64,000 nucleotides of DNA from Haloarcula rubripromontorii (GTDB lineage: Archaea > Halobacteriota > Halobacteria > Halobacteriales > Haloarculaceae): NCBI RefSeq assembly GCF_001280425.1, contig NZ_LIUF01000006.1, positions 1-64,000 on the forward strand, read 5' to 3'. The notes below the pieces were generated by a model. The model searched no databases. It worked only from the letters and a program-made list of their open reading frames with translations, and was not told where the DNA came from. The position numbers and the translations under genes were made by a program. This document shows positions 1-64,000 of this stretch, piece by piece. How positions within the stretch are numbered: the stretch's first letter is position 1; each line of letters opens with the position of its first letter.

Positions 1-285
1 CTGACCGTCTACACGGACGGATTTCGGGCCTACGATCCACTCGACGATGACGAGAGCTTCCACCGAGAATCAGTAATTCACGGTGACGGCGAGTACGTTG
101 ATGAAGACGCACACGTGAACACGTGCGAGAGCCACGCGTCGCTGGCGCGACGGTGGCTCTCGCCGCACCGAGGTGTCTCAAAAGACAAACTGACAGCGTA
201 TCTCAGACCGTTCCAACTTCGGCGACGAGTCCTCCGCAAACCGGGACGAGAAGCACTGAAACAGATTATCCGAGAAGTTCTCTGA
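1..285 (+). CDS. IS1595-family (ISXO2-like) transposase, C-terminal part
   Basis: The open frame enters from the left edge and ends at TGA 283-285, leaving 94 residues of the C-terminal part. It reads VYTDGFRAYDPL at the edge, then HVNTCESHAS and RRWLSPHRGVSKDKL, which I recognise as the DDE-type ISXO2-like transposase domain of the IS1595 family, common in haloarchaea. The D of the VYTDG stretch fits a catalytic position; the Asn in HVNTCE is typical of this group. The enzyme would cut and paste its own element. The 5' end lies outside the window, so I cannot say whether the copy is intact. It directly abuts the truncated sulfatase gene that follows. Confidence 0.85.
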   Translation: MTVYTDGFRAYDPLDDDESFHRESVIHGDGEYVDEDAHVNTCESHASLARRWLSPHRGVSKDKLTAYLRPFQLRRRVLRKPGREALKQIIREVL

Positions 286-300
286 CTCACCAACAATGTA
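1..300 (+). mobile_element. Right end of an IS1595-like insertion sequence
   Basis: The transposase C-terminus ends at 285, and recognisable sulfatase coding sequence resumes about 15-40 bases later, so the right boundary of the element should lie between roughly 286 and 320. I could not define the terminal inverted repeat, because the left end is outside the window. Confidence 0.6.
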
Positions 301-1031
301 CTTCACAAGAGCGTACAAATTTACTCAGGGATGCAGATCGGGTAGCGGGGATTGATTCAGATAGGTATCGTCAATTATACGATGACGGATTGAGGTATGT
401 TGATAAGCAGATAGAAAATTTCGTTAACCAGCTTAAATCCTCTGGAATGTGGGATGAAACAGTTCTACTTATTACAGCCGACCACGGAGAGGCGCTATTT
501 GATAGAAAAGGAATGTATGGACATCCGAGACATCATCATTATGATGAGTTGCTTCACGTTCCGTTGCTAGTGCGAGCTCCTGATTTGCCGTCGCAGAGAA
601 TTCAAAGCTCATTTTCGTTGGCATGGATACATGAACTTTTCGCTGAACTCATCTCCAAGCCAATCGGAGATTTCCCCTCTACGAGTGGAAGCAATAGTTG
701 TCTGTCAGATGACCCAGCAGAGGAACCCGTGATCTCTGATACGGTAGATGAGAACGGACACACGATAACACTCCGAGATGACACTTGGAAATATATTCGG
801 CACAATGTCTCCCCGCCCCAAGATTTCTGGTATCCGTTCGGTGACAATGAACAGGCATATCGCTACATCACCGACCAAGGAGAGCGGAATCTAGCGGATA
901 TTTCTAATGTGAAAGAGATGTCAACAGCGGCAGAGAGTTATTTAATTTCGCCTGAGGACCTTCCTAAACTGGAGGGCGAGTTTTCACGAGATATGGAAGA
1001 ACAGTTGGAAGATCTCGGGTATAAGATGTAA
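300..1031 (+). pseudogene. 5'-truncated sulfatase (alkaline phosphatase superfamily)
   Basis: About 240 residues of a sulfatase C-terminal half are open in frame up to TAA 1029-1031. Diagnostic pieces are LLITADHGEALFDR (a metal-binding DHGE) and YGHPRHHHYDELLHVPLLVR, the conserved GH and YDELLHVPL segments of haloarchaeal sulfatases. The N-terminal half, with the catalytic Cys/Ser of the CxPSR-type motif and the first metal ligands, is absent. No in-frame ATG lies near the start of homology, and the insertion-sequence end sits immediately upstream. The simplest reading is a gene broken by IS insertion. Such enzymes are usual in sulfated-glycan gene clusters, which fits the glycosyltransferases downstream. 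Base composition is AT-rich compared with the rest of the window. Confidence 0.8.
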
Positions 1032-1151
1032 GTACCGGTGTTGCAGACAGATGGGATGTGAATTTAATAATTGTAAAGCCATTTCATGATGTAGTAAGGA
1101 TTACAGTTCAGAGAGGTGATTCATACGTTTTCCTCTTATGTTCTCAGATCT

Positions 1152-2774
1152 CTATTTTTTTGCGAATAATCGAACGTTCCCGGACGAGTATACAGTCGAT
1201 CGATGTCTTAGTTCTATGAGAGGCTTGTAATCGAGGACTTGTGTTCCACTCATTCGATAGCGGTTGATGTCTCTAAGCACGATATGTCCCTTTACACTGG
1301 AGACATTACCATTGAACATGGGCTCTCCAATCGGTGTCCAGCCGTCTTGCAATGAGTGTCCCTCTCCCGGTCGGTATGTTCTATCGGCTGATATTTCGTG
1401 TAGCTCGCGTGCGTAATATAGGTCGGTTGAGACATTGTCCGTCACTCCACCTATAGTTCCCTTTGCGTGTTGCTCTTCCTCAGTAAGATACTGCCTGAAT
1501 TGGCCTGGGTGATCCGGTGACGCAATCGGTGCAGTCAATTGAACTAAAATAAGGAGTCCGACAATAAAGATTGTGCCCGCACTGGGGAGGCGTTCAACAC
1601 CAAATTCAGCGAAAATAGCGAACGGAACAACCGCTAACAGGATAACTCGTGTATATGGAATATTGGGACCGAAGACCGCTATCGCAACAAGGAGAGCGCT
1701 TATCATCCCAGCGGAAATTAATAGCTGGATTGATGCATCGTTAGTTTTGTACTGTTTGTGGCTGAAAAATGCCCAGCCAATACCAGCCGCGGCACCAAGA
1801 GTTAACCAGTGTAGATTCGTTAGAATTGATCCCCAGAGTCCACCTAAGACCGGCGATGCTGCTGAAAGATCAACGGAGCCCGTGGTAAATGCCGCTCCGA
1901 AAAGAGATGGGAGGAGTATCACGTTGAACAATCCCCATCCAAAACTTGTCACAAAAAACCATTGTAGAGCAGCCAGACAAGCTAGGATTACAGTAAAAAT
2001 CCCAAGCAGCCGGTCTCCCCTTGAAAATAATGTCGCTACAGCAAAAATTGGAGCAATGAATCCAAGAGAAAGTTTATGAGTGAAGGTAAGTGCGGCGAGT
2101 AGGACCAGTAATAGCGCCGCTATTTGAATTCTGTTGAGACCATTTTTACGGGAATCCATCTGGATATGGATGATAGTAGCCAAAAAGAAGGTAGCGACGA
2201 GCGGGACAGCCAGTCCCTGTGGAATCGGTTGGATGCTCCACGCTGCAAGTGTTGATGCAGTCGCCGTAATAATTCCCGCAATGAGTCCGTTATACTGAAA
2301 TCGTCGAGCAATTGTTGTTGCCGCAAGCGGGGGAACAATTGTCAGTAATATTGGAGATATGATTAGGGCCCCTCGCCCTCCCACTTTCAAAAGTATTCCA
2401 GTGACTGCAGCGAGGACGTGGAAGTTTGCCGCAACCTGATAGAAGGCTAGGCTACCGATAGCTTCGGTTGACCCAGATTGAATGATTCGTTCAACGCCAA
2501 CAGCAATTTTATCTGGATCCATCCCGATCATTGACGGAGTTGAGAGATAAATGTAAACACGGAACATGGTAAGACCGGACAAGAAGACTGCTAATGCAGC
2601 CATCAGGTTTCGCCGAAGTAGATATGCGGCTAGCAATAGAATAAGGGAGAAACCAATCATTGAAATATAGTATCCAAGTGGAAATAAGAAGGGTGTACCC
2701 GATATCCCGAGAAACGTGAGAATAAGTGCAATCTTAGATTTGTGTATATTTCTTTTCACGATGGAAAAGTTCAC
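1152..2774 (-). CDS. Multi-spanning membrane protein, GT-C glycosyltransferase-like
   Basis: This 540-residue protein has about 11-13 hydrophobic segments over residues 15-420, then a soluble tail of about 120 residues. The loop after the third helix contains MIGMDPDKIAVGVERI, an acidic first external loop as seen in GT-C fold glycosyltransferases and oligosaccharyl-transferase-like proteins. I infer a role in surface polysaccharide or glycoprotein assembly from topology and from the two glycosyltransferase genes next to it, not from a firm family match. The gene is AT-rich like its neighbours and divergent from the GT2 gene; the start at 2774 is the first ATG and precedes a hydrophobic N-terminus. 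It could instead be a lipid-linked sugar flippase or polymerase. Confidence 0.6.
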   Translation of the reverse strand: MNFSIVKRNIHKSKIALILTFLGISGTPFLFPLGYYISMIGFSLILLLAAYLLRRNLMAALAVFLSGLTMFRVYIYLSTPSMIGMDPDKIAVGVERIIQSGSTEAIGSLAFYQVAANFHVLAAVTGILLKVGGRGALIISPILLTIVPPLAATTIARRFQYNGLIAGIITATASTLAAWSIQPIPQGLAVPLVATFFLATIIHIQMDSRKNGLNRIQIAALLLVLLAALTFTHKLSLGFIAPIFAVATLFSRGDRLLGIFTVILACLAALQWFFVTSFGWGLFNVILLPSLFGAAFTTGSVDLSAASPVLGGLWGSILTNLHWLTLGAAAGIGWAFFSHKQYKTNDASIQLLISAGMISALLVAIAVFGPNIPYTRVILLAVVPFAIFAEFGVERLPSAGTIFIVGLLILVQLTAPIASPDHPGQFRQYLTEEEQHAKGTIGGVTDNVSTDLYYARELHEISADRTYRPGEGHSLQDGWTPIGEPMFNGNVSSVKGHIVLRDINRYRMSGTQVLDYKPLIELRHRSTVYSSGNVRLFAKK

Positions 2775-2912
2775 TCTGATTAGTTGTTTCCTTGATTAGC
2801 TTGTCAGTCCTAAAATCTTTACTCTAACGCGCTGGTGTTGACTGAGTTAATAAAACGACCGAATGTTTTAAAACCAACATTTATTTAGGCACAATACAGC
2901 AACACAGGGTAA

Positions 2913-3707
2913 ATGAAATCACTCTCTGTTTGCACTGCCACATACAATAATTCAGATACAATAAGAAGGGCCCTTGACAGCATTAATTCGCTCGCCGATG
3001 AAATCGTTGTATTAGATAGTCATTCAACAGATGGAACAAGAGATATTGTCGACGAATATGCAAATTCAGTCATCTACGATTATGAATTTGAGGGATTCGC
3101 AGATATGTTTCGGACTGCAACAGAGAAGTCATCAAATGAATGGGTACTCTTTGTTGATGCAGATGAAGAAGTCAAGGAAGACCTAGCTCGTGAAATTCAA
3201 AACACCCTTGATAGCCCCTCTGAAGATGCATACCAAGCAGAGAAAAAAAACCGTATGTGGGGAGAGTGGATGCATGCTACCCACAAGCCGCGCCCGATTC
3301 TTGCTCGAAAGCAGGCACTTAGTTGGGATGACTCTTTAGTGGGAGAGGAATGGAAGGTCCGGGAGGAGTTTACTACAGGCGAGCTTCGTAATCCAATTCA
3401 TCATTACGCCTACGATGACATTGACGAATATTTGGAAAAGTGGGTGAGATATACAGCAGCAGATGCACTCGACGAATGGAGAGCAGGACACACCCCATCG
3501 ATTCCCAAATACTATTTCAAGGGCATTGCCGCATTTTGGTACCGGTATATATACGAGAAGGCAGTACTTGACGGATGGCAAGGGCTATTTTTTGCCGTTA
3601 TGTCTGGGGTTTTCTACCCCGTAGTTGATGCCAAGATGCGGTATATTCAGATGGTTCAGAGGCAAAATGAGGATTGGGAAGATTGGTGGATTGAGACGAA
3701 GCTATAA
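2913..3707 (+). CDS. Family 2 glycosyltransferase
   Basis: The 264-residue protein begins MKSLSVCTATYNNSDTIRRA, the nucleotide-binding opening of GT-A fold family 2 enzymes. VVLDSHSTDGTRDI follows (the usual position is VVDSGSTDGT), and VLFVDADEEV supplies the DxD-type metal site near residue 87. Such enzymes move a sugar from a nucleotide donor to a lipid-linked or protein-linked acceptor at the inner face of the membrane. The C-terminal part has aromatic and hydrophobic patches around AFWYRYIYEKAVLDGWQG that may lie on the membrane, as in LPS-type glycosyltransferases. Box A-like TTTATTTAG at about 2880-2888 lies about 25-30 bases before the ATG, consistent with a leaderless transcript. The gene is AT-rich. 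Confidence 0.88.
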   Translation: MKSLSVCTATYNNSDTIRRALDSINSLADEIVVLDSHSTDGTRDIVDEYANSVIYDYEFEGFADMFRTATEKSSNEWVLFVDADEEVKEDLAREIQNTLDSPSEDAYQAEKKNRMWGEWMHATHKPRPILARKQALSWDDSLVGEEWKVREEFTTGELRNPIHHYAYDDIDEYLEKWVRYTAADALDEWRAGHTPSIPKYYFKGIAAFWYRYIYEKAVLDGWQGLFFAVMSGVFYPVVDAKMRYIQMVQRQNEDWEDWWIETKL

Positions 3708-3794
3708 TTCTGATGATAATTATTTTGCTTCAGGGAACGCGGTATATATTCACTTGATGACAAGATATAATTGCTGGCGATATTTATTTTGTCT

Positions 3795-4958
3795 ATGAAG
3801 ATTGGATTTATAACATCAGAATACCCTCCAAATAACCCAGGAGGTGCGGGAATCAGCAGTAAATTAATTGTCGATAGTCTTCGCGATGAAGGTGTTGATG
3901 TCGATGTGTACGCCATCGTGGGCGATGAGGGTTCTCCCGAACTACAGGACGGAATTTATAAGCTACCGGACCAGTCGCACTATCCTGGCCCAAAAACCAT
4001 CGGGGAGAACATCAGTGTATTTCGTCACTTACCTTCATTAGGTGAGTATGATTTACTTCATGCCTACAATGTTAGACATTTGCCAGGAGTGGTTCTGAGG
4101 AGTTCAGTTCCAGTTATTTCGACAATGAATAATCATACATGGATCTCGCCAGATGCCGAGCAACATCTCCGAGAAGGCTTACCCCAGTATGACTTACCAA
4201 CGATCTTCCGTCACTCTCAGACTAATGGATACACTGGCATTCAGGCACCAATTCGTAGCGCAATAGAATGTGTTGGGAAAGCAGTAGCTAAGCGTGTTGA
4301 CCACTACACCGTTCAGACTGAGGGGATGAAAACAGTAATGACCCGTTCTGGCTATGACCCCGAAAAAATAGACGTGATCCCAAATATTTTAGATGAGCGA
4401 TTCAGGTCTGACGGAATAAGCAGCGAGCGCTATATACTATTTGTTGGCCAACTGTACGATCATAAGGGGCCGCTTGAAGTTATACGAGCGTTTGACGCTC
4501 TTCCGAGAAGACTAAAAGACAACTGGAATCTTAGAATCTATGGAAAAGGCAAGCTCAAATCAAAAATTGAGGCCATTATATCCGAGAAAGATCTCACACA
4601 GGTTAGCATAAATTATAGTTCCTACAGGAAACTACCGGAAGTTTACGCAAATGCAGGATTACTTGTTCATGCCTCAAAATACACAGAGCCATTTTCACGG
4701 ACTTGGTTAGAAGCGATGGCGTCTGGAACACCACTCGTTGCCTCCAGAAACCCCAGCTCGTCAGACATTCTCAAAGATGTGGCCAAATTCTATGATCCGT
4801 TTGATACGCAGGCATTAACAGAAACTCTACAGGAGGTACTAGAAAACCAAAGTATGAGGGAATCAATGGCCAGATCCGGAAAGCACAGGGTGAAAAGATA
4901 CACTCCAGAAAAGATAGGCAGAATGTATACCGATCTCTACAGTCGGATGATTTCGTAG
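3795..4958 (+). CDS. Family 4 glycosyltransferase (GT-B fold)
   Basis: Of two in-frame ATGs (3771 and 3795), I prefer 3795, because the protein then opens MKIGFITSEYPPNNPGGAG, the Gly-rich acceptor-side loop that starts GT4 enzymes. The product has 387 residues. The C-terminal donor domain begins near YILFVGQLYDHKGPLEVIRA and carries EPFSRTWLEAMASGTPLVAS, the E(x7)E motif of GT4 enzymes, which bind nucleotide sugar there. The role is transfer of a hexose during surface glycan assembly; the sugar is unknown. It is 87 bases after the GT2 gene on the same strand and shares its low GC content. Confidence 0.88.
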   Translation: MKIGFITSEYPPNNPGGAGISSKLIVDSLRDEGVDVDVYAIVGDEGSPELQDGIYKLPDQSHYPGPKTIGENISVFRHLPSLGEYDLLHAYNVRHLPGVVLRSSVPVISTMNNHTWISPDAEQHLREGLPQYDLPTIFRHSQTNGYTGIQAPIRSAIECVGKAVAKRVDHYTVQTEGMKTVMTRSGYDPEKIDVIPNILDERFRSDGISSERYILFVGQLYDHKGPLEVIRAFDALPRRLKDNWNLRIYGKGKLKSKIEAIISEKDLTQVSINYSSYRKLPEVYANAGLLVHASKYTEPFSRTWLEAMASGTPLVASRNPSSSDILKDVAKFYDPFDTQALTETLQEVLENQSMRESMARSGKHRVKRYTPEKIGRMYTDLYSRMIS

Positions 4959-5117
4959 TCGGACGTTATATTTAGTCTTGTGTAGCGCTATGAGTGAGGT
5001 CCCTGTGAAAACGACAGGTCACGTCTCCGTCATTACTGACCGAAGTATCACGTCTCTTATGAGTGCCTTCAGTTCTGGCCCGGTTTGTCGAACGGAATCA
5101 CTCTAGGCATAGAAGAA

Positions 5118-5520
5118 GCCCTCGATATCGTCTGCAACGGAACGATCAGACTGGACCTACTCGAGCGCGTCGCGACGACGTTCGAAGATATCTGTCAGGA
5201 AGCGGTCTGGGAGGCAATTCGTCGCGGCGATATCGGTCCGTATTTCGAGGGCGGACGGTGAAGACGAGATTGATATCGTCGGGCTTGCTCCGGATGATGA
5301 CCGTATACTGCTCGCAGAATGTAAATGGACAAGTGAGCCGGTTGGCCACGCACTCGTCACACAGCTCGGCGAGAAAACCGAGCGGGTTCGCTGGGGTTCG
5401 AACACTCGAGATGTCGAATTCGCACTGTTCTCGAGGAATGGATTCGTAGAGGGGCTCGCTAACGACATCGATTCGGACTGGTCGCCGTTCGGGCCAAGCG
5501 AGGTGGAGACGCTGCTGTAA
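5118..5520 (+). pseudogene. Frameshifted remnant of an archaeal ATPase (DUF234 C-terminus)
   Basis: Two frames together rebuild the C-terminal DUF234 nuclease-like domain of archaeal AAA ATPases. Frame 3 reads LLERVATTFEDICQEAVWEA and on to DIGPYFE, ending at TGA 5259-5261. Frame 1 resumes at 5257 with GEDEIDIVGLAPDDDRILLA and ECKW, and ends at TAA 5518-5520. The D...ECKW pattern is the restriction-endonuclease-like core of DUF234. A frameshift and small deletion near 5250-5257 separate the pieces, and the N-terminal P-loop ATPase domain is missing. I see no start for either piece. It is a decayed gene at the edge of the AT-rich block. Confidence 0.75.
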
Positions 5521-5526
5521 TCGACT

Positions 5527-6039
5527 TCATACTTCAAGCTGGGCTCTCAGGTCCGCTACCAGCACGTACGCCGCCAAAGCGAGAACGACAGCTGAAAACG
5601 CAGTCCAGAGGTGGAGATTCACCGACCCCGCACCGGCCCAGTTGGGGATAGCCGACCGAGCAACGGGAGGCTGGAGGGGCCAGAGCAGGTCCGGAGACAT
5701 GCGTGGGTTCGGCGGGAGCAGTTGCTGATTATCGGCGACCAGGTGCGAGAGATGGGCGAACGCGAACGCCCCACCGAGCCGCGCCCGCTCCGTCCGGATG
5801 CCATACGCGACGACAGCAATCGCGAGCGGGAGCGCAAACGGGAGCGAGTGCATGAACACCCGCCCGGACGGGATGAGAAACAGTTCGTACGCCAGGGGCT
5901 TGTCGACGAGGTCCGGGAACTGGCTCCCGAAGAACGCGACTGCGAGTAACTGGAGCGACGGCAGTCGTTGGTCTCGAATGACCGCATACGCCGCGATGGG
6001 AAGGAGGGCGATAATGAAGTGCTCGCTTGGGAGGACCAT
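5527..6039 (-). CDS. YdjM-like membrane-bound metal-dependent hydrolase
   Basis: This 170-residue protein has four or five hydrophobic helices. Conserved His/Asp clusters sit at membrane edges: PSEHFIIALLP near the start, SQFPDLVDKPL near residue 40, FMHSLPFALPL near residue 63, and HLSHLVADNQQ near residue 97. This arrangement matches the LexA-binding/YdjM (DUF457) family, whose biochemical activity in archaea is not established. It ends 7 bases beyond the ATPase remnant, and its start lies 8 bases after the end of the UPF0179 gene on the same strand, so the two are probably cotranscribed. Confidence 0.75.
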   Translation of the reverse strand: MVLPSEHFIIALLPIAAYAVIRDQRLPSLQLLAVAFFGSQFPDLVDKPLAYELFLIPSGRVFMHSLPFALPLAIAVVAYGIRTERARLGGAFAFAHLSHLVADNQQLLPPNPRMSPDLLWPLQPPVARSAIPNWAGAGSVNLHLWTAFSAVVLALAAYVLVADLRAQLEV

Positions 6040-6047
6040 ATCTCGGC

Positions 6048-6497
6048 CTACTTGTCGTCGCCTTCCAACTTGACTAGCGTCAGGTCGCGGTCTAGCATGC
6101 AGTAATCATGCGGCGGGTCGCCGATAATCTCGTCAATCCGGTACTCCTCGTCGAAGTCGGCTCCGGCGGGCTCACAGTAGGGATGGCTGGGACACTCAGT
6201 GTGTGGACAGGGGCCCATCAGTGACGCTTTGCTCCCGGCATAGGCTCCCTTCGAGGGTACGTTCGCTTTGATCGGCGCGGGCTCGACTTCGACGGCCCGC
6301 ACACCGTCTTGATGCATAGCGCAGTCTAGCGTTTGCCCGCTCTCTCTGACAGTGGTAATCCGGTACCGGGTCCCAGTCGTCAGATTGAGACACTGGTCGC
6401 GGTAGGGACAGCCCGCACAGCCGTTGGCTTCGCCGCGGTAGACGAACTCCGCGCCGGCCTCGGCGAGGCGCGTCCCGACGAGCGTGACGGTGGTCAT
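6048..6497 (-). CDS. UPF0179 family cysteine-rich protein
   Basis: The 149-residue protein has the UPF0179 pattern: an N-terminal domain with GCAGCPYRDQCLNL (three closely spaced Cys), a Cys near residue 59 (LDCAMHQDG), and a C-terminal CPHTECPSHPYC cluster followed by DYCML. Eight or more Cys suggest a bound metal or iron-sulfur cluster. The family is conserved in archaea and its function is unknown. It probably leads a two-gene transcript with the YdjM-like gene. Confidence 0.88.
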   Translation of the reverse strand: MTTVTLVGTRLAEAGAEFVYRGEANGCAGCPYRDQCLNLTTGTRYRITTVRESGQTLDCAMHQDGVRAVEVEPAPIKANVPSKGAYAGSKASLMGPCPHTECPSHPYCEPAGADFDEEYRIDEIIGDPPHDYCMLDRDLTLVKLEGDDK

Positions 6498-6529
6498 ACC
6501 GGGCTATAGAACGTCGCCACGGTAAAGTA

Positions 6530-7003
6530 TCATGACCGCCCGGTCAGGTCGTCCAGTTTGTCGAGATACGCATCACGGGGTACCTGATACAGCGACCGGT
6601 AGTCCAGGTCGCCGTCGGCGAACCGGGTCGCCAGTTCAACAGCGCCTTCAACGGCAGTGTCGCGGCCCTCGTAGGAATCAGCGTCGCGCTCGACATCGGG
6701 CTCCAGATAGAAGGTGACGTACCAGCTCTCACCGGTCCGGTCAGCGCCGGGGCGACGGGTCCGCTTCCCGCGTGTGAGGTAGATGGTCGGCAAGCACGGT
6801 GCCGGAAACTGCTCGGAGTCGAAGACGTCCGGGCGGTACGCGAGGATGAGCTTCTCGTCGGTCTCGTTCCACACCGTCCAGTCGTCAGGGAGGCCCGACA
6901 GGTCCATACCGCTGAATTGGCGCGGACCGGCAAGAATCCGCTGGTCCGTCACAGGGTCCGTCAGCTCCAGATACCGACAGCCAGTTGCGCGACGGACGGT
7001 CAA
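6530..7003 (-). CDS. Conserved haloarchaeal protein of unknown function
   Basis: The 157-residue acidic protein has no membrane segment, signal peptide or motif I can tie to a function. The region from MDLSGLPDDWTVWNETDEKL onward looks like a compact alpha/beta domain, ending in a charged helical tail. Translation may begin at 7003 or at the internal ATG at 6907; the extra 32 residues include YLELTDPVTDQRILAGP, which looks structured, so I keep the long form. Codon use matches the host. It lies upstream of, and in the same direction as, the UPF0179 gene, 32 bases away. Confidence 0.6.
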   Translation of the reverse strand: MTVRRATGCRYLELTDPVTDQRILAGPRQFSGMDLSGLPDDWTVWNETDEKLILAYRPDVFDSEQFPAPCLPTIYLTRGKRTRRPGADRTGESWYVTFYLEPDVERDADSYEGRDTAVEGAVELATRFADGDLDYRSLYQVPRDAYLDKLDDLTGRS

Positions 7004-7517
7004 GGCGTACCGTTGCGATACCGTGTGACCTGTTTGCAGCCGCCAATCAATCCGGCAACAGATTCACATCAATCCAGCGCTAAACACTGGCCGACACACC
7101 GAAGCGAACAGTTGACAACCGACACAGTATATAAACTAACGCAAAAATAATGAGATGTGCTAACATACGTGTGGCCCGCCATCCCCGAATTCGGCCGACC
7201 AGCGCACCGAAATTTATCGGCGGTTTGCCCATAAGAGGGCAAAGTTCTTATATGAACAGAAATCGTACGGTAAATAGTATCGGAAACAGTTCGGCACTGA
7301 TTCCCGTTACCAAACCAGGTCGGAACAGTCCCCGTGTTCCGCCCGGCAGGTCAGCCATGGAAGGGCACACGCGCCACCCTGCAGTGAAGGGGTATTCAGC
7401 GGCTGTATGCGGTCACATCTGTAGCGAACAGCACCGACGACGAGTAGACACACAGCCCCGAGGCCAGCCCGCAACAGCCGGCGGTCGCCTGCAGCCACGA
7501 CGAACTACTGAGATAGC
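7004..7517. other. 514-base intergenic region upstream of the prkA operon
   Basis: No convincing gene lies here. The stretch holds two A/T-rich box A candidates for rightward transcription (CAGTATATAAAC at 7126-7137 and TTCTTATATG at 7245-7254), and a perfect 7-bp inverted repeat TTTGCCC-6nt-GGGCAAA at 7224-7243 just before the second box. The long leader this implies (about 240-360 bases) and the operator-like repeat suggest that the downstream operon is regulated. Confidence 0.5.
7224..7254 (+). promoter_or_regulatory. Inverted repeat next to a box A, upstream of prkA operon
   Basis: TTTGCCC (7224-7230) and GGGCAAA (7237-7243) form a perfect dyad with a 6-base spacer. The A/T-rich TTATATG begins 5 bases later. 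Dyads beside box A are common repressor or activator sites in haloarchaea. The factor is unknown. Confidence 0.4.
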
Positions 7518-9590
7518 ATGAGCAAAAACAAAGAGACACTTGAAGCGCTGAGCAAGGAGTACCGTGACACGATACCGGCGGACCTCCGGAAGACGAACAC
7601 GTTCGACTGGTATCTGCAACAGTTGTACGACGAACCGAAGATCGCCCGCAACGCCCACCAGCGCGTGGCGGACATGTTCGACTACTACGGCAAGACCTAC
7701 GACGAGGAGGCCGGCGTCGTCGAGTACGAACTGGCGAGCGAGGACCCGCTGAACGACGGCGAGAACACCTTCTACGGCCGGGTCATCCACGAGGCGATCC
7801 ACGAGTTCGTCAACAAGGTCAAATCCGGCGCTCGCGGGCTCGGTCCCGAAAAGCGAATCAAACTACTGCTGGGACCGGTCGGATCGGGCAAGTCCGACTT
7901 CGACCGCCAGGTCCGGCGCTACTTCGAGGACTACACGAGCCGGGACGAGGGCCGGATGTACACGTTCCGCTGGACGAACCTCTGTGACGTCATCCACGAT
8001 CAGGACCCCGCCGACGACGTGGTCCGGTCGCCGATGAACCAGGACCCGCTCGTGCTCCTCCCGCAGGCACAGCGGGACAAGGTCATCGAAGACATCAACG
8101 AGGACCTCGATGCGCCCTACACCATCCGTAACGAGCAGTCGCTGGACCCGGCCTCGGAGTTCTACATGGACCGCCTGCTGGCCGAGTACGACGATGATCT
8201 GCAGGCCGTTCTCGAAAACCACGTCGAGGTCGTCCGCTTCGTCGCCGACGAGAACCAGCGGCGCGGTATCGAGACCTTCGAACCGAAAGACAAGAAGAAT
8301 CAGGACGAGACGGAACTCACCGGCGACGTCAACTACTCGAAGATCGCCATCTACGGCGAGAGCGACCCGCGAGCGTTCGATTACTCCGGGGCGTTCTGTA
8401 ACGCCAACCGCGGCATCTTCTCGGGGGAGGAGCTGCTGAAACTCCAGCGGGAGTTCCTCTATGATTTCCTCCATGCCAGTCAAGAACAGACAATCAAGCC
8501 CAAGAACAACCCCCGTATCGACATCGACCAGGTCATCGTCGGCCGGACGAACATGCCCGAGTACCGGGACAAGAAAGGCGACGAGAAGATGGAGGCCTTC
8601 AACGACCGCACGAAGCGCATCGACTTCCCCTACGTCCTCCAGTACGAGGCCGAAGCTCAGATCTACCAGAAGATGCTGCGCAACGCCGACCTGCCGGACA
8701 TCCAGGTCGAGCCACACACTCTGGAGATGGCCGGCCTGTTCGGCGTGCTCACCCGCATCGAGGAGCCGGACAACGAGTCGATAGACCTCATCCAGAAGGC
8801 GAAAGCCTACAACGGCGAGATAGACGAGGCCGACGATGTCGACGTGAAGAAGCTCCGTGAGGAGGCGGAAAAGATGGCTGACATCGGCGAGGGGATGGAC
8901 GGCGTCTCCCCGCGGTTCATCGGCGACGAGATCGCCGAGGCCATCATGGACTCGATGCACCGCAGTCGAGACTTCCTCTCGCCGCTGACGACGTTCAACC
9001 ACCTCGAAGGCAACCTCGAAAACCACGGCTCCATCGACGAAGAGTCGTTCAGCAAGTACTACCGCTTCCTCGAACTCGTCCGCGAGGAGTACAAGGAGCG
9101 GGCCATCGAGGACGTGCGCCACGCGCTGGCATATGACATGGACGAGATACAGCGCCAGGGCGAGAAGTACATGGACCACGTCATGGCCTACATCGACGAC
9201 GCGACCGTCGAGGACGAACTCACCGGCCGCGAGCAGGAACCGGACGAACAGTTCCTCCGCTCGGTCGAGGAGAAGCTCAATCTCCCCGAGGACCGCAAGG
9301 ACGACTTCCGGCAGGAAGTGTCCAACTGGGTGTCCCGGCGCGCCCGCGAGGGTGATACGTTCAATCCGCAGGACAACGACCGCCTGCGCCGGGCGCTGGA
9401 ACGCAAGCTCTGGGAGGACAAGAAACACAACATCAACTTCTCCGCGCTGGTCTCCAGTTCGGAGATGGACGACGAGGAGCGCAACCAGTGGATTGACGCC
9501 CTCATCGAGCAGGGCTACTCCGAGGAGGGAGCCAAGGAAGTGCTCGAATTCGCCGGTGCGGAGGTCGCCAAAAGCGAGATGGAAGAGTAA
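7518..9590 (+). CDS. prkA1: PrkA-type AAA serine kinase/protease, first copy
   Basis: The 690-residue protein is a PrkA homologue. An N-terminal segment, with DWYLQQLYDEPKIARNAHQR, precedes an AAA-like domain with Walker A GPVGSGKS at about residues 118-125. The C-terminal third is the helical PrkA domain. In bacteria PrkA is described as a serine protein kinase, and Bacillus PrkA has also been reported as an ATP-dependent protease; substrates in archaea are unknown. It works in a conserved set with YeaH and SpoVR, linked in bacteria to stationary phase and nutrient stress. The start is the first ATG of the homologous region. Its stop TAA overlaps the next start by one base (TAATG), implying translational coupling. 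It leads a four-gene operon behind a long leader. Confidence 0.9.
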   Translation: MSKNKETLEALSKEYRDTIPADLRKTNTFDWYLQQLYDEPKIARNAHQRVADMFDYYGKTYDEEAGVVEYELASEDPLNDGENTFYGRVIHEAIHEFVNKVKSGARGLGPEKRIKLLLGPVGSGKSDFDRQVRRYFEDYTSRDEGRMYTFRWTNLCDVIHDQDPADDVVRSPMNQDPLVLLPQAQRDKVIEDINEDLDAPYTIRNEQSLDPASEFYMDRLLAEYDDDLQAVLENHVEVVRFVADENQRRGIETFEPKDKKNQDETELTGDVNYSKIAIYGESDPRAFDYSGAFCNANRGIFSGEELLKLQREFLYDFLHASQEQTIKPKNNPRIDIDQVIVGRTNMPEYRDKKGDEKMEAFNDRTKRIDFPYVLQYEAEAQIYQKMLRNADLPDIQVEPHTLEMAGLFGVLTRIEEPDNESIDLIQKAKAYNGEIDEADDVDVKKLREEAEKMADIGEGMDGVSPRFIGDEIAEAIMDSMHRSRDFLSPLTTFNHLEGNLENHGSIDEESFSKYYRFLELVREEYKERAIEDVRHALAYDMDEIQRQGEKYMDHVMAYIDDATVEDELTGREQEPDEQFLRSVEEKLNLPEDRKDDFRQEVSNWVSRRAREGDTFNPQDNDRLRRALERKLWEDKKHNINFSALVSSSEMDDEERNQWIDALIEQGYSEEGAKEVLEFAGAEVAKSEMEE

Positions 9591-11872
9591 TGACAGGCCA
9601 GGAGTACATCGACCGCGCGGACGAGTCCCTCGACGCCGCCTACGAGGCCCCGATGAGCCTCGCAGAGTACGTCGACGCCGTCCTCGAAACGCCCCAGATC
9701 GCGGCGCATGCCTCGAAGTACCTGCTCGACGCCATCGAAGACGCGGGGACGCGGCTGGTCATTGAGGAAGGCGAGGAGAAGGAGCGCTACCGCTTCTTCG
9801 ACGACCCGTACAACGACGGCGAACACGCCATCCTCGGCAACACCGAGGTGCTGAACGCCTTCGTCGACGACCTCCGCTCGATTGCGGCGGGCCGCGGGAA
9901 AGACGAGAAGATCATCTGGCTCGAAGGGCCGACAGCGACGGGGAAATCCGAACTGAAACGCTGTCTCATCAACGGCCTGCGGGAGTACTCGAAGACGCCC
10001 GAGGGGCGGCGCTACACCGTCGAGTGGAACGTCGCCGGCGCGGGCGGCAACGCCACCAGCATGACCTACGGGAACGCGGCCATCGAGGACGAGGACGACT
10101 GGTACGAGAGCCCGGTTCAGGCCCACCCGCTGACGGTGTTCCCCGACGACGTGCGGACGGACCTGCTCACCGAGGTCAACGAGCGCCTCGACGACCACAT
10201 CCCCATCCGTGTCGACGGCGAACTCGACCCGTTCTCCCGAGAAGCCTACGACTTCCTCGAAGAGCAGTACCGGCGACAGGGCGAGACGGACCTGTTCTCC
10301 GCCGTGACACAGCCGGCCCACCTCCGGGTGAAGAACTTCGTCGTGGACGTGGGCCGGGGCATCGGTATCCTCCACTCGGAGGACGAGGGGACGCCCAAGG
10401 AGCGGCTGGTCGGCTCGTGGATGCACGGGATGCTCCGCGAACTCGATTCGCGGGGCCGGAAGAACCCGCAGGCGTTCAGCTACGACGGCGTCCTCTCGCA
10501 GGGCAACGGCCTGCTGACCGTCGTCGAGGACGCGGCCCAGCACGCCGACTTACTCCAGAAGCTGCTGAACGTCCCCGACGAGAGCCACGTCAAACTCGAC
10601 AAGGGCATCGGGATGGACGTCGACACCCAGCTGGTCATCATCTCGAACCCGGATCTGGAAGCCCAGCTCAACAAGCACGCCGACCGAGAGGGGCAGGACC
10701 CGCTGAAGGCGCTGAAACGCCGGCTCGACAAACACGAGTTCACGTACCTGACGAATCTCTCGCTTGAGGCCCAGCTCCTGCGGCGGGAGCTGACCAACGA
10801 GACGCGGGTCTGGGACCCCGAGTCTTGGGACGAACTGGAGACGTGGATTCAGGAGCCACTGACCATCTCGGTCCGGGATGATGTGGCCTCGGCCACCGAG
10901 AAGGAACTGGCCCCACACACCGTCGAGTCCGCCGCGCTGTACGCCGTCGTTTCGCGGCTCGACAGCGCCGAGATTCCGACCGGGCTGGACCTCGTCGACA
11001 AAGCGCTGCTGTTCGACCGCGGCTACCTGATGGAGGGCGACGAGCGCGTCGACATCGAGGACTACGACCTGGAGACCACCGCCGAGGACGGCGACCACGG
11101 CATCCCGGTCACCTACGTCCGTGATATCATCGCCGACCTGCTGCACGAGCCACAGGACCGCCATCATCCCGACCTCCCGGTCGAACACGTGCTGATGCCC
11201 CGGGACGTGCTCAACGCTGTCGCCGAGGGGCTGGAAGACGCACCAGTGTTCTCCACCGGCGAGGCCACCGAGTACGAGGAACGCGTCGTGACTGTCAAGA
11301 ACTACATCTTCGGCCAGCAGGAACAGGACGTGCTCGACGCGATGATGCGGGACAAGCGCGTCGACGAGGCGACCGTCGAGGAGTACATCGAGCACGTCTA
11401 CGCCTGGGAGTCCGACGACCAGATAGAGAACGAGCGGGGCGAACTCGTCGACCCGGACCCCCTGAAGATGAAGGTGTTCGAGATCGAGCATCTGGGCCGG
11501 TTCGACGAGAAGAACTACGACGGTAACGACCCCGACCACGCCGTCGAGCAGTTCCGCACCGACAAGATAATCACGGCGCTGAACCGCCACGCGTGGCAGC
11601 GCCGGGACGATGAGTTCCGCGTCGGCGACGTCAACCCCAAGGAGATTCCGGTCATCAACACTGTCCTCGGGAGCTACGACTGGGACGATATCAAGCGGAC
11701 CTACGAGGACTTCGAACCCGGGCAGTGGGACAACCCGCCGTCCGGGACCGAGACGGCCCGCCTCAAGGCAAAGACGCTGGACAACATGGTCGAGATGTTC
11801 GACTACACGGCGGCGTCGGCCGAACTGACGAGCCGCCACGTCATGAGTCAGGTGAGTTATAGATGGGACTGA
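9590..11872 (+). CDS. prkA2: PrkA-type AAA serine kinase/protease, second copy
   Basis: This second, divergent PrkA paralogue has 760 residues. The N-terminal [20 protein letters not shown] corresponds to the DWYLQ segment of the first copy. Walker A is GPTATGKS at about residues 113-120, and [15 protein letters not shown]-type linkers lead to a helical C-terminus. Sequence identity between the copies is clearly low, so this is an old duplication rather than a recent tandem copy, and the two may form a hetero-oligomeric AAA ring. The gene begins at the stop of the first copy, and its end overlaps the yeaH start by 10 bases, so all are read from one message. Confidence 0.88.
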
Positions 11873-13179
11873 AAGACGACCTCGAACGGTACCGCGACGT
11901 GGGCGAGGAGCGCCGCCAGGACCTCGCCGAGTTCATCCAGTACGGCGACCTCGGCCAGTCTCGGGGCGACTCCGTGCGTATCCCGATCAAGATCGTCGAC
12001 CTCCCCGAGTTCGAGTACGACCAGCGCGACCAGGGCGGCGTCGGCCAGGGTGAAGGAGCCGAAGAAGGCGACCCGGTCGGCCAGCCACAGCCCCAGCCCG
12101 GCGACGGCGACGACGGCGAGGACGGCGAGCCCGGCGAGGAGGGCGGCGAACACGAGTACTACGAGATGGACCCCGAGGAGTTCGCCGAGGAGTTAGACGA
12201 ACAACTGGGGCTCGACCTCGAACCCAAAGGGAAGAAAGTCATCGAGGAAAAGGAAGGCGACTTCACCGATATCACCCGGACCGGTCCCTCCTCGACGCTC
12301 GACTTCGAGCGGCTGTTCAAGAAAGGCCTCAAGCGCAAGCTCGCGATGGACTTCGACGAGGACTACGTCCGCGAGGCGCTAAAAGTCGACGGCTGGGGGC
12401 CGGCCACGGTCTACGAGTGGACCCGCGAGCAGAACATGCCCGTCTCGAAGGCGTGGATCGACGACGCCTACGAGGAACTGCCCGCCGACGAGAAAGCAGT
12501 CTGGGACTCCATCGAGGAGATGGAGGACATCGTCGAGAAGGTCGAAACGTCCCAGCGCATCCGCCGGGAGGGCGTCGACCAGATCCCGTTCCGGCGCGAG
12601 GACGAACGATACCGCTACCCCGAAATCGTCGAGGAGCGGGAGAAAAACGTCGTGGTCGTCAACATCCGGGACGTCTCCGGGTCGATGCGCCAGAAGAAAC
12701 GCGAACTCGTCGAGCGGACCTTTACGCCGCTTGACTGGTATCTCACGGGCAAGTACGACAACGCCGAGTTCGTCTACATCGCCCACGATGCCGACGCCTG
12801 GGAGGTCGAGCGCGACGAGTTCTTCGGCATCCGTTCGGGCGGGGGCACCCGGATCTCCAGCGCCTACGAACTCGCGGCGGAGATCCTCGAAGAGGAGTAC
12901 CCCTGGAGCGAGTGGAACCGCTACGTGTTCGCGGCGGGCGACAGCGAAAACTCCTCGAACGACACCGAGGAGAAAGTCATCCCCCTGATGGAACAGATCC
13001 CGGCGAATCTCCACGCGTACGTGGAGACCCAGCCGAGCGGCAACGCCATCAACGCCACCCACGCCGAAGAGGTCGAACGCAACTTCCGCGACGCCGACAA
13101 CGTCGCGGTCGCGTACGTCTCCTCTCCGGAGGACGTGGTGGACGCCATCTACGACATACTCAGCACGGAGGACCAATGA
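11863..13179 (+). CDS. yeaH: YeaH/YhbH family protein (DUF444, VWA domain)
   Basis: The 438-residue protein has a charged N-terminal half with a Gly/Glu-rich low-complexity stretch around residues 60-105, then a von Willebrand A-like domain. The metal-ion-dependent adhesion site is NIRDVSGSM, with Asp270, Ser272 and Ser274 as the DxSxS ligands. [12 protein letters not shown] and a downstream Thr/Asp complete the fold. DUF444 proteins accompany PrkA and SpoVR across bacteria and archaea; a scaffolding or adaptor role for the AAA protein is plausible but unproven. Start 11863 overlaps prkA2, and the stop overlaps the spoVR start (ATGA at 13176-13179). Confidence 0.88.
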
Positions 13180-15215
13180 ACAACGATAGATTCGCGAAAC
13201 AGCGCGTGGCCGACGACCTCGACGAGCCCGTCGAGGAGGCCGGCAATCTCGCCAGAAAGCTCGGCCTGAAACCGTACCCGGTGAACTACTGGATCGTCGA
13301 CTACGACGAGATGAACGAACTCATCGCCTACGGCGGGTTCCAGCAGCGCTACCCGCACTGGCGCTGGGGGATGCAGTACGACCGCCAGCAAAAGCAGGGG
13401 CAGTTCCTCGGTGGCAAGGCCTTCGAAATCGTCAACAACGACGACCCGGCCCACGCGTTCCTGCAGGAGTCGAACACGCTGGCCGACCAGAAGGCCGTCA
13501 TCACCCACGTCGAGGCTCACGCGGACTTCTTCGCCAACAACGAGTGGTTCCGCATGTTCACCGACGGCTCCTCCCGGACGACGACCGACGAGTCTGGCGC
13601 GGATCGCCGCCGCGGCCCCGACGCCGCCGGAATGCTGGCCCGCCACGGCGACACCATTCAGGAGTACATGCAGGACCCCGACATCGAGCGGGCCGAGGTC
13701 GAGCGGTTCATCGACCACGTCCTCTGTCTGGAGGACAACATCGACCAGCACGTCCCCTACAGCCCCGTCGAGACGGTCCCCGAGGAGTTCGAGGACATCG
13801 AAGGGGCCGACGTGACCGAGCAACTGGAGGACCTCGACCTCTCCGAGGAGGTCAAGCGGCAGGTGTTCGACGAGGAGTGGCTGGACGCCCAGCGCGACGA
13901 CGACGAGAACGTCACCTTCCCCGCCGAACCTGAGAAGGACGTGCTGGGGTTCCTCCGCAAGCACGGCATGCAGTACGACGCGGACGCCGAACGCGCCACG
14001 GAGATGGACGACTGGCAGCTGGAACTGCTGGAACTGCTCCGTCGGGAGGCCTACTATTTTGCACCGCAAAAAATGACGAAAATAATGAACGAGGGGTGGG
14101 CCTCCTACTGGGAATCCCTGATGATGACCGGCGAACAGTTCGCCGGCGACGACGAGTTCATTCTCTACTCCGACCACATGTCGAAAGTGCTGGGGTCGGG
14201 CGGACTGAACCCCTACAGCCTCGGGCTGGAGATCTGGGAGTACGTCGAGAACACGGAGAACCGCCGCGAGGTCATCGAGCGCCTGCTCCGCGTCGAGGGC
14301 ATCACCTGGCGGAACTTCGACGAGAGCGTCGACTACGAGAGCGTACAGGAACACCTCCAACCGCCGGCGTGGCTCACCGACGTTCCGGGCCACCTCGACG
14401 ACCTCGACCCCGAGGACCCCCGGGTCGATAGCGAGGGACTGGCGGCAGCACGCGACGGCGAGTTCGATGTCGACCAGTACCCCTGGAAGGTGCTGACCTA
14501 CGAGGGGCTGGCACAGCGGCACTACTCGCTGGTCAAGCCCCAGTACCGCGGGTTCGTCTCCCGGGTCGGCCAGGAGGAACTGGAGCGGACCGCCCGCTAC
14601 ATGTTCGACGACTCGCGCTACGACAGCGTCGAAGCAGCGCTCGCGGACGTGGACTACACCCGCGGCTGGGAACGGATGCGGGAAATCCGGGAGAGCCACA
14701 ACGACGTGACCTTCCTCGACGAGTTCCTCACTCAGGAGTTCGTCGACGACAATGACTACTTCACCTACGAGTACACCCACGCCTCCGGCGACTACCGGGT
14801 GACCTCGACGGACCACGAGGACGTCAAGAAGAAGCTCATGCTGCAGTTCACCAACTTCGGCAAGCCCACCGTCGTCGTCGAGGACGGCAACTACCAGAAC
14901 CGCAACGAACTGCTGCTGGCCCACCAGTACAACGGCGTGATGCTCGACATCGGGCAGGCCAAGGAGGTGCTCAAGCGGACCTTCGAACTGTGGGGCCGTC
15001 CGGTGAACCTCCTGACCATCGTCAAGGAGTTCGACGACCACGACGTCGAGGTGGCGAAACGGCGCGACCGCGAACCGGAACCCGAGGAGGTCGGCAAGCG
15101 CATCCGCTACGACGGCGACGAGGTCACCGTTACCGACGTGGACTGGGCCGAGGTCGAACACCTCACGGCGACCGACATCGACTACAACACCAAGCCCGAC
15201 GAATGGCTGGCCTGA
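13176..15215 (+). CDS. SpoVR family protein
   Basis: The start is the ATG at 13176 within ATGA overlapping the yeaH stop; a longer upstream extension of the frame exists but lies wholly inside yeaH and is spurious. The 679-residue product has the SpoVR signature region: [49 protein letters not shown] and later [16 protein letters not shown]. The conserved His/Glu-rich segments look like metal or substrate sites, but no activity is known. In Bacillus SpoVR affects spore cortex formation; archaea make no spores, so the role here must be more general, in a pathway shared with PrkA and YeaH. It is the last gene of the four-gene operon. Confidence 0.9.
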
Positions 15216-15276
15216 GCGCCCGTCGTCTGTATTTATCGCCCCCAAATCGTATGTGAAACCGTCCCTAGGTCCGGGT

Positions 15277-15663
15277 ATGAGCGACGCGACTGTCGCCGAG
15301 TTCATGACATCGCCGGTGCTGACAGTGACCGGTGACGAGATAGCGCTCGACGTCGCGGCGGCGATGGACGACCAGGCAATCAACTCCGTCGTCGTCGTCG
15401 ACGAGGCCTGTCAGGCCGAGGGTATCCTCACGTCAACGGACTACGTCCGGCTGACCGCCGATGGCGTCGACCCCACGGAGACGACTGTCGCGGACCACAT
15501 GACGAGAGACATCGTCACCGCATCGCCCGACACGACGTTGTCTGCCGTCGCGGCCCGGATGCGAGCGAACGACATCAGCCACGTTCCGGTCGTCGACGAC
15601 GAGGACAGAGTGACGGGAATCCTCTCGGCCACGGACCTCACCAGCTACCTCGCGAACGGCTGA
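15277..15663 (+). CDS. Paired CBS domain protein
   Basis: The 128-residue protein consists of two CBS motifs: residues about 5-58 (VAEFMTSPVLTVTGDEIALD) and about 70-125 (ADHMTRDIVTASPDTTLSAV), each ending in the GILTSTD or GILSATDL strand-helix. A CBS pair binds adenine nucleotides such as AMP or ATP and acts as an energy or ligand sensor. There is no attached catalytic domain, so it is probably a stand-alone regulator. I chose ATG 15277 over the in-frame GTG at 15253, because homologous sequence begins at MSDATVAEF. It is monocistronic. Confidence 0.88.
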   Translation: MSDATVAEFMTSPVLTVTGDEIALDVAAAMDDQAINSVVVVDEACQAEGILTSTDYVRLTADGVDPTETTVADHMTRDIVTASPDTTLSAVAARMRANDISHVPVVDDEDRVTGILSATDLTSYLANG

Positions 15664-15756
15664 ACGGCACGCGTACGGAGTGAGCGCGTGACCACTTCGG
15701 AAGGTGCGTGTTATCTTGTACCAAAGATTTTTGCGTATCTGGGCTAACCCGCGGCC

Positions 15757-17082
15757 ATGGAGCGAGAGGCGCATACGCCACCGGGACTGCCAGTCGTGGG
15801 CAATCTGCCGCGGTTAGCGAGGGACCCGCTGCGGTTTCTCACCGGGGTGCAAAACGCCTACGGGAACCAGTACCCCCTGGTCCGGGTCGACCCACCGGTC
15901 GGGCAGTCGGTGACGGTCGTACTCGACCCCGAACTCGCCCACGAGATTCTGGCCGACCGTGCCCGCTTCCGCCGTCCGAGCGTCGGCGTCCAAGAGCAAC
16001 GGCGACAAGGACTCGTATCGAGTGACGGCGCGCTCTGGGAGCAACAGCGGTCCGTACTGGACCCGGAGTTCGTCGGCGGTCGGCTGGCGGAGTACGCGGA
16101 GATCGCGGGCGAGACCCTGGAGGAGACGCTGACCGAGTGGCCCGAATCGGGGACCGTGGACCTGTTCGAGGAACTGTCGATACTGACGATGCGGGTCATC
16201 ACGCGGTCGCTGTTCAGCCGGGACACCGACCGCGAGCGCGGGGAGCGCGTCCATGAGGCACTGGCCACGCTCAACGACGAGTTCGACGCTTCCGTGTTCG
16301 ACTTGCTCCTGCCCGAGCGGTTGCAGTCCGGTGTCTCCAGCGAGTTCGAAGCGGCCGACGCGGTGCTCGACTCGGTCGCGGCGGAGTTCGTGGACTGGCA
16401 CCTCGACCACGAGGACCCCCCGCGGGACGTGATTACCGCGCTCGTCGACGCCAAGGCCGACCCGGACATCGAACTCTCCGAGAACGAACTCATCGACCAG
16501 ACCGTGCTGTTCATGACCGGCGGCCAGGAGACGACGGCGCTGACGATAGCGTACGCGTTCTACTGGCTCTCACAGAACCCGAAAGTCAAAGAGCGCGTCA
16601 GAGCCGAAGCGAGGGACGTACTCGACGGGGGACGGCCGGGCTGGGCCGACCTGTCCGAGCTCACCGTTACCGAGCGGGTCGTCAGGGAGACGCTGCGGCT
16701 GACGCCGGCGGCCTGGAACGTCTCGCGCGAGCCCCGCGAACCGCTCACTCTCGCCGGCACGCAACTGGACGAAGGCGAGTTCGTCATGCTGCCGATATAC
16801 GCCCACCACCGGGACCGTCGCGCGTGGTCCGACCCGCTGACGTTCGACCCGGACCGGTGGGGCACGACGGCCTCGCGCGGCGACGACGCGTACTACCCCT
16901 TCGGCAGCGGACCGCGGGTCTGCATCGGGCGACAGGTCGCCCTGACCGAGGCGCAGTTCGCCCTGGCCCACGTTCTCCAGCACTACGACGTGGCGGTGAC
17001 GGCGGACGAACTCGACTTACAGCCCAGCGTGACCCTGCGGCCCTCGGGGCCGCTCGAAGCCGAGGTCTCGGCACTCGACTAA
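15757..17082 (+). CDS. Cytochrome P450
   Basis: The 441-residue protein has all P450 landmarks. The I-helix oxygen-binding segment is FMTGGQETTAL (residues 252-262), the ExxR pair is Glu311/Arg314 in VRETLRLTP, and the haem loop is FGSGPRVCIGRQ with the Cys ligand at residue 389. The N-terminus PPGLPVVGNLPRL is the proline-rich hinge, with no membrane anchor, so the enzyme is soluble. The reaction would be NAD(P)H- and O2-dependent hydroxylation; the substrate is unknown. The closest-looking relatives are the CYP102/CYP4-like enzymes that oxidise fatty acids. No ferredoxin or reductase gene is adjacent. An acyl-CoA synthetase gene lies 0.5 kb downstream on the other strand. Confidence 0.93.
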   Translation: MEREAHTPPGLPVVGNLPRLARDPLRFLTGVQNAYGNQYPLVRVDPPVGQSVTVVLDPELAHEILADRARFRRPSVGVQEQRRQGLVSSDGALWEQQRSVLDPEFVGGRLAEYAEIAGETLEETLTEWPESGTVDLFEELSILTMRVITRSLFSRDTDRERGERVHEALATLNDEFDASVFDLLLPERLQSGVSSEFEAADAVLDSVAAEFVDWHLDHEDPPRDVITALVDAKADPDIELSENELIDQTVLFMTGGQETTALTIAYAFYWLSQNPKVKERVRAEARDVLDGGRPGWADLSELTVTERVVRETLRLTPAAWNVSREPREPLTLAGTQLDEGEFVMLPIYAHHRDRRAWSDPLTFDPDRWGTTASRGDDAYYPFGSGPRVCIGRQVALTEAQFALAHVLQHYDVAVTADELDLQPSVTLRPSGPLEAEVSALD

Positions 17083-17149
17083 CGGGCTGGGGCGACCGCT
17101 GGGTTGAAATGGTCCTGTCTGCACAGTTACGCAGAGAGTGTAATTCGAC

Positions 17150-17542
17150 ATGAGCACGACTCGGTTCACCGTCGAAAGCGACGCCCACACCGATGTGATT
17201 GATATCACCGAGCGCGTCCGGGAGGCAATCCCCGCAGACGCCGAGGGTACCTGTACCGTATTCGTCCGCCACACCACGGCGGGCATCACAGTCAACGAGG
17301 CCGAGCCGCGGTTGCTGGGCGACCTCAGCGACGCACTCGGTGACCTCGTCCCGGACAGCGGGTGGGCCCACGACGAACTGGACGGCAACGCGGATGCGCA
17401 CGTCCGGGCACTGTTTGTCGGGCCGAGCGAGACGATTCCCGTCCGCGACGGGAGCCTCGATATGGGGACGTGGCAGTCAGTGCTGCTCGTCGACTGTGAC
17501 GGACCGCGCGAACGAGCCGTCGACGTGGTCGTTACCGACTGA
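17150..17542 (+). CDS. YjbQ/UPF0047 family protein
   Basis: The 130-residue protein matches the YjbQ family, with FVRHTTAGITVNEAEPRLLG near residue 40 and the GWAHDELDGNADAHVRALFVG block carrying conserved His residues, then VLLVDCDGPRERAVDV at the end. Bacterial members have weak thiamine-phosphate synthase activity that complements thiE mutants; whether that is the real role is uncertain. Length is typical. It follows the P450 by 67 bases on the same strand. Confidence 0.9.
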   Translation: MSTTRFTVESDAHTDVIDITERVREAIPADAEGTCTVFVRHTTAGITVNEAEPRLLGDLSDALGDLVPDSGWAHDELDGNADAHVRALFVGPSETIPVRDGSLDMGTWQSVLLVDCDGPRERAVDVVVTD

Positions 17543-17564
17543 ATCGGAGTTCCGGTGACCCCGG

Positions 17565-19547
17565 TCAGGCCGCTTCGACCTGCTGGTCGCCGTATATCTC
17601 GGCGAGTTTCTCACGGTACGCGCTGCGGATGTTGCGGCGCTTCTTTTTCATCGACGGAGTGAGCAAGTCGTTCTCGGCGGTCCACTCCCGGGAAACGAGC
17701 GCGAACGACTTGATCCGCTCGACGCGTTCGAGTTCCTCGTTGACTGCGTCGACGGCGGTCTGGACCCACGCGTGGACACGTTCGTCGTCGACCAGTGTTT
17801 CGGGGTCGTCGGGGAGGTCGACGCCCTCGCTGTCGGCCCACCGACGGAGTTCCTCGAAGTTCGGAACGATGATCGCGCCAACGAACTTCTGATCGTCGCC
17901 GACAACCATGACCTGATCGACCCGGTCGCTCGTCGCGAACTGGTCTTCGATGGGCTGTGGCGCGACGTTCTTCCCGGTCGAGAGGACGAGCAGCTCCTTG
18001 AGCCGGTCGTGATAGATGAGGAAATCGTCGTCAGTGCGTTCGACGATGTCGCCGGTGCGAAACCACTGGATGCCGTCGATCTCCGTGAACGCCCGCGTCG
18101 TCGCATCGGGCGCGTTCCAGTACCCCTGCGTGACGTTCGGGCCGTCGACGAGCAGTTCGCCCACGTCGCCAGTGGCGTCGTCGAATTCGCTGGCGTCGAC
18201 GACACTGGTATCGATGCGAACGTCGACAGCAGGTAGCGGGGCTCCCAGCGTTCCGGGTCGGATGTCTTCGGGCGGGTTCACAGTCAGGACCGGCGACGTC
18301 TCCGTAAGCCCGTACCCTTCGAGTATCGTCAGCCCCATCCCGAGGAACGTCTCACAGAGCGTTTTCGAGAGGCTGCCGCCGCCGCTGACCATGAACTCGA
18401 TGTTTCCGCCGAGCCGTTCTTTGACGGTGCTGTAGACGAGGCGGTCCGCGAGCGAGTGTTTCGCCGTGAGCATCGGTCCCGGGTCGTCGGTCCGGGCGTA
18501 GTCCCGAGCCACGTCCATCGCCCAGTCGAAAATCCGCTTTTTCAGCGGGGACTCGCTGGCCTGCGTTCGCATATTGTCGAAAATACGCTCGTAGACTCTT
18601 GGGACACTCAACCCGGTCATCGGCTGGACCGTCTGGAGGTCGTCGGCCAGCGTATCCGGGCTTTCGGCGTAGCCCACAGCTGCGCCGGAAGCATACATGA
18701 AGAAATGGCCGGCAAGGCGTTCGAACACGTGCGCCAGCGGGAGGAACGCTATCGAACGTGTCTCGGCGGTAACGGTCGGCAGGTCCGACGGCTTGTCCGG
18801 TCGCGGCCCGATTCGCCTGCGCGTCTGGTTGACGTTCGCCCGGAAATTGCGGTGGGTGAGCCGGACCCCTTTCGGCTGCCCTGTCGTTCCGGAGGTGTAG
18901 ATGAGGCTCGCGAGGTCATCGGGGTCGCGCTCGTCGAGCCAGGACTGGTACGCCGACTCGCTGAACGTCTCCTTGCCGCGCTTGTACACTGTGTTGAGTG
19001 TGTATACGTCCTCACGGTCCACGTCGGTGTCGTCCATGACGACGATGAACGAGAGCGAGAGGGTGTCCTCGACAGCCAGAACGCGGTCCAGCATCTCAGT
19101 GTTCTCCACGACGACGGCGCTCGCCTCCGGGTCCGACAGCAGATACTGGACCTGGTTCGGTGAGGAATCCGTGTACACAGTCGTCACTACCCCACCCGCA
19201 GAGAGAACGGCAAAGTCGCTCAGCGCCCACTCCATCCGCGTGTTCGCCAGGAGACCGACGCGAGTGTCCGGGCTGACACCGAGATCACGGAACCCTGCGG
19301 CCAGATGTTTGACCAAGTGATGCATCCGCTCGTAACTGAGTTCGGCGTAGTCGCCGTCGGGAGCCGCCGGTATCACGTCGTCAGTCAATGACCGATCATA
19401 GACGCCACCCTTGTACAACTGGGCCGTCGTGTCGGCGTTCCGCGCCGCGCTCGCGGCGAACATTTCGCCCAGTGTATCGTCGCCGATGACTTCGTCAGTG
19501 TACGCTTCCTCGGCCTGACGCCAGTCAGAGTGATTGCCTGCGGTCAT
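17565..19547 (-). CDS. Long-chain acyl-CoA synthetase (AMP-forming)
   Basis: The 660-residue enzyme belongs to the ANL adenylating superfamily. The P-loop-like A3 motif is LIYTSGTTGQPKGVRLTHRN, the A5 motif EGYGLTETSPV is present, and the A8 hinge region has GIQWFRTGDIVERTDDDFLI. The catalytic lysine lies in the C-terminal domain near STGKNVAPQPIEDQF. It resembles FadD15-type long-chain ligases with the GYGLTE signature. It activates fatty acids to acyl-CoA with ATP, feeding the beta-oxidation genes near 24-27 kb. It converges on the YjbQ gene. The start at 19547 gives MTAGNHSDWRQAEEAYTDEV, consistent with family length. Confidence 0.9.
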   Translation of the reverse strand: MTAGNHSDWRQAEEAYTDEVIGDDTLGEMFAASAARNADTTAQLYKGGVYDRSLTDDVIPAAPDGDYAELSYERMHHLVKHLAAGFRDLGVSPDTRVGLLANTRMEWALSDFAVLSAGGVVTTVYTDSSPNQVQYLLSDPEASAVVVENTEMLDRVLAVEDTLSLSFIVVMDDTDVDREDVYTLNTVYKRGKETFSESAYQSWLDERDPDDLASLIYTSGTTGQPKGVRLTHRNFRANVNQTRRRIGPRPDKPSDLPTVTAETRSIAFLPLAHVFERLAGHFFMYASGAAVGYAESPDTLADDLQTVQPMTGLSVPRVYERIFDNMRTQASESPLKKRIFDWAMDVARDYARTDDPGPMLTAKHSLADRLVYSTVKERLGGNIEFMVSGGGSLSKTLCETFLGMGLTILEGYGLTETSPVLTVNPPEDIRPGTLGAPLPAVDVRIDTSVVDASEFDDATGDVGELLVDGPNVTQGYWNAPDATTRAFTEIDGIQWFRTGDIVERTDDDFLIYHDRLKELLVLSTGKNVAPQPIEDQFATSDRVDQVMVVGDDQKFVGAIIVPNFEELRRWADSEGVDLPDDPETLVDDERVHAWVQTAVDAVNEELERVERIKSFALVSREWTAENDLLTPSMKKKRRNIRSAYREKLAEIYGDQQVEAA

Positions 19548-19710
19548 GTCATACCGCAGTGTTCACTAGGCCATCCCAAATATGTGCAGGATGTTAACAC
19601 TCAATTGGTTTGTCGGAGTTGATTCCGTCAACGGTTTTGAAAGAAGGGGCGACGACAGGGCGGCGAGGTGCCGCACTAGAATTTTATCGCGGCCACAGCA
19701 TAGTCGACCT

Positions 19711-19920
19711 ATGGTCATCTCGACGGAACCAGCCTGGGATGATGCCGTAGATCAGTTCGTCAAGGACTACGAGAACGCCATCGTGTACGCCGATATCGAG
19801 CAGGAGACTGTCTTGCACGAGGGTGCGGTTCGGGTCCTCGCAAACGGCTGGGTCGAACTCCCCACGGGGCGGCTTCTCTCACCGGACGCTGTCCACCACA
19901 TCGATACGCAGATGGGATGA
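19711..19920 (+). CDS. Small conserved haloarchaeal protein, unknown function
   Basis: This 69-residue acidic protein opens MVISTEPAWDDAVDQFVKDY at ATG 19711. Box A-like ATTTTATC about 27-30 bases upstream fits a leaderless transcript. The fold looks like a small alpha/beta or beta-barrel unit (VLHEGAVRVLANGWVELPTG). There is no signal peptide or metal motif. An upstream in-frame extension to 19582 overlaps the promoter and is rejected. Confidence 0.65.
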   Translation: MVISTEPAWDDAVDQFVKDYENAIVYADIEQETVLHEGAVRVLANGWVELPTGRLLSPDAVHHIDTQMG

Positions 19921-20019
19921 AACGAACAGACGGCTTTAAAACAGGAGATGCATCCGAACGGCCCAAGTCGCGAGCGTCATACGGCAAGCGGTCGCCGGCA
20001 AAAGGTTAGAGCGAACGCG

Positions 20020-20199
20020 TTACTGCCACTCTAGCCGGCAGTCCTCGTTGCAGAAGTGGGCTGTTTCGACGCTGCCGTCCTCTATCCATGTGATGACGCG
20101 GTGAGTCACTTCGTTAGCGATAGCATCACCGCAGGTAGCACACTCCGGTGCCTCGTCCTCGTCGATATCTTCGTGGTGATCTGATGTCGGGTCGACCAT
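20020..20199 (-). CDS. Small zinc-finger protein
   Basis: This 59-residue acidic product starts at ATG 20199. It has two Cys pairs, PECATCGDAI and HFCNEDCRLEW, a CxxC...CxxxC zinc-binding pattern. It ends at TAA 20020-20022. Small acidic proteins with two zinc knuckles are widespread in haloarchaea and some affect biofilm, swarming or stress traits; the function of this one is unknown. Its own transcription unit is suggested by flanking gaps. Confidence 0.75.
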   Translation of the reverse strand: MVDPTSDHHEDIDEDEAPECATCGDAIANEVTHRVITWIEDGSVETAHFCNEDCRLEWQ

Positions 20200-20337
20200 C
20201 TTAGTTGAGAGTGTCTTTCACGCCACTTAATCCCACATACTTACACTGAACGTCACGAACATACACGAATGTCGAACCGGTAACAGAAGGCCAGTAGCAA
20301 GGACGTGAGACAGACGGGAACCCACTATATGGTCCCG

Positions 20338-21519
20338 TTATCGGTCCCGGGTAACGGACTCTCCGGGGGTCGTCGTCGCGCCCGATGAAAGGACGACGCC
20401 GGCGTTCAGACTGGTGTTGATGGCCGTCTTCGCACCATCGCCCGCGACGACGCCGAACTTCCGCCGGCCCGTCGAGACGCGGTCACCTTTCACCGTCATC
20501 CGGACCGGGTCGCCGTCGTGGCGGAGGTTCGCCACCTGCGTTCCTGCGCCGAAGTTGACCTCGCGACCGATGACGCTGTCACCCACATAGGAGACGTGGG
20601 GGACATTCGAGCCAGCCATCAAAACCGTGTTCTTGAGCTCGACGCCGTGGCCGACGTGGGTATCTTCCCCCAGAAGGGTCGCCCCGCGGACGTAGGCGTT
20701 CGGTCCGACGTGTGCGCCCGAGCGGACCAGCGCCGGCCCCTCGATGACGACACCGGGTTCGATGACCGCGCCCTCCTCGACAACGACTTCGCCACGCAGA
20801 TCCGCATCACCCCGAACTTCCCCGTCGAGTCGCCGGTCAAGTTGTCCCAGTTTCCACTCGTTGGCTTCCAGCAGTTCCCAGGGACGGCCCACGTCGAGCC
20901 AGCGGTTGACTTCGACGGCTGTGACCGTCGACTCCTCGATGACTCTCGCGAGGACATCCGTGATTTCGCGCTCCCCGCGGTCGCTGAGCGGCACGTCAAG
21001 CCAGTCCCGTGCCTCGGCCGGGAAGACGTACGCCCCGGCGTTCGCCAGGTCCGTCGGTGGGTCGTCGGGCTTCTCGACAATGCCGGTGACAGTGTCCCCA
21101 TCGGTCGACAGGACGCCGTAACTCGTCGGGTCGTCCACCTGATAGGCGGCGACCGACGGTGCGGCGTCGAAAAGACCACTGAGGCTCGCTGCGTCATAGA
21201 GGTTGTCACCGTTGAGAACTGCGAATGGGCCATCGAGGTGTTCCCTCGCAGCGGCCACCGCGTCGGCGGTCCCCAGTTGCTCCTCCTGAACGGCAAAGCT
21301 GACCGGGACGCCGTTGTACTTGTCGCCGAAGTACGAGCGGACCGCCTCGGCCTCGTAGCCGACGACAAAAATGAGTTCGTCGGCCCCCGCCTGAATTGCC
21401 GTGTCAGCGGTGTGTGCCACCAGCGGTCGGTCAGCGACCGGGAGCATCGGCTTCGGTGTGTGGTCTGTCAACGGCCGCATACGCGTCCCCTGCCCCGCCG
21501 CGAGTACAACTGCTTGCAT
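20338..21519 (-). CDS. Bifunctional sugar-1-phosphate nucleotidylyltransferase/acetyltransferase
   Basis: The 393-residue protein has an N-terminal nucleotidyltransferase domain, opening VVLAAGQGTRMRPLTDHTPK with the GxGTRxRPLT-x-PK signature, through about residue 230. A left-handed beta-helix of hexapeptide repeats follows to about residue 370, with the GlmU-like NFGAGTQVANLRHDGDPV and GDGAKTAINTSLNAGVVL. Archaeal enzymes of this design make UDP-GlcNAc, UDP-GalNAc or dTDP-glucose; the exact sugar cannot be read from sequence. The product feeds surface glycan synthesis. It stands alone on the minus strand. Confidence 0.87.
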   Translation of the reverse strand: MQAVVLAAGQGTRMRPLTDHTPKPMLPVADRPLVAHTADTAIQAGADELIFVVGYEAEAVRSYFGDKYNGVPVSFAVQEEQLGTADAVAAAREHLDGPFAVLNGDNLYDAASLSGLFDAAPSVAAYQVDDPTSYGVLSTDGDTVTGIVEKPDDPPTDLANAGAYVFPAEARDWLDVPLSDRGEREITDVLARVIEESTVTAVEVNRWLDVGRPWELLEANEWKLGQLDRRLDGEVRGDADLRGEVVVEEGAVIEPGVVIEGPALVRSGAHVGPNAYVRGATLLGEDTHVGHGVELKNTVLMAGSNVPHVSYVGDSVIGREVNFGAGTQVANLRHDGDPVRMTVKGDRVSTGRRKFGVVAGDGAKTAINTSLNAGVVLSSGATTTPGESVTRDR

Positions 21520-21628
21520 GGTCGGTCCGTTGCCCGGCCCGGAAAAATACCTACCGCTGTTGACTCGTTCGGGAGGCGATAGATACAGGAATCACGGTGA
21601 GACGGTCGTGGGGCCGCCGTAACGACGC

Positions 21629-22867
21629 CTATTCTACGGCCTTGAACGTCCACTCTGCCCCGAAGGGGGTCGTCCGGTAGTCCCACCGCCTGTCCGAATC
21701 CGGTTCCGTCACCAGTTCGATGGTTCTGGTTTCGCCAGCGGGAATCCGCTGCGTGTAGGGTCCATCGGAGTCAATGTACCACGTATCTGCGGAGTATCCG
21801 GCGAGTATGCCCGGATCATCGGGCGTCTTGAACTCAAGAATGGACTTGAACACCCCCGCGCTGTCACCCACGTTTTCGACCTCCATCTCAACTATCGCTT
21901 CATCGCCTGTAACGTCTTCCGGCGGAACGTCGATGTTCGCCATTTCGAACTCGGGGAAGCCACCGGGGGATTGAAGCGGGATCTCGATATCAGCGACCGC
22001 ACTCCCTTCTGCGAGGTTTATTCCGAAAGTGAGGTCGTCGACCTTGGCCTTCGGAACGGCGTAAATCAGATGGCCGCTGTAGGTCTGCCCTGGATTGATG
22101 TTCTTCCCGACTGCGTTCGTTCCATCACGACTTGCGGCTGATTGGCTCACGAAGCTCGATTCGGGAATGACAAAGTCATCCTTGGACACCGTCTGGGCCT
22201 CGCCAGTGCCATTTTCGAACGTAACGCTCAGAATAAGCAGAATATTATCTGAGACAGTTTCGCGAATGGCATGTGCGGTGGTATCGCCCAAGGTCCGCTC
22301 GCCAGAGGGCAGCTCGTAGGTTATCATCTGCTCGTAAGTCATATCGGACACTGTGGCCTGAACCCCACTGGCAAGCTCCATGGATTCCCCAGTGCTTCCC
22401 TGCTTCGGGAGAACCGACACAGTTGAAGTGACCGTATCGTCGACGGCGTAGAAATCTGACGACGCTTCGAACGCCCACGCGCCGGCGTACTCGGCGTCGA
22501 CACGATAGCTATGCGAGACTTCTTCGCCGGATGCCAGTCCATCAGCGTTGACTGTGACTGTCTGTGGCTCAGTGTCAGCTGACTCCGAATGGACGAACTC
22601 TATGGTTGCCTCCCCGGAGATCGGCTCGCCTCCGACGTTGACCGCAGTTACGTCGCCCTCAATGGTATCACCGAACGCGACTTCCTTTGGCCCACTCACG
22701 GAGAGCAGTTTCAGCCGCGCCGGTGCCTCCTGATCTACTTCATAGGTAGGTTCCGGCGTTGGCGTCGACTCACTACTTCCGTCTCCACCGTCGCTACCAC
22801 TACATCCCGCAAGGCTGAGTGCAGCAATGCTGCTTCCGAGTGTACGTACGTATGTTCGTCGATCCAT
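21629..22867 (-). CDS. Tat-type lipoprotein, secreted, unknown function
   Basis: The 412-residue precursor opens MDRRTYVRTLGSSIAALSLAG with a twin-arginine and a lipobox ending at Cys22, so it is probably exported by Tat and lipid-anchored outside the cell. A Ser/Thr/Pro/Glu-rich linker (residues 23-42) leads to beta-rich domains of about 110-130 residues: an immunoglobulin-like or CARDB-like unit (LKLLSVSGPKEVAFGDTIEG) and later similar modules, with EVENVGDSAGVFKSI near the end. No enzyme motif is visible. An A/T-rich box (TATAAAT complement, 22891-22897) is 27 bases before the ATG, consistent with leaderless transcription. Confidence 0.75.
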   Translation of the reverse strand: MDRRTYVRTLGSSIAALSLAGCSGSDGGDGSSESTPTPEPTYEVDQEAPARLKLLSVSGPKEVAFGDTIEGDVTAVNVGGEPISGEATIEFVHSESADTEPQTVTVNADGLASGEEVSHSYRVDAEYAGAWAFEASSDFYAVDDTVTSTVSVLPKQGSTGESMELASGVQATVSDMTYEQMITYELPSGERTLGDTTAHAIRETVSDNILLILSVTFENGTGEAQTVSKDDFVIPESSFVSQSAASRDGTNAVGKNINPGQTYSGHLIYAVPKAKVDDLTFGINLAEGSAVADIEIPLQSPGGFPEFEMANIDVPPEDVTGDEAIVEMEVENVGDSAGVFKSILEFKTPDDPGILAGYSADTWYIDSDGPYTQRIPAGETRTIELVTEPDSDRRWDYRTTPFGAEWTFKAVE

Positions 22868-22890
22868 GTACTACTGGCTTTATATACTCA

Positions 22891-22897
22891 TATAAAT
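22891..22897 (-). promoter_or_regulatory. Box A of the lipoprotein gene
   Basis: On the minus strand the sequence reads ATTTATA, centred 27 bases upstream of the ATG at 22867. That spacing places the transcription start at or next to the start codon. A second box-like stretch (22881-22886) is too close to the ATG to serve. Confidence 0.5.
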
Positions 22898-23059
22898 ATG
22901 TTTTCTCTCACCCATATAGTTATCAAACATCAATAAATAAAGAGCCTACATTACAAGTTCTTAGCAATGAAAGCAGAGCTACGTGTGTACTAGTCAAAGA
23001 ACTCACACTTCGGGCAGCGTGGAGAGCAGTCGCTGACCGGTTTGTTTACGACAGTAATG

Positions 23060-23134
<75 letters not shown>

Positions 23135-23272
23135 GTACTCACTCGTTCCGGGTGGACCAATTTAACCCCATCGAAATAGACGCTACCTGAGGATGCGTAC
23201 CATTCACAGAGACATCCAGACAGGGTGACAGCTGTCGTCACACTTTATCGGTCAGACCGACTGACCCACGGT

Positions 23273-23938
23273 ATGTCGGTCACTTCGTTCATCAAGAGCA
23301 ACTTCTTGGCAGGGCTCGTTCTCGTTGGTCCGCTTGTGGCAACCATCGCCATCGTCCGCATCGTCTTGAGTTGGGTCGGGGGGTTCCTCGACCCGCTCAT
23401 CCGCGGGACACGGCTGGCGGCGCTGACTGCGAACAACGTCTTGCTTGCCCAGTTGCTGACGCTCTCGGTTCTCGTCGCGCTCGTTACCGTTCTGGGCTAT
23501 CTCGCCCAGCGAAGTATCGGCCAGCAGCTCTTCGGGAAGACGGGCCAACTGGTCACGTTCGTACCCGTCGTCCGGACCATCTACGGCAGTATTCGGCAGA
23601 TGACCACCTCCGTGGTCAATCGGCAGTCGGACTTCGAGTCCGTCGTGTACGTGGAATACCCTCGGGAGGGCGTCTACCAGCTTGGGCTGAAAACAGGGAC
23701 GAGCCCCGCAGATATCTCCGAGGCAGCCGGTGAACGCGCATCGAGCGTGTTCATTCCCGGAAGCCCGAACCCGACCCAAGGGATGCTCGTGATGGTTCCC
23801 GAGAGCCAGACCTACGAGTCCGACCTCAGCGTTCGGGCAGCCATCCGCCTGCTGATGACGACCGGCATGGCACAGTCCAACGACGCCGTTCCACTCGACG
23901 AGCCCGAGGTCAGCAGCGGAGTGACCGACGCCGGGTAA
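23273..23938 (+). CDS. DUF502 family membrane protein
   Basis: The 221-residue protein has a DUF502 layout: two N-terminal transmembrane helices (LAGLVLVGPLVATIAIVRIV near residue 12 and a second around residues 55-75), the conserved FLDPLI between them, then GKTGQLVTFVPVVRTIYGSI and a soluble domain with VFIPGSPNPTQGMLVMVPES. The family is present in bacteria, archaea and plants; plant members (LCV/COV) influence membrane trafficking and vascular patterning, but the molecular function is unknown. I chose ATG 23273 rather than an upstream GTG at 23225, because homology starts at MSVTSFIKSNF. Confidence 0.87.
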   Translation: MSVTSFIKSNFLAGLVLVGPLVATIAIVRIVLSWVGGFLDPLIRGTRLAALTANNVLLAQLLTLSVLVALVTVLGYLAQRSIGQQLFGKTGQLVTFVPVVRTIYGSIRQMTTSVVNRQSDFESVVYVEYPREGVYQLGLKTGTSPADISEAAGERASSVFIPGSPNPTQGMLVMVPESQTYESDLSVRAAIRLLMTTGMAQSNDAVPLDEPEVSSGVTDAG

Positions 23939-23968
23939 GGTGGCGACGACGCTGCTGGGACCAGCAGC

Positions 23969-25933
23969 TTACTTGCCTTCGAAGTCCGGTTCTCCGTCCC
24001 CCATGAACGCGTTGATGCCCTCCATCACGTCGTCGGTACCGATGAGGTGGCCGAAGGCCTGCGATTCGACTTCGAGGCCGGCGTCGATGTCGTCGCGGCC
24101 GGCGAGCATCGCACGCTTCGTGAGTTTCTGTGCGACCGGCGGGCCGGCGGCCATGTCTTTGGCCAGCTCCAGCGCCCGGTCGTGCAGGGCATCGTTGTCG
24201 ACGACCTCGTTGATGAAGCCGTACTCGGCCATCTCGTCGGCGTCGTAGCGGTCGCCGGTGAAGATGATCTCCTTTGCGCGGCCTTCCCCGACGATGCGGG
24301 CGAGGCGTTGCGTGCCACCCCAGCCCGGCAGCAGGCCGAGGTTGTGTTCGGGCTGGCCCAGTTCGGAGCGTTCCGAGGCCACGCGGAGGTCGGCACAGGT
24401 CGCCAGTTCCATCCCGCCACCCAGCGCGTAGCCGTCGATACCGGCGACGACCGGCATCGAGCACTCTTCGAGTTTCCCGAAGGTTTGCTGGCCCTTGCGG
24501 GAGAGTTCAATAGCGTCCAGCGGCGTCGCGTTCGAGGCCATCGCCTGGACATCGGCTCCGGCGGAGAATGCCTTGTCGCCGGCTCCGGTCAGCAGGATGG
24601 CACGCACCTCGTCGTCGTCTTCGAGCAGGTCGACGGCGTCGGCGAGGTCGTCCATCAGTTCCGGGCTGACGGTGTTCATCCGGTGCGGGCGGTCGAGTTC
24701 GATGTGCCCGACCATGTCACCGGGATATTCGACCGTGACGTTGTCGAACTCGGCGTCATCCTCGTCTTCGCTGCCGTAGAAGCCACCGTCCTCTGCGGCC
24801 TCTCGAAGGCCGTCAGAGACGGCGTACCGCTCCGCACCGGTCTCCTCGTGGGTTTCTTCGAGTGTGTCGACGAGCGTCTCAAGGCCAGTCTTGTCGGCGA
24901 TCTTCGCGGGACCGTCCGGGAAGCCGCCGCCGAGCTGAACGGCCTGATCGATGTCCGCGACGGGGGCCACGTCGTTCTCGACGAGCTTCCCGACCTCGTT
25001 TGCCATCACGGCGACGAGGCGGTGCTCGACGTCTTCGCGGCCGGCGTCGGTCGGAATGTCGACACCGCCGTTCTCGTAGTCGTAGAAGCCTTGCCCGGTC
25101 TTCTTCCCGAGTTCCTCGTTCTCGACTTTCTGTTCGAGTAGCGGACACGGGGCGTAGGGCTCGCCCAGCACTTCGTGCATGTATTCGAGGACGTGGAGGC
25201 CAACGTCGTTACCCACCTGATCGGAGAGTTCGAACGACCCCATCGGCAGGCCCATGTCGAACTTCGTCGTCGAGTCGACCTCGGCGATGGTCGCCTCATC
25301 GCTGTGGACGAGCCACGCGGCCTCGTTCATCAGTGGGACGAGGATGCGGTTGACGATGAACCCCGGCGAGTCCTTACGGACGCGGACCGGTGTTTTACCG
25401 AAGTCCTCCGCAAGCGCCTCGATGGCGTCCAGCGTGTCGTCGCCGGAGTGTGCGCCGGAGATTACTTCGACCAGTTGCATCCGCACCGGCGGATTGAAGA
25501 AGTGCATCCCGCAGAACTGCTCGGGCCGTTCGGTCACTTCCGACAGTTCCGTGATGGAGAGGCTGGACGTGTTCGTGGCGAAAATGGCGTCTTCGGGGGC
25601 GTGTTCTTCGACCTCTGTGTACACGTCCTTCTTGATCTCCATCTTCTCCGGCACAGCCTCGATGACCACGTCGACGTCGCTGACTGCTTCATCGACATCG
25701 ACAAGCGGCGTCACGCGGTCCAGTGCTGCATCGGCCTCTTCCTGCGTGATCTGGTCTCGCTCGGCCAGCTTGTTCAGCGACCATTCGATGTTGTCGTAGC
25801 CGTCCTCGACAAACTCGTCTTTGATGTCTCGCATCCGCACGTCGTAGCCTGCGAGTGCGGCCACTTCGGTGATTCCATGGCCCATATTCCCGGCACCGAG
25901 CACGGCGATAGTGTCAATATCCTCGAAATCCAT
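23969..25933 (-). CDS. 3-hydroxyacyl-CoA dehydrogenase / enoyl-CoA hydratase fusion
   Basis: The 654-residue protein has two catalytic domains. Residues 1-290 are an NAD-dependent 3-hydroxyacyl-CoA dehydrogenase (IAVLGAGNMGHGITEVAALA Rossmann loop, CGMHFFNPPVRMQLVEVI with the catalytic His). A second dehydrogenase dimerisation segment runs to about residue 385. Residues about 400-654 are an enoyl-CoA hydratase (crotonase fold; GAGDKAFSAGADVQAM and GYALGGGMELATCADLRV with oxyanion-hole Gly and catalytic Glu). It performs two steps of beta-oxidation. The domain order is the reverse of bacterial FadB/FadJ. I start at ATG 25933; an in-frame ATG at 25978 adds 15 basic residues before the Rossmann strand. 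It diverges from the acyl-CoA dehydrogenase gene. Confidence 0.92.
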   Translation of the reverse strand: MDFEDIDTIAVLGAGNMGHGITEVAALAGYDVRMRDIKDEFVEDGYDNIEWSLNKLAERDQITQEEADAALDRVTPLVDVDEAVSDVDVVIEAVPEKMEIKKDVYTEVEEHAPEDAIFATNTSSLSITELSEVTERPEQFCGMHFFNPPVRMQLVEVISGAHSGDDTLDAIEALAEDFGKTPVRVRKDSPGFIVNRILVPLMNEAAWLVHSDEATIAEVDSTTKFDMGLPMGSFELSDQVGNDVGLHVLEYMHEVLGEPYAPCPLLEQKVENEELGKKTGQGFYDYENGGVDIPTDAGREDVEHRLVAVMANEVGKLVENDVAPVADIDQAVQLGGGFPDGPAKIADKTGLETLVDTLEETHEETGAERYAVSDGLREAAEDGGFYGSEDEDDAEFDNVTVEYPGDMVGHIELDRPHRMNTVSPELMDDLADAVDLLEDDDEVRAILLTGAGDKAFSAGADVQAMASNATPLDAIELSRKGQQTFGKLEECSMPVVAGIDGYALGGGMELATCADLRVASERSELGQPEHNLGLLPGWGGTQRLARIVGEGRAKEIIFTGDRYDADEMAEYGFINEVVDNDALHDRALELAKDMAAGPPVAQKLTKRAMLAGRDDIDAGLEVESQAFGHLIGTDDVMEGINAFMGDGEPDFEGK

Positions 25934-26046
25934 GACATATCGTTCCACTGCCGGCCGAGGCTTCAACGTTTCTCTCATTAGAAAACCACTTTCGAGTTTA
26001 TTTCGGATTACAAACCATTAATGCATTTCACGTCAACACACCACAT

Positions 26047-27204
26047 ATGGACTTCCAGCTAACGAAAGAGCAGCGACAAATAAAAGACGAGATCGCCCGG
26101 TTCGCGGAAAACGAGATCAAACCTGTCGCGACCGAGTACGACACCGAAGAGAAGTTCCCCCGAGAGATCGTCGAGAAGGCCGCCGAGATGGGGCTGACAG
26201 GCGCAAACATCCCGATGGAGTACGGGGGCGCAGGCTACAATACGCTGACGAACGCCATCATCGCCGAGGAACTGTTCGCGGCCGATCCCGGTATCGGTCT
26301 GAGCATCCAGTCGGCCGCGTTCGGTGCCGACGCTCTCATCGGATTCGGCTCGGAGGCCCAGAAAGAGGAGTATCTGGAGCCGGTCGCGACGGGCGATGCC
26401 ATCATGGGCGCGGCCATCTCCGAACCAGACACCGGCTCGGACGTGTCGTCGGTGTCGACGCAGGCGCGAAAGGAGGGCGACGAGTGGGTCATCAACGGCA
26501 ACAAGATGTGGATTACCAACGGCTCAGTCGGCGACTACTTCGTCGTGCTCTGTGAGACGGACCCGGACGCAGAGGGGCGGTACAACGGCTTCTCACAGAT
26601 TCTCGTCGAGTCCGACCGCGACGGATTCGAAGCAGAGAAGATTACGGGGAAGCTCGGCATTCGCGCGTCGGACACAGCAGAACTCATCCTCAACGACGTT
26701 CGCGTCCCCGAGGACAACCTCGTGGGAACGCGCGGGGCCGGCTTCCTCCAGATAATGCAGTTCTTCGACGAGACACGGACCGGCGTGGCCGCGCAGGGCG
26801 TCGGTATCGCTCGCGGGGCCGCCGAGCGCGCTCTGGAGTACGCACAGGACCGCGAGCAGTTCGGCCAGTCCATCTCTGAGTTCCAGGCCATCCAGCACAA
26901 GCTCGCCGAGATGTTCACCGAAATCGAGGCCGCACGGCAACTCACACACAAGTCCGCCTGGAGCGTCGACAACGACGCCGACCAGCTCACCCAGTTGGCC
27001 TCGATGGCCAAAGAGAAGGCCTCCCGCGTCGCCGTCGAGACAGCCGACGAGGCCGTCCAGATTCACGGCGGCGCTGGCTACGTCAACGACTTCGATGTCG
27101 AGCGGTTCTACCGCGACGCCAAGATCACCCAGATCTACGAGGGGACGACCGAAATCCAGAAGAACATCATCGCCCGGGAACTGCTCGGAAAGGGCATGAC
27201 CTGA
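26047..27204 (+). CDS. Acyl-CoA dehydrogenase
   Basis: The 385-residue flavoprotein has the full acyl-CoA dehydrogenase layout: helical N-terminus ([20 protein letters not shown]), a middle beta domain with [14 protein letters not shown] and [13 protein letters not shown] for FAD and substrate, and the C-terminal helical domain ending [20 protein letters not shown], where the catalytic Glu sits at YEGTTEIQ. It oxidises acyl-CoA to trans-2-enoyl-CoA, passing electrons to an electron-transfer flavoprotein. TTAATG at about 26017-26022 lies about 27 bases before the ATG, so the transcript may be leaderless. It is divergent from, and functionally paired with, the dehydrogenase/hydratase fusion. 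Confidence 0.94.
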
Positions 27205-27270
27205 ACAGGCACCGGGTATCCGCGTGCGCTGCCAGTCGCCCCAGTGTGCGCTTACTGGGTGGTGAAACGG

Positions 27271-27291
27271 GTGGTCGAACCACTGCTTTTT
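27271..27291 (+). terminator. Possible terminator of the acyl-CoA dehydrogenase gene
   Basis: A perfect 5-bp hairpin GTGGT-CGA-ACCAC (27271-27283) is followed at 27287-27291 by five T residues. Archaeal RNA polymerase can stop at T-tracts without a hairpin. The same T-rich stretch also looks like a box A for the next gene, so one of the two readings may be wrong. Confidence 0.35.
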
Positions 27292-27294
27292 AAG
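27287..27294 (+). promoter_or_regulatory. Candidate box A upstream of the cysE leader frame
   Basis: TTTTTAAG, centred near 27290, would place transcription initiation near 27315-27317, a few bases before the ATG of the small leader frame at 27322. No other A/T-rich box lies between here and cysE (27484), which would make the cysE leader about 165 bases long. Confidence 0.45.
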
Positions 27295-27321
27295 CTACCG
27301 AGCATCGTAGTTGTGGTATCC

Positions 27322-27411
27322 ATGGGCGACCGAGTTCCGGAACGTACGACTCGCCCGCTTCGGACCGTAATCAGTTGCCGCTCTCTCCGTCGCTGCTGTT
27401 GTCCTCAGTAA
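27322..27411 (+). CDS. Candidate Cys-rich leader peptide upstream of cysE
   Basis: A 29-codon frame runs from ATG 27322 to TAA 27409-27411, ending ISCRSLRRCCCPQ. It carries four Cys codons: TGC at 376-378, and three in a row (TGC TGT TGT at 27394-27402), two codons before the stop. Cys is rare in haloarchaeal proteins, so a triple is notable. It sits just after the probable transcription start and 72 bases before the start of a Cys-biosynthesis gene. After its stop lie small hairpins GTCCG-6nt-CGGAC (27417-27432) and GACC-4nt-GGTC (27436-27447), whose halves can also pair alternatively. This has the layout of a Cys-sensing leader peptide, but a chance frame cannot be excluded; its composition is basic rather than acidic. 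Confidence 0.4.
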   Translation: MGDRVPERTTRPLRTVISCRSLRRCCCPQ

Positions 27412-27483
27412 CTTCCGTCCGGTGATTCGGACCGCGACCGGCTGGTCTCGTGCGCAGACGATACGCTCCACCACAACACACCA

Positions 27484-28041
27484 ATGCTTGACCGACTGAA
27501 AGCGGACATCCGTACAGCACTCGCAAAGGACCCCGCGGCGACCAGCGTCGTGGAGGTCGCACTCACGTATCCCGGCCTGCACGCGATCTGGGCCTACCGG
27601 GTCGCCCACTGGCTCTGGATGAACGACCGGACGCTGCTCGCCAGACTCATCTCCCACGTCACGCGGTTCCTGACCGGCGTCGAGATCCACCCCGCTGCGG
27701 AGATCGGCGACCGCGTGTTCATCGACCACGGAATGGGTATCGTCATCGGTGAGACGGCCGAGATCGGCGACGACGTGCTTCTGTACCACGGCGTCACCCT
27801 CGGCGGCACGTCAATGCGTCGTGAGAAGCGCCACCCGACAATCGAAGACGGCGCAACCGTCGGTGCTGACGCCTCGATAATGGGACCGATCACCGTCGGA
27901 GAGAACGCGTCCGTCGGCGCTGGCGCTGTCGTCGTCGACGACGTAGCGCCGGAGACGACAGTCGTCGGCAACCCGGCGGAACCAGTCGGTGCGGGCGGTG
28001 TCACTTCACCGAATCCAGACCCTATCATCGCCGACGGGTAA
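27484..28041 (+). CDS. cysE: Serine O-acetyltransferase
   Basis: The 185-residue enzyme has an N-terminal helical part ([20 protein letters not shown], then [13 protein letters not shown]) and a left-handed beta-helix from about residue 65 ([20 protein letters not shown], then [16 protein letters not shown] and [18 protein letters not shown]). The His and Asp of DHGMG and YHGVTLGG are the active-site residues of CysE. It makes O-acetylserine from serine and acetyl-CoA, the carbon acceptor for Cys synthesis. It is shorter than E. coli CysE, as in many archaea. No cysK gene is adjacent. No Shine-Dalgarno sequence precedes the ATG. The region upstream may regulate it through a leader peptide. 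Confidence 0.93.
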
Positions 28042-28086
28042 CAGCGACAGACACGTTCTTTTCGGTCGAGCTAGTACCACAGAATC

Positions 28087-28698
28087 ATGAGTGACTCGCC
28101 ACACGAGGCGTTACGTGCAGACCCCGACATCGGCCCGCTGGTCGCGGCACACGGCGAACTCACGCTCGACCCCGCATCGGACCTCTTCGAGCGGCTCGTC
28201 GTTTCGATTCTCCGCCAGCAGGTGTCGATGGCGTCGGCCGCCGCGACGCGAGAACGACTGTTCGACGCCGTCACTGTGACGCCAGCGGGCATCAGAGAGG
28301 CAGACGACGAGATTCTCCGGGATGCCGGTCTCTCGCGGCAAAAGACCCGGTACGTAAACGAGGTCGCCGACACGTTTCTGGACCGTGACTACTCCCTGGA
28401 GACGTTCGAGGATGCCACCGACGAGGAAATCCGCGAAGCGCTGACGGCGATTACGGGCGTCGGCGACTGGACCGCAAACATGCAACTGCTGTTCGCGTTT
28501 GGCCGCGAAGACGTGTTCCCGGTCGGCGACCTCGGCATCCGCAAGGGATTCGAAGCCGTCGTCGGAGAGGGGTACAGCCGCGCAGAGATGCGCGAGTACG
28601 CCGAGCGGTGGTCGCCGTATCGGAGCTACGCGAGCCTGTATCTGTGGCGGGCCAGCGAGGACATCGCCGAGAGCGTCGCGGAAGTGCGCGAGGACTGA
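28087..28698 (+). CDS. DNA-3-methyladenine glycosylase (HhH-GPD family)
   Basis: The 203-residue protein is an AlkA/MagIII-like base-excision enzyme. It has the helix-hairpin-helix at LTAITGVGDWTANMQLLF (residues about 120-137) and the downstream VGDLGIRKGF, whose Asp is the catalytic residue. IVSILRQQVSMASA-like packing helices precede it (VVSILRQQVSMASAAATRER). It removes alkylated purines from DNA. It lacks the N-terminal beta domain of E. coli AlkA, so it is a minimal-length member. It is 45 bases after cysE on the same strand. Confidence 0.9.
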   Translation: MSDSPHEALRADPDIGPLVAAHGELTLDPASDLFERLVVSILRQQVSMASAAATRERLFDAVTVTPAGIREADDEILRDAGLSRQKTRYVNEVADTFLDRDYSLETFEDATDEEIREALTAITGVGDWTANMQLLFAFGREDVFPVGDLGIRKGFEAVVGEGYSRAEMREYAERWSPYRSYASLYLWRASEDIAESVAEVRED

Positions 28699-28728
28699 GC
28701 CGACTCGGAATCTGGGACGAGCGGGTCG

Positions 28729-30081
28729 TTACTCCTCGCTCTGTTCCTCTTCTTCTGTCTCCACGTCTGACTCGTCGTCCGCGCGGCGGGTCACGTCGAC
28801 CTGATAGTGCTTGAGGATGTCCCGTCCCAGCAACAGCGGGTAGTCCATGTGCCCGCGGTCTTCGACGCTGGCGGTGACGGTGTGCTGGGTCCCGCCGACG
28901 CCGACGACGAGGTCGACAACCGGGCGCGAGCGGCCGGACTTGAGACTCCCGGACTTGATCTTCACGATGTCGAGAATCGGCCCCGTTCCGATTTCCGCGG
29001 CGAGCTTGGCGTCGATACTGGTTCTGGTCGCGCCCGTGTCGGACTTCGCGAGAACGGACTTGGTCCCCTGGGTCCCGGTGACGACGACCTCCTCGATGTA
29101 GCCCACAACGACGTTCTCCTGAGCCTGCGGCTGTGGCTTCTTCGGCGTACACGCGGGCTTGGAGTCGTCGAGTCGGTCCGAGAGTCGTTCGACGGTTTCA
29201 TCGTCGACACTCCCACCGGCGCGCTCGATGGCAAGCTGGGCGATATAGGGGGCGGGGCTGACGCCACTTGCTTTGAACAGGCCGCGGAATCCGGCGGTCG
29301 GATTGACTTCGAGCACGTAGTACCCGTCGTCGCTCTGCACAATGTCGACGCCGGCGTAGTCCAGGCCGATAGCCTCGACTGAATCGAGTGCGATTTCTCT
29401 GACACGCTCGGGGAGTCCGCCCGTCATGTCCTCGACCTCGCCGCCGAGCGCGACGTTCGTCCGCCACTCCCCCTCGGGCGCGTAGCGGTTCATCGCGCCG
29501 ACGATCTGGTCGCCGACCACGTACACGCGGAGGTCGTGATGGCGTTTCTCGTCGTGTTCCATGTACTCCTGTAAGAACGCGTAGCGGCCGCCGACCTGTG
29601 CGTTGACCTGGTTTTCCATGTCGACCATCCACGTTCCGCCGCCGTGGGTGCCGATGGCCGTCTTGTACACCGCGCGGTCACCGAAGCGGTCCCGCTCCTC
29701 GTTTAATAGATCGCTCGACAGCGCGAGCAACGCGTCCGGGACCGGGACGCCGGCGTCGGCCAACGCAGCAGCGCTCGCAAACTTGTGTAAGGCCGTCGTC
29801 GCCGCCATCGGCTCGTTCAACATTGGCGCGAGCCGGCTGATCGTCATCCCCAGCCCGATCCCCTCCGCCGGGTGTTCGTCGCTGGAAAGTAGTAGCCGGT
29901 TCGCGACCACGTCGACGCTTGGTTCGAGCGTCATGTCGCCGTCGGTGACGCCAATCGCGGTGTTTTCGGTCCGAAGCCACTCCGTGTCATAGCCCATCTC
30001 GTCGACCGCGTTCAGGATGGCCTTCGACTCCTTGCTTGAGTGGAGACTGAGAACACCCACCGTGAGGTCTTTGTCGCCCAT
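28729..30081 (-). CDS. RimK-like ATP-grasp ligase fused to a RimB-like retropepsin-fold domain
   Basis: The 450-residue protein has an N-terminal RimK-type ATP-grasp ligase (residues 1-300). TAIGTHGGGTWMVDMEN is the ATP-binding Gly loop and YYVLEVNPTAGFRGL the metal-binding segment. After a Pro/Gln/Glu linker (about 305-320), residues about 325-430 form a RimB/PF05618-type domain with the aspartyl-protease-like motif AKSDTGATRTSIDAKLAAEI and YPLLLGRDIL. A Glu-rich tail ends it. RimK enzymes join amino acids, often Glu, to the C-terminus of proteins or small peptides; the retropepsin-like partner probably trims or hydrolyses such conjugates. Fusion of the two is notable. It diverges from an aspartoacylase-like gene that may belong to the same pathway. 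Confidence 0.87.
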   Translation of the reverse strand: MGDKDLTVGVLSLHSSKESKAILNAVDEMGYDTEWLRTENTAIGVTDGDMTLEPSVDVVANRLLLSSDEHPAEGIGLGMTISRLAPMLNEPMAATTALHKFASAAALADAGVPVPDALLALSSDLLNEERDRFGDRAVYKTAIGTHGGGTWMVDMENQVNAQVGGRYAFLQEYMEHDEKRHHDLRVYVVGDQIVGAMNRYAPEGEWRTNVALGGEVEDMTGGLPERVREIALDSVEAIGLDYAGVDIVQSDDGYYVLEVNPTAGFRGLFKASGVSPAPYIAQLAIERAGGSVDDETVERLSDRLDDSKPACTPKKPQPQAQENVVVGYIEEVVVTGTQGTKSVLAKSDTGATRTSIDAKLAAEIGTGPILDIVKIKSGSLKSGRSRPVVDLVVGVGGTQHTVTASVEDRGHMDYPLLLGRDILKHYQVDVTRRADDESDVETEEEEQSEE

Positions 30082-30195
30082 GCTGTCGCTTTCTGCCGGC
30101 CCCAGTATAGGTGTACGGATGTGGCATACCGCACTGTCCCATCGGAGAGTCGACTCGCCGGAGGGGTTTTAGCCACCGCCTCTTGTTGTGAGTGC

Positions 30196-31218
30196 ATGGG
30201 CAAGGCCGAGCCGTTCACTTACGACGGGGGAATTGTGTCGCCGGGGGAGACCCGCAACATTCGCTACACGGTCAGCGAGACGTATCTGGGGGATGCCGTC
30301 CGAATGCCGGTTACCATCGTCAACGGGAAACGGCCCGGTCCGACAGTGTTTCTCACCGCAGCGGCACACGGCGATGAACTCAACGGCATCGAGGTCGTCC
30401 GGGAGGTGGCCCACGAGTGGGACCACGAGGGGCTGGCGGGGACGCTGATCTGTCTGCCAGTGCTGAACGTCCCGGCGTTTCTGGCACAGGAGCGATACCT
30501 GCCCATCTACGACCGAGACCTGAACCGCTCGTTCCCCGGCGACCCCGACTCGACGAGCGCGAAGCGGATGGCCCACAAGATTTTCCGGAACTTCCTGGCC
30601 CCCTGTGACGTGGGTCTCGATTTCCACACGTCCACACGCGGGCGAACTAATATGCTTCACGTCCGGGCGGACATGGACGACCCTGCGGTTGCGCGGGTCG
30701 CAAACGCCTTCTCGTCGAACGTCATTATTTCCTCGGAAGGGCCATCGGGGTCGCTCCGGCGGGAGCTGAGCGATTCGGGCGTCCCGACGATCACGATAGA
30801 GATGGGCGAAGCCCACCGGTTCCAGCGGCCGCTCATCGACTCAGCACTGGAGAGTGTTCGGTCAGTGCTTGCGGAGTTTGGCCTCCGTGACTCCGATACG
30901 GTCCGGTGGCCGGGCTGGCGGACGGTCATCGACGATAGCGGCGAGAAGACCTGGATACGGGCGGACTCGGGGGGCCTGGTCGATATGCACTACGACCGCG
31001 GCGACCTGGTGTATGAAGACGACGTAATCTGTACGATCGCGAATCCGTTCAAGACGGAGAACACGCTGATGCGTGCGCCGTTTACCGGCCTGCTGGTCGG
31101 CATCCTCGAGAACCCACTGGTGTACCCCGGCAACCCCCTCTGTCACCTTGTCAGACTTGACGACCGGACACAGCGGGCTATCGAGTGGAACCGCCGGACC
31201 GACGACGACGATTGGTAA
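30196..31218 (+). CDS. Succinylglutamate desuccinylase/aspartoacylase family zinc enzyme
   Basis: The 340-residue protein starts at ATG 30196 (homology begins MGKAEPFTYDGGIVSPG; the frame extends upstream without support). Zinc ligands are His and Glu in TAAAHGDELNGIEVVREVAH, with DRDLNRSFPGD and GLDFHTSTRGRTNMLHVRAD supplying the arginines and the second His. A C-terminal beta domain follows. Family members deacylate N-acyl amino acids or, in the AGE group, other amides. It diverges from the ATP-grasp/protease gene (114-base gap), suggesting a shared pathway of making and removing an amino-acid or acyl modification. The substrate is not identifiable. Confidence 0.88.
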   Translation: MGKAEPFTYDGGIVSPGETRNIRYTVSETYLGDAVRMPVTIVNGKRPGPTVFLTAAAHGDELNGIEVVREVAHEWDHEGLAGTLICLPVLNVPAFLAQERYLPIYDRDLNRSFPGDPDSTSAKRMAHKIFRNFLAPCDVGLDFHTSTRGRTNMLHVRADMDDPAVARVANAFSSNVIISSEGPSGSLRRELSDSGVPTITIEMGEAHRFQRPLIDSALESVRSVLAEFGLRDSDTVRWPGWRTVIDDSGEKTWIRADSGGLVDMHYDRGDLVYEDDVICTIANPFKTENTLMRAPFTGLLVGILENPLVYPGNPLCHLVRLDDRTQRAIEWNRRTDDDDW

Positions 31219-31317
31219 CTGCGGAGTAGTCAATTGACGAACGTCTTCGGGCAGGATTCCGGCGATACGCGTCCGTTGTAGAAACTACTATCTGTCCCCG
31301 GACTAACCCCCCAGTGT

Positions 31318-31737
31318 ATGAGTCAGTCTTACAATCGCGGCACCGTCGAGGACTTCGGACGGTGGCGGGAGTTCACGGCCGGGATGTGGGCCTGGATCTT
31401 CCACAAGTTCACCGGCTGGGTTCTCGTGGGCTACCTGTTCACCCACATCGCGGTGCTGAGCACTTCGGTCGGCGTCGATCCGGCGAGCGCACAGGCAGGC
31501 ACCGACCTCTACACCAGCACGCTCAGCGGCCTCGAATCGCTGCTGATCGTCCGGTTCCTCGAAGTCGGGCTACTGGCCGTCGCCGTCTTCCACATCCTCA
31601 ACGGGATTCGACTGCTGATGGTTGACCTCGGCGTTGGGCTGGAATCGCAGGACAAGAGCTTCTACGCGTCGCTCGTGCTGACGGGAGCCATCGTCGTCGC
31701 AAGCGTGCCGACGTTCCTCGGGGGGAAACTACTCTAA
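31318..31737 (+). CDS. sdhC: Succinate dehydrogenase cytochrome b subunit
   Basis: This 139-residue membrane anchor has three hydrophobic helices. The N-terminal [20 protein letters not shown] and the THIAVLSTS loop carry His residues typical of haem and quinone coordination. With SdhD it anchors succinate dehydrogenase (complex II) to the membrane and binds menaquinone. It is the first gene of the sdhCDB transcript; its stop TAA overlaps the sdhD start ATG by one base. Confidence 0.92.
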
Positions 31738-32102
31738 TGGCACAGCACTACTCCTCCTTTGATCGTGGCGGCCGTCGCTGGCTGTTCCAGCGCCTGACAG
31801 CGGTGTTCCTGATCGGCGTGCTCGCATTCCACTTCATGCTGTTGCACTTCGTGAACCACGCCGCAGATATCACGTTCCTGGGCACGCAGGCCCGAATGAG
31901 TCAGGTCAGCTACTTCGCAACGATGTGGCTGTTCCTCGTGACCGCGACGTTCCACGGCGTCAACGGCGTGTACAACGCGCTGGTCAACCAGGGACTCACC
32001 GGTTCCCAGAAAAACGCAGTCAAATACATGCTCGGCATCGCCGGCCTCCTGCTCGTCGTGCAGGGGACCCGCGTGTCGCTGGCCATGACGACCCTCGTCT
32101 GA
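31737..32102 (+). CDS. sdhD: Succinate dehydrogenase membrane anchor subunit
   Basis: The 121-residue protein has three hydrophobic helices and conserved RWLFQRLTAVFLIGVLAFHF, HFVNHAAD and FHGVNGVYNA segments with His residues suited to haem or quinone binding. It starts at ATG 31737 overlapping the sdhC stop, and ends 3 bases before sdhB, so the three genes are read together. Confidence 0.9.
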   Translation: MAQHYSSFDRGGRRWLFQRLTAVFLIGVLAFHFMLLHFVNHAADITFLGTQARMSQVSYFATMWLFLVTATFHGVNGVYNALVNQGLTGSQKNAVKYMLGIAGLLLVVQGTRVSLAMTTLV

Positions 32103-32105
32103 ACT

Positions 32106-32993
32106 ATGAGTACGCAAATCGAACAACAGGAAACCGAAACGGAGGCCGACGAGGAGACAGAGCCCGAGGTCGAATCCCCGGGTGACCGTCGGCGCGCACA
32201 GCGAGACGAACGACAGGCACAGGAGCAGGCCCAGCGGGAAGTCGAAGAGGAGACGCTCGACGACGAAGACACGATCACGCTGAAGGTGTTCCGCTACGAC
32301 CCCGAGGTCGAGGGGAAGCAGGAACCACGGTTCGACGATTTCCGAGTCCCGTTCCACAAGGGAATGACTATCCTCGATGCCCTCATCTACGCACGGGACC
32401 ACTACGACTCATCGCTGACCTTCCGACACTCCTGTCGACAGGCCGTCTGTGGGTCCGACGCGCTGTTCGTCAACGGGAGGCAGCGCCTCGGCTGCAAGAC
32501 GCAGATATCCGAGCTTGAAGATCCGGTCCGCATCGAGCCACTGCCCCATCAGGAGGTCGTGAAGGACCTCGTCGTCGACATGGAGCACTTCTACGACCAG
32601 ATGGAGGCCGTCGAGCCGTACTTCGACGCCGACGAAACCCCGGACGACAAGCTCGAAGAGCAGCGCCAGACCCGGGAGAACCGCGAGAAGGTCAAGATGT
32701 CCACGCGGTGTATCTGGTGTGGCGCGTGCATGTCCTCGTGTAACATCGCCGCCGGCGACAACGAGTACCTCGGCCCCGCCGCCATCAACAAAGCGTATCG
32801 CTTCGCGATGGACGAACGCGAGGGCGAGAACCGCAAGCAGGAGCGCCTGCGCATCATCGAGCAGGAACACGGTGTCTGGCGCTGCCAGACCCAGTTCTCC
32901 TGTACCGAAGTGTGTCCGAAGGACATCCCGCTGACCGAGCACATCCAGGAGCTCAAGCGGGAAGCCGTCAAGAACAACCTGAAGTTCTGGTAA
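32106..32993 (+). CDS. sdhB: Succinate dehydrogenase iron-sulfur subunit
   Basis: The 295-residue protein has an acidic, Gln/Glu-rich N-terminal extension of about 55 residues, then a 2Fe-2S ferredoxin domain (SCRQAVCGSDALFVNG...C), then the cluster motifs CIWCGACMSSC and CQTQFSCTEVCPKDIP for the 4Fe-4S and 3Fe-4S centres. It passes electrons from SdhA to the membrane quinone. The N-terminal extension is typical of haloarchaeal complex II. It begins 3 bases after sdhD. It is followed by an oppositely oriented kinase rather than by sdhA. Confidence 0.93.
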   Translation: MSTQIEQQETETEADEETEPEVESPGDRRRAQRDERQAQEQAQREVEEETLDDEDTITLKVFRYDPEVEGKQEPRFDDFRVPFHKGMTILDALIYARDHYDSSLTFRHSCRQAVCGSDALFVNGRQRLGCKTQISELEDPVRIEPLPHQEVVKDLVVDMEHFYDQMEAVEPYFDADETPDDKLEEQRQTRENREKVKMSTRCIWCGACMSSCNIAAGDNEYLGPAAINKAYRFAMDEREGENRKQERLRIIEQEHGVWRCQTQFSCTEVCPKDIPLTEHIQELKREAVKNNLKFW

Positions 32994-33148
32994 CGCGGTT
33001 CGACTGGCTAGTTTTCCGTTCGCGGTCAGAGTCCGACAGCGACTGTGACTCACGTCGAATCGCCACAACGACCGTGATCTGTAGTTGTACGTTCAACCGC
33101 GAGACATAGGTTTGGAAAGGATCGCAGGCACGAGCGCAACACCGCAGT

Positions 33149-34498
33149 TCAGCTATCGCAACAGATAAACTCGAAGCGGGCACCGCCGCTTTCGCTGTCG
33201 GTGGCGATGACCTCCCAGTTGTGTGCGTCGACGATTTGTTCGACGATGCAGAGCCCGAACCCGGTTCCATCATCGGCCGTCGAGTAGCCAGGTTCGAACA
33301 GGTCTGCGGTGCCGTCCTGAAAGCCTGCTCCGTCGTCTGTGACGTAGAACCCCCACGGCTCCGTCCCGACGGTGACGGTCACGTCGTCGCCACCGTGTTC
33401 GATAGCGTTCCGAAAGAGGTTCTCCAGTAATTCCAGCATCGCGCCTTCGTCGGCCTCGATGCTGTCGTCGGCGTCGGTTTCCAGCGTCGCGTCTCGGGTG
33501 TCGACCATCGACCAGGCCCGCTGTGAAAGGGCGTTGAGGTCGACTGTCTCGATCTCCGCCGGGTCGACGCCCTGTTTGGCGAGCACGAGCAAGTCGTCGA
33601 TGAGCGTGTACATTCGGTCGATGCTCCGCTCTGCTCGCTCGAAGTGTGCTTCTTCGCCGGTCTCACGCGCGAGTTCGAGCGAGCCGTCAAGGACATCCAG
33701 CGGGTTCCGGAGGTCGTGACTGATCGCGTCCGAAAACCGCTCAAGGCGCTGGTTCTGTCGTTTGAGCTCTTGTTCGCGCTGTTTCTGTTCGGAGATGTCG
33801 CGAGTCGTCACGACGACGTGGTCTTCCAGCGGGCCGCTTTCGACCTGCTGGCCGCGGGACTCCGCCCATATCCAGTCGCTGTCGGCGTGGCGATATCGGT
33901 GTTCGATAACGGCGACGTACCCCGGGTCGTCTATCATCCGCCCGAACTCGGTGAGCGCGGTCGAGAGGTCGTCCGGGTGGACGTACTCGAAGAGGTCCGA
34001 GTCTTGCATCTCCGCTTGCTCATACCCGAGGACGCGTTCCACAGACGGGCTGATGTACTCGACGCTGCCCTGCTCGTCGAACACAGTGAGCACGTCGGAG
34101 GTGTGTGTGACGAACTGGTGAAACTGGGCCTCAAAACGCGGCCGGTCGCTGACATCGCGGGAGGTGAACACTCGGCAATCGCGGTCCGTCTCAGTGTCCG
34201 TTGAGACGATGGTTTCGAGCCAGACCCAGTCGCCGTCGGCGTTCCGGAACCGGTACTCCGTTCCGTCGTCATCCCGTTCGCCCGCGAGTGTGGCGTGGAC
34301 GCGGTCTGTATCTTCTGGGTGGACGAGATCCAGCCAGTTCGTGCCGACGAGCGACTCCATATCGTACCCGAAGACGCGTTCGATGGCCGGACTCACGAAC
34401 CGTATCACCAGTTCGTCGTCGGTTACTGTCAGAACCGACGGTGCCTCTGCTAACACCGCTTCGAAGTCGTCAGTTGACGTGAGGTACTGGTCTGGCAT
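33149..34498 (-). CDS. Soluble PAS-sensor histidine kinase
   Basis: The 449-residue protein contains two PAS domains (residues about 10-125, opening LTVTDDELVIRFVSPAIERV, and about 135-250, with EYISPSVERVLGYEQAEMQD). A short coiled helix leads to a HisKA domain, where the phospho-acceptor His is in FSDAISHDLRNPLDVLDGSL, and a HATPase domain with NLFRNAIEHGGDD, DDGAGFQ and GTGFGLCIV boxes. There is no membrane helix, so it senses an intracellular signal; no cofactor ligand is obvious. No response-regulator gene is near. It lies in reverse orientation between sdhB and sdhA. Confidence 0.9.
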   Translation of the reverse strand: MPDQYLTSTDDFEAVLAEAPSVLTVTDDELVIRFVSPAIERVFGYDMESLVGTNWLDLVHPEDTDRVHATLAGERDDDGTEYRFRNADGDWVWLETIVSTDTETDRDCRVFTSRDVSDRPRFEAQFHQFVTHTSDVLTVFDEQGSVEYISPSVERVLGYEQAEMQDSDLFEYVHPDDLSTALTEFGRMIDDPGYVAVIEHRYRHADSDWIWAESRGQQVESGPLEDHVVVTTRDISEQKQREQELKRQNQRLERFSDAISHDLRNPLDVLDGSLELARETGEEAHFERAERSIDRMYTLIDDLLVLAKQGVDPAEIETVDLNALSQRAWSMVDTRDATLETDADDSIEADEGAMLELLENLFRNAIEHGGDDVTVTVGTEPWGFYVTDDGAGFQDGTADLFEPGYSTADDGTGFGLCIVEQIVDAHNWEVIATDSESGGARFEFICCDS

Positions 34499-34669
34499 CA
34501 GCGTTGAAACGGGCCGGGGCCCGTGGTGAGACTATCCGGTTGGTCTAGTATCAGTAGTTGGTTCCTAAGTATTCACAGCGTGTGATATAATTCCACCGGA
34601 TAGGCCAAAAATTCACTCTACCTGACAGTAAGTCCCGGTGTCAGAAGCGGGCCGCAGCTCACCGATAAT

Positions 34670-34720
34670 GTTACGCTCGGTAACGCAACAGGGAGGCTTA
34701 AGTTTGGCTAATCCTAAGCC
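34670..34720 (+). promoter_or_regulatory. Dyads and box A at the sdhA promoter
   Basis: The 250-base gap before sdhA holds GTTAC-N5-GTAAC (34670-34684), and GGCTTA (34695-34700) mirrored by TAAGCC (34715-34720). CTTAAG at 34697-34702 is the best box A, giving a predicted start near 34725 and a leader of about 20 bases. The dyads look like operator half sites. Confidence 0.35.
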
Positions 34721-34747
34721 GAAACTACGCCAAGAGACACTCTCACA

Positions 34748-36574
34748 ATGTACGAACACGATGTCATCGTGGTCGGCGCGGGTGGCGCTGGCCTCAGGGC
34801 GGCTATTGCAGCGGACGAAGAGGGTGCAGATGTTGCCCTCGTGACCAAGCTCCATCCGGTTCGGAGCCACACAGGTGCCGCGGAGGGGGGAATCAACGCC
34901 GCACTCCAGGAAGGCGACTCCTGGGACCTGCACGCGTACGACACGATGAAAGGGTCCGACTACCTCGGCGACGCCCCTGCCATCGACACCTTCGCCAAGG
35001 ACGCCCCGGAAGAGGTCATCCAGCTCGAACACTGGGGAATGCCCTTCTCGCGCGAGGACGACGGCCGTGTCTCGCAGCGCCCGTTCGGTGGCCTCTCCTA
35101 TCCGCGGACGACCTACGCCGGTGCCGAGACCGGCCACCACCTGCTGCACACGATGTACGAGCAGGCGGTCAAGCGCGGCATCGAGGTGTACGACGAGTGG
35201 TACGTGACCCAGCTGGCGGTCACCGACCACGACGACCCCGAGGACCGCGTCTGTCACGGCTGTGTCGCCTACGACATCAAGTCCGGCGAGATACAGGGCT
35301 TCCGGGCGAACAACGGCGTCATCCTGGCGACCGGTGGGCTGGGGCAGGCCTTCGACCACACCACCAACGCCGTCGCCAACACCGGCGACGGCTGTGCGAT
35401 GGCCTACCGCGCCGGCGTCCCGATGGAAGACATGGAGATGATCCAGTTCCATCCGACGACGCTGCCGTCGACGGGCGTCCTCATCTCCGAGGGGGTCCGC
35501 GGCGAGGGTGGGATCCTCTACAACGACGACGAGGAGCGGTTCATGTTCGAGCACGGGTACGCCAACAACGAAGGGGAACTGGCCTCCCGTGACGTGGTCG
35601 CCCGTGCCGAACTGACTGAAGTCAACGAGGGTCGCGGCGTCGAGGACGAGTACGTCGACCTCGACATGCGCCACCTCGGCGAGGAGCGCATCCTCGACCG
35701 CCTCGAGAACATCCTCCACCTCGCGGAGGACTTCGAGGGCGTCGATGGCCTCGAAGAGCCGATGCCGGTCAAGCCCGGCCAGCACTACGCCATGGGTGGC
35801 GTCGAGACCGACGAGAACGGCGAGACGTGTATCGACGGCCTCTACGCGGCCGGTGAGACCGCGTGTGTTTCGCTACACGGCGCGAACCGACTCGGGGGGA
35901 ACGCCCTGCCGGAACTGCTCGTGTTCGGTGCCCGCGCTGGCCATCACGCCGCCGGCAAAGACATGAAAACGGCCGAAATCCAGACCGGCCCCTCCGCCAA
36001 AAGCGAGCCTGGCGACGTGGAGCCACCGGTCGAACCCGGCGCAATCGACGCCAGCAGCGGCGATGTTGCCGCAGACGGGGCCGCCGTCGAACCGAAAGCG
36101 GTACTCGAAAGCACCGTGGAGCAGGAGCGCCAGCGCGTCGAAACCCTCATCGAGTCCGACGGCATCAACCACGCCGAAGTCCGCGCGGACGTTCAGGAGA
36201 CGATGACTGACAACGTCAACGTGTTCCGGACCGAAGAAGGGCTTGAGAAGGCCCTTCGTGACCTCCGAGCGGCGCGCAAAGAGTACGAGAACGTCGCCGT
36301 TGAGGACCCGTCCCGGACCTACAACACGGACCTCATCCACACCATCGAAACCCGCAACATCCTCGACGTGGCCGAGGCCATCACGCTCGGCGCGCTCGCC
36401 CGCGAGGAGTTCCGCGGCGCACACTGGCGTGCGGAGCATCAAGAACGCAAAGACGAGGAGTGGATCAAGCACACGATGCTGGCCTGGAACGAGGGACAGC
36501 CGGAGCTGTACTACAAGCCCGTCATCCTCGAAGGCGACGAAGAGACCTACGAACCGAAGGTTCGGTCGTACTGA
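34748..36574 (+). CDS. sdhA: Succinate dehydrogenase flavoprotein subunit
   Basis: The 608-residue flavoprotein begins MYEHDVIVVGAGGAGLRAAI (the dinucleotide-binding fold) and has SHTGAAEGGINAAL, where the FAD-linking His of this family sits. MIQFHPTTLP and QHYAMGGVETDENG form the active site and capping contacts, and NRLGGNALPELLVFGARAG completes the fold. It oxidises succinate to fumarate. A Pro/Glu/Ala-rich low-complexity stretch (about residues 415-450) precedes the C-terminal helical domain. Unlike a compact sdhCDBA operon, sdhA here has its own promoter and is 1.75 kb from sdhB. Confidence 0.94.
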   Translation: MYEHDVIVVGAGGAGLRAAIAADEEGADVALVTKLHPVRSHTGAAEGGINAALQEGDSWDLHAYDTMKGSDYLGDAPAIDTFAKDAPEEVIQLEHWGMPFSREDDGRVSQRPFGGLSYPRTTYAGAETGHHLLHTMYEQAVKRGIEVYDEWYVTQLAVTDHDDPEDRVCHGCVAYDIKSGEIQGFRANNGVILATGGLGQAFDHTTNAVANTGDGCAMAYRAGVPMEDMEMIQFHPTTLPSTGVLISEGVRGEGGILYNDDEERFMFEHGYANNEGELASRDVVARAELTEVNEGRGVEDEYVDLDMRHLGEERILDRLENILHLAEDFEGVDGLEEPMPVKPGQHYAMGGVETDENGETCIDGLYAAGETACVSLHGANRLGGNALPELLVFGARAGHHAAGKDMKTAEIQTGPSAKSEPGDVEPPVEPGAIDASSGDVAADGAAVEPKAVLESTVEQERQRVETLIESDGINHAEVRADVQETMTDNVNVFRTEEGLEKALRDLRAARKEYENVAVEDPSRTYNTDLIHTIETRNILDVAEAITLGALAREEFRGAHWRAEHQERKDEEWIKHTMLAWNEGQPELYYKPVILEGDEETYEPKVRSY

Positions 36575-36613
36575 CGACCTGCCCACTGGCAGCCATATCC
36601 GTTTCTGCGGGTT

Positions 36614-36934
36614 TCAGGGCGCGCCGACGAGGACAAACGTGCTCTCAGTATCGCCGTTGTGGATCGTTCGCTCCGCCTCCGGCGGGAGCCTGATTGCGTC
36701 GCCCGTTTCGAGGGACACCTCGTCGCCGTCAACCTCGACAGTCGCTGTTCCCTCGACGAGGACGTACACCTCTTCGTGCCCTTCGTCGGCGTGATCGTGC
36801 GGCTTGCCCGTCCAGCCAGCCTCACAGTCCAGCACAGTGACGCCAACCTGTTCACAGTCCAGCGGGTCCCGGAGGAAATGCATCGCTTCTGCCACCGGTT
36901 CCACGTCAGTGTAGTTGACTTTCGTGTAACTCAC
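36614..36934 (-). CDS. Cupin-domain protein
   Basis: The 106-residue protein forms a single cupin fold: GWTGKPHDHADEGHEEVYVL supplies the HxH...E metal site, and GDAIRLPPEAERTIHNGD the second His. I start at GTG 36934 rather than the upstream ATG at 37030. On the minus strand an A/T-rich box (complement of 36958-36966) lies about 26-27 bases before this GTG, giving a leaderless start, and homology begins there (VSYTKVNYTDVEP). Single-domain cupins bind small ligands or carry out dioxygenation or isomerisation; the substrate is unknown. It converges on sdhA. Confidence 0.8.
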   Translation of the reverse strand: MSYTKVNYTDVEPVAEAMHFLRDPLDCEQVGVTVLDCEAGWTGKPHDHADEGHEEVYVLVEGTATVEVDGDEVSLETGDAIRLPPEAERTIHNGDTESTFVLVGAP

Positions 36935-37144
36935 GTCCAATACTGTCGTCGGCAAGCGCAAAATAAGTTGTTGTGAATCCGAAATGAGTTGGCAAGAGAT
37001 AGATAGCGCTCCGACGACAGACGCCACCACTGATGATACGGGACAGCGCCCGGCTAAACGTCACTCGACTGCCGAGAGCGTTGCGTGCGGAAACACCCGG
37101 AATCATCACTTACTTGGTTGTCAGGAACGTATAACTGGTAGCTT

Positions 37145-37246
37145 GGAAGGGTGGCTCAGTGGTAGAGCGCTACCAGCCAACATGCCAGAATCGGTTGGTG
37201 GTTACCCCGCAAAGGGCTCCGCGTGGTTCGACTCCCGCCCCTTCCA
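37145..37246 (+). tRNA. tRNA-like gene of 102 nt, isotype unresolved (intron, type II, or degenerate)
   Basis: A perfect 7-bp acceptor stem GGAAGGG (37145-37151)/CCCTTCC (37239-37245), discriminator A (37246), D arm GCTC-AGTGGTA-GAGC, A box TGGCTCAGTGG and B box GGTTCGACTCC clearly make a tRNA-derived unit. CTACC (37170-37174) can pair with GGTGG (37197-37201) as an anticodon stem, enclosing 22 bases in place of a 7-base loop. A 19-base variable region with CCC...GGG follows. The T stem is imperfect (one mismatch, 8-base loop). The loop lacks U before any convincing anticodon. It could be an intron-bearing tRNA, a type II tRNA, or a decayed copy. Confidence 0.5.
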
Positions 37247-37609
37247 TTTGAGTCGTTCATTGTGAGCAGCTGCACCGGCTTCGGAAGTGCCACGCTGACA
37301 GATCAGTCCTGATAGTTAGGCTGGCCAGAATTACCGCAACACCGTAGGGGCGGCTGGGACCTGCGGGTAACTGTTGGTGTGAGAGCTGGCGGCTCACAGG
37401 AAGTGGAAAGGTAAGGAATGTGGGGGTGGGGGGTGGGGGTGGTGCGGCACCAGTATGGTGCCTATCAGAAGTTATGCGGGGAGCCGTATAAAAAATCACC
37501 GCTGGAATTATCATATCTGATTTCTCGCCAGGCCGTCGGTATCGGACACCACGCCATCGCCGTAGAGAACAACCGGAGAACAACAGCGACGTGTCCCGAT
37601 TTCGATCAG
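37247..37609. other. Intergenic region with G-tracts, hairpin and box A
   Basis: No credible protein gene is present. The stretch holds G-tracts (G5TG6TG5TG2 at 37422-37442), a perfect hairpin GGCACC-AGTAT-GGTGCC (37446-37462), and TATAAAAAA at about 37488-37496. Read on the minus strand, the box A would start transcription near the hairpin, so a small leftward RNA beginning with the hairpin and a C-rich segment is possible. Confidence 0.4.
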
Positions 37610-37834
37610 TTACTTGTGGGTAAACAGCACAACGCTCCCGTCATTGATGGTCGTACAGAGATCCATCTCAAAGTCGAGATTAAGCGACGTGAACTCCTGC
37701 TTGCAGACGACCATATCGTCGAACGGCTCTTCACAGGACGGACAGGCTACAGCCGTCGTGTTCTGGTACGAAGCGATCGCCTCGTTATCCTCGCGCGGCG
37801 TCAACGACGAGCGGAGTTCGTCGAAATCGTCCAT
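37610..37834 (-). CDS. Small conserved haloarchaeal zinc-finger-like protein
   Basis: The 74-residue protein begins MDDFDELRSSLTPREDNEAI at ATG 37834 (an upstream ATG at 37861 adds nine unsupported residues). Cys positions are CPSCEEPFDDMVVC, then LDFEMDLC; the first three can bind zinc. I recall homologues annotated as flagella cluster proteins in haloarchaea, but no archaellum genes are near, so I do not transfer that name. It is divergent from the cobamide genes. Confidence 0.7.
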   Translation of the reverse strand: MDDFDELRSSLTPREDNEAIASYQNTTAVACPSCEEPFDDMVVCKQEFTSLNLDFEMDLCTTINDGSVVLFTHK

Positions 37835-37920
37835 GTTCGGGCAACCGCGGGCGTGCGGCATAAATCATGCGCCGCTCTGGCACCAAGGTATTAAAGTCAA
37901 CTTGTGGTAATACAATTGCA

Positions 37921-38961
37921 ATGACTGCACCCGGTGGCGGAACGCGCTTTGCACTCGTCGCAGGAACCACGGAAACCGCAAGTCGGGCGGGGATCAGCGC
38001 CGCTGGAGCCGATCCCGAACTCATGTCAGTGACGCCCGCGGCGGATGCGGAGTTGGTGACATACGGCAGTCCGGTCCGGACGGACGTGACACCGGTCAGT
38101 CCGAGCGGCTGTCCGACGCCGGCACTGGTGACACGGGCTGTCCGAGAAGTTCTGGGATTTGACACCACAGTTATCGACGGCGGACTGGCGGAGCGAACGG
38201 GAGCGCCAACAGTCTCTGTCGGCGCACGTCCGGGAAAAGACATCACAGAGCAAGACCCGGTGTCGACGGCTCACGGGGCGTTCGCGGCCGCCCGACAGCT
38301 CGGGCAGGCGCTCCCGGCCGACGAGCTGTATCTGGGCGAAACCATTCCCGGCGGGACAACGACAGCCCTCGGCGTCCTTCGGGCATTAGGCGAGAACGGA
38401 ATGGTCTCGTCGTCGCTTCCGGAAAACCCCACTGAGCAGAAGGAGAAACTGGTCGCCGAGGGACTCCAAGCCAGTTCGTTGTCACCGGGTGACGCCGCAA
38501 ACGAGCCGAAACGGGCGGTCCGCCGGATGGGTGACCCCGTCCTGGCAACGCTCGCTGGTCTGACCGCGGGGGCTGTCGAGAGCGATACCGCCGTGACACT
38601 CGCCGGCGGTAGCCAGTGCATCGCCGTCGCTGCGCTGGTCCGCCACGGCGGCTACGAGGGACCGCTTGGACTGGCGACGACGAGCTACGTAGCTGAGGAC
38701 GAGAGTGCTGACGTGCGAACCTCGGCTGCTCGGCTCGATCTCGATCTGACGGTGACAGACCCCGGCTTCGACCAGAGCAACCACGTCGCGATGGAGCGGT
38801 TCGTCGCCGGCGAGGCCAAGGAAGGGGTCGGGATGGGCGGCGCGCTGGCGCTAGCCGACCGCGCCGGCATCCCGATGGCAGAGGTACGGGACCGCTTCGC
38901 GGCCATCTACGACGACCTGATCGGCGACGCGCCCTCAGCGACGGCCGAAGAGGGGACGTGA
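37921..38961 (+). CDS. CobT-like nicotinate-nucleotide phosphoribosyltransferase (UPF0284)
   Basis: The 346-residue protein is of the archaeal CobT-like (UPF0284/TIGR00303) family: Gly/Ala-rich [20 protein letters not shown] near the start, [35 protein letters not shown] and [18 protein letters not shown]. Bacterial CobT makes alpha-ribazole phosphate from dimethylbenzimidazole; the archaeal group's exact reaction is less certain. TATTAAA at 37889-37895, 29 bases before the ATG, suggests leaderless transcription. It ends 2 bases before cbiA, so the genes form an operon in cobamide synthesis. Confidence 0.8.
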
Positions 38962-38963
38962 GG

Positions 38964-40286
38964 ATGGACGGAGTTGTCCTCGCGGGCACAAGCTCCGGTG
39001 TCGGCAAAACCGTTGCCACGCTGGCGACGCTGACAGCGCTCGAAGACGCCGGATATCAGCCCCAGCCGGCCAAGGCTGGCCCGGATTTCATCGACCCGAG
39101 CCACCACGAGGCGCTCGTGGACACGCCCTCACGGGCGCTCGACCCCTGGCTCGCTGGCGAGGACGGTATGTGTCGCACCTACTGGCGCGGTACGGGCGAT
39201 ATCTGCATTGTAGAGGGCGTGATGGGCCTCTACGACGGGACGAAAACGTCGACGGCAGCCGTTGCCGAGGGACTTGACCTCCCGGTCGTTCTGGTCGTGG
39301 ATGCAAAAGCCGGGATGGAGAGCGTCGCCGCAACGGCGCTGGGGTTCGCACAGTACGCCGACCGCATCGGCGCTGACATCGACGTGGCCGGCATCCTCGC
39401 CCAGCGCGCCCACGGCGGCCGGCATGCCGACGGTATCAGGGACGCGCTCCCCGAAGACCTAACCTACTTCGGCCGGATTCCGCCGATGTCGGACCTGGAG
39501 ATTCCCGACCGCCACCTGGGGTTACAGATGGGATCCGAGGCTGGCCTCAACCGCGACGCGCTCGAAACGGCGGCGGAGACTATCGATGTCGAGCGGCTGG
39601 TTGACGTGGCCCGGGCACCGCCGGCAGTCGCCTCCGAAGCGGCGGCCAGCGGCGACGGCGCGACGGCCGACAGGCGGGTCGCCATCGCACAGGACAGCGC
39701 GTTCTGTTTTACTTATCCCTCAGTACTCGAACGGCTCCGTGCCGAGGCGACGGTAGAGCCGTTCTCCCCGGTCGCTGGCGATCCAGTCCCCAACGCCGAC
39801 GCGATATACCTGCCCGGCGGCTATCCGGAACTCCACGGCGAGTCGCTCGAAACCGGTGGGACGCTCGATGTGATAGCCGACCGCGCCGCCGACGGCGTCC
39901 CAATCTACGGCGAGTGCGGCGGCCTGATGGCGCTTTCGGAGTCGCTGACGACGACCGACGGCGACACCTACGAGATGGCCGGGGTCCTCCCCGCGGACAT
40001 CGAGATGCAAGACCGGTATCAGGCGCTCGACCACGTAGAACTAGCGGCGCGGTCAGACTCCGTCGTGGCTGGGACCGGGGCGCACCGCCGCGGACACGAG
40101 TTCCACTACTCCGCTGCGACCCTCGACAGTGACGCGTCGTTCGCCTTCGATATGGTTCGGGGCGACGGTATCGACGGCGAACACGACGGTCTCACAGAGT
40201 ACAACACCGTCGGCACGTACTGCCACTGCCACGGAGAAAGCGGCGCGTTCGACCGTCTACTGGCAGTGCCCTCGAGGGACATCTGA
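38964..40286 (+). CDS. cbiA: Cobyrinate a,c-diamide synthase
   Basis: The 440-residue enzyme has an N-terminal ATP-binding domain with P-loop GTSSGVGKTV (residues about 8-17) and switch-like KAGPDFIDPSHHE. The C-terminal glutamine amidotransferase domain has Cys in PIYGECGGLMALSESL and a downstream His in GTYCHCHGES. It amidates cobyrinate (or Ni-sirohydrochlorin in methanogens) at the a and c side chains using ATP and glutamine. Start ATG 38964 is preferred over GTG 38958, which overlaps the cobT stop. Confidence 0.92.
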   Translation: MDGVVLAGTSSGVGKTVATLATLTALEDAGYQPQPAKAGPDFIDPSHHEALVDTPSRALDPWLAGEDGMCRTYWRGTGDICIVEGVMGLYDGTKTSTAAVAEGLDLPVVLVVDAKAGMESVAATALGFAQYADRIGADIDVAGILAQRAHGGRHADGIRDALPEDLTYFGRIPPMSDLEIPDRHLGLQMGSEAGLNRDALETAAETIDVERLVDVARAPPAVASEAAASGDGATADRRVAIAQDSAFCFTYPSVLERLRAEATVEPFSPVAGDPVPNADAIYLPGGYPELHGESLETGGTLDVIADRAADGVPIYGECGGLMALSESLTTTDGDTYEMAGVLPADIEMQDRYQALDHVELAARSDSVVAGTGAHRRGHEFHYSAATLDSDASFAFDMVRGDGIDGEHDGLTEYNTVGTYCHCHGESGAFDRLLAVPSRDI

Positions 40287-40356
40287 CTGAAGTTGCCGTC
40301 GGACGCGTGGCTGACTGCCCGCAACCTTTTTTTCGACAGACAGCATCGTTCTGATA

Positions 40357-41166
40357 ATGAACGAGTTGCGCGACCTGCTCGGAGACCTGGTCGCAGACGT
40401 CGACGCCGTGTTCCTGTTTTCCCCGAACGCGTCGTTCTTCGAGGAATTCGCCGACGTCGACGAAGAAATCGTCGTCGTCGGCCCGGAGAACACCCTCGAT
40501 GCGGAGCCGTTCGTCGAGCTACCCATCGATTTCACCGACCTCGAAGGCCGTCTCCGCTTCGGTATCGAGGGCGCACTGGAGCAGGGCATCGTCGACGAGG
40601 GCGACGAGGTACTCTGCGTGACCGAAGTGCTGGACGGTGCCGAGAACACGCTCGTGCGGGTCCAGACGAACGACTTCTCGCCCTCCGGCGTCTACGACAT
40701 GTTCGTCAACTCGCGGGCAGACGCAAGCGTTGTCCGCGACGTCTTCGAGGTCGCCATCGAACTCGGAAAGAAGGGGCAGAAAGGCAAGCCCGTCGGCGCC
40801 CTGTTCGTCGTCGGCGACGCGGGCAAGGTGATGAACAAGTCCCGGCCGCTGTCGTACAACCCCTTCGAGAAGTCCCACGTCCACGTCGGCGACCCCATTG
40901 TCAACGTGATGCTCAAGGAGTTCTCGCGCCTCGATGGGGCGTTCGTCATTTCAGACGCCGGCAAAATCGTCTCCGCGTATCGGTATCTCGAACCCTCCGC
41001 GGAGGGGGTCGACATCCCCAAAGGACTCGGCGCGCGGCACATGGCGGCGGGAGCGATCACCCGTGACACCACCGCGACGGCGATCGTTCTCTCGGAGAGC
41101 GACGGGCTCGTACGGGCGTTCAAAGGCGGGGAGTTGGTCCTCGAAATCGATCCCGAGGAGTACTGA
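40357..41166 (+). CDS. dacZ: Diadenylate cyclase DacZ
   Basis: The 269-residue protein has a helical N-terminal domain and a C-terminal DAC domain with the catalytic pair LDGAFVISDAGKIV (DGA) and LGARHMAAGAITRDT (RHxAA). It joins two ATP into cyclic di-AMP. DacZ is essential in Haloferax volcanii, where c-di-AMP level affects osmotic control. A T-rich box A-like stretch (about 40327-40335) precedes the ATG by about 27 bases. The next gene, MscS, begins 2 bases after the stop, so the two are cotranscribed, linking nucleotide signalling to osmotic pressure release. Confidence 0.92.
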   Translation: MNELRDLLGDLVADVDAVFLFSPNASFFEEFADVDEEIVVVGPENTLDAEPFVELPIDFTDLEGRLRFGIEGALEQGIVDEGDEVLCVTEVLDGAENTLVRVQTNDFSPSGVYDMFVNSRADASVVRDVFEVAIELGKKGQKGKPVGALFVVGDAGKVMNKSRPLSYNPFEKSHVHVGDPIVNVMLKEFSRLDGAFVISDAGKIVSAYRYLEPSAEGVDIPKGLGARHMAAGAITRDTTATAIVLSESDGLVRAFKGGELVLEIDPEEY

Positions 41167-41168
41167 GG

Positions 41169-41963
41169 ATGCAGCTCGGCTTCGACTGGGCGACGATCAT
41201 CCGGCAGGTGTTCTCACCGCAGGGAACGTTCGTCCTTTCGCTCGTGGTACTGGCTGTCGGCATCGTCCTCGGCTATCTCGTCTGGCGCTCCTCTCGGCGG
41301 TTCATGCGCGAACTCGGCGTACCAGAGGCGGTAGAGGGAACCCCGTTCGAGCGGACGGCGAGAGGGCTCGGGACATCGACGGTCGGCATCGTCTCGAATC
41401 TGGCGGCGCTGTTCATCTACATCACGACGGTCACTGCCGTTCTCAACATCGCACAACTGACCGACCCAGAACTGTACTGGGCCCGCTTCACGTCGTTCCT
41501 GCCTGACCTGTTTATCGCCCTGTTCGCCGTCATTATCGGCCTCATTGCGGGCGATAAGGCCAAGCTCATCGTCTCCGAGCGGCTGCGCAGCGTCAAGATG
41601 CCCGAGGCGACGGTGTTGCCAGAAGTCGTCAAGTACAGCATCTTCTATCTGGCAGTGCTCATCGCGCTCGGCCAACTGGGCGTCGAAACCCTCGCCCTGC
41701 TCATTCTCCTCGGGGCGTACGCGTTCGGGCTCGTGTTCGTCTGCGGGCTGGCACTGAAAGACATCCTGCAGGCCGGTGCGGCCGGTCTCTACCTCTTGTT
41801 GACAGAGCCATACAGCATCGGTGACGAGATCGTCATCGGCGACCAGAGCGGTATCGTTCAGGAGGTTGATATTCTCGTCACGCGTATCGAAAGCGACGGT
41901 GAGGAGTATATCATCCCGAACAAGCGGGTGTTCAAGACGGGTATCGTCCGCATCCGGAGCTAA
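41169..41963 (+). CDS. MscS-family mechanosensitive channel
   Basis: The 264-residue protein has four or five predicted membrane helices. The pore helix region is ILLGAYAFGLVFVCGLALKD (residues 178-197), followed by the MscS beta domain, with YSIGDEIVIGDQSGIVQEVD and the conserved EEYIIPNKRVFKTGIVR near the end. It opens under membrane tension to release solutes. It lacks the long C-terminal cytoplasmic vestibule of E. coli MscS. It is cotranscribed with dacZ. Confidence 0.88.
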   Translation: MQLGFDWATIIRQVFSPQGTFVLSLVVLAVGIVLGYLVWRSSRRFMRELGVPEAVEGTPFERTARGLGTSTVGIVSNLAALFIYITTVTAVLNIAQLTDPELYWARFTSFLPDLFIALFAVIIGLIAGDKAKLIVSERLRSVKMPEATVLPEVVKYSIFYLAVLIALGQLGVETLALLILLGAYAFGLVFVCGLALKDILQAGAAGLYLLLTEPYSIGDEIVIGDQSGIVQEVDILVTRIESDGEEYIIPNKRVFKTGIVRIRS

Positions 41964-41969
41964 GCTGCG

Positions 41970-42542
41970 TTACGGTTCTTCGGTCGCTGTGTCGTCCGAG
42001 CCAAGCGGCTCGGCCGGAACACCGGCGACGGTCGTCTCCGGCGGCACGTCGTCAGCCACGAGCGAGTTCGCCGCGACCTGTGCGCCCGGACCGATTTCGA
42101 CGCCGGGAAGGACAACCGCGCCCGCGCCGACCATCGCCCGCTCACCGACGACGACCTCGCCGGTGCGGTACTCGTCCTGCAGGAACTCGTGACACAGCAG
42201 CGTCGCGTCGTAGCCGATGATGGCGTGGTCCTCGACGGTGATGAGTTCGGGCCAGAACACGTCCGGCGTCGACTCCAGCCCCCACGCAACGCCGTCGCCG
42301 ACGGTGACGCCGAGCCGGGACAGCAGCCAGTTCTTGAACCGAAGGCTCGGCGAGATGCGACAGACGAGGATGACGACGTAGTTGACCATCACCCGGAGCG
42401 GGTGTTTGCCGTCCGGCCACGGGAACAGGGAGTTGTACGGGCCGGGCGTCGGGTGCTGGCGCAGTCGGTCGTGTCGTGGACCACTCACGTCCGTCGTGTA
42501 CGGGGCCGCGATAATCAAACCCGTCGGCTCGCCGGCGGTCAC
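41970..42542 (-). CDS. Hexapeptide-repeat acyltransferase
   Basis: The 190-residue protein has a helical N-terminal part and a C-terminal left-handed beta-helix with VTVGDGVAWGLESTPDVFWP, TVEDHAIIGYDATLLCHEF, RTGEVVVGERAMVGAGAVVL and PGVEIGPGAQVAANSLVADD. The CHEF His is likely catalytic. I chose GTG 42542, whose GTGA overlaps the trkH stop, over ATG 42605 which lies inside trkH. It likely acetylates a sugar or small acceptor. The neighbours suggest cotranscription with trkH. Confidence 0.78.
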   Translation of the reverse strand: MTAGEPTGLIIAAPYTTDVSGPRHDRLRQHPTPGPYNSLFPWPDGKHPLRVMVNYVVILVCRISPSLRFKNWLLSRLGVTVGDGVAWGLESTPDVFWPELITVEDHAIIGYDATLLCHEFLQDEYRTGEVVVGERAMVGAGAVVLPGVEIGPGAQVAANSLVADDVPPETTVAGVPAEPLGSDDTATEEP

Positions 42543-44035
42543 CGCGTCCAGAACGTCGGCGTCAGCATCACCAGCACGGGAACGATCTCGATTCGGCCGA
42601 CCCACATCAGCAGTATCATCAGTACTTTGCTCGACCGGGCGAAGCCCTCGTATGTCCCGTACGGGCCGGCCTGTCCGAACGCGGGGCCGATGTTGAAAAA
42701 CATCGACGCGGCGGCACTGAGGGCCTCGAACTCGGTTATCGGCGCGCCAGAACGCTCCCCATCGACAACGAGGAGGACAGTACCGATGACGAAAAACACC
42801 ATTGCCACTAACGTGTAGGCGTACACGTCGCGGACGGTGTCTTCACTGATAGCCTCGTTGCTGAGTCTGACCGGGCGGACGCTCTGTGGATGGGCAGAGA
42901 CGTTCAGGTCCCGCCAGAACGACTTGGTGACGACGAGCCAGCGGAGCGTCTTGACAGAGCAGGTGGTGCTTCCGGCCATCCCGCCGATGAACATCATGAC
43001 GAAGAGGACGTTCTTGGCCCCGGCGGACCAGGTGTTGAAATCCGTCGAGGCGTAGCCGGTCGTCGTGACGATGGCGGCGACCTGGAAGACGGCGTGTCGG
43101 ACAGTGTCCCCGACACCGCCAGTGACGCCCTGGTCGAGTACCAGCAAGCCACCAACGAGCATGGAGCCGACAGCAAGGATTCCGAGATAAAACCGGAACT
43201 CCTCGCTATTGCGCAGTCTGTGGGTATCGCCACGGAGCAGCGCATACAGCAGGACGAAGTTCGTCGCGCCGACGATCATGAACAGCGTGACCGCCCACTG
43301 GACGGCCGGCGAGAACGCGCCGATGCTCTCGGCTCGCGGGGAGAATCCGGCAGTTGCGATGGCGGTAAAGGCGTGGGCGACTGCGTCGAAAAGCGTCATC
43401 TCGGGCGCGAGGCCGCTGGCACCCAGCCCCGCGAGAATCAGCGCCGCCCCTGCGGTCAGTCCTAGGTACAGCAGTCCGAGGATGCGCGCCGTCTTCTCGA
43501 TGCCGGGGGTGAGCTTCGTGACGTTCTCCGTCCGCGCCTCGGTCTCCATGAGCTGTGCGCCCGCGACCGAGAGCCGCGACAGCACGGCCGTCGCAAGCAA
43601 CAGGACTCCCAGTCCCCCGAGCCACTGGAGGACCTGCCGCCACATGAGCAGCGCCTGCGAGTGGGCGTCGAAGTCCCGGATGACCGTCGCGCCGGTGGTC
43701 GTGATGCCGCTCATCCCCTCGAACAGGGCATTGACCGGGCTGTCAAACACCCCCGTCCCCTCGATGTACAGCGGCATCGCACCGACGACAGCGATAGTCA
43801 ACCACGCCAGCGAGACCGTGAGAAACGCCTCACGGTCTCGGATGTGTTCGCGCTCGAACCGGGCCAGCGCTTTGCCGACGCCGAGAGTGACTGCTATCGT
43901 GACCAGATACGGCCACGGCGACTCGACGTAGAGCAGGGCCACGACAACCGGAATCGCCAGCGGGACGGCTAACCACTGCATGATAGCCCCGAGAACGTTC
44001 AGCGCGGACCGGATATCGACGGTTGTCAGTGCCAC
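42539..44035 (-). CDS. trkH: TrkH-type potassium uptake protein
   Basis: The 498-residue membrane protein has the four-fold M1-pore-M2 repeat of SKT transporters. P-loop/filter pieces are GMSGITTTGATVIRDFDAHS (first), TAIATAGFSPRAES (second), TTTGYASTDFNTW (third) and MFFNIGPAFGQAGPY (fourth). It moves K+ with a TrkA-type regulator; no trkA gene is adjacent. In haloarchaea K+ is the main compatible solute. It overlaps the acyltransferase gene and converges on the dacZ-mscS pair. Confidence 0.92.
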   Translation of the reverse strand: MALTTVDIRSALNVLGAIMQWLAVPLAIPVVVALLYVESPWPYLVTIAVTLGVGKALARFEREHIRDREAFLTVSLAWLTIAVVGAMPLYIEGTGVFDSPVNALFEGMSGITTTGATVIRDFDAHSQALLMWRQVLQWLGGLGVLLLATAVLSRLSVAGAQLMETEARTENVTKLTPGIEKTARILGLLYLGLTAGAALILAGLGASGLAPEMTLFDAVAHAFTAIATAGFSPRAESIGAFSPAVQWAVTLFMIVGATNFVLLYALLRGDTHRLRNSEEFRFYLGILAVGSMLVGGLLVLDQGVTGGVGDTVRHAVFQVAAIVTTTGYASTDFNTWSAGAKNVLFVMMFIGGMAGSTTCSVKTLRWLVVTKSFWRDLNVSAHPQSVRPVRLSNEAISEDTVRDVYAYTLVAMVFFVIGTVLLVVDGERSGAPITEFEALSAAASMFFNIGPAFGQAGPYGTYEGFARSSKVLMILLMWVGRIEIVPVLVMLTPTFWTR

Positions 44036-44093
44036 CGCAACTCACCGTCCGGCGGGCCGCCACCACGTGACCGCTGACGCTGCAACCACGCGT

Positions 44094-45437
44094 TCAGTCC
44101 GCACCGCTGCGGATGTCGTCCATATGGTCGATACGCTGCTGAACGAGGTCGTCTTTGCCGATATCGTGTCGAACCCGAAGGCCTTCCGTGCCGGCGCGCT
44201 CCAGCGACTCCTCGGCGATGGCTTCCGCCTCTGCGATGGTCTCGGCGAGGCCGACGACGGCGTAGGACCGCGATGTCGTGGTGTAGATGCCGTCGTCGCG
44301 GTCGTCGACGCTGGCGTAGAACAGCAGCGCCTCGGGGGCGGCGTCGCCGGACTGATCGGCGTGTTCCTCGACGACGCTCGCGATGACCTCGTCGTCGATG
44401 GTGACCTTCGCGCCGGCGTCGGGGTCGGTCGGGTAGCCGTCCGGGACGGCGTACTTGCAGACGGTCGCCAGCGGGCGGAAGGAGAGCTGTGGCAGGGGGT
44501 CGTCGTCGCGTGCGGCCGTCAGCACGTCGAGGAAGTCCGTGTTGAGGACCGGGAGCGTGTTCATCGCCTCGGGGTCGCCGAAGCGGGCGTTGAACTCCAC
44601 GACACGCGGCCCGGTCTCGGTGAGCATGAACTGGCCGTAGAGGACGCCTTTGTAGCCGTCCAGCGCTTCGACGGTCGCGCGCAGCACGTCGACGGCGTCC
44701 ATGTAGTCGTCCTCGTCCATGAACGGCAGGTGGAGGCTGGCGTCGGAGTAGCTGCCCATGCCGCCGGTGTTCGGCCCCTCGTCGCCCTCGTAGGCGCGCT
44801 TGTGGTCCTGCACGGCGGGCGTCACCCGAAGCTGACCGTTGGCGACGAACGCCTGGACCGTGAACTCCTCGCCGACGAGCCGTTCTTCGAGGACGACGCG
44901 GTCGTAGTCGGCGTTCCGGAGGTACTCCTTGGCCTCCTCGGCGGTACACTGGTCGCCGATGACCCGGACGCCCTTGCCGCCGGTGAGGCCGGCGGGCTTG
45001 ACCGCGAGGTCGCCGTCGTACTCGTCGATGTATTCGCAGGCGGCGTTCATGTCCTCGAACGTCTCGAAGTCCGGACAGCCGGGGATGTCGTGTTCCCGCA
45101 TGAACCGCCGCTGGAACGCCTTGTCTGTCTCGATACGGGCCTCCTGCTCCTGTGGCCCGAAGGTGTAGATGCCGGCGTCGTCCAGCGCATCGGCGACTCC
45201 AGCGGCGAGGGCTGCCTCGGGTCCGATAACCGCCAGCGTGGCGTCGACCTCCCGGGCGTAGGTCGTCACGGCCTTCGGATTGGTCGTGTCGAGTGCCTCG
45301 AAGCCGTCGGCGAGAGCGACGATGCCCGGGTTCCGATTGCTAGCACAGGCGTACAGCTCCCCCGGCGAGTCCGCGAGCGAGCGCGCAATCGCGTGTTCCC
45401 GGCCACCGCCACCCACGAGCAGCACTGTCTCTGACAT
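44094..45437 (-). CDS. purD: Phosphoribosylamine-glycine ligase
   Basis: The 447-residue enzyme opens ETVLLVGGGGREHAIARSLA, the PurD N-domain. The ATP-grasp region has FETFEDMNAACEYIDEYDGD, KPAGLTGGKGVRV and the metal-binding VEFNARFGDPEAMN. It makes glycinamide ribonucleotide in purine synthesis. The gene is 58 bases upstream of trkH on the same strand. Length and motif order are normal. Confidence 0.95.
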   Translation of the reverse strand: MSETVLLVGGGGREHAIARSLADSPGELYACASNRNPGIVALADGFEALDTTNPKAVTTYAREVDATLAVIGPEAALAAGVADALDDAGIYTFGPQEQEARIETDKAFQRRFMREHDIPGCPDFETFEDMNAACEYIDEYDGDLAVKPAGLTGGKGVRVIGDQCTAEEAKEYLRNADYDRVVLEERLVGEEFTVQAFVANGQLRVTPAVQDHKRAYEGDEGPNTGGMGSYSDASLHLPFMDEDDYMDAVDVLRATVEALDGYKGVLYGQFMLTETGPRVVEFNARFGDPEAMNTLPVLNTDFLDVLTAARDDDPLPQLSFRPLATVCKYAVPDGYPTDPDAGAKVTIDDEVIASVVEEHADQSGDAAPEALLFYASVDDRDDGIYTTTSRSYAVVGLAETIAEAEAIAEESLERAGTEGLRVRHDIGKDDLVQQRIDHMDDIRSGAD

Positions 45438-45587
45438 ACCCGAAGGCCGGATTGGCTCTCACGTAAGTATTGTCTTTTCGCCGGTTTTCGCTGACTGTGG
45501 CGGTCGTTTCTGTTCGGGCCCGCTCATGTGCAAGTCGCCGGATGGAGACCGGGAGCTACTTTACCCGACCGTCTGACAGACGGGTAC

Positions 45588-45851
45588 ATGTCCCCTCCCC
45601 GCCCATTCATCAACCCCGCAACAGGAGAGCTAGACACGACCCAGATCCTCTCGGAGGCCGTTCCGCTCGCGAAGCTCATCGGCGTGTTCGTTGCTGGGAG
45701 CCTCCCCCTCTATGCCATCGCGATCTTCGGCGCGGAGAACTCCGCACTGGGTGCATTACTGGCCCTGTTCGGTGATTTCATCCTCGCCGTCGGAGCCGGT
45801 GTCGTCCTTATGTACGTCATCGCCCGTGGAATCCGGCTGGCCGGCGAGTGA
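45588..45851 (+). CDS. Small two-helix membrane protein
   Basis: The 87-residue protein starts at ATG 45588 with a charged, Pro-rich N-terminus (MSPPRPFINPATGELDTTQI), followed by two membrane helices (residues about 28-48 and 55-80) and a short basic tail. No family function is recognised. It precedes the DUF255 gene on the same strand by 54 bases. Confidence 0.65.
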   Translation: MSPPRPFINPATGELDTTQILSEAVPLAKLIGVFVAGSLPLYAIAIFGAENSALGALLALFGDFILAVGAGVVLMYVIARGIRLAGE

Positions 45852-45905
45852 GTCGTCGCTGCCAGCGTCGCGTTCCTTTTCACCGCGGCGCTCCCAGCCA
45901 CGGGT

Positions 45906-48059
45906 ATGAGCGACGCCACGGACCCGACGGCCCGAAACCGACTCGACGAGGCGGAAAGCCCGTATCTCCGCCAGCACGCGGACAATCCCGTCAACTGGCA
46001 GCCCTGGGACGAGACAGCCCTAGAGGCCGCAGAGGAGCGGGACGTGCCCATCTTCCTCTCTATCGGCTACGCGGCGTGTCACTGGTGTCACGTCATGGAG
46101 GAGGAGAGCTTCGAGGACGAGGAAATTGCCGAACAACTCAACGAACACTTCGTCCCGATAAAGGTCGACCGCGAGGAGCGACCGGACCTCGACTCCGTGT
46201 ACATGAGCATCTGCCAGCAGGTCACCGGCGGCGGCGGGTGGCCGCTGTCGGCTTGGCTCACGCCCGAGGGCGAGCCGTTCTACGTTGGGACGTACTTCCC
46301 GCCAGAGGAAAAGCGCGGCCAGCCGGGCTTTGGCGACCTGCTCCAGCGCCTTTCGGACTCGTGGTCGGACCCCGAACAGCGTGAGGAGATGGAAAACCGT
46401 GCCCGGCAGTGGACCGAGGCCATCGAGAGCGACCTCGAAGCGACGCCCGCCAACCCAGAGGACCCCGCCGAGGACATCATCCAGACCGCTGGCACGATTG
46501 CCCACCGCGGGGCCGACCGACAGGACGGCGGCTGGGGTTCCGGCGGGCCGAAGTTCCCACAGAACGGGCGACTGCACGCACTGCTACGAGCATCCGCCGA
46601 CGGCGGTCAAGAGGACTATCTCAACGTCGTGGAGGAGACGCTCGACGTGATGGCCGACCGGGGGCTGTACGACCACGTCGGCGGCGGCTTCCACCGCTAC
46701 GCGACGGACCAGCAGTGGGCGGTCCCGCACTTCGAGAAGATGCTGTACGACAACGCCGAGATTCCCCGTGCCTTCCTCGCCGGCTACCAGGCCATCGGCT
46801 CGGAGCGGTACGCCTCGGTCGTCCGGGAGACCTTCGAGTTCGTCCAGCGCGAACTCCAACACCCCGACGGGGGCTTTTTCAGTACGCTCGACGCCGAGAG
46901 CGCACCGCCTGATGACCCCGACGGCGAGACCGAAGAAGGGCTGTTCTACGTCTGGACGCCCGAGCAGGTCCGCGACGCCGTCGACGACGAGACGGACGCC
47001 GAGATTTTCTGTGACTACTTCGGCGTCACGGAGCGGGGGAACTTCGAGGGGGCGACGGTGCTGGCCGTCCGGAAGCCGGTCGCTGTGCTGGCCGAGGAGT
47101 ACGACCAGAGCGAAGACGAAATCACGGCGACCCTCCAACGGGCGTTAAACGAGACCTTCGAGGCCAGAAAGAGCCGACCGCGACCGGCCCGCGACGAGAA
47201 GGTCCTGGCCGGCTGGAACGGCCTGATGATTCGTGCGCTCGCAGAGGGGGCTATCGTTCTCGACGACCAGTATGCCGACGTGGCCGCCGACGCGCTCTCG
47301 TTCGTCCGGGAGCACCTGTGGGACGCCGAGGCGGGGCGGCTCAATCGCCGATACAAGGACGGTGACGTAGCCATCGACGGCTACCTGGAGGACTACGCGT
47401 TCCTCGGCCGCGGCGCGCTGACGCTGTTCGAGGCCACCGGCGACATCGAACACCTCGCGTTCGCAATGGACCTCGGACAGGCCATCACGGAGGCGTTCTG
47501 GGACGACGAGCAGGGGACCCTGTTTTTCACCCCGACCGGCGGCGAATCGCTGGTCGCACGGCCACAGGAACTGACCGACCAGTCGACGCCGTCCAGCACT
47601 GGCGTCGCCGTCGACCTCCTGCTGTCGCTGTCGCATTTCAGCGACGGCGACCGCTTCGAAAGCGTGGCCGAGCGGGTCCTCAGGACCCACGCCGACCGCG
47701 TCTCCTCGAACCCGCTCCAGCACGCCTCGCTCACGCTGGCGACGGACACCTACGAGCAGGGCGCGCTGGAACTCACCCTTGTCGGCGATCAGTCGGACTA
47801 CCCGACGGAGTGGCCGGAGACACTCGCCGAGCGGTACGTTCCGCGCCGTCTGCTGGCCCACCGACCGGCCGACGAGAGTCGCTTCGAGCAGTGGCTCGAA
47901 ACACTGGAACTGGACGATTCACCGCCGATCTGGGCCGGCCGCGAGCAAGTCGATGAGCGGCCAACGGTGTACGCCTGCCGGAACTTCGCCTGTTCGCCGC
48001 CGAAACACGACCTCGGGACGGCGTTAGACTGGGGCGCGGGAACTGACGACGCGGAGTAA
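45906..48059 (+). CDS. DUF255 thioredoxin-domain protein (YyaL/SSP411-like)
   Basis: The 717-residue protein has an N-terminal thioredoxin-like domain (residues about 8-150), opening SPYLRQHADNPVNWQPWDET and with YAACHWCHVMEEESFED, a CHWC redox-site sequence at about residues 59-62. An (alpha/alpha)6-barrel like a glycosidase or epimerase follows to the end, with GGGFHRYATDQQWAVPHFEK, LFYVWTPEQV and KVLAGWNGLMIRAL. The mammalian SPATA20 belongs here; the reaction is unknown. Length is typical. It may have a role in protein folding or carbohydrate metabolism. It converges on a small thioredoxin gene. Confidence 0.9.
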   Translation: MSDATDPTARNRLDEAESPYLRQHADNPVNWQPWDETALEAAEERDVPIFLSIGYAACHWCHVMEEESFEDEEIAEQLNEHFVPIKVDREERPDLDSVYMSICQQVTGGGGWPLSAWLTPEGEPFYVGTYFPPEEKRGQPGFGDLLQRLSDSWSDPEQREEMENRARQWTEAIESDLEATPANPEDPAEDIIQTAGTIAHRGADRQDGGWGSGGPKFPQNGRLHALLRASADGGQEDYLNVVEETLDVMADRGLYDHVGGGFHRYATDQQWAVPHFEKMLYDNAEIPRAFLAGYQAIGSERYASVVRETFEFVQRELQHPDGGFFSTLDAESAPPDDPDGETEEGLFYVWTPEQVRDAVDDETDAEIFCDYFGVTERGNFEGATVLAVRKPVAVLAEEYDQSEDEITATLQRALNETFEARKSRPRPARDEKVLAGWNGLMIRALAEGAIVLDDQYADVAADALSFVREHLWDAEAGRLNRRYKDGDVAIDGYLEDYAFLGRGALTLFEATGDIEHLAFAMDLGQAITEAFWDDEQGTLFFTPTGGESLVARPQELTDQSTPSSTGVAVDLLLSLSHFSDGDRFESVAERVLRTHADRVSSNPLQHASLTLATDTYEQGALELTLVGDQSDYPTEWPETLAERYVPRRLLAHRPADESRFEQWLETLELDDSPPIWAGREQVDERPTVYACRNFACSPPKHDLGTALDWGAGTDDAE

Positions 48060-48062
48060 GAA

Positions 48063-48452
48063 TCAGGCCATTTCGGCTTCGATTTTGTCGGCGAGATACA
48101 CCGCGATAGGGACCGGCTCCTCCTCGACGAACCGGGCTATCTCCTCGCCATTGTGTTCGACGACGACGGTCGGGATGAGTTCGATGTCGTACGCCTCGAC
48201 CTCCGGGCCGGTCTTCGAGCCGTCCTCCTCCTTTTCTACGGGGTAGTGGTGGACCTGTTCGTCGGGTACACCCGCGGCTTTCAGGGCCGCCCCGAAGTCG
48301 GGGAGCTGTGCCCGGCAGTCCTTGCACCAGTCGCCGCCCCATATCTTGTACTCGAACTCGTCGGCGTAGCGCGTGAGAATGTCGACAGTGTCGGAGTAGG
48401 CGTCTTCGACCCACACCGGATTCGGCTCCATGGTTTCGAGCGTCTGACTCAT
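48063..48452 (-). CDS. Thioredoxin-fold protein
   Basis: The 129-residue protein has a thioredoxin fold with IWGGDWCKDCRAQLPDFGAA, a WCxDC redox pair at about residues 42-45, and the cis-Pro loop ELIPTVVVEHNG. It has no signal peptide, so it works in the cytoplasm as a disulfide or thiol transfer protein. It lies tail-to-tail with the DUF255 gene, with a 3-base gap. Confidence 0.82.
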   Translation of the reverse strand: MSQTLETMEPNPVWVEDAYSDTVDILTRYADEFEYKIWGGDWCKDCRAQLPDFGAALKAAGVPDEQVHHYPVEKEEDGSKTGPEVEAYDIELIPTVVVEHNGEEIARFVEEEPVPIAVYLADKIEAEMA

Positions 48453-48562
48453 GACCGGCTATATGTATCCGGGGGGCTTGAAATCCCCGGCCACGGACTC
48501 CCCGATTCAGACGGGCTTCAGCGGAAAGAGCCGCGTTTCAGCCGAGGCAAAGACCGGACACG

Positions 48563-50716
48563 CTACCGGTCGACCGTCACAGTCGTCCGAATGTCCCGCG
48601 ACGACCGCCCGATCTCGATTGTGTACGTTCCGCTGTCGACCGTCCACCCGGAGTCGGAGGCGTACCGAGAGAACGCGAGATCGTCCAGTGTCAGTGTCAC
48701 CGTCTGTCGTTCGCCGGCGTCCAACTGCACAGCCGTGAACCCGGCGAGTTCGCGCACGGGGCGGTCAGCGTCCTCGACAGACGGCGGTCGGACGTAAGCC
48801 TGAACGACCTCCCGGCCCGGCCTGTCAGCGACGTTCTCGACAGCGACTGCGACGGTCTGCTCCGCTGTAGGTTCGGCATCGCCGTATTCGAATGTCGCAT
48901 ACGAGTGCCCGTGGCCGAACGGGTAGGTCGGGTCAACCTCCGCGTCGTCGAAGTGCCGGTAGCCGACAAAGACGCCCTCGTCGTAGTGGGCTTGTTCGTC
49001 GACGCCGGGGTAGCGGCGTTCGGCTCCTGCAGTCGGGTACTGGCTTTCTGGGGCGAACGTCACCGGGAGCCGGCCGCTGGGGTCGCGGTCGCCGTAGAGG
49101 ACGGTTGCCGCCGCGTCACCGTCCGCCTGTCCGGGGTACCACTGTTCGATGATCGCGGCCACGTCCTCCCGCCAAGGGAGTTCCACGGGGCCGCCAGACC
49201 TGACGACGACGACGGTGTTCTCGTTGGCGGCCGCGACGGCCGAGACGAGTTCGTCCTGCCGGCCCGGCAGTTCAAGCGACTCTCGATCACGGGCCTCCGT
49301 CGTTGCATCGCGGACAAACACGACGGCGACATCGGCTGCCGCGGCCGCGTCGACAGCGTCCTCAAGCGAGGGGTCCCGTCGGTCGGAGTCCGCGGCCGTC
49401 CCGTCGGCATCGTCGTCACCGACGAACGGCAGGAGGTCGAACAGCGAGACGGACTCGATCTGTGGGACGCCAAACGCGGTCGTGACTGCGCCCTCGGCGC
49501 GAGATTCGATTCCTTCGGCTGGCGACACCGAGTGGACCGGCGTCGTCTCGGAGGAGCCACCACCGCCGAGTTTCGGCTCGTCGATGTTTGGCCCGATAAC
49601 AGCTACGTCCGCCCCATCCGCTAGCGGCAGGACGCCGTCGTTGTCGAGCAGTACCGTCCCGCGGGCTGCCACGTCCGACGCAATATCGCGGTGGCGCTGA
49701 CTGTCGATTTCACCAGCCTCGTCGTCGCTTTCACCGTCTTCGGAAGCAGTCCGGCTGCCGTCAAGTCGCCCGAAGCGATCCATCTGGCCGAGAACCCGCC
49801 GGGCCATGTCGTCCAGCCGGTCGGCTGGAACCTGGCCGCTGTCGATGGCCTCCGCGAGCGGGTCACCGAACAGGCCCGCGCGTGTCGCGTCCGGGATGCC
49901 GTCCGGCCACTCGAACTCCTCGTCATCCGCGGTGTCGCTATCGCCGGCTTCCGCTGTGCCGGGGGCCGCTACGCCGGGCATCTCCACATCTAGGCCTGCG
50001 TTGGCCGCGCCGACAGTACTCTCCAGTCCGTACCAGTCCGAGACGACGTAGCCGTCGAACCCCCACTGGCCTTTGAGCACGTCACCGACGAGGCGCTCGT
50101 GGTCACTCATGTGCGTGCCGTTCACTCGGTTGTACGCCGTCATCACCGAGCCGACGCCGGCGTCAACGGCCGAACGGAACGGCGGGAGGTACAGCTCCCG
50201 GAGCGTCCGCTCGTCCACCTCGGCGCTGACGGTCGTGCGGTGGGTCTCCTGGTTGTTAGCGACGAAGTGTTTCACCGTGGCGACGACATCAGCGGACTGG
50301 ATGCCGTCGATAAGGCCGGCTCCGACAGTGCCGGCGTGGACGGGGTCTTCGGAGAGGTATTCGAAATTGCGGCCACACTGCGGGACCCGGATGACGTTCA
50401 CGCCGGGCGCGAGCAACGCGTCCTGTCCGAGCGCCATCGCTTCGCGGCCCATCGCCGCGCCCTGTCGCCGGGCCAGGTCGGTGTCGAACGTCGCTGCCGT
50501 CGCAATCGACGCGGGAAAGGCGGTCGCACGATGGCCCTCTGCTCGGATGCCGAGCGGTCCGTCAACGAGACGAAAGGGTGGAATCCCGGCCTCGTCGACG
50601 CCCGAGAGGTACCCTGTCGCCGTGCCCTCCGGATCAGTTGCACCGCGAACGAGCGCGAGTTTCTGTGCGCGGGACAGCCGGGCGAGCAGCGCTTCGATGT
50701 GGTCCTCATCAGCCAT
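48563..50716 (-). CDS. Glycoside hydrolase family 3 (beta-glucosidase type)
   Basis: I start at ATG 50716 (MADEDHIEALLARLSRAQKL) rather than ATG 50857, whose basic 47-residue lead is not homologous. The 717-residue enzyme has the GH3 TIM-like domain with DGPLGIRAEG, KHFVANNQE (catalytic-region Lys-His) and VVSDWYG, whose Asp227 is the nucleophile. The alpha/beta sandwich domain has VLLDNDGVLPLADGADVAVI and a C-terminal FnIII-like domain (VNP-like tail with TVEQTVAVAVENVAD-type strands). It hydrolyses terminal beta-linked sugars. There is no signal peptide, so it is cytoplasmic. It lies 41 bases downstream of a 7TM sensor kinase in the same direction. Confidence 0.9.
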   Translation of the reverse strand: MADEDHIEALLARLSRAQKLALVRGATDPEGTATGYLSGVDEAGIPPFRLVDGPLGIRAEGHRATAFPASIATAATFDTDLARRQGAAMGREAMALGQDALLAPGVNVIRVPQCGRNFEYLSEDPVHAGTVGAGLIDGIQSADVVATVKHFVANNQETHRTTVSAEVDERTLRELYLPPFRSAVDAGVGSVMTAYNRVNGTHMSDHERLVGDVLKGQWGFDGYVVSDWYGLESTVGAANAGLDVEMPGVAAPGTAEAGDSDTADDEEFEWPDGIPDATRAGLFGDPLAEAIDSGQVPADRLDDMARRVLGQMDRFGRLDGSRTASEDGESDDEAGEIDSQRHRDIASDVAARGTVLLDNDGVLPLADGADVAVIGPNIDEPKLGGGGSSETTPVHSVSPAEGIESRAEGAVTTAFGVPQIESVSLFDLLPFVGDDDADGTAADSDRRDPSLEDAVDAAAAADVAVVFVRDATTEARDRESLELPGRQDELVSAVAAANENTVVVVRSGGPVELPWREDVAAIIEQWYPGQADGDAAATVLYGDRDPSGRLPVTFAPESQYPTAGAERRYPGVDEQAHYDEGVFVGYRHFDDAEVDPTYPFGHGHSYATFEYGDAEPTAEQTVAVAVENVADRPGREVVQAYVRPPSVEDADRPVRELAGFTAVQLDAGERQTVTLTLDDLAFSRYASDSGWTVDSGTYTIEIGRSSRDIRTTVTVDR

Positions 50717-50757
50717 ACCGAAGGTCACGGCCGGGCGGGCCTTAGACTGTCGACTGG

Positions 50758-52461
50758 CTATGACGCCGACTCGGGCCGTCGCGCGGATTCCGCTCCGAGT
50801 CCCGAGACGACGAGTTTCGCGCCGCCGGATCGGCTTTCCGTCATCTCGACGTCCCACCCGTGGGACTTGACGACGTGCTGGACGATTGCCAGTCCGAGGC
50901 CGGTCCCCGACTCGGAACTGGTGACGCCGTGCGTGAATATCTCCTCTCGTTTCTCGGGTGGGACGCCGGGTCCGTTGTCGGCGATTGCGAACCCTTCGGG
51001 GGTGGTGTCGACGCGTATCGTCACTGCCCTGGCCGCGGCGTCGTCCGACCGCCCGCCCGCGGCTCCGTGCTCCACACTGTTCCGAACCACGTTCTCGAAC
51101 AGTTGCAGGAGCTGATCACGGTCGCCGACAATCTCCCTGTCGCCGTCGATCTGCAGCGCCGCCTCGCCGGTGTCAACGTGACCCCAGGCCGCCTTCGCCA
51201 GCGCCGAAAGCCGTAGCTCGACCCGGTCGGTCGTCTGCTCGTCGCGGGCGAAGGCGAGGACCTCGTCGATGAGGCTACTCATCCGTTCGTGGGCTTTCTC
51301 CACACGGTCGAACTCCTCGGGGTCGTTCCGCTCCCGAGCCAGCGCCAGCCGGCCGGAAGCCACGCTCAGCGGGTTCCGCAGGTCGTGTGAGAGGACGGCG
51401 GCGAACTGGTCGAGCTGTTGGTTCCGGCGTTCGAGCTCCCGCTGGCGCTCCTTCTGGTCGGTGATTTCGTGGACGAGGAACACGCGCCCGACCAGGGCGT
51501 CGCGGGAATCGTACAGCGGGGAGAGCTGCACGTCGAAAAAGCGGTCGCTGTGTTCGATGACGGTCTGCGTTTCCGCTATCTCGTCGTCCAGACAGCGGAC
51601 CTTTTCGAGTAGCTCGGGCAACGTTTCGAGGGCGTCATCGGCCGACTGCCCGATCACGGACTCGTCCTCGAGGAGCCGACGCCCGGCATCGTTGGCCTCG
51701 ATTATCGTATCGTTCGTGTCGACGACGAACACGGCGCTGTTGAGCGACTCGACGACCTCGCGGTAGGCGACCGGCGAGATGTCAAGCAGCCGTCCCCTGA
51801 AAAACGCCCACGAGAGGACGAGGCCGGTTCCGCCGACCAGCAGTGGCGTGAGCGCGATGTCGGTGTCCGCGAAGGTGCTGACGACGCTGCCGAACCACGG
51901 GAGGAACACGGACAGCAGGACCGCGTAGACCTGCTTTCGGTACAGGTCCCCGGAGACGAGCGCGTAGTGGATGATGAGCGCGCTCGAGGCCGCGATGAGC
52001 GCGTACGAGTAGACGAGGTGGCCCCAAAACACCGGCCCGAGAGCGAGTTCCCAGCCGTACATGCCCGCGTCGGTCGGGCCGGAGACGCTGTATATCAGCC
52101 CGTCGGGGCCGAGCAGGAGCGCGCCGAAGAACGCGATGGGCTCGACGGACAGGAGCGCGTACGTCCGCGGCCCGAGGAACCGCTCTTTCCCGGTGTAGGC
52201 CAGCGCGAACACGAACAGACCCCCGACGGCGACGACCACGCCGACGAACACGGTGTGGGCCCAGACCAGCGCCAGTTCGGTGCCGCGGGTGAAGATGCCG
52301 GCCGCGACGGATGCGGTCCAGACGACGAGCCCGGCGAGCAACACCGAGAGCGCGGTCCCGCCGGTGTAGTCGCGCCGCCCCCAGGCGTAGACTGACAGCG
52401 TCCCGACGACGACGGCCACGACCAGCAGGAGAAAGGCGTAGACGACGAGCAGCGTGGCCAT
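50758..52461 (-). CDS. 7TM-sensor histidine kinase with PAS domain
   Basis: The 567-residue protein has seven hydrophobic helices in residues 1-225 (histidine kinase N-terminal 7TM region). A PAS domain follows (about 230-340, SAVFVVDTNDTIIEANDAGR), then HisKA with FAAVLSHDLRNPLSVASGRL (phospho-His near residue 365), and HATPase with NVVRNSVEHGAAG, NGPGVPP and GTGLGLAIV. It is membrane-bound, with the kinase in the cytoplasm. No partner response regulator is adjacent. The GH3 gene follows by 41 bases, so the two may share a transcript. Confidence 0.9.
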   Translation of the reverse strand: MATLLVVYAFLLLVVAVVVGTLSVYAWGRRDYTGGTALSVLLAGLVVWTASVAAGIFTRGTELALVWAHTVFVGVVVAVGGLFVFALAYTGKERFLGPRTYALLSVEPIAFFGALLLGPDGLIYSVSGPTDAGMYGWELALGPVFWGHLVYSYALIAASSALIIHYALVSGDLYRKQVYAVLLSVFLPWFGSVVSTFADTDIALTPLLVGGTGLVLSWAFFRGRLLDISPVAYREVVESLNSAVFVVDTNDTIIEANDAGRRLLEDESVIGQSADDALETLPELLEKVRCLDDEIAETQTVIEHSDRFFDVQLSPLYDSRDALVGRVFLVHEITDQKERQRELERRNQQLDQFAAVLSHDLRNPLSVASGRLALARERNDPEEFDRVEKAHERMSSLIDEVLAFARDEQTTDRVELRLSALAKAAWGHVDTGEAALQIDGDREIVGDRDQLLQLFENVVRNSVEHGAAGGRSDDAAARAVTIRVDTTPEGFAIADNGPGVPPEKREEIFTHGVTSSESGTGLGLAIVQHVVKSHGWDVEMTESRSGGAKLVVSGLGAESARRPESAS

Positions 52462-52541
52462 TAGCGTACACTCCGCCCGGACGAGTAAATGGGTTCCGCC
52501 GGTTCGAGGGATTTACCCACCCGCTCGGCATACCAGCAGGT

Positions 52542-52811
52542 ATGCCTGTCGACAAGCAGGAGTTCGACGAGATACTGTCGTTCGAACTCCACGAACCTGC
52601 GGACATTCTCGACGCCGACAAACTGTACACGATCCCGGAAATCGCCCGTCTCCTGCAGGGGCTCCCGGCAGACGCCGAACTCAGCGAGGCCAACGAATCG
52701 GTGTTCATCGACTGGGCCATCCCGTGGATGATCTTTAATCAGGATGCCCTCGTGATCGCCGACCCGCAGGACGACGACGTGGTCGGACTGTACGGTCTTG
52801 CCGAGTCATGA
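52542..52811 (+). CDS. Small conserved haloarchaeal protein
   Basis: The 89-residue acidic protein starts at ATG 52542, MPVDKQEFDEILSFELHEPA. It is helical (IPEIARLLQGLPADAELSEA) with no recognised motif. Its stop at 52809-52811 overlaps the next gene's start (ATGA at 52808-52811), so the pair is translationally coupled. It might assist the ATPase encoded downstream. Confidence 0.75.
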   Translation: MPVDKQEFDEILSFELHEPADILDADKLYTIPEIARLLQGLPADAELSEANESVFIDWAIPWMIFNQDALVIADPQDDDVVGLYGLAES

Positions 52812-53632
52812 ATCTCCTTGTCGCCGGCAGCGACCGCGTCGACGCGGGCAAGACCACGTTCAGCGTCGGCCTGCTGGAACGGACCAGCGCCCAGGGGTTC
52901 AAGCCCAGGGCGGGCAACAACTACTGGTTCGACCACGACGACTATCAGCGAGCGACGACCGACGGGCGGCTGTACGGCAAGGACGCCAAGCGCCTCGCGG
53001 CCGCGTCCCCGGGCGACACGGTCCCCGAGGAGATCAACCCGATTCACCGCCTGTGGCATCCCTCGCCGGGGGCGGAAACTGGCCTCCTCGGCAAGGAGAA
53101 CCAGCAGTTCGTCGTCGACCGGGTCGGTCGCCCGAGTTCCGAGACGGGCGTCGAGTACGTCGTCAACGGGACCGTCGACCTGCCCGACTCCGTCGCCGAC
53201 CGGCTCCCGCTGGCCGACGCGCCGCGGGTCACCTCGGTGGCCGATTTCAACGACCTGATGCGCGTGATGCACGTCGAAGCACTGGACTCCCTCGCAGCAG
53301 ATATCGAGTCGGCCGACCGGGCGGTCGTCGAGTCCTACGGCGACGTGGCCCGGCCGCTGTCAGGTATCGAACCCGACGCCGTGGCCGTCGTCGAACCGGG
53401 CCGAGCGCGTATCTACGACGGCGAGCGGTACGCCAAGGCCTGTCAGATTGCCACCGGCGGCCCCGGCGACGGCCAGCTGGAGGAACGGGTGCCGAACGTT
53501 GTCGACCTCATCGAGCAGGTCGCGGCAGTACGGCTACCCGCGCTCGACAGCGAACAGCGCAGTGACCCGGCGGCCGTCGCCGATGCCTACGACCACGCCT
53601 ACGACGCGCTGCTGGCCTGTGCGTTCGACTGA
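52808..53632 (+). CDS. P-loop ATPase, unknown role
   Basis: The 274-residue protein opens MNLLVAGSDRVDAGKTTFSV, with a deviant P-loop GSDRVDAGKTT of the SIMIBI type (as in MinD or dethiobiotin synthetases). The Walker B-like region and a switch are visible around RAVVESYGDVARPLSGIEPD. The function is unknown. Its start overlaps the small upstream gene by 4 bases. It resembles predicted archaeal ATPases of the COG4028 kind. Confidence 0.72.
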   Translation: MNLLVAGSDRVDAGKTTFSVGLLERTSAQGFKPRAGNNYWFDHDDYQRATTDGRLYGKDAKRLAAASPGDTVPEEINPIHRLWHPSPGAETGLLGKENQQFVVDRVGRPSSETGVEYVVNGTVDLPDSVADRLPLADAPRVTSVADFNDLMRVMHVEALDSLAADIESADRAVVESYGDVARPLSGIEPDAVAVVEPGRARIYDGERYAKACQIATGGPGDGQLEERVPNVVDLIEQVAAVRLPALDSEQRSDPAAVADAYDHAYDALLACAFD

Positions 53633-53638
53633 GCGCGG

Positions 53639-54214
53639 TCAGAACTTCGCGGCTTGCAGCGCCAGTTCGATGTCCTGATACGGCGCGTCGGTAACGCTCG
53701 GTCCGTGGCCGGTGTGCATCTCCCCTAGGTCCTCGTCGACAACCGACAGCACCCGGTCGATGCTCTCGACGAGCAGGTCCCGGTCCCCTTCGTCGAGGTC
53801 GGTCCGGCCGAAGCTCCCGTTGGCGAAGACGAGGTCGCCGGCGAACAGGACGCCGGCGTCGGCCGAGTAAAAGCAGAGGTGGTCGTTCTTGTGGCCGGGC
53901 GTGTGCAGCGCCCGGTAGTCGTGGTCACCGAGCTGTATCGTCTCGTTGTCGTCGATAGCGTGCTCGATGCCGTCTTGCTCCGTGTCGTAGCCGTACACCG
54001 GCACGTCGAACGCGTCGACGACGCTGTCGAGGTTCTCGACGTGATCGTAGTGGGTGTGGGTGACAGCAATGGCGTCGATATCGTCGACGCGCTCTTGGAC
54101 AGACGACACCACGTCGAACTCGTTCCCGACATCGACCAGAACCGTTCGGTCTCCGGTGACGAGGAACACGTTGCTGGTGAAGGCCTGTTGCCCACGGGCG
54201 AGATTTTGAATCAT
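53639..54214 (-). CDS. Metallo-beta-lactamase-fold hydrolase
   Basis: The 191-residue protein has THTHYDHVENLD (HxHxDH, residues about 52-58), LHTPGHKNDHLCFYS and LVFANGSFGRTDLD, the MBL metal ligands. It is glyoxalase II-like in outline. I use ATG 54214 (MIQNLARGQQAFTSNVFLVT); longer starts at 54235 and 54316 add sequence without homology and overlap the promoter. It converges on the ATPase gene and diverges from the HalX gene. The substrate is unknown, probably a thioester or lactone. Confidence 0.82.
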   Translation of the reverse strand: MIQNLARGQQAFTSNVFLVTGDRTVLVDVGNEFDVVSSVQERVDDIDAIAVTHTHYDHVENLDSVVDAFDVPVYGYDTEQDGIEHAIDDNETIQLGDHDYRALHTPGHKNDHLCFYSADAGVLFAGDLVFANGSFGRTDLDEGDRDLLVESIDRVLSVVDEDLGEMHTGHGPSVTDAPYQDIELALQAAKF

Positions 54215-54336
54215 TACCCGCCTATTTGCTGTCATGCCGGATGTGGGTATCGTTCTGTCAGCGGTCGAGACGCGCTGCACGCCCGCACCCACAGGGCTAT
54301 GTACGTGGATATGCAAACGGGGGATAGTAGAACATC

Positions 54337-54921
54337 ATGTCAGATTCGGACCTACCTGTAGTGCTTATCGTCGAAGACGAACCAGACGTTGCCGAGACGT
54401 ACAAACTGTGGCTGCAACAGGAGTACGAGGTCCGCATGGCACAGAACGGCGACGAGGGCCTAGAGCAACTGGACGCGGATGTCGACGTCGTCTTGCTCGA
54501 CCGGATGATGCCCGGACTCTCGGGGGACGAAGTGCTGGAGCGCATTCGGGAACGTAATCTGGGCTGTCGGGTGGCGATGGTCACCGCCGTCGAGCCGGAC
54601 TTCGATATTCTGGAGATGGGCTTTGACGCATATCTCTCGAAGCCGATCCGGAGCGAACAGCTCCACGAAACGGTCGACAATCTGCTGGACCGCTCCGAGT
54701 ACGACTCCCTGCTACAGGAGTACTACGCGCTCGTCGAGAAGCAGGCAACGCTCGAAGCGACGAAGTCGAGCGCGGAACTGGCGGAGAGCGACCAGTACGA
54801 CGAACTGACACAGAAAGTCGCGGAGATGCGAGACGATCTCTCGGATACACTCGGTGGCATCGAAGACGACTCCGATTTCATCGCAACGCTTCGCGGACTG
54901 AGCAACGATGAAGACAACTGA
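54337..54921 (+). CDS. HalX-domain response regulator
   Basis: The 194-residue protein has a receiver domain (residues about 5-120) with VLIVEDEPDVAETY and the phospho-acceptor Asp55 in VVLLDRMMPGLSGDE. The conserved Thr and Lys follow (MVTAVEPDF, YLSKPI). The C-terminal HalX domain is coiled-coil-like (YYALVEKQATLEATKSSAEL, SDQYDELTQKVAEMRDDLSD). HalX regulators are common in haloarchaea; outputs are poorly known. The gene overlaps the long form of the RecA-like gene that follows. Confidence 0.9.
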   Translation: MSDSDLPVVLIVEDEPDVAETYKLWLQQEYEVRMAQNGDEGLEQLDADVDVVLLDRMMPGLSGDEVLERIRERNLGCRVAMVTAVEPDFDILEMGFDAYLSKPIRSEQLHETVDNLLDRSEYDSLLQEYYALVEKQATLEATKSSAELAESDQYDELTQKVAEMRDDLSDTLGGIEDDSDFIATLRGLSNDEDN

Positions 54922-54931
54922 GCGACAAACA

Positions 54932-55591
54932 ATGTATGATCTCACCTCAGTACTAGAGTTCGATGCGCTCAGTGAGGTCCGGCCAGGATCCAGTATCCTG
55001 ATCTCCGGCCCGGCAATGAGCGGGAAGGACCGGCTTGCATACGATATTCTCGCCGACGGTCTACGCGAGGGGGACGGCGCGGTGGTCGTGACGACCGGTG
55101 ACGGCGCAGGCAGCGTCATCGAGGAGTTCCGGTCCCTCGTTCCCGACCTCGACGACTCCCAGCTCGGTGTCATCGACTGTCGCGGCGAGGGTGGCACGGA
55201 CGAGGAGGCAATCGGCAACGCCCACGCACACCACGTCTCTTCGCCCGGGGACCTCACGGGCATTGGTATCGGCATCACGAAGGCGCTAGAGGGGCTGCAC
55301 AACGCCGGCAACGAGCAAGGTCGACTGGCCCTCGTCTCGCTGTCGACGATGTTGACCTACACGGACAAGAAGACCGTCTTCAAGTTCTGTCACGTGCTGT
55401 CCTCGCGGCTGGACTCCGCGGGCTACATCGGTGTGTTCACCATCGACTCGGGCGCCCATGACGACCAGACCCTGCAGGTCATCAAGCAGGCGTTCGACGG
55501 GATGATCGACGTGCGCGACGCCGAGGGTGGCGGCCGAGAGGCCCGCGTGCTTGGCCTCGCCGGCGAGCCGACCGACTGGCAGGACATCTGA
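54932..55591 (+). CDS. RecA-like (KaiC/RadA-type) ATPase-fold protein
   Basis: The 219-residue protein has a degenerate P-loop SGPAMSGKD (residues about 23-31), a RecA-like core with VVVTTGDGAGSVIEEFRSLV, and Walker-B-like ALVSLSTMLTYTD. I prefer ATG 54932 (MYDLTSVLEFDALSEVRPG); ATG 54908 is also in frame, adding eight residues and overlapping the HalX gene by 14 bases. Short RecA-like proteins next to signalling genes are common in haloarchaea, with unknown roles; the Walker Lys is present. It is coupled to the HalX regulator. Confidence 0.78.
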   Translation: MYDLTSVLEFDALSEVRPGSSILISGPAMSGKDRLAYDILADGLREGDGAVVVTTGDGAGSVIEEFRSLVPDLDDSQLGVIDCRGEGGTDEEAIGNAHAHHVSSPGDLTGIGIGITKALEGLHNAGNEQGRLALVSLSTMLTYTDKKTVFKFCHVLSSRLDSAGYIGVFTIDSGAHDDQTLQVIKQAFDGMIDVRDAEGGGREARVLGLAGEPTDWQDI

Positions 55592-55673
55592 GTACGGAGC
55601 CATCTACAGGAGGTCCGAACGCCCTGCCGGCCCGGGAAGGAAGTATTTTGCCGCTCCGGGACACCCACCCGAT

Positions 55674-56417
55674 ATGGACGTAAAGCTGCTCGAAGCGACA
55701 GACGACCCCGAGGATCTCATCTGCAAGGCAGCACGCAACGACTACAGCGACACCTCCGTCGGCAGCCAGTCGTTCGAAGCGACGATGGCTGAGGTCGACG
55801 GGGATACCCTCGACGACAAAAAGGAGACGCTCATCGGGCATCTGCTCGACCACGGCCACTTCGGTCCCTTCGAACACGCGCAGGCCACTTTCGCCGTCGA
55901 AGGCGTCTCCCGCTCCTGTATGGCTCAGATCACCCGGCACCGACACGTCTCCTTCGACGTGCAGTCGATGCGGTACGTCTCCTTCGACGACGTGGACCCC
56001 GAAGCCGTCCGGGAGGGCGAACTGGTCGTGACGCCACCGTCCGCGACGGACCCGGACTGGATCGGCCGGAACCAGCAGAAAGCGAGCGTCTCCGACGAGG
56101 AGTTCGAGAAGCGCACGGAGGTATTCAAAGACACCATCGAGCAGGCGGTCGAGTCGTATCAGGAACTGCTCGAACTCGGAATGCCGCCGGAGGACGCCCG
56201 GTTCGTGCTGCCGATCGGTACCAAGGTGAACATCGTGATGTCGATGAACGCCCGGATGCTGATGCACGTCGCGGATATGCGAGCCGCGGCGGACGCACAG
56301 TGGGAAATCCGGGAGATGACAGAGGAGATGCTTGACCTGGCGGCCGACTGGTGTCCCAAGACCTTCGAGTACTACGAACGGGAGATGAAGGGACGCAAGA
56401 ACCGGCTCGCACCCTGA
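55674..56417 (+). CDS. thyX: FAD-dependent thymidylate synthase
   Basis: The 247-residue enzyme has the ThyX motif RHRHVSFDVQSMRYVSF (Arg88 onward; consensus RHR-x7-S) and further conserved EDARFVLPIGTKVNIVMSMN. It uses methylene-tetrahydrofolate, FAD and NAD(P)H to make dTMP from dUMP. Many haloarchaea use ThyX rather than ThyA. The gene is an independent unit. Confidence 0.94.
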   Translation: MDVKLLEATDDPEDLICKAARNDYSDTSVGSQSFEATMAEVDGDTLDDKKETLIGHLLDHGHFGPFEHAQATFAVEGVSRSCMAQITRHRHVSFDVQSMRYVSFDDVDPEAVREGELVVTPPSATDPDWIGRNQQKASVSDEEFEKRTEVFKDTIEQAVESYQELLELGMPPEDARFVLPIGTKVNIVMSMNARMLMHVADMRAAADAQWEIREMTEEMLDLAADWCPKTFEYYEREMKGRKNRLAP

Positions 56418-56615
56418 CGGCGTCGGCCCTTCTCACAGCGGTTCAGGGCAGCCGGCGTTGCTCGTTGGAATCGACAATCGTTGAATCGACCTTGATACTC
56501 ACAACGGCAATAGCAAGACACAAGTCGTTTTGTTGCGTAACTGGTCGGATTCCAGAGTATCAAAAGACGAAACGAGTACGACACATTCATTACCGCACAT
56601 CCTAGATGAACAATT
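56418..56615. other. Intergenic region after thyX
   Basis: No gene-sized open frame with host-like composition is present. It contains A/T-rich patches (around 56500-56545 and 56583-56615) that may hold the promoter of the small gene at 56616. Confidence 0.5.
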
Positions 56616-56789
56616 GTGTCTTACGAGGTTGAACGTCCCACCCGTCGGTCGGGAACTGCGTCTGATGTGATGTGTGCTGTCGACGATGTCGACGGCCAGC
56701 AGCGGTTCGTCATCGCCGATATTGCCCACGATGACACCTGGATTTCGATGGTAGCGGACGAGACCTGTACACTTACAGCCTGGCGATAG
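56616..56789 (+). CDS. Small conserved haloarchaeal protein, GTG start
   Basis: This 57-residue frame starts at GTG 56616 and ends at TAG 56787-56789. It reads ASDVMCAVDDVDGQQRFVIA and then DIAHDDTWISMVADETCTLT. It has the host-like acidic composition and resembles a family of small haloarchaeal proteins of unknown function, with a beta-strand-rich layout and a C-terminal Trp. It lies 52 bases before the aIF2-beta gene on the same strand. Confidence 0.6.
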   Translation: MSYEVERPTRRSGTASDVMCAVDDVDGQQRFVIADIAHDDTWISMVADETCTLTAWR

Positions 56790-56841
56790 CGGACGACCAC
56801 TGGCTGAAAAGTTTTTGGTGGCTGCTCTGTGACGTTGGAGT

Positions 56842-57246
56842 ATGGAATACGACGATATGCTTGACCGGGCGATGGAGGAAACGCCCGAGATCGACGGCAC
56901 AAGTGAACGGTTCGAGGTCCCGGACCCGGATGTCCGACAGGAAGGGAACGTCACCGTCTACGAGAACTTCCAGTCGACGTGTTCCCGGCTCGGACGCGAG
57001 GACGACCACGTGATGAAGTTCCTCCAGAACGACCTCGGGACGAGCGGCCACATCGACGAGAGCGGTCGGGCACGCCTAACCGGCGAGTTCGACGCCGACC
57101 GTATCGAAGCGTCCATCGACGAGTACGTCGACGAGTTCGTCCTCTGCTCGGAGTGTGGACTGCCGGACACGCAACTGGAACGGGAACAGGGTGCGCTGTT
57201 GCTCCGCTGTGAGGCGTGTGGCGCACGCTCGGCGACGAGCGAGTAG
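56842..57246 (+). CDS. Translation initiation factor aIF2, beta subunit
   Basis: The 134-residue protein has the aIF2-beta core (YDDMLDRAMEETPEIDGTSE, then GNVTVYENFQSTCSRLGRED and HVMKFLQNDLGTSGHIDESG) and a C-terminal zinc ribbon with CSECGLPD...CEACGA. It binds the gamma subunit and helps bring initiator tRNA to the ribosome. Length is usual for archaea. It converges with a zinc-ribbon gene whose stop immediately follows. Confidence 0.94.
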   Translation: MEYDDMLDRAMEETPEIDGTSERFEVPDPDVRQEGNVTVYENFQSTCSRLGREDDHVMKFLQNDLGTSGHIDESGRARLTGEFDADRIEASIDEYVDEFVLCSECGLPDTQLEREQGALLLRCEACGARSATSE

Positions 57247-57426
57247 TTACTGCAGTCCTTTCAGCGTCTGCAAGTCGTTTTCCGTGCGGGTAAAAACAGC
57301 GAGCCGATGGCTCGCGTGACAGTTCGGGCAGTGGAACGTCGTGTCGTGTCGCGGCAAATCTGTCGGCGTCGACTCCCAGTCTTTCTTACACTCGGGACAG
57401 AGCAATCGCACGTACGCTTCTTCCAT
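57247..57426 (-). CDS. Small zinc-ribbon protein
   Basis: This 59-residue product begins MEEAYVRLLCPECKKDWEST at ATG 57426, with a second pair FHCPNCHASH and a basic tail. Two CPxC knuckles form a zinc ribbon. It ends at TAA 57247-57249, directly after the aIF2-beta stop on the other strand. Such small zinc ribbons may act as transcription or translation accessory factors; the function is unknown. Confidence 0.78.
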   Translation of the reverse strand: MEEAYVRLLCPECKKDWESTPTDLPRHDTTFHCPNCHASHRLAVFTRTENDLQTLKGLQ

Positions 57427-57499
57427 GTATGTTACTCACACACATATCCGATGATTAAAAGCCTTGGCGTCTCCCCATCAGTCTGCCTTCACCCGGGCA

Positions 57500-58468
57500 T
57501 CAGGCCGGGAGGTCCTCGGCTTCGAGGAGTTCCTTGTATCGGTTTCGGATCGTCACTTCGGAGATGTCGGCGACATCGCTGACCTGACTCTGTGTGACTT
57601 TCTCGTTTGTCAGCAACGCAGCGGCGTAGACGGCCGCAGCGGCGATGCCGACCGGCGACTTGCCGGAAAGCATCCCGGACTGACGAGCGCCTTCGACGAG
57701 GTCGCGGGCCTGCCGTTGGGTCTCCTCCGAGAGGTCGAGATCCGAGATGAACCGCGGAAGGTAGTGTTCCGGGTCCGCTGGCTGGACTTCGAGGCTGAGT
57801 TCCCGGACGATATAGCGGTAGGTCCGTGTGAGCTCCATCTTTTCGACGCGGGAGACGCGGGCCATCTCGTCGAGCGACCGGGGGTTGCCGGCCATGCGAG
57901 CGGCCGCGTACAGCGCGGACGTGGCGACGCCCTCGATGGAACGGCCCGGGAGCAGGTCGTCACCGAGCGCTCGGCGGTAGATGACGCTGGCCGTCTCGCG
58001 GACGTTCTGGGGAAGCCCCAGTGCAGAGGCCATCCGGTCGATTTCGCCAAGCGCCTGCTTGAGGTTGCGCTCCTTGGAGTCGCGGGTCCGGAACCGCTCG
58101 TTCCAGGTGCGGAGCCGTTGCATCTTCTGGCGCTGTTCGCTGGAGAGGGAGCGGCCATACGCGTCCTTGTTCTGCCAGCCGATGTTCGTCGAGAGGCCCT
58201 TATCGTGCATCATGTTCGTCGTCGGCGCGCCGACGCGGGACTTGCGATCCTTCTCGGCGGAGTTGAACGCCCGCCATTCCGGTCCGCGGTCAATCTCGTC
58301 CTCTTCGATGACCAGTCCACAGTCTTCACAGACTGTTTCGCCGTGCTCGGCGTCGGTAACGACGTTGCCACTGCATTCGGGACAGGTCTCTACAGCCTCC
58401 TGTTCCGTCGGTTCGCTTATTTTCTCGTCTCGTTCTCGTGTGCTTGTCCGCGTTGTTGATTCACTCAT
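57500..58468 (-). CDS. tfb: Transcription initiation factor TFB
   Basis: The 322-residue protein has an N-terminal zinc ribbon (CPECSGNVVTDAEHGETVCEDCG) and B-finger/linker (EWRAFNSAEKDRKSRVGAP), then two cyclin-like repeats (residues about 120-215 and 225-315). The second has the recognition helix of the HTH that contacts the BRE (SDVADISEVTIRNRYKELLE). It recruits RNA polymerase to TBP-bound box A. Haloarchaea have many TFB paralogues; which one this is cannot be told here. A box A at 58550-58558 on the minus strand precedes a leader of about 55 bases. Confidence 0.95.
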   Translation of the reverse strand: MSESTTRTSTRERDEKISEPTEQEAVETCPECSGNVVTDAEHGETVCEDCGLVIEEDEIDRGPEWRAFNSAEKDRKSRVGAPTTNMMHDKGLSTNIGWQNKDAYGRSLSSEQRQKMQRLRTWNERFRTRDSKERNLKQALGEIDRMASALGLPQNVRETASVIYRRALGDDLLPGRSIEGVATSALYAAARMAGNPRSLDEMARVSRVEKMELTRTYRYIVRELSLEVQPADPEHYLPRFISDLDLSEETQRQARDLVEGARQSGMLSGKSPVGIAAAAVYAAALLTNEKVTQSQVSDVADISEVTIRNRYKELLEAEDLPA

Positions 58469-58945
58469 GATTGGGAGTCCTGTTCTGCCGGGTGCAGAAA
58501 TTTTAATACTGTTTAGGGAATTGCCTTACCCTATAGTTAGTTCGTAAAGTATATAAATCTTTCGCCGATGTCTCGCTCGAACCGCGATACAACGCCATGA
58601 TAGGGTTCACCATGGCTCGCTGTAGGGGTATATAATTTTGACGGTCGTCTCCGACTCCCGTGTGTAACGCACAACCGGGAGACTGCAACACCGTGTGACT
58701 CTGTCGGTGTACTGCAGAACAACCGCCCGCCTTCCTACGACAGTCACCCCGATTCAGTCGGGAACAGCGAGTGGGTCCCGAAATTACCGGGTCAGTGGGA
58801 GTCACAGTGTGGTTCCGCACATCGTGGGGGGGTGATGAGGTGTAAAGAACGATGTTACCAGTCGCCACAGTTTAGTTACATATACATTCCAGATACGTAC
58901 ATCAAGGACGGTGACACCCCGTTTGGGAAGTATCGCGACGAGCGC
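58469..58945. other. 477-base intergenic region upstream of tfb
   Basis: No credible protein gene. ATTTATATAC on the minus strand (58550-58558) is the likely box A of tfb. A second A/T-rich stretch GTATATAATTTT (58628-58639) could serve rightward or leftward transcription, so an unannotated RNA or second promoter is possible. The remaining 300 bases hold no repeat or frame I could assign. Confidence 0.45.
58550..58558 (-). promoter_or_regulatory. Box A of tfb
   Basis: On the minus strand the sequence is ATTTATATAC with purine-rich CGAAAG just upstream as a BRE. It predicts initiation near 58527-58530 and a leader of about 60 bases to the ATG at 58468. Confidence 0.5.
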
Positions 58946-59248
58946 TCAATCGAGCGAGATCCACGCCAGAAACAGCAGCCCACCCAGTTCCAGTATCGCG
59001 ACAAACGTCATCGCGCGGCCGGCCACAGGGGCGGCGTTTCGTAACAACACGGCGACCTCCGGATCAAGCACATAGTAGTAGACAGACAGGCAGTTCTCGG
59101 CGAGCAACAGGCACCCGAAAACCGTCAGTCCGAGTGCGTGTTTCGAGCCCACCGACAGGTAGTTGCGGGCCCAGACAGACAGCAACGCAAGCAGCACCAG
59201 GACGTTGAGCGCGGACGCGACACTTGCCGCGGTCATCCAGACTGCCAT
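58946..59248 (-). CDS. Three-helix membrane protein
   Basis: The 100-residue protein has three hydrophobic helices (residues about 5-25, 38-60 and 70-98; LGLTVFGCLLLAENCLSVYY is the middle one). No catalytic residue is recognised. Its gene follows a winged-HTH gene on the same strand, a pairing seen repeatedly in haloarchaea, so it may be the membrane partner of a regulator. Confidence 0.7.
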   Translation of the reverse strand: MAVWMTAASVASALNVLVLLALLSVWARNYLSVGSKHALGLTVFGCLLLAENCLSVYYYVLDPEVAVLLRNAAPVAGRAMTFVAILELGGLLFLAWISLD

Positions 59249-59303
59249 CTGTCCCCTCCTATGCCGGCTCGTGGTAAAACTCCATGCTCGATTTCAGCCA
59301 TTA

Positions 59304-59666
59304 TCACTCGATCTCCGCAATGATTTCTTCGATGGTGTCCCAGTACTGTTCGGTCCTGTCCGTCAGCGTGTAGACGGAGCCGTAGTCGCCGCCGGTGTTG
59401 TCGACGACGCCATTGTCCAACAACACGTCGAGGTGATGTCGGACAGTCTTGTAGTCGAGGTCGAGGTCCTCCGCGAGTTGATTGGCATTCCGGGGCCGCC
59501 GCTTGAGGGCCTTGAGGATACGGGCTCTGTTTGGCCCCCCACGGGTCCCGGAAAGAACATACCAGAGGACACCCTCCATCACCGGACTCAACTCTTCGGG
59601 CACACGTATATCCTCTGGCCAAATCCATGAGGGCTGCCGACGACCGAAGCCCGGGCGGCTATGCAT
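59304..59666 (-). CDS. Winged helix-turn-helix regulator
   Basis: The 120-residue protein has an ArsR-type winged HTH (RARILKALKRRPRNANQLAE, then DLDLDYKTVRHHLDVLLDNG with the recognition helix, and a beta wing GGDYGSVYTLTD). The N-terminal 35 residues are partly conserved (EDIRVPEELSPVMEG). It is probably a DNA-binding repressor of the downstream membrane-protein gene. There is no metal-binding Cys cluster. Confidence 0.82.
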   Translation of the reverse strand: MHSRPGFGRRQPSWIWPEDIRVPEELSPVMEGVLWYVLSGTRGGPNRARILKALKRRPRNANQLAEDLDLDYKTVRHHLDVLLDNGVVDNTGGDYGSVYTLTDRTEQYWDTIEEIIAEIE

Positions 59667-59779
59667 CAGCGGACGCAGCGAGACCCGGTTTGATGCGGCT
59701 GAACAAACGGGAGGGGGTCGTCAGAGGAGGGCCGTCCTGGTTTGCTGTCATAACCACGCAAACTGTGGTGTGCGCCGGG

Positions 59780-60301
59780 CTATGGAAGCAAGACACCGGT
59801 GCCATCGACGTTGTCGCCGTTGATGGCGTGAATGTATCCGTTCGAGGCTTCGATGTTCGTTTGGGCGATGGCCGCCTGGCCGCCGTTGAGGACGGTCCCG
59901 TCCACATCTATTTGCGCTCCGTTGAGTGTCGGCACCTGGTCGGAGGTAGTGACTGACTCGGCGTCGCGACGGCCCGGTGCCACGTGGTACGTGAGGATTT
60001 CGGCGAGGTCGTCTCGTTCCAAGAGTTTGTCCTTGCTAATACCTAAGACGCGCAGCAAGTTTTCGAACGCCGTATTGGTCGGCGCAAACACGGTCAGTTG
60101 TCTGTTTCCGTCGAGTGTCGCCACAAGGCCTGCTTCGCTCAGTGCCTCAACCAAAATCGTGAATCGGTCGTCATTCGAGGCAATGTCGGCAATTGTCTCG
60201 CCGTCTCTCGGCGGCGCGGCACTCGCGGCACCGACGCACCCGACTGCGACTGCTGTTCCGGCACCGATACTCCGTAGGATACCGCGTCTGGTCCGTTTCA
60301 T
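59780..60301 (-). CDS. Secreted fasciclin-domain protein
   Basis: The 173-residue precursor starts at ATG 60301 with a Tat-type signal, MKRTRRGILRSIGAGTAVAV, ending about residue 29. A single fasciclin (FAS1) domain follows: LSEAGLVATLDGNRQLTVFA, PTNTAFENLLRVLGIS, ILTYHVAPGRRD, and the terminal YIHAINGD. The last stretch, YIHAINGDNVDGTGVLLP, is longer than the usual VIHVID-VLLP ending. FAS1 domains mediate adhesion. An earlier ATG at 60334 adds unrelated residues. Confidence 0.82.
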   Translation of the reverse strand: MKRTRRGILRSIGAGTAVAVGCVGAASAAPPRDGETIADIASNDDRFTILVEALSEAGLVATLDGNRQLTVFAPTNTAFENLLRVLGISKDKLLERDDLAEILTYHVAPGRRDAESVTTSDQVPTLNGAQIDVDGTVLNGGQAAIAQTNIEASNGYIHAINGDNVDGTGVLLP

Positions 60302-60375
60302 GGAAACGCAAGCGATTTGGAGGGCTGGTGACACTTAACCGGTTTCCGAACTGGGACCCAAATCAGACCATAGTT

Positions 60376-60660
60376 TCAGACAGTGAATAGGTGACCCTCG
60401 GTCGGCACATCGAAAAGCCCGATGCGTGCGCCCGCGTCCAGCCACGCGTGCCCGTACGAAAACGACGCCAGCGCGTTCACGAGGTCGTCGTCGTCTCGAA
60501 AGTGACGCCCATCTTCAAGATACGACGACGCCATCTCCTCGCACTCCAGAGCGGCGTCGTACATCGGCGTTCCGTCTGGAGGGGCGACTGATGCCGCGTC
60601 AAGTGCTTCGGCAAGCAGTCCCTCGTACCGGTCGGTCTTCTCTTCGAGATCGGCGGCCAT
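60376..60660 (-). CDS. DUF357 family protein
   Basis: The 94-residue protein starts at ATG 60660 (MAADLEEKTDRYEGLLAEAL; an upstream ATG at 60729 adds basic non-homologous residues). It is helical, with SYLEDGRHFRDDDDLVNALA and SFSYGHAWLDAGARIGL, the signature of archaeal DUF357. The function is unknown. Confidence 0.83.
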   Translation of the reverse strand: MAADLEEKTDRYEGLLAEALDAASVAPPDGTPMYDAALECEEMASSYLEDGRHFRDDDDLVNALASFSYGHAWLDAGARIGLFDVPTEGHLFTV

Positions 60661-60761
60661 ACCCACAGCGAGCGGCGGCAGCGGCCTAAGCGTGTCGTCA
60701 CGGTTCGAGTTCGGCGCACGACAACACAAGCTAAATACGGCCTGGTAGTCTAACTTGGCTA

Positions 60762-61811
60762 ATGACAGAATCGGTCGAACACCGACGACTCATCGTCGCT
60801 GGCACGGGCGCAGCAGGACTGACAGCGGCCATCTACGCCGCCAGAAGCAACAACGACCCACTCGTTCTAGAAGGCGATGAACCGGGCGGGCAGCTCACGC
60901 TGACCAGCGAAGTCGAGAACTTCCCCGGCTTCCCCGAGGGTCTCTCCGGTCCAGACCTTATCAACAACATGAAAGAGCAGGCCCAGCGCTTCGGCGCTGA
61001 ACTCGAACACGGTATCGTCGCCGACATCGACGACAGCGAACGGCCGTTCCGCGTGGAACTGTCGAACGGCGACGTCTACACCTGCGACGCCTTCATCGCC
61101 GCCTCCGGAGCCAGCGCCCGGACGCTGGGCGTTCCCGGCGAGGACGAACTGATGGGCTATGGTGTCTCGACGTGTGCGACCTGTGACGGCGCGTTCTTCC
61201 GCGGCGAGGACATGCTCGTCGTCGGCGGCGGCGACGCGGCCATGGAGGAGGCCCACTTCCTCACGAAGTTCGCCGACACCGTCTACATCGCACACCGCCG
61301 CGAGGAGTTCCGCGCCGAGGACTACTGGATCGACCGCGTCCAGCAGAAAGTCGACGCGGGCGAAATCGAGATCATGCGGAACACCGAACTGCTGGAAATG
61401 CATGGCTCCCCCGAGGACGGGGTTGACCACGTCACCCTCGCACGGAACGACGAGGGCTATCCCAGCGAGAAGCTCGACGACGACGGGACCGAAACCTTCG
61501 ACTTCGATGTGGGCGCTGTCTTCATCGCTATCGGCCACACGCCGAACACCGACTATCTCGAAGACACCGGCGTCGAACTGGACGACACCGGCTACATCCA
61601 GACCCACGGCGGCACCGGCGGCGACCAGACCGCCACCGACGTCGACGGAATCTTCGGTGCTGGCGACGTGGTCGACTACCACTACCAGCAGGCCGTCACC
61701 GCGGCCGGGATGGGCTGTAAGGCCGCCATCGACGCCGACGAGTACCTCGAAGCACAGGCCGAGGCCGCCGCCGAGGCGGAGTCCGAAGCCGCTGCGGAAG
61801 CCGACGACTAG
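60762..61811 (+). CDS. trxB: Thioredoxin reductase-like flavoprotein
   Basis: The 349-residue enzyme opens with a FAD site (RRLIVAGTGAAGLTAAIYAA). GYGVSTCATCDGAFFRGED holds the redox CxxC (Cys138/Cys141), and the NAD(P) site is MLVVGGGDAAMEEAHFLTKF. GVFGAGDV-type sequence (DGIFGAGDVVDYHYQQAVTA) ends it, with an Ala/Glu-rich tail. It reduces thioredoxin or a related disulfide protein. Thioredoxin-fold proteins occur at 45.9-48.5 kb. Confidence 0.92.
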   Translation: MTESVEHRRLIVAGTGAAGLTAAIYAARSNNDPLVLEGDEPGGQLTLTSEVENFPGFPEGLSGPDLINNMKEQAQRFGAELEHGIVADIDDSERPFRVELSNGDVYTCDAFIAASGASARTLGVPGEDELMGYGVSTCATCDGAFFRGEDMLVVGGGDAAMEEAHFLTKFADTVYIAHRREEFRAEDYWIDRVQQKVDAGEIEIMRNTELLEMHGSPEDGVDHVTLARNDEGYPSEKLDDDGTETFDFDVGAVFIAIGHTPNTDYLEDTGVELDDTGYIQTHGGTGGDQTATDVDGIFGAGDVVDYHYQQAVTAAGMGCKAAIDADEYLEAQAEAAAEAESEAAAEADD

Positions 61812-61873
61812 GGCACCTCTTTCTCCAGTCCCACATCCACAGACCCTTTAGGATAGCCCCCGGAGTGAACGGC

Positions 61874-62161
61874 ATGGCAACCGACACTGTCACGCTGACT
61901 ATCGACGACGGCGAGGAGACCGACGAACTCACAGTTCCGAGCGAACTCGTGGATATCCTCCGAGAGTCGCCCGAGGAGACGGACCCGCAGGTCGTCGGCG
62001 ACATTGCAATGTTCGGCATGACCCAGCGGATTCACAGCGCTGTCCACCACGCGCAGGGCGAGCCGGACGAGCAGATCGTCGCGCTCGAAGAGGAAACCAG
62101 CGAGCTGTTCGAGGAGCGCTTCGGCCAGTCCTTCGCCGAACTGACCGGCCACGACCACTAA
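61874..62161 (+). CDS. Small conserved haloarchaeal protein
   Basis: The 95-residue acidic protein starts at ATG 61874 (MATDTVTLTIDDGEETDELT). It has a beta-strand N-terminus and a helical C-terminus, with AMFGMTQRIHSAVHHAQGEP, and His-rich ends. No function is known. Confidence 0.72.
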   Translation: MATDTVTLTIDDGEETDELTVPSELVDILRESPEETDPQVVGDIAMFGMTQRIHSAVHHAQGEPDEQIVALEEETSELFEERFGQSFAELTGHDH

Positions 62162-62177
62162 TTCTGCCGGCCAGTTC

Positions 62178-62837
62178 TCAGAATTGCCAGTGTAGTACCA
62201 CTCCGTCGTCAAGCCGCTGGACGTCGGCCAGCTCCGGCTCCGGGAAGTCCTCGATGAAGCCGTCGCCGTCGGCCAGCGTCGGCGCGTCCCGGCCGCCGAT
62301 GACCTTCGGACCGACGTAGACGAACAGGTCGTCGACCAGCGCCTCCTCAAGCAGGCCGAAGATGAGTTCGCCGCCGCCTTCGACCATGAGCTGGTCGATG
62401 CCGTCGCCTTCAAGCTTCGCGAGCGTCGTCGTGAGGTCGACACGGTCCTCGCCAGCGGCGATAACGTACGCGCCAGCGTCTTCCATCTCCTCGATGAAGT
62501 CCGGCGGCGCGGCTTCGCTGACGAGGAGGTAGGTCTGGGCGCGGTCGTCAAGCACCGTTGCGTCCGGTGGCGTTCGGATGCGGGAGTCGGCGACGACGCG
62601 CGCGGGGTTCTCCGGGTCGCCACGCTCGACCCGGGCGGCGCGGCGGTCGGGGTCATCGATAGTCAGTGAGGGGTCGTCGGCGAGAATCGTGCCGACACCG
62701 ACCATCACGGCGTCGCTGTCGGCCCGAAGCTGGTCGACGCGGTCGAAATCGTCCGGGCCGGAGATGGCGATCTGTTCGCGGCGGCGGGAGGAGAGCTTCC
62801 CGTCGACACTCATGGCGGCGTTGACGACGACGTGCAT
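62178..62837 (-). CDS. Riboflavin-pathway pyrimidine reductase (ArfC/RibD C-domain)
   Basis: The 219-residue enzyme has the RibD C-terminal/DHFR-like fold: VVVNAAMSVDGKLSSRRREQ, DSDAVMVGVGTILADDPSLT, and DQLMVEGGGELIFGLLEEAL. It reduces 2,5-diamino-6-ribosylamino-pyrimidinone phosphate with NADPH in archaeal riboflavin synthesis. Length is that of the stand-alone archaeal enzyme. Confidence 0.9.
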   Translation of the reverse strand: MHVVVNAAMSVDGKLSSRRREQIAISGPDDFDRVDQLRADSDAVMVGVGTILADDPSLTIDDPDRRAARVERGDPENPARVVADSRIRTPPDATVLDDRAQTYLLVSEAAPPDFIEEMEDAGAYVIAAGEDRVDLTTTLAKLEGDGIDQLMVEGGGELIFGLLEEALVDDLFVYVGPKVIGGRDAPTLADGDGFIEDFPEPELADVQRLDDGVVLHWQF

Positions 62838-62875
62838 ACTCGTTCGTGCCGGTGATACGTCAAACGGCTTTTGGG

Positions 62876-63340
62876 TTACGTTCGGGAGGAGGTCGTCTCG
62901 GGGCGCTTGGAGAGCTTTCGGACGTCGAGTTTCTTGACGGTGCCGTCGGCGGTTTGCAGCTTCAACACCGTCTTGTTCAGTACCAGCTCCGCGACGTCAA
63001 GCGTTACTTCGCTGGTCCAGCCCCGGAGTCTGACCATCCCTTCCTCGTCGATTTCAAGGAACGTCCGCGGCTTGCGCTGGGTGCCCATCGTCCACTCCTC
63101 GTCGCCGACAGAGAGTTCCTGCCCGCCGCTTTCCGTCCAGCGGAACACGCAGGCGAACTGCTCGCGGGGTTGGTCGGCGCGGTCGTGATCGACCCGCGTC
63201 CACTGCTCGAAGTCGACGCCGAAATGGGCGGCCCACAGTTCCAGATACTCGAAGTCGAACTTCTTTTTGCCGTCGTTGTTCCGACCGCTCCGCCAGATGA
63301 CGTGAGCCGCAGATGGTTTCGACCCGAACAGACTGCCCAT
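62876..63340 (-). CDS. Conserved hypothetical protein
   Basis: The 154-residue protein has a mixed charge pattern, aromatic blocks (FDFEYLELWAAHFGVDFEQW) and a basic tail. No motif or membrane segment is seen. It lies 38 bases upstream of the reductase gene's start on the same strand. Confidence 0.6.
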   Translation of the reverse strand: MGSLFGSKPSAAHVIWRSGRNNDGKKKFDFEYLELWAAHFGVDFEQWTRVDHDRADQPREQFACVFRWTESGGQELSVGDEEWTMGTQRKPRTFLEIDEEGMVRLRGWTSEVTLDVAELVLNKTVLKLQTADGTVKKLDVRKLSKRPETTSSRT

Positions 63341-63584
63341 AGTCAGGACCTCCGGTATCCGCGTTCGGTATCAGGTCCGATATTTTCCTTCCCGGTTAGC
63401 TTGACAGGCCCAGTAACGAGAAATTCAGCCGTCTGGAACACACTAACTCGGTCAGAGAGCATACACTGAGAGATTGCAGTATCACAAATAAGAATTTTGG
63501 GCGATTTCAAACAGGTTGTCGACGGCCGTGCCCGCGAGGGCCGGCCGAAAACGCTTTTGAGTGCGCCCACCGAACCGTCGGTCG
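63341..63584. other. Intergenic region before the RPA gene
   Basis: This is a divergent promoter region, with A/T-rich boxes near 63484-63500 and 63548-63560. No gene or repeat is evident. Confidence 0.45.
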
Positions 63585-64000
63585 ATGTCTCTCGAAGACC
63601 ATGCCGAGGAGCTCGCCTCCGACCTCGGTGTTGACAAAGAGGAGGTCACACGCGACCTAAAGAACCTCGTGAACTACTCCGTCCCCATGGACGAGGCCAA
63701 GCAGAGCCTCAGGCGGAAGTACGGCGACGGCAGCTCGGGCGGCGACGCCACGCCGTCGAGCAAGGCCATCAGCGAGGTCTCGACCGACGACTCGAACGTG
63801 ACGGTCACCGCCGTGGTGCTCACGTCGGGTCGCCGGTCCATCCAGTACAACGGGGAACAGCACGTCATCCGCGAGGGCGAACTCGCCGACGAGACGGGGA
63901 AGATATCCTACACCGCGTGGGACGGTTTCTCCGGCGATCTCGAACCCGGCCAGACGGTCCGGCTCGGAAACGCTGGTGTCCGCGAGTGGGACGGCCAGCC
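63585..64000 (+). CDS. RPA-type single-strand DNA-binding protein, 5' part
   Basis: The frame opens at ATG 63585 (MSLEDHAEELASDLGVDKEE) and runs off the right edge after 138 codons. An N-terminal helical domain with YSVPMDEAKQSLRRKYGDG is followed by an OB fold beginning near residue 70 (NVTVTAVVLTSGRRSIQYNG; KISYTAWDGFSGDL; VRLGNAGVREWDG). This matches haloarchaeal replication factor A homologues, which coat single-stranded DNA in replication and repair. Confidence 0.85.
   Translation, partial: MSLEDHAEELASDLGVDKEEVTRDLKNLVNYSVPMDEAKQSLRRKYGDGSSGGDATPSSKAISEVSTDDSNVTVTAVVLTSGRRSIQYNGEQHVIREGELADETGKISYTAWDGFSGDLEPGQTVRLGNAGVREWDGQ

Follow-up and report, generated by a model that had tools for sequence, protein, structure and literature searches.

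Introduction

Most known RNAs that resemble tRNAs but act outside translation come from bacteria, viruses and eukaryotes. In the bacterial Y RNA YrlA a tRNA-like module is bound by Ro60, and tmRNA contains a tRNA-like acceptor and T part that lacks an anticodon. The haloarchaeal RNA presented here shares with YrlA the mimicry of tRNA by a non-coding RNA, though TROVE/Ro60 is missing from the genome concerned and there is no Rfam Y RNA match. Compared to tmRNA, it is far smaller, and no member of its family has a tag reading frame.

Other tRNA-like genes provide more detailed comparisons. The pseudo-tRNA termed tRNA-Other of Bacillus cereus has a Trp anticodon, is poorly charged, lies within longer transcripts and occurs in some Bacilli, according to the available part of the source (PMC3399842). 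Like it, the haloarchaeal RNA is a tRNA-like gene with a non-decoding role outside translation (predicted in our case); however, as far as that part of the paper goes, the haloarchaeal RNA differs in that it has no anticodon arm, carries a bulge in its T stem and is spread over an archaeal class. The selC* tRNA-Cys and the allo-tRNAs have an unpaired nucleotide, 51a, in the T stem, and for selC* tRNA-Cys this is the same place as the U bulge of the haloarchaeal RNA. These tRNAs combine acceptor/T stems of the 8/4 type with a genuine anticodon, which in some is opal UCA (reviewed in PMC7609411), whereas the stems here are 7/5 and there is no anticodon. Finally, halovirus HF2 has an unconventionally folding tRNA-like gene that is read as attP beside an integrase, as given in the available text of PMC8707807. 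It too is a haloarchaeal tRNA-like gene without a conventional fold, but compared with the viral attachment site described there, the family reported here is mostly chromosomal and conserved.

Results

The gene lies in a 64,000-nucleotide stretch of Haloarcula rubripromontorii DNA, the whole of which is referred to as the window (Table 1). An earlier note, made from the letters of the window, had placed a 102-nt tRNA-like gene at this spot, and the Rfam tRNA family (RF00005) matches exactly the same interval from end to end, with 39.6 bits compared to a gathering score of 29. This is the lowest score among the 45 tRNA matches of the genome. RF00005 is the sole match above gathering for this RNA, with none to the other curated families, Y RNA included. 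No ordinary isotype with a standard intron, which the earlier note had named as the result that would overturn it, emerges from ARAGORN, the one gene finder applied: it leaves the gene uncalled whether introns are allowed or not, and it calls no tmRNA.

The RNA has the body of a tRNA, with a 7-bp acceptor, a D arm, a T loop and the elbow/Levitt contacts. The perfect acceptor stem and intact D arm described earlier can be read directly from the sequence, as can the variable region with its own CCC/GGG mini-hairpin, and the acceptor GGAAGGG, which had been thought unusual, is found in none of the 44 other tRNA matches of the genome. Missing is a 5-bp anticodon stem with a 7-nt loop (U33, purine 37). 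The apparent anticodon stem CTACC/GGTGG does enclose 22 nt, as the earlier note had it, but on folding it extends to a 10-bp stem with a 14-nt loop. The irregularity reported in the T stem is also real, though it is a bulged U and not a mismatch, the stem GCG[U]GG/CCCGC having 5 bp and this one bulge; neither the window RNA nor its relatives have an uninterrupted 5-bp T stem. Folding energy by itself is weak evidence for the significance of the RNA (z = -1.6, with 14 of 200 shuffles equally stable). That it is more than a chance resemblance follows instead from comparison, since a strict pattern matches in 163 of 391 genomes of the class, a lower bound to which a covariance model adds members that the pattern misses (e.g. 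G013 and G122), and the reversed pattern matches in none.

Table 1. Positions of the tRNA-like gene, its parts and associated features in the window
Feature	Position	Strand	Basis
TATA-like box TTACTTGG of putative own promoter	37110..37117	+	sequence; function inferred
tRNA-like RNA, whole gene, 102 nt, 3' CCA unencoded	37145..37246	+	Rfam tRNA, R1 model, homologues
Acceptor stem 5' strand GGAAGGG, pairing perfectly with 37239-37245	37145..37151	+	sequence, fold
D arm GCTC-AGTGGTA-GAGC, G18G19 present	37154..37168	+	sequence, fold, relatives
Hypervariable hairpin replacing the anticodon arm, canonical anticodon loop absent	37169..37202	+	fold, variability in relatives
Variable region, 19 nt, with mini-hairpin CCC/GGG (37206-37216); C48 last	37202..37220	+	fold, relatives
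T arm GCG[U]GG-TTCGACT-CCCGC, bulged U at 37224	37221..37238	+	sequence, fold, relatives
Acceptor stem 3' strand CCCTTCC and discriminator A73	37239..37246	+	sequence, relatives
sdhA (succinate dehydrogenase flavoprotein), commonest upstream neighbour	34748..36574	+	Pfam FAD_binding_2, Succ_DH_flav_C

The strict pattern covers 42 of 86 genera, with mostly one copy per genome. A DNA search of 60 related genomes returned full-length relatives from most of Haloarcula, the genus in which the earlier note had proposed to look for them, and shorter, diverged ones from other families. The covariance model (R1), trained on 19 sequences including the window RNA, gives about 52-102 bits for members (101 for the window RNA) and up to about 44 for ordinary tRNAs. 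At E<=1e-7 it matches in 35 of 294 genomes of the phylum: 24 are from the window's own order, with best matches of 57-101 bits, and the other 11, from different families of the phylum, score 46.6-48.1 bits, only slightly more than the ordinary tRNAs. When one genome per species was scanned (84,980 species), 112 matching stretches were found; the 80 matches listed are haloarchaea by title, plus one metagenome bin labelled only 'Euryarchaeota', and the genera among those listed include Haloarcula, Haloferax, Halobellus, Halogranum, Natrinema, Natrialba, Halorussus and Haladaptatus. As far as searched, the family is apparently confined to Halobacteria.

A viral origin was rejected: viral contigs contain no exact match to the RNA, and phage records hold fragments of 20-24 nt only, never the full RNA. 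The phage and plasmid collections together yielded one full relative, on a Halorientalis plasmid. On this plasmid, pHOS100 of Halorientalis sp. IM1011, a diverged copy of the RNA occupies 7943-8032 of L031 (the same as L088), has an orc1/cdc6 gene nearby and is missing from the PLSDB gene table; a chromosomal copy (L089) is found in genome G103.

The family is apparently undescribed so far. Literature searches covering the main texts of open-licence papers turned up no description of the RNA, though a supplementary sRNA table may contain an entry, and it is likewise absent from the available parts of PMC7609411, PMC12482152, PMC4983044, PMC5852579, PMC6490895, PMC8707807, PMC3399842 and PMC3119063.

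We collected 142 distinct members by means of a regular expression. Its fixed parts are the acceptor, the D-arm frame, the T loop and the T-stem 3' strand, and their invariance is therefore in part built into the collection, whereas no constraint was placed on the bulge, on C48 or on the hairpin. Exactly one bulged nucleotide is present in the 5' strand of the T stem in all 142 (GCG[U]GG in 96, GUGG[C]G in 44 and GUG[U]GG in 2), compared to none of the 44 other tRNAs of the window's genome. It is placed between 51 and 52 in 98 members and between 52 and 53 in 44. C48, the partner of G15, precedes the T stem without exception. The members are 78-132 nt long, and many have a second, extra-arm-like hairpin that is absent in others, for instance L057 and L063. 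At the discriminator N73, 89 members have G, 52 have A and one has C, and it differs even between relatives as close as L064 (A) and L065 (G).

In place of an anticodon arm, 30 of the 142 show an uninterrupted stem whose loop is shorter than 7 nt, a count from a simple stem finder that may have mis-chosen a few where a longer alternative stem exists, and in just one is there an arm with the 5 bp and 7 nt expected of an anticodon arm. The intron-bearing tRNA proposed earlier is refuted by such relatives: with hairpin loops of 3-6 nt, as in CCACC-TTCG-GGTGG, no splicing could produce an anticodon loop of 7 nt. The suggestion of a suppressor-like tRNA fails as well, since it needs an anticodon and there is none here.

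The acceptor stem and the elbow are the strictest part of the RNA. On these sequences its body is stricter than the acceptor of tRNA-Ala(CGC), the sole ordinary stem compared, which reads GGGCTCG in the window's genome and GGGCCGG in G044. Compensatory changes are seen in the acceptor (GGTAGGG/CCCTACC in L091) and in the T stem (C-G to U-A), and the C-bulge group has 8 double-change cells compared to a shuffled mean of 0.9 and a maximum of 4; support for the base pairs beyond constancy is modest. As a result against the proposed fold, the structure that RNAalifold preferred for the Haloarcula group was not the cloverleaf but one pairing the D arm with the hairpin. For the two GGCTTC groups, no shared consensus emerges for the hairpin because it is unalignable.

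In 97 thinned upstream regions there is an AT peak at -30 to -27 and weaker AT at -11/-10, and 75 of the 97 have a pyrimidine at -1. We take such spacing to be that of a haloarchaeal promoter firing at or next to G1, and the combination of a TATA-like box near -29 with the pyrimidine at -1 suggests that transcription starts at or near this nucleotide.

Of the 142 contexts, 56 have sdhA upstream on the strand of the RNA and none has it on the opposite strand; the distances are from 50 nt to about 2.2 kb (often 50-200 nt). It is absent from 61 contexts with at least 2 kb of upstream sequence, and in the C-bulge group a helicase-like neighbour replaces it (one locus scanned, L078). The RNA itself is absent from two genomes of the window's genus, G014 and G020. 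Sixteen genomes were chosen in which the best model match is no better than an ordinary tRNA or a rarer tRNA-like gene (type 2, below); all 16 have sdhA, and none of the 16 stretches contains a family member. G014 and two Halorubrum-like genomes lack the RNA but have otherwise intact sequence after sdhA, which in the Halorubrum-like pair is followed directly by the usual HTH gene. Such clean losses imply that the RNA is dispensable, and from these comparisons the gene looks old, vertically kept and sometimes cleanly lost. The decaying copy from an integrated element that had been considered earlier is refuted: the body is strictly conserved over several haloarchaeal families, the promoter positions are shared and there is synteny with sdhA.

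Discussion

We consider it probable that the window RNA is a member of a non-decoding family of haloarchaeal tRNA-like RNAs, a mimic recognized through its acceptor and elbow by a putative protein. Since the family is conserved over many haloarchaea, the RNA is probably functional, in a task other than making protein. Among the options of the earlier note, the tRNA-like non-coding RNA is supported. Decoding is very unlikely for an RNA that has no anticodon and whose T stem is expected to bind EF-1A poorly; that a bulge in the T stem weakens EF-1A binding is an established principle. The RNA would be transcribed from its own promoter, starting at or a few nucleotides from G1, and its 3' end would be trimmed and CCA added as in a tRNA. 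It is predicted to fold as a tRNA-like L, with the acceptor on the T arm, a D/T-loop elbow and the G15-C48 contact, and the hairpin would be structural filler. The bulge and the missing anticodon would exclude it from EF-1A and the ribosome, while a putative protein would read the conserved acceptor stem and elbow and use the RNA as a tRNA mimic. Recognition of the body by one conserved protein is suggested by the acceptor stem and elbow being the strictest part. The variation of N73 between A and G speaks against a single synthetase and tips the balance somewhat away from amino-acid donation, towards a role in regulation or bound to an enzyme.

No partner protein was found among the candidates considered, TROVE and a TrmB-like HTH protein. 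TROVE/Ro60 was rejected as a general partner because its occurrence does not track that of the RNA: it is present in 6 of 24 carriers and in 2 of 23 non-carriers, and the window's genome (G000) has none. The TrmB-like HTH gene is downstream in 35 of 142 contexts, yet it stays in the two Halorubrum-like genomes that have no RNA. Identity with tRNA-Sec or selC* tRNA-Cys was also discarded, as these need 8/4, 8/5 or 9/4 stems together with a UCA or Cys anticodon, and the RNA has 7/5 with a bulge and no anticodon.

Tentatively, the RNA could be a lineage-specific non-decoding tRNA, retained as many haloarchaeal families evolved, that is charged and used by a dedicated non-ribosomal enzyme, or that regulates one. 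If this were true, an archaeal tRNA would have departed from translation entirely, with the T-stem bulge as a 'keep off EF-1A' mark. The family is found in genetically tractable genera (Haloferax, Haloarcula) and is dispensable in relatives, so that post-decoding roles of tRNA become directly testable. There are also consequences for annotation, as ARAGORN misses the RNA or assigns its relatives doubtful isotypes (tRNA-Arg, Val, Thr or '???').

Staphylococcal tRNA-Gly acts as an amino-acid donor in cell-wall synthesis, and a similar non-ribosomal donor, charged by an anticodon-independent synthetase (seryl-, leucyl- or alanyl-type) and delivering to a non-translational transferase, is conceivable here but doubtful. 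The conserved acceptor stem and intact elbow would suit such a role, as would a bulge that should weaken EF-1A binding and the extra arm that many members have in common with Ser/Leu tRNAs. However, a discriminator that switches between A and G even among close relatives does not fit it, nor do the members without an extra arm, and no transferase was found nearby.

It is unlikely that the RNA is a tRNA-shaped scaffold for a hairpin-borne regulatory sRNA, in which the body would stabilize and the variable hairpin pair with targets. Though the hairpin is stable on folding and most Haloarcula members keep the loop motif TGCCAGA, its sequence and length are hypervariable between genera, which makes a class-wide target for it unlikely.

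The 3' end of MALAT1, with its mascRNA, is made by RNase P/Z cutting at a tRNA-like fold, and the frequent position shortly after sdhA on the same strand would allow a similar cut to set the 3' end of the sdh transcript. We regard this as improbable, because the RNA has a promoter-like profile of its own, sdhA is missing from the 61 contexts mentioned above, and in the window a convergent cupin gene intervenes between the two.

Marginally less probable still is that the gene persists only as an attachment site, through the use of its 3' end by integrases. Extra same-strand copies of the 3' end are found downstream in 25 of 136 contexts and never upstream, and a halovirus tRNA-like gene is interpreted as attP in the available text of PMC8707807. 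Against this, the other 111 contexts have no copy, exact matches are absent from viral contigs, and conservation extends to the 5' half, the acceptor pairing, C48 and the promoter positions. That the gene encodes a decoding tRNA of unusual architecture, or one with an unusual intron, has almost nothing to recommend it, as the cloverleaf body and the Rfam score above gathering are set against loops of less than 7 nt in 30 members and a proper 5-bp/7-nt arm in one of 142.

Several other elements were met at these loci. Tandem units of roughly 90-250 nt end in a copy of the last ~20 nt of the tRNA, and in most of them the T arm is repeated in inverted orientation; they form long nested hairpins with inner motifs like GAACGNAGTGAG. 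Such units occur downstream in 25 of 136 contexts and upstream in none. They are found 72-418 nt 3' of the RNA at L017, L022, L025, L035, L037, L055, L069 and others, and also after tRNA-Arg (L040) and, by eye, near tRNA-Leu in L029, L030, L243 and L247; one tight core pattern for them is absent from the window's genome. They look like small elements targeting tRNA 3' ends. In the window, positions 37418-37470, 3' of the RNA, hold a G-rich run followed by a GGCACC...GGTGCC inverted repeat. This element, also seen at L243, L247 and L029, lies 3' of the RNA in several relatives, is kept in G014 (L243), which has no RNA, and is possibly a separate regulatory or RNA element. Further downstream, 37610-37861 of the reverse strand encodes a small DUF7385 protein (E 4e-35).

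The second, rarer tRNA-like gene (type 2) has the acceptor GAAAGGG or similar, an extra arm and an unbulged T stem, together with a 7-nt loop that lacks U33 and holds no constant anticodon (L096, L097, L100, L117 and L119). A pattern for it matches in 9 of the 391 class genomes, and some genomes have both types together. In 3 of 5 loci read, the type-2 gene lies 4-5 nt before tRNA-Gly(UCC).
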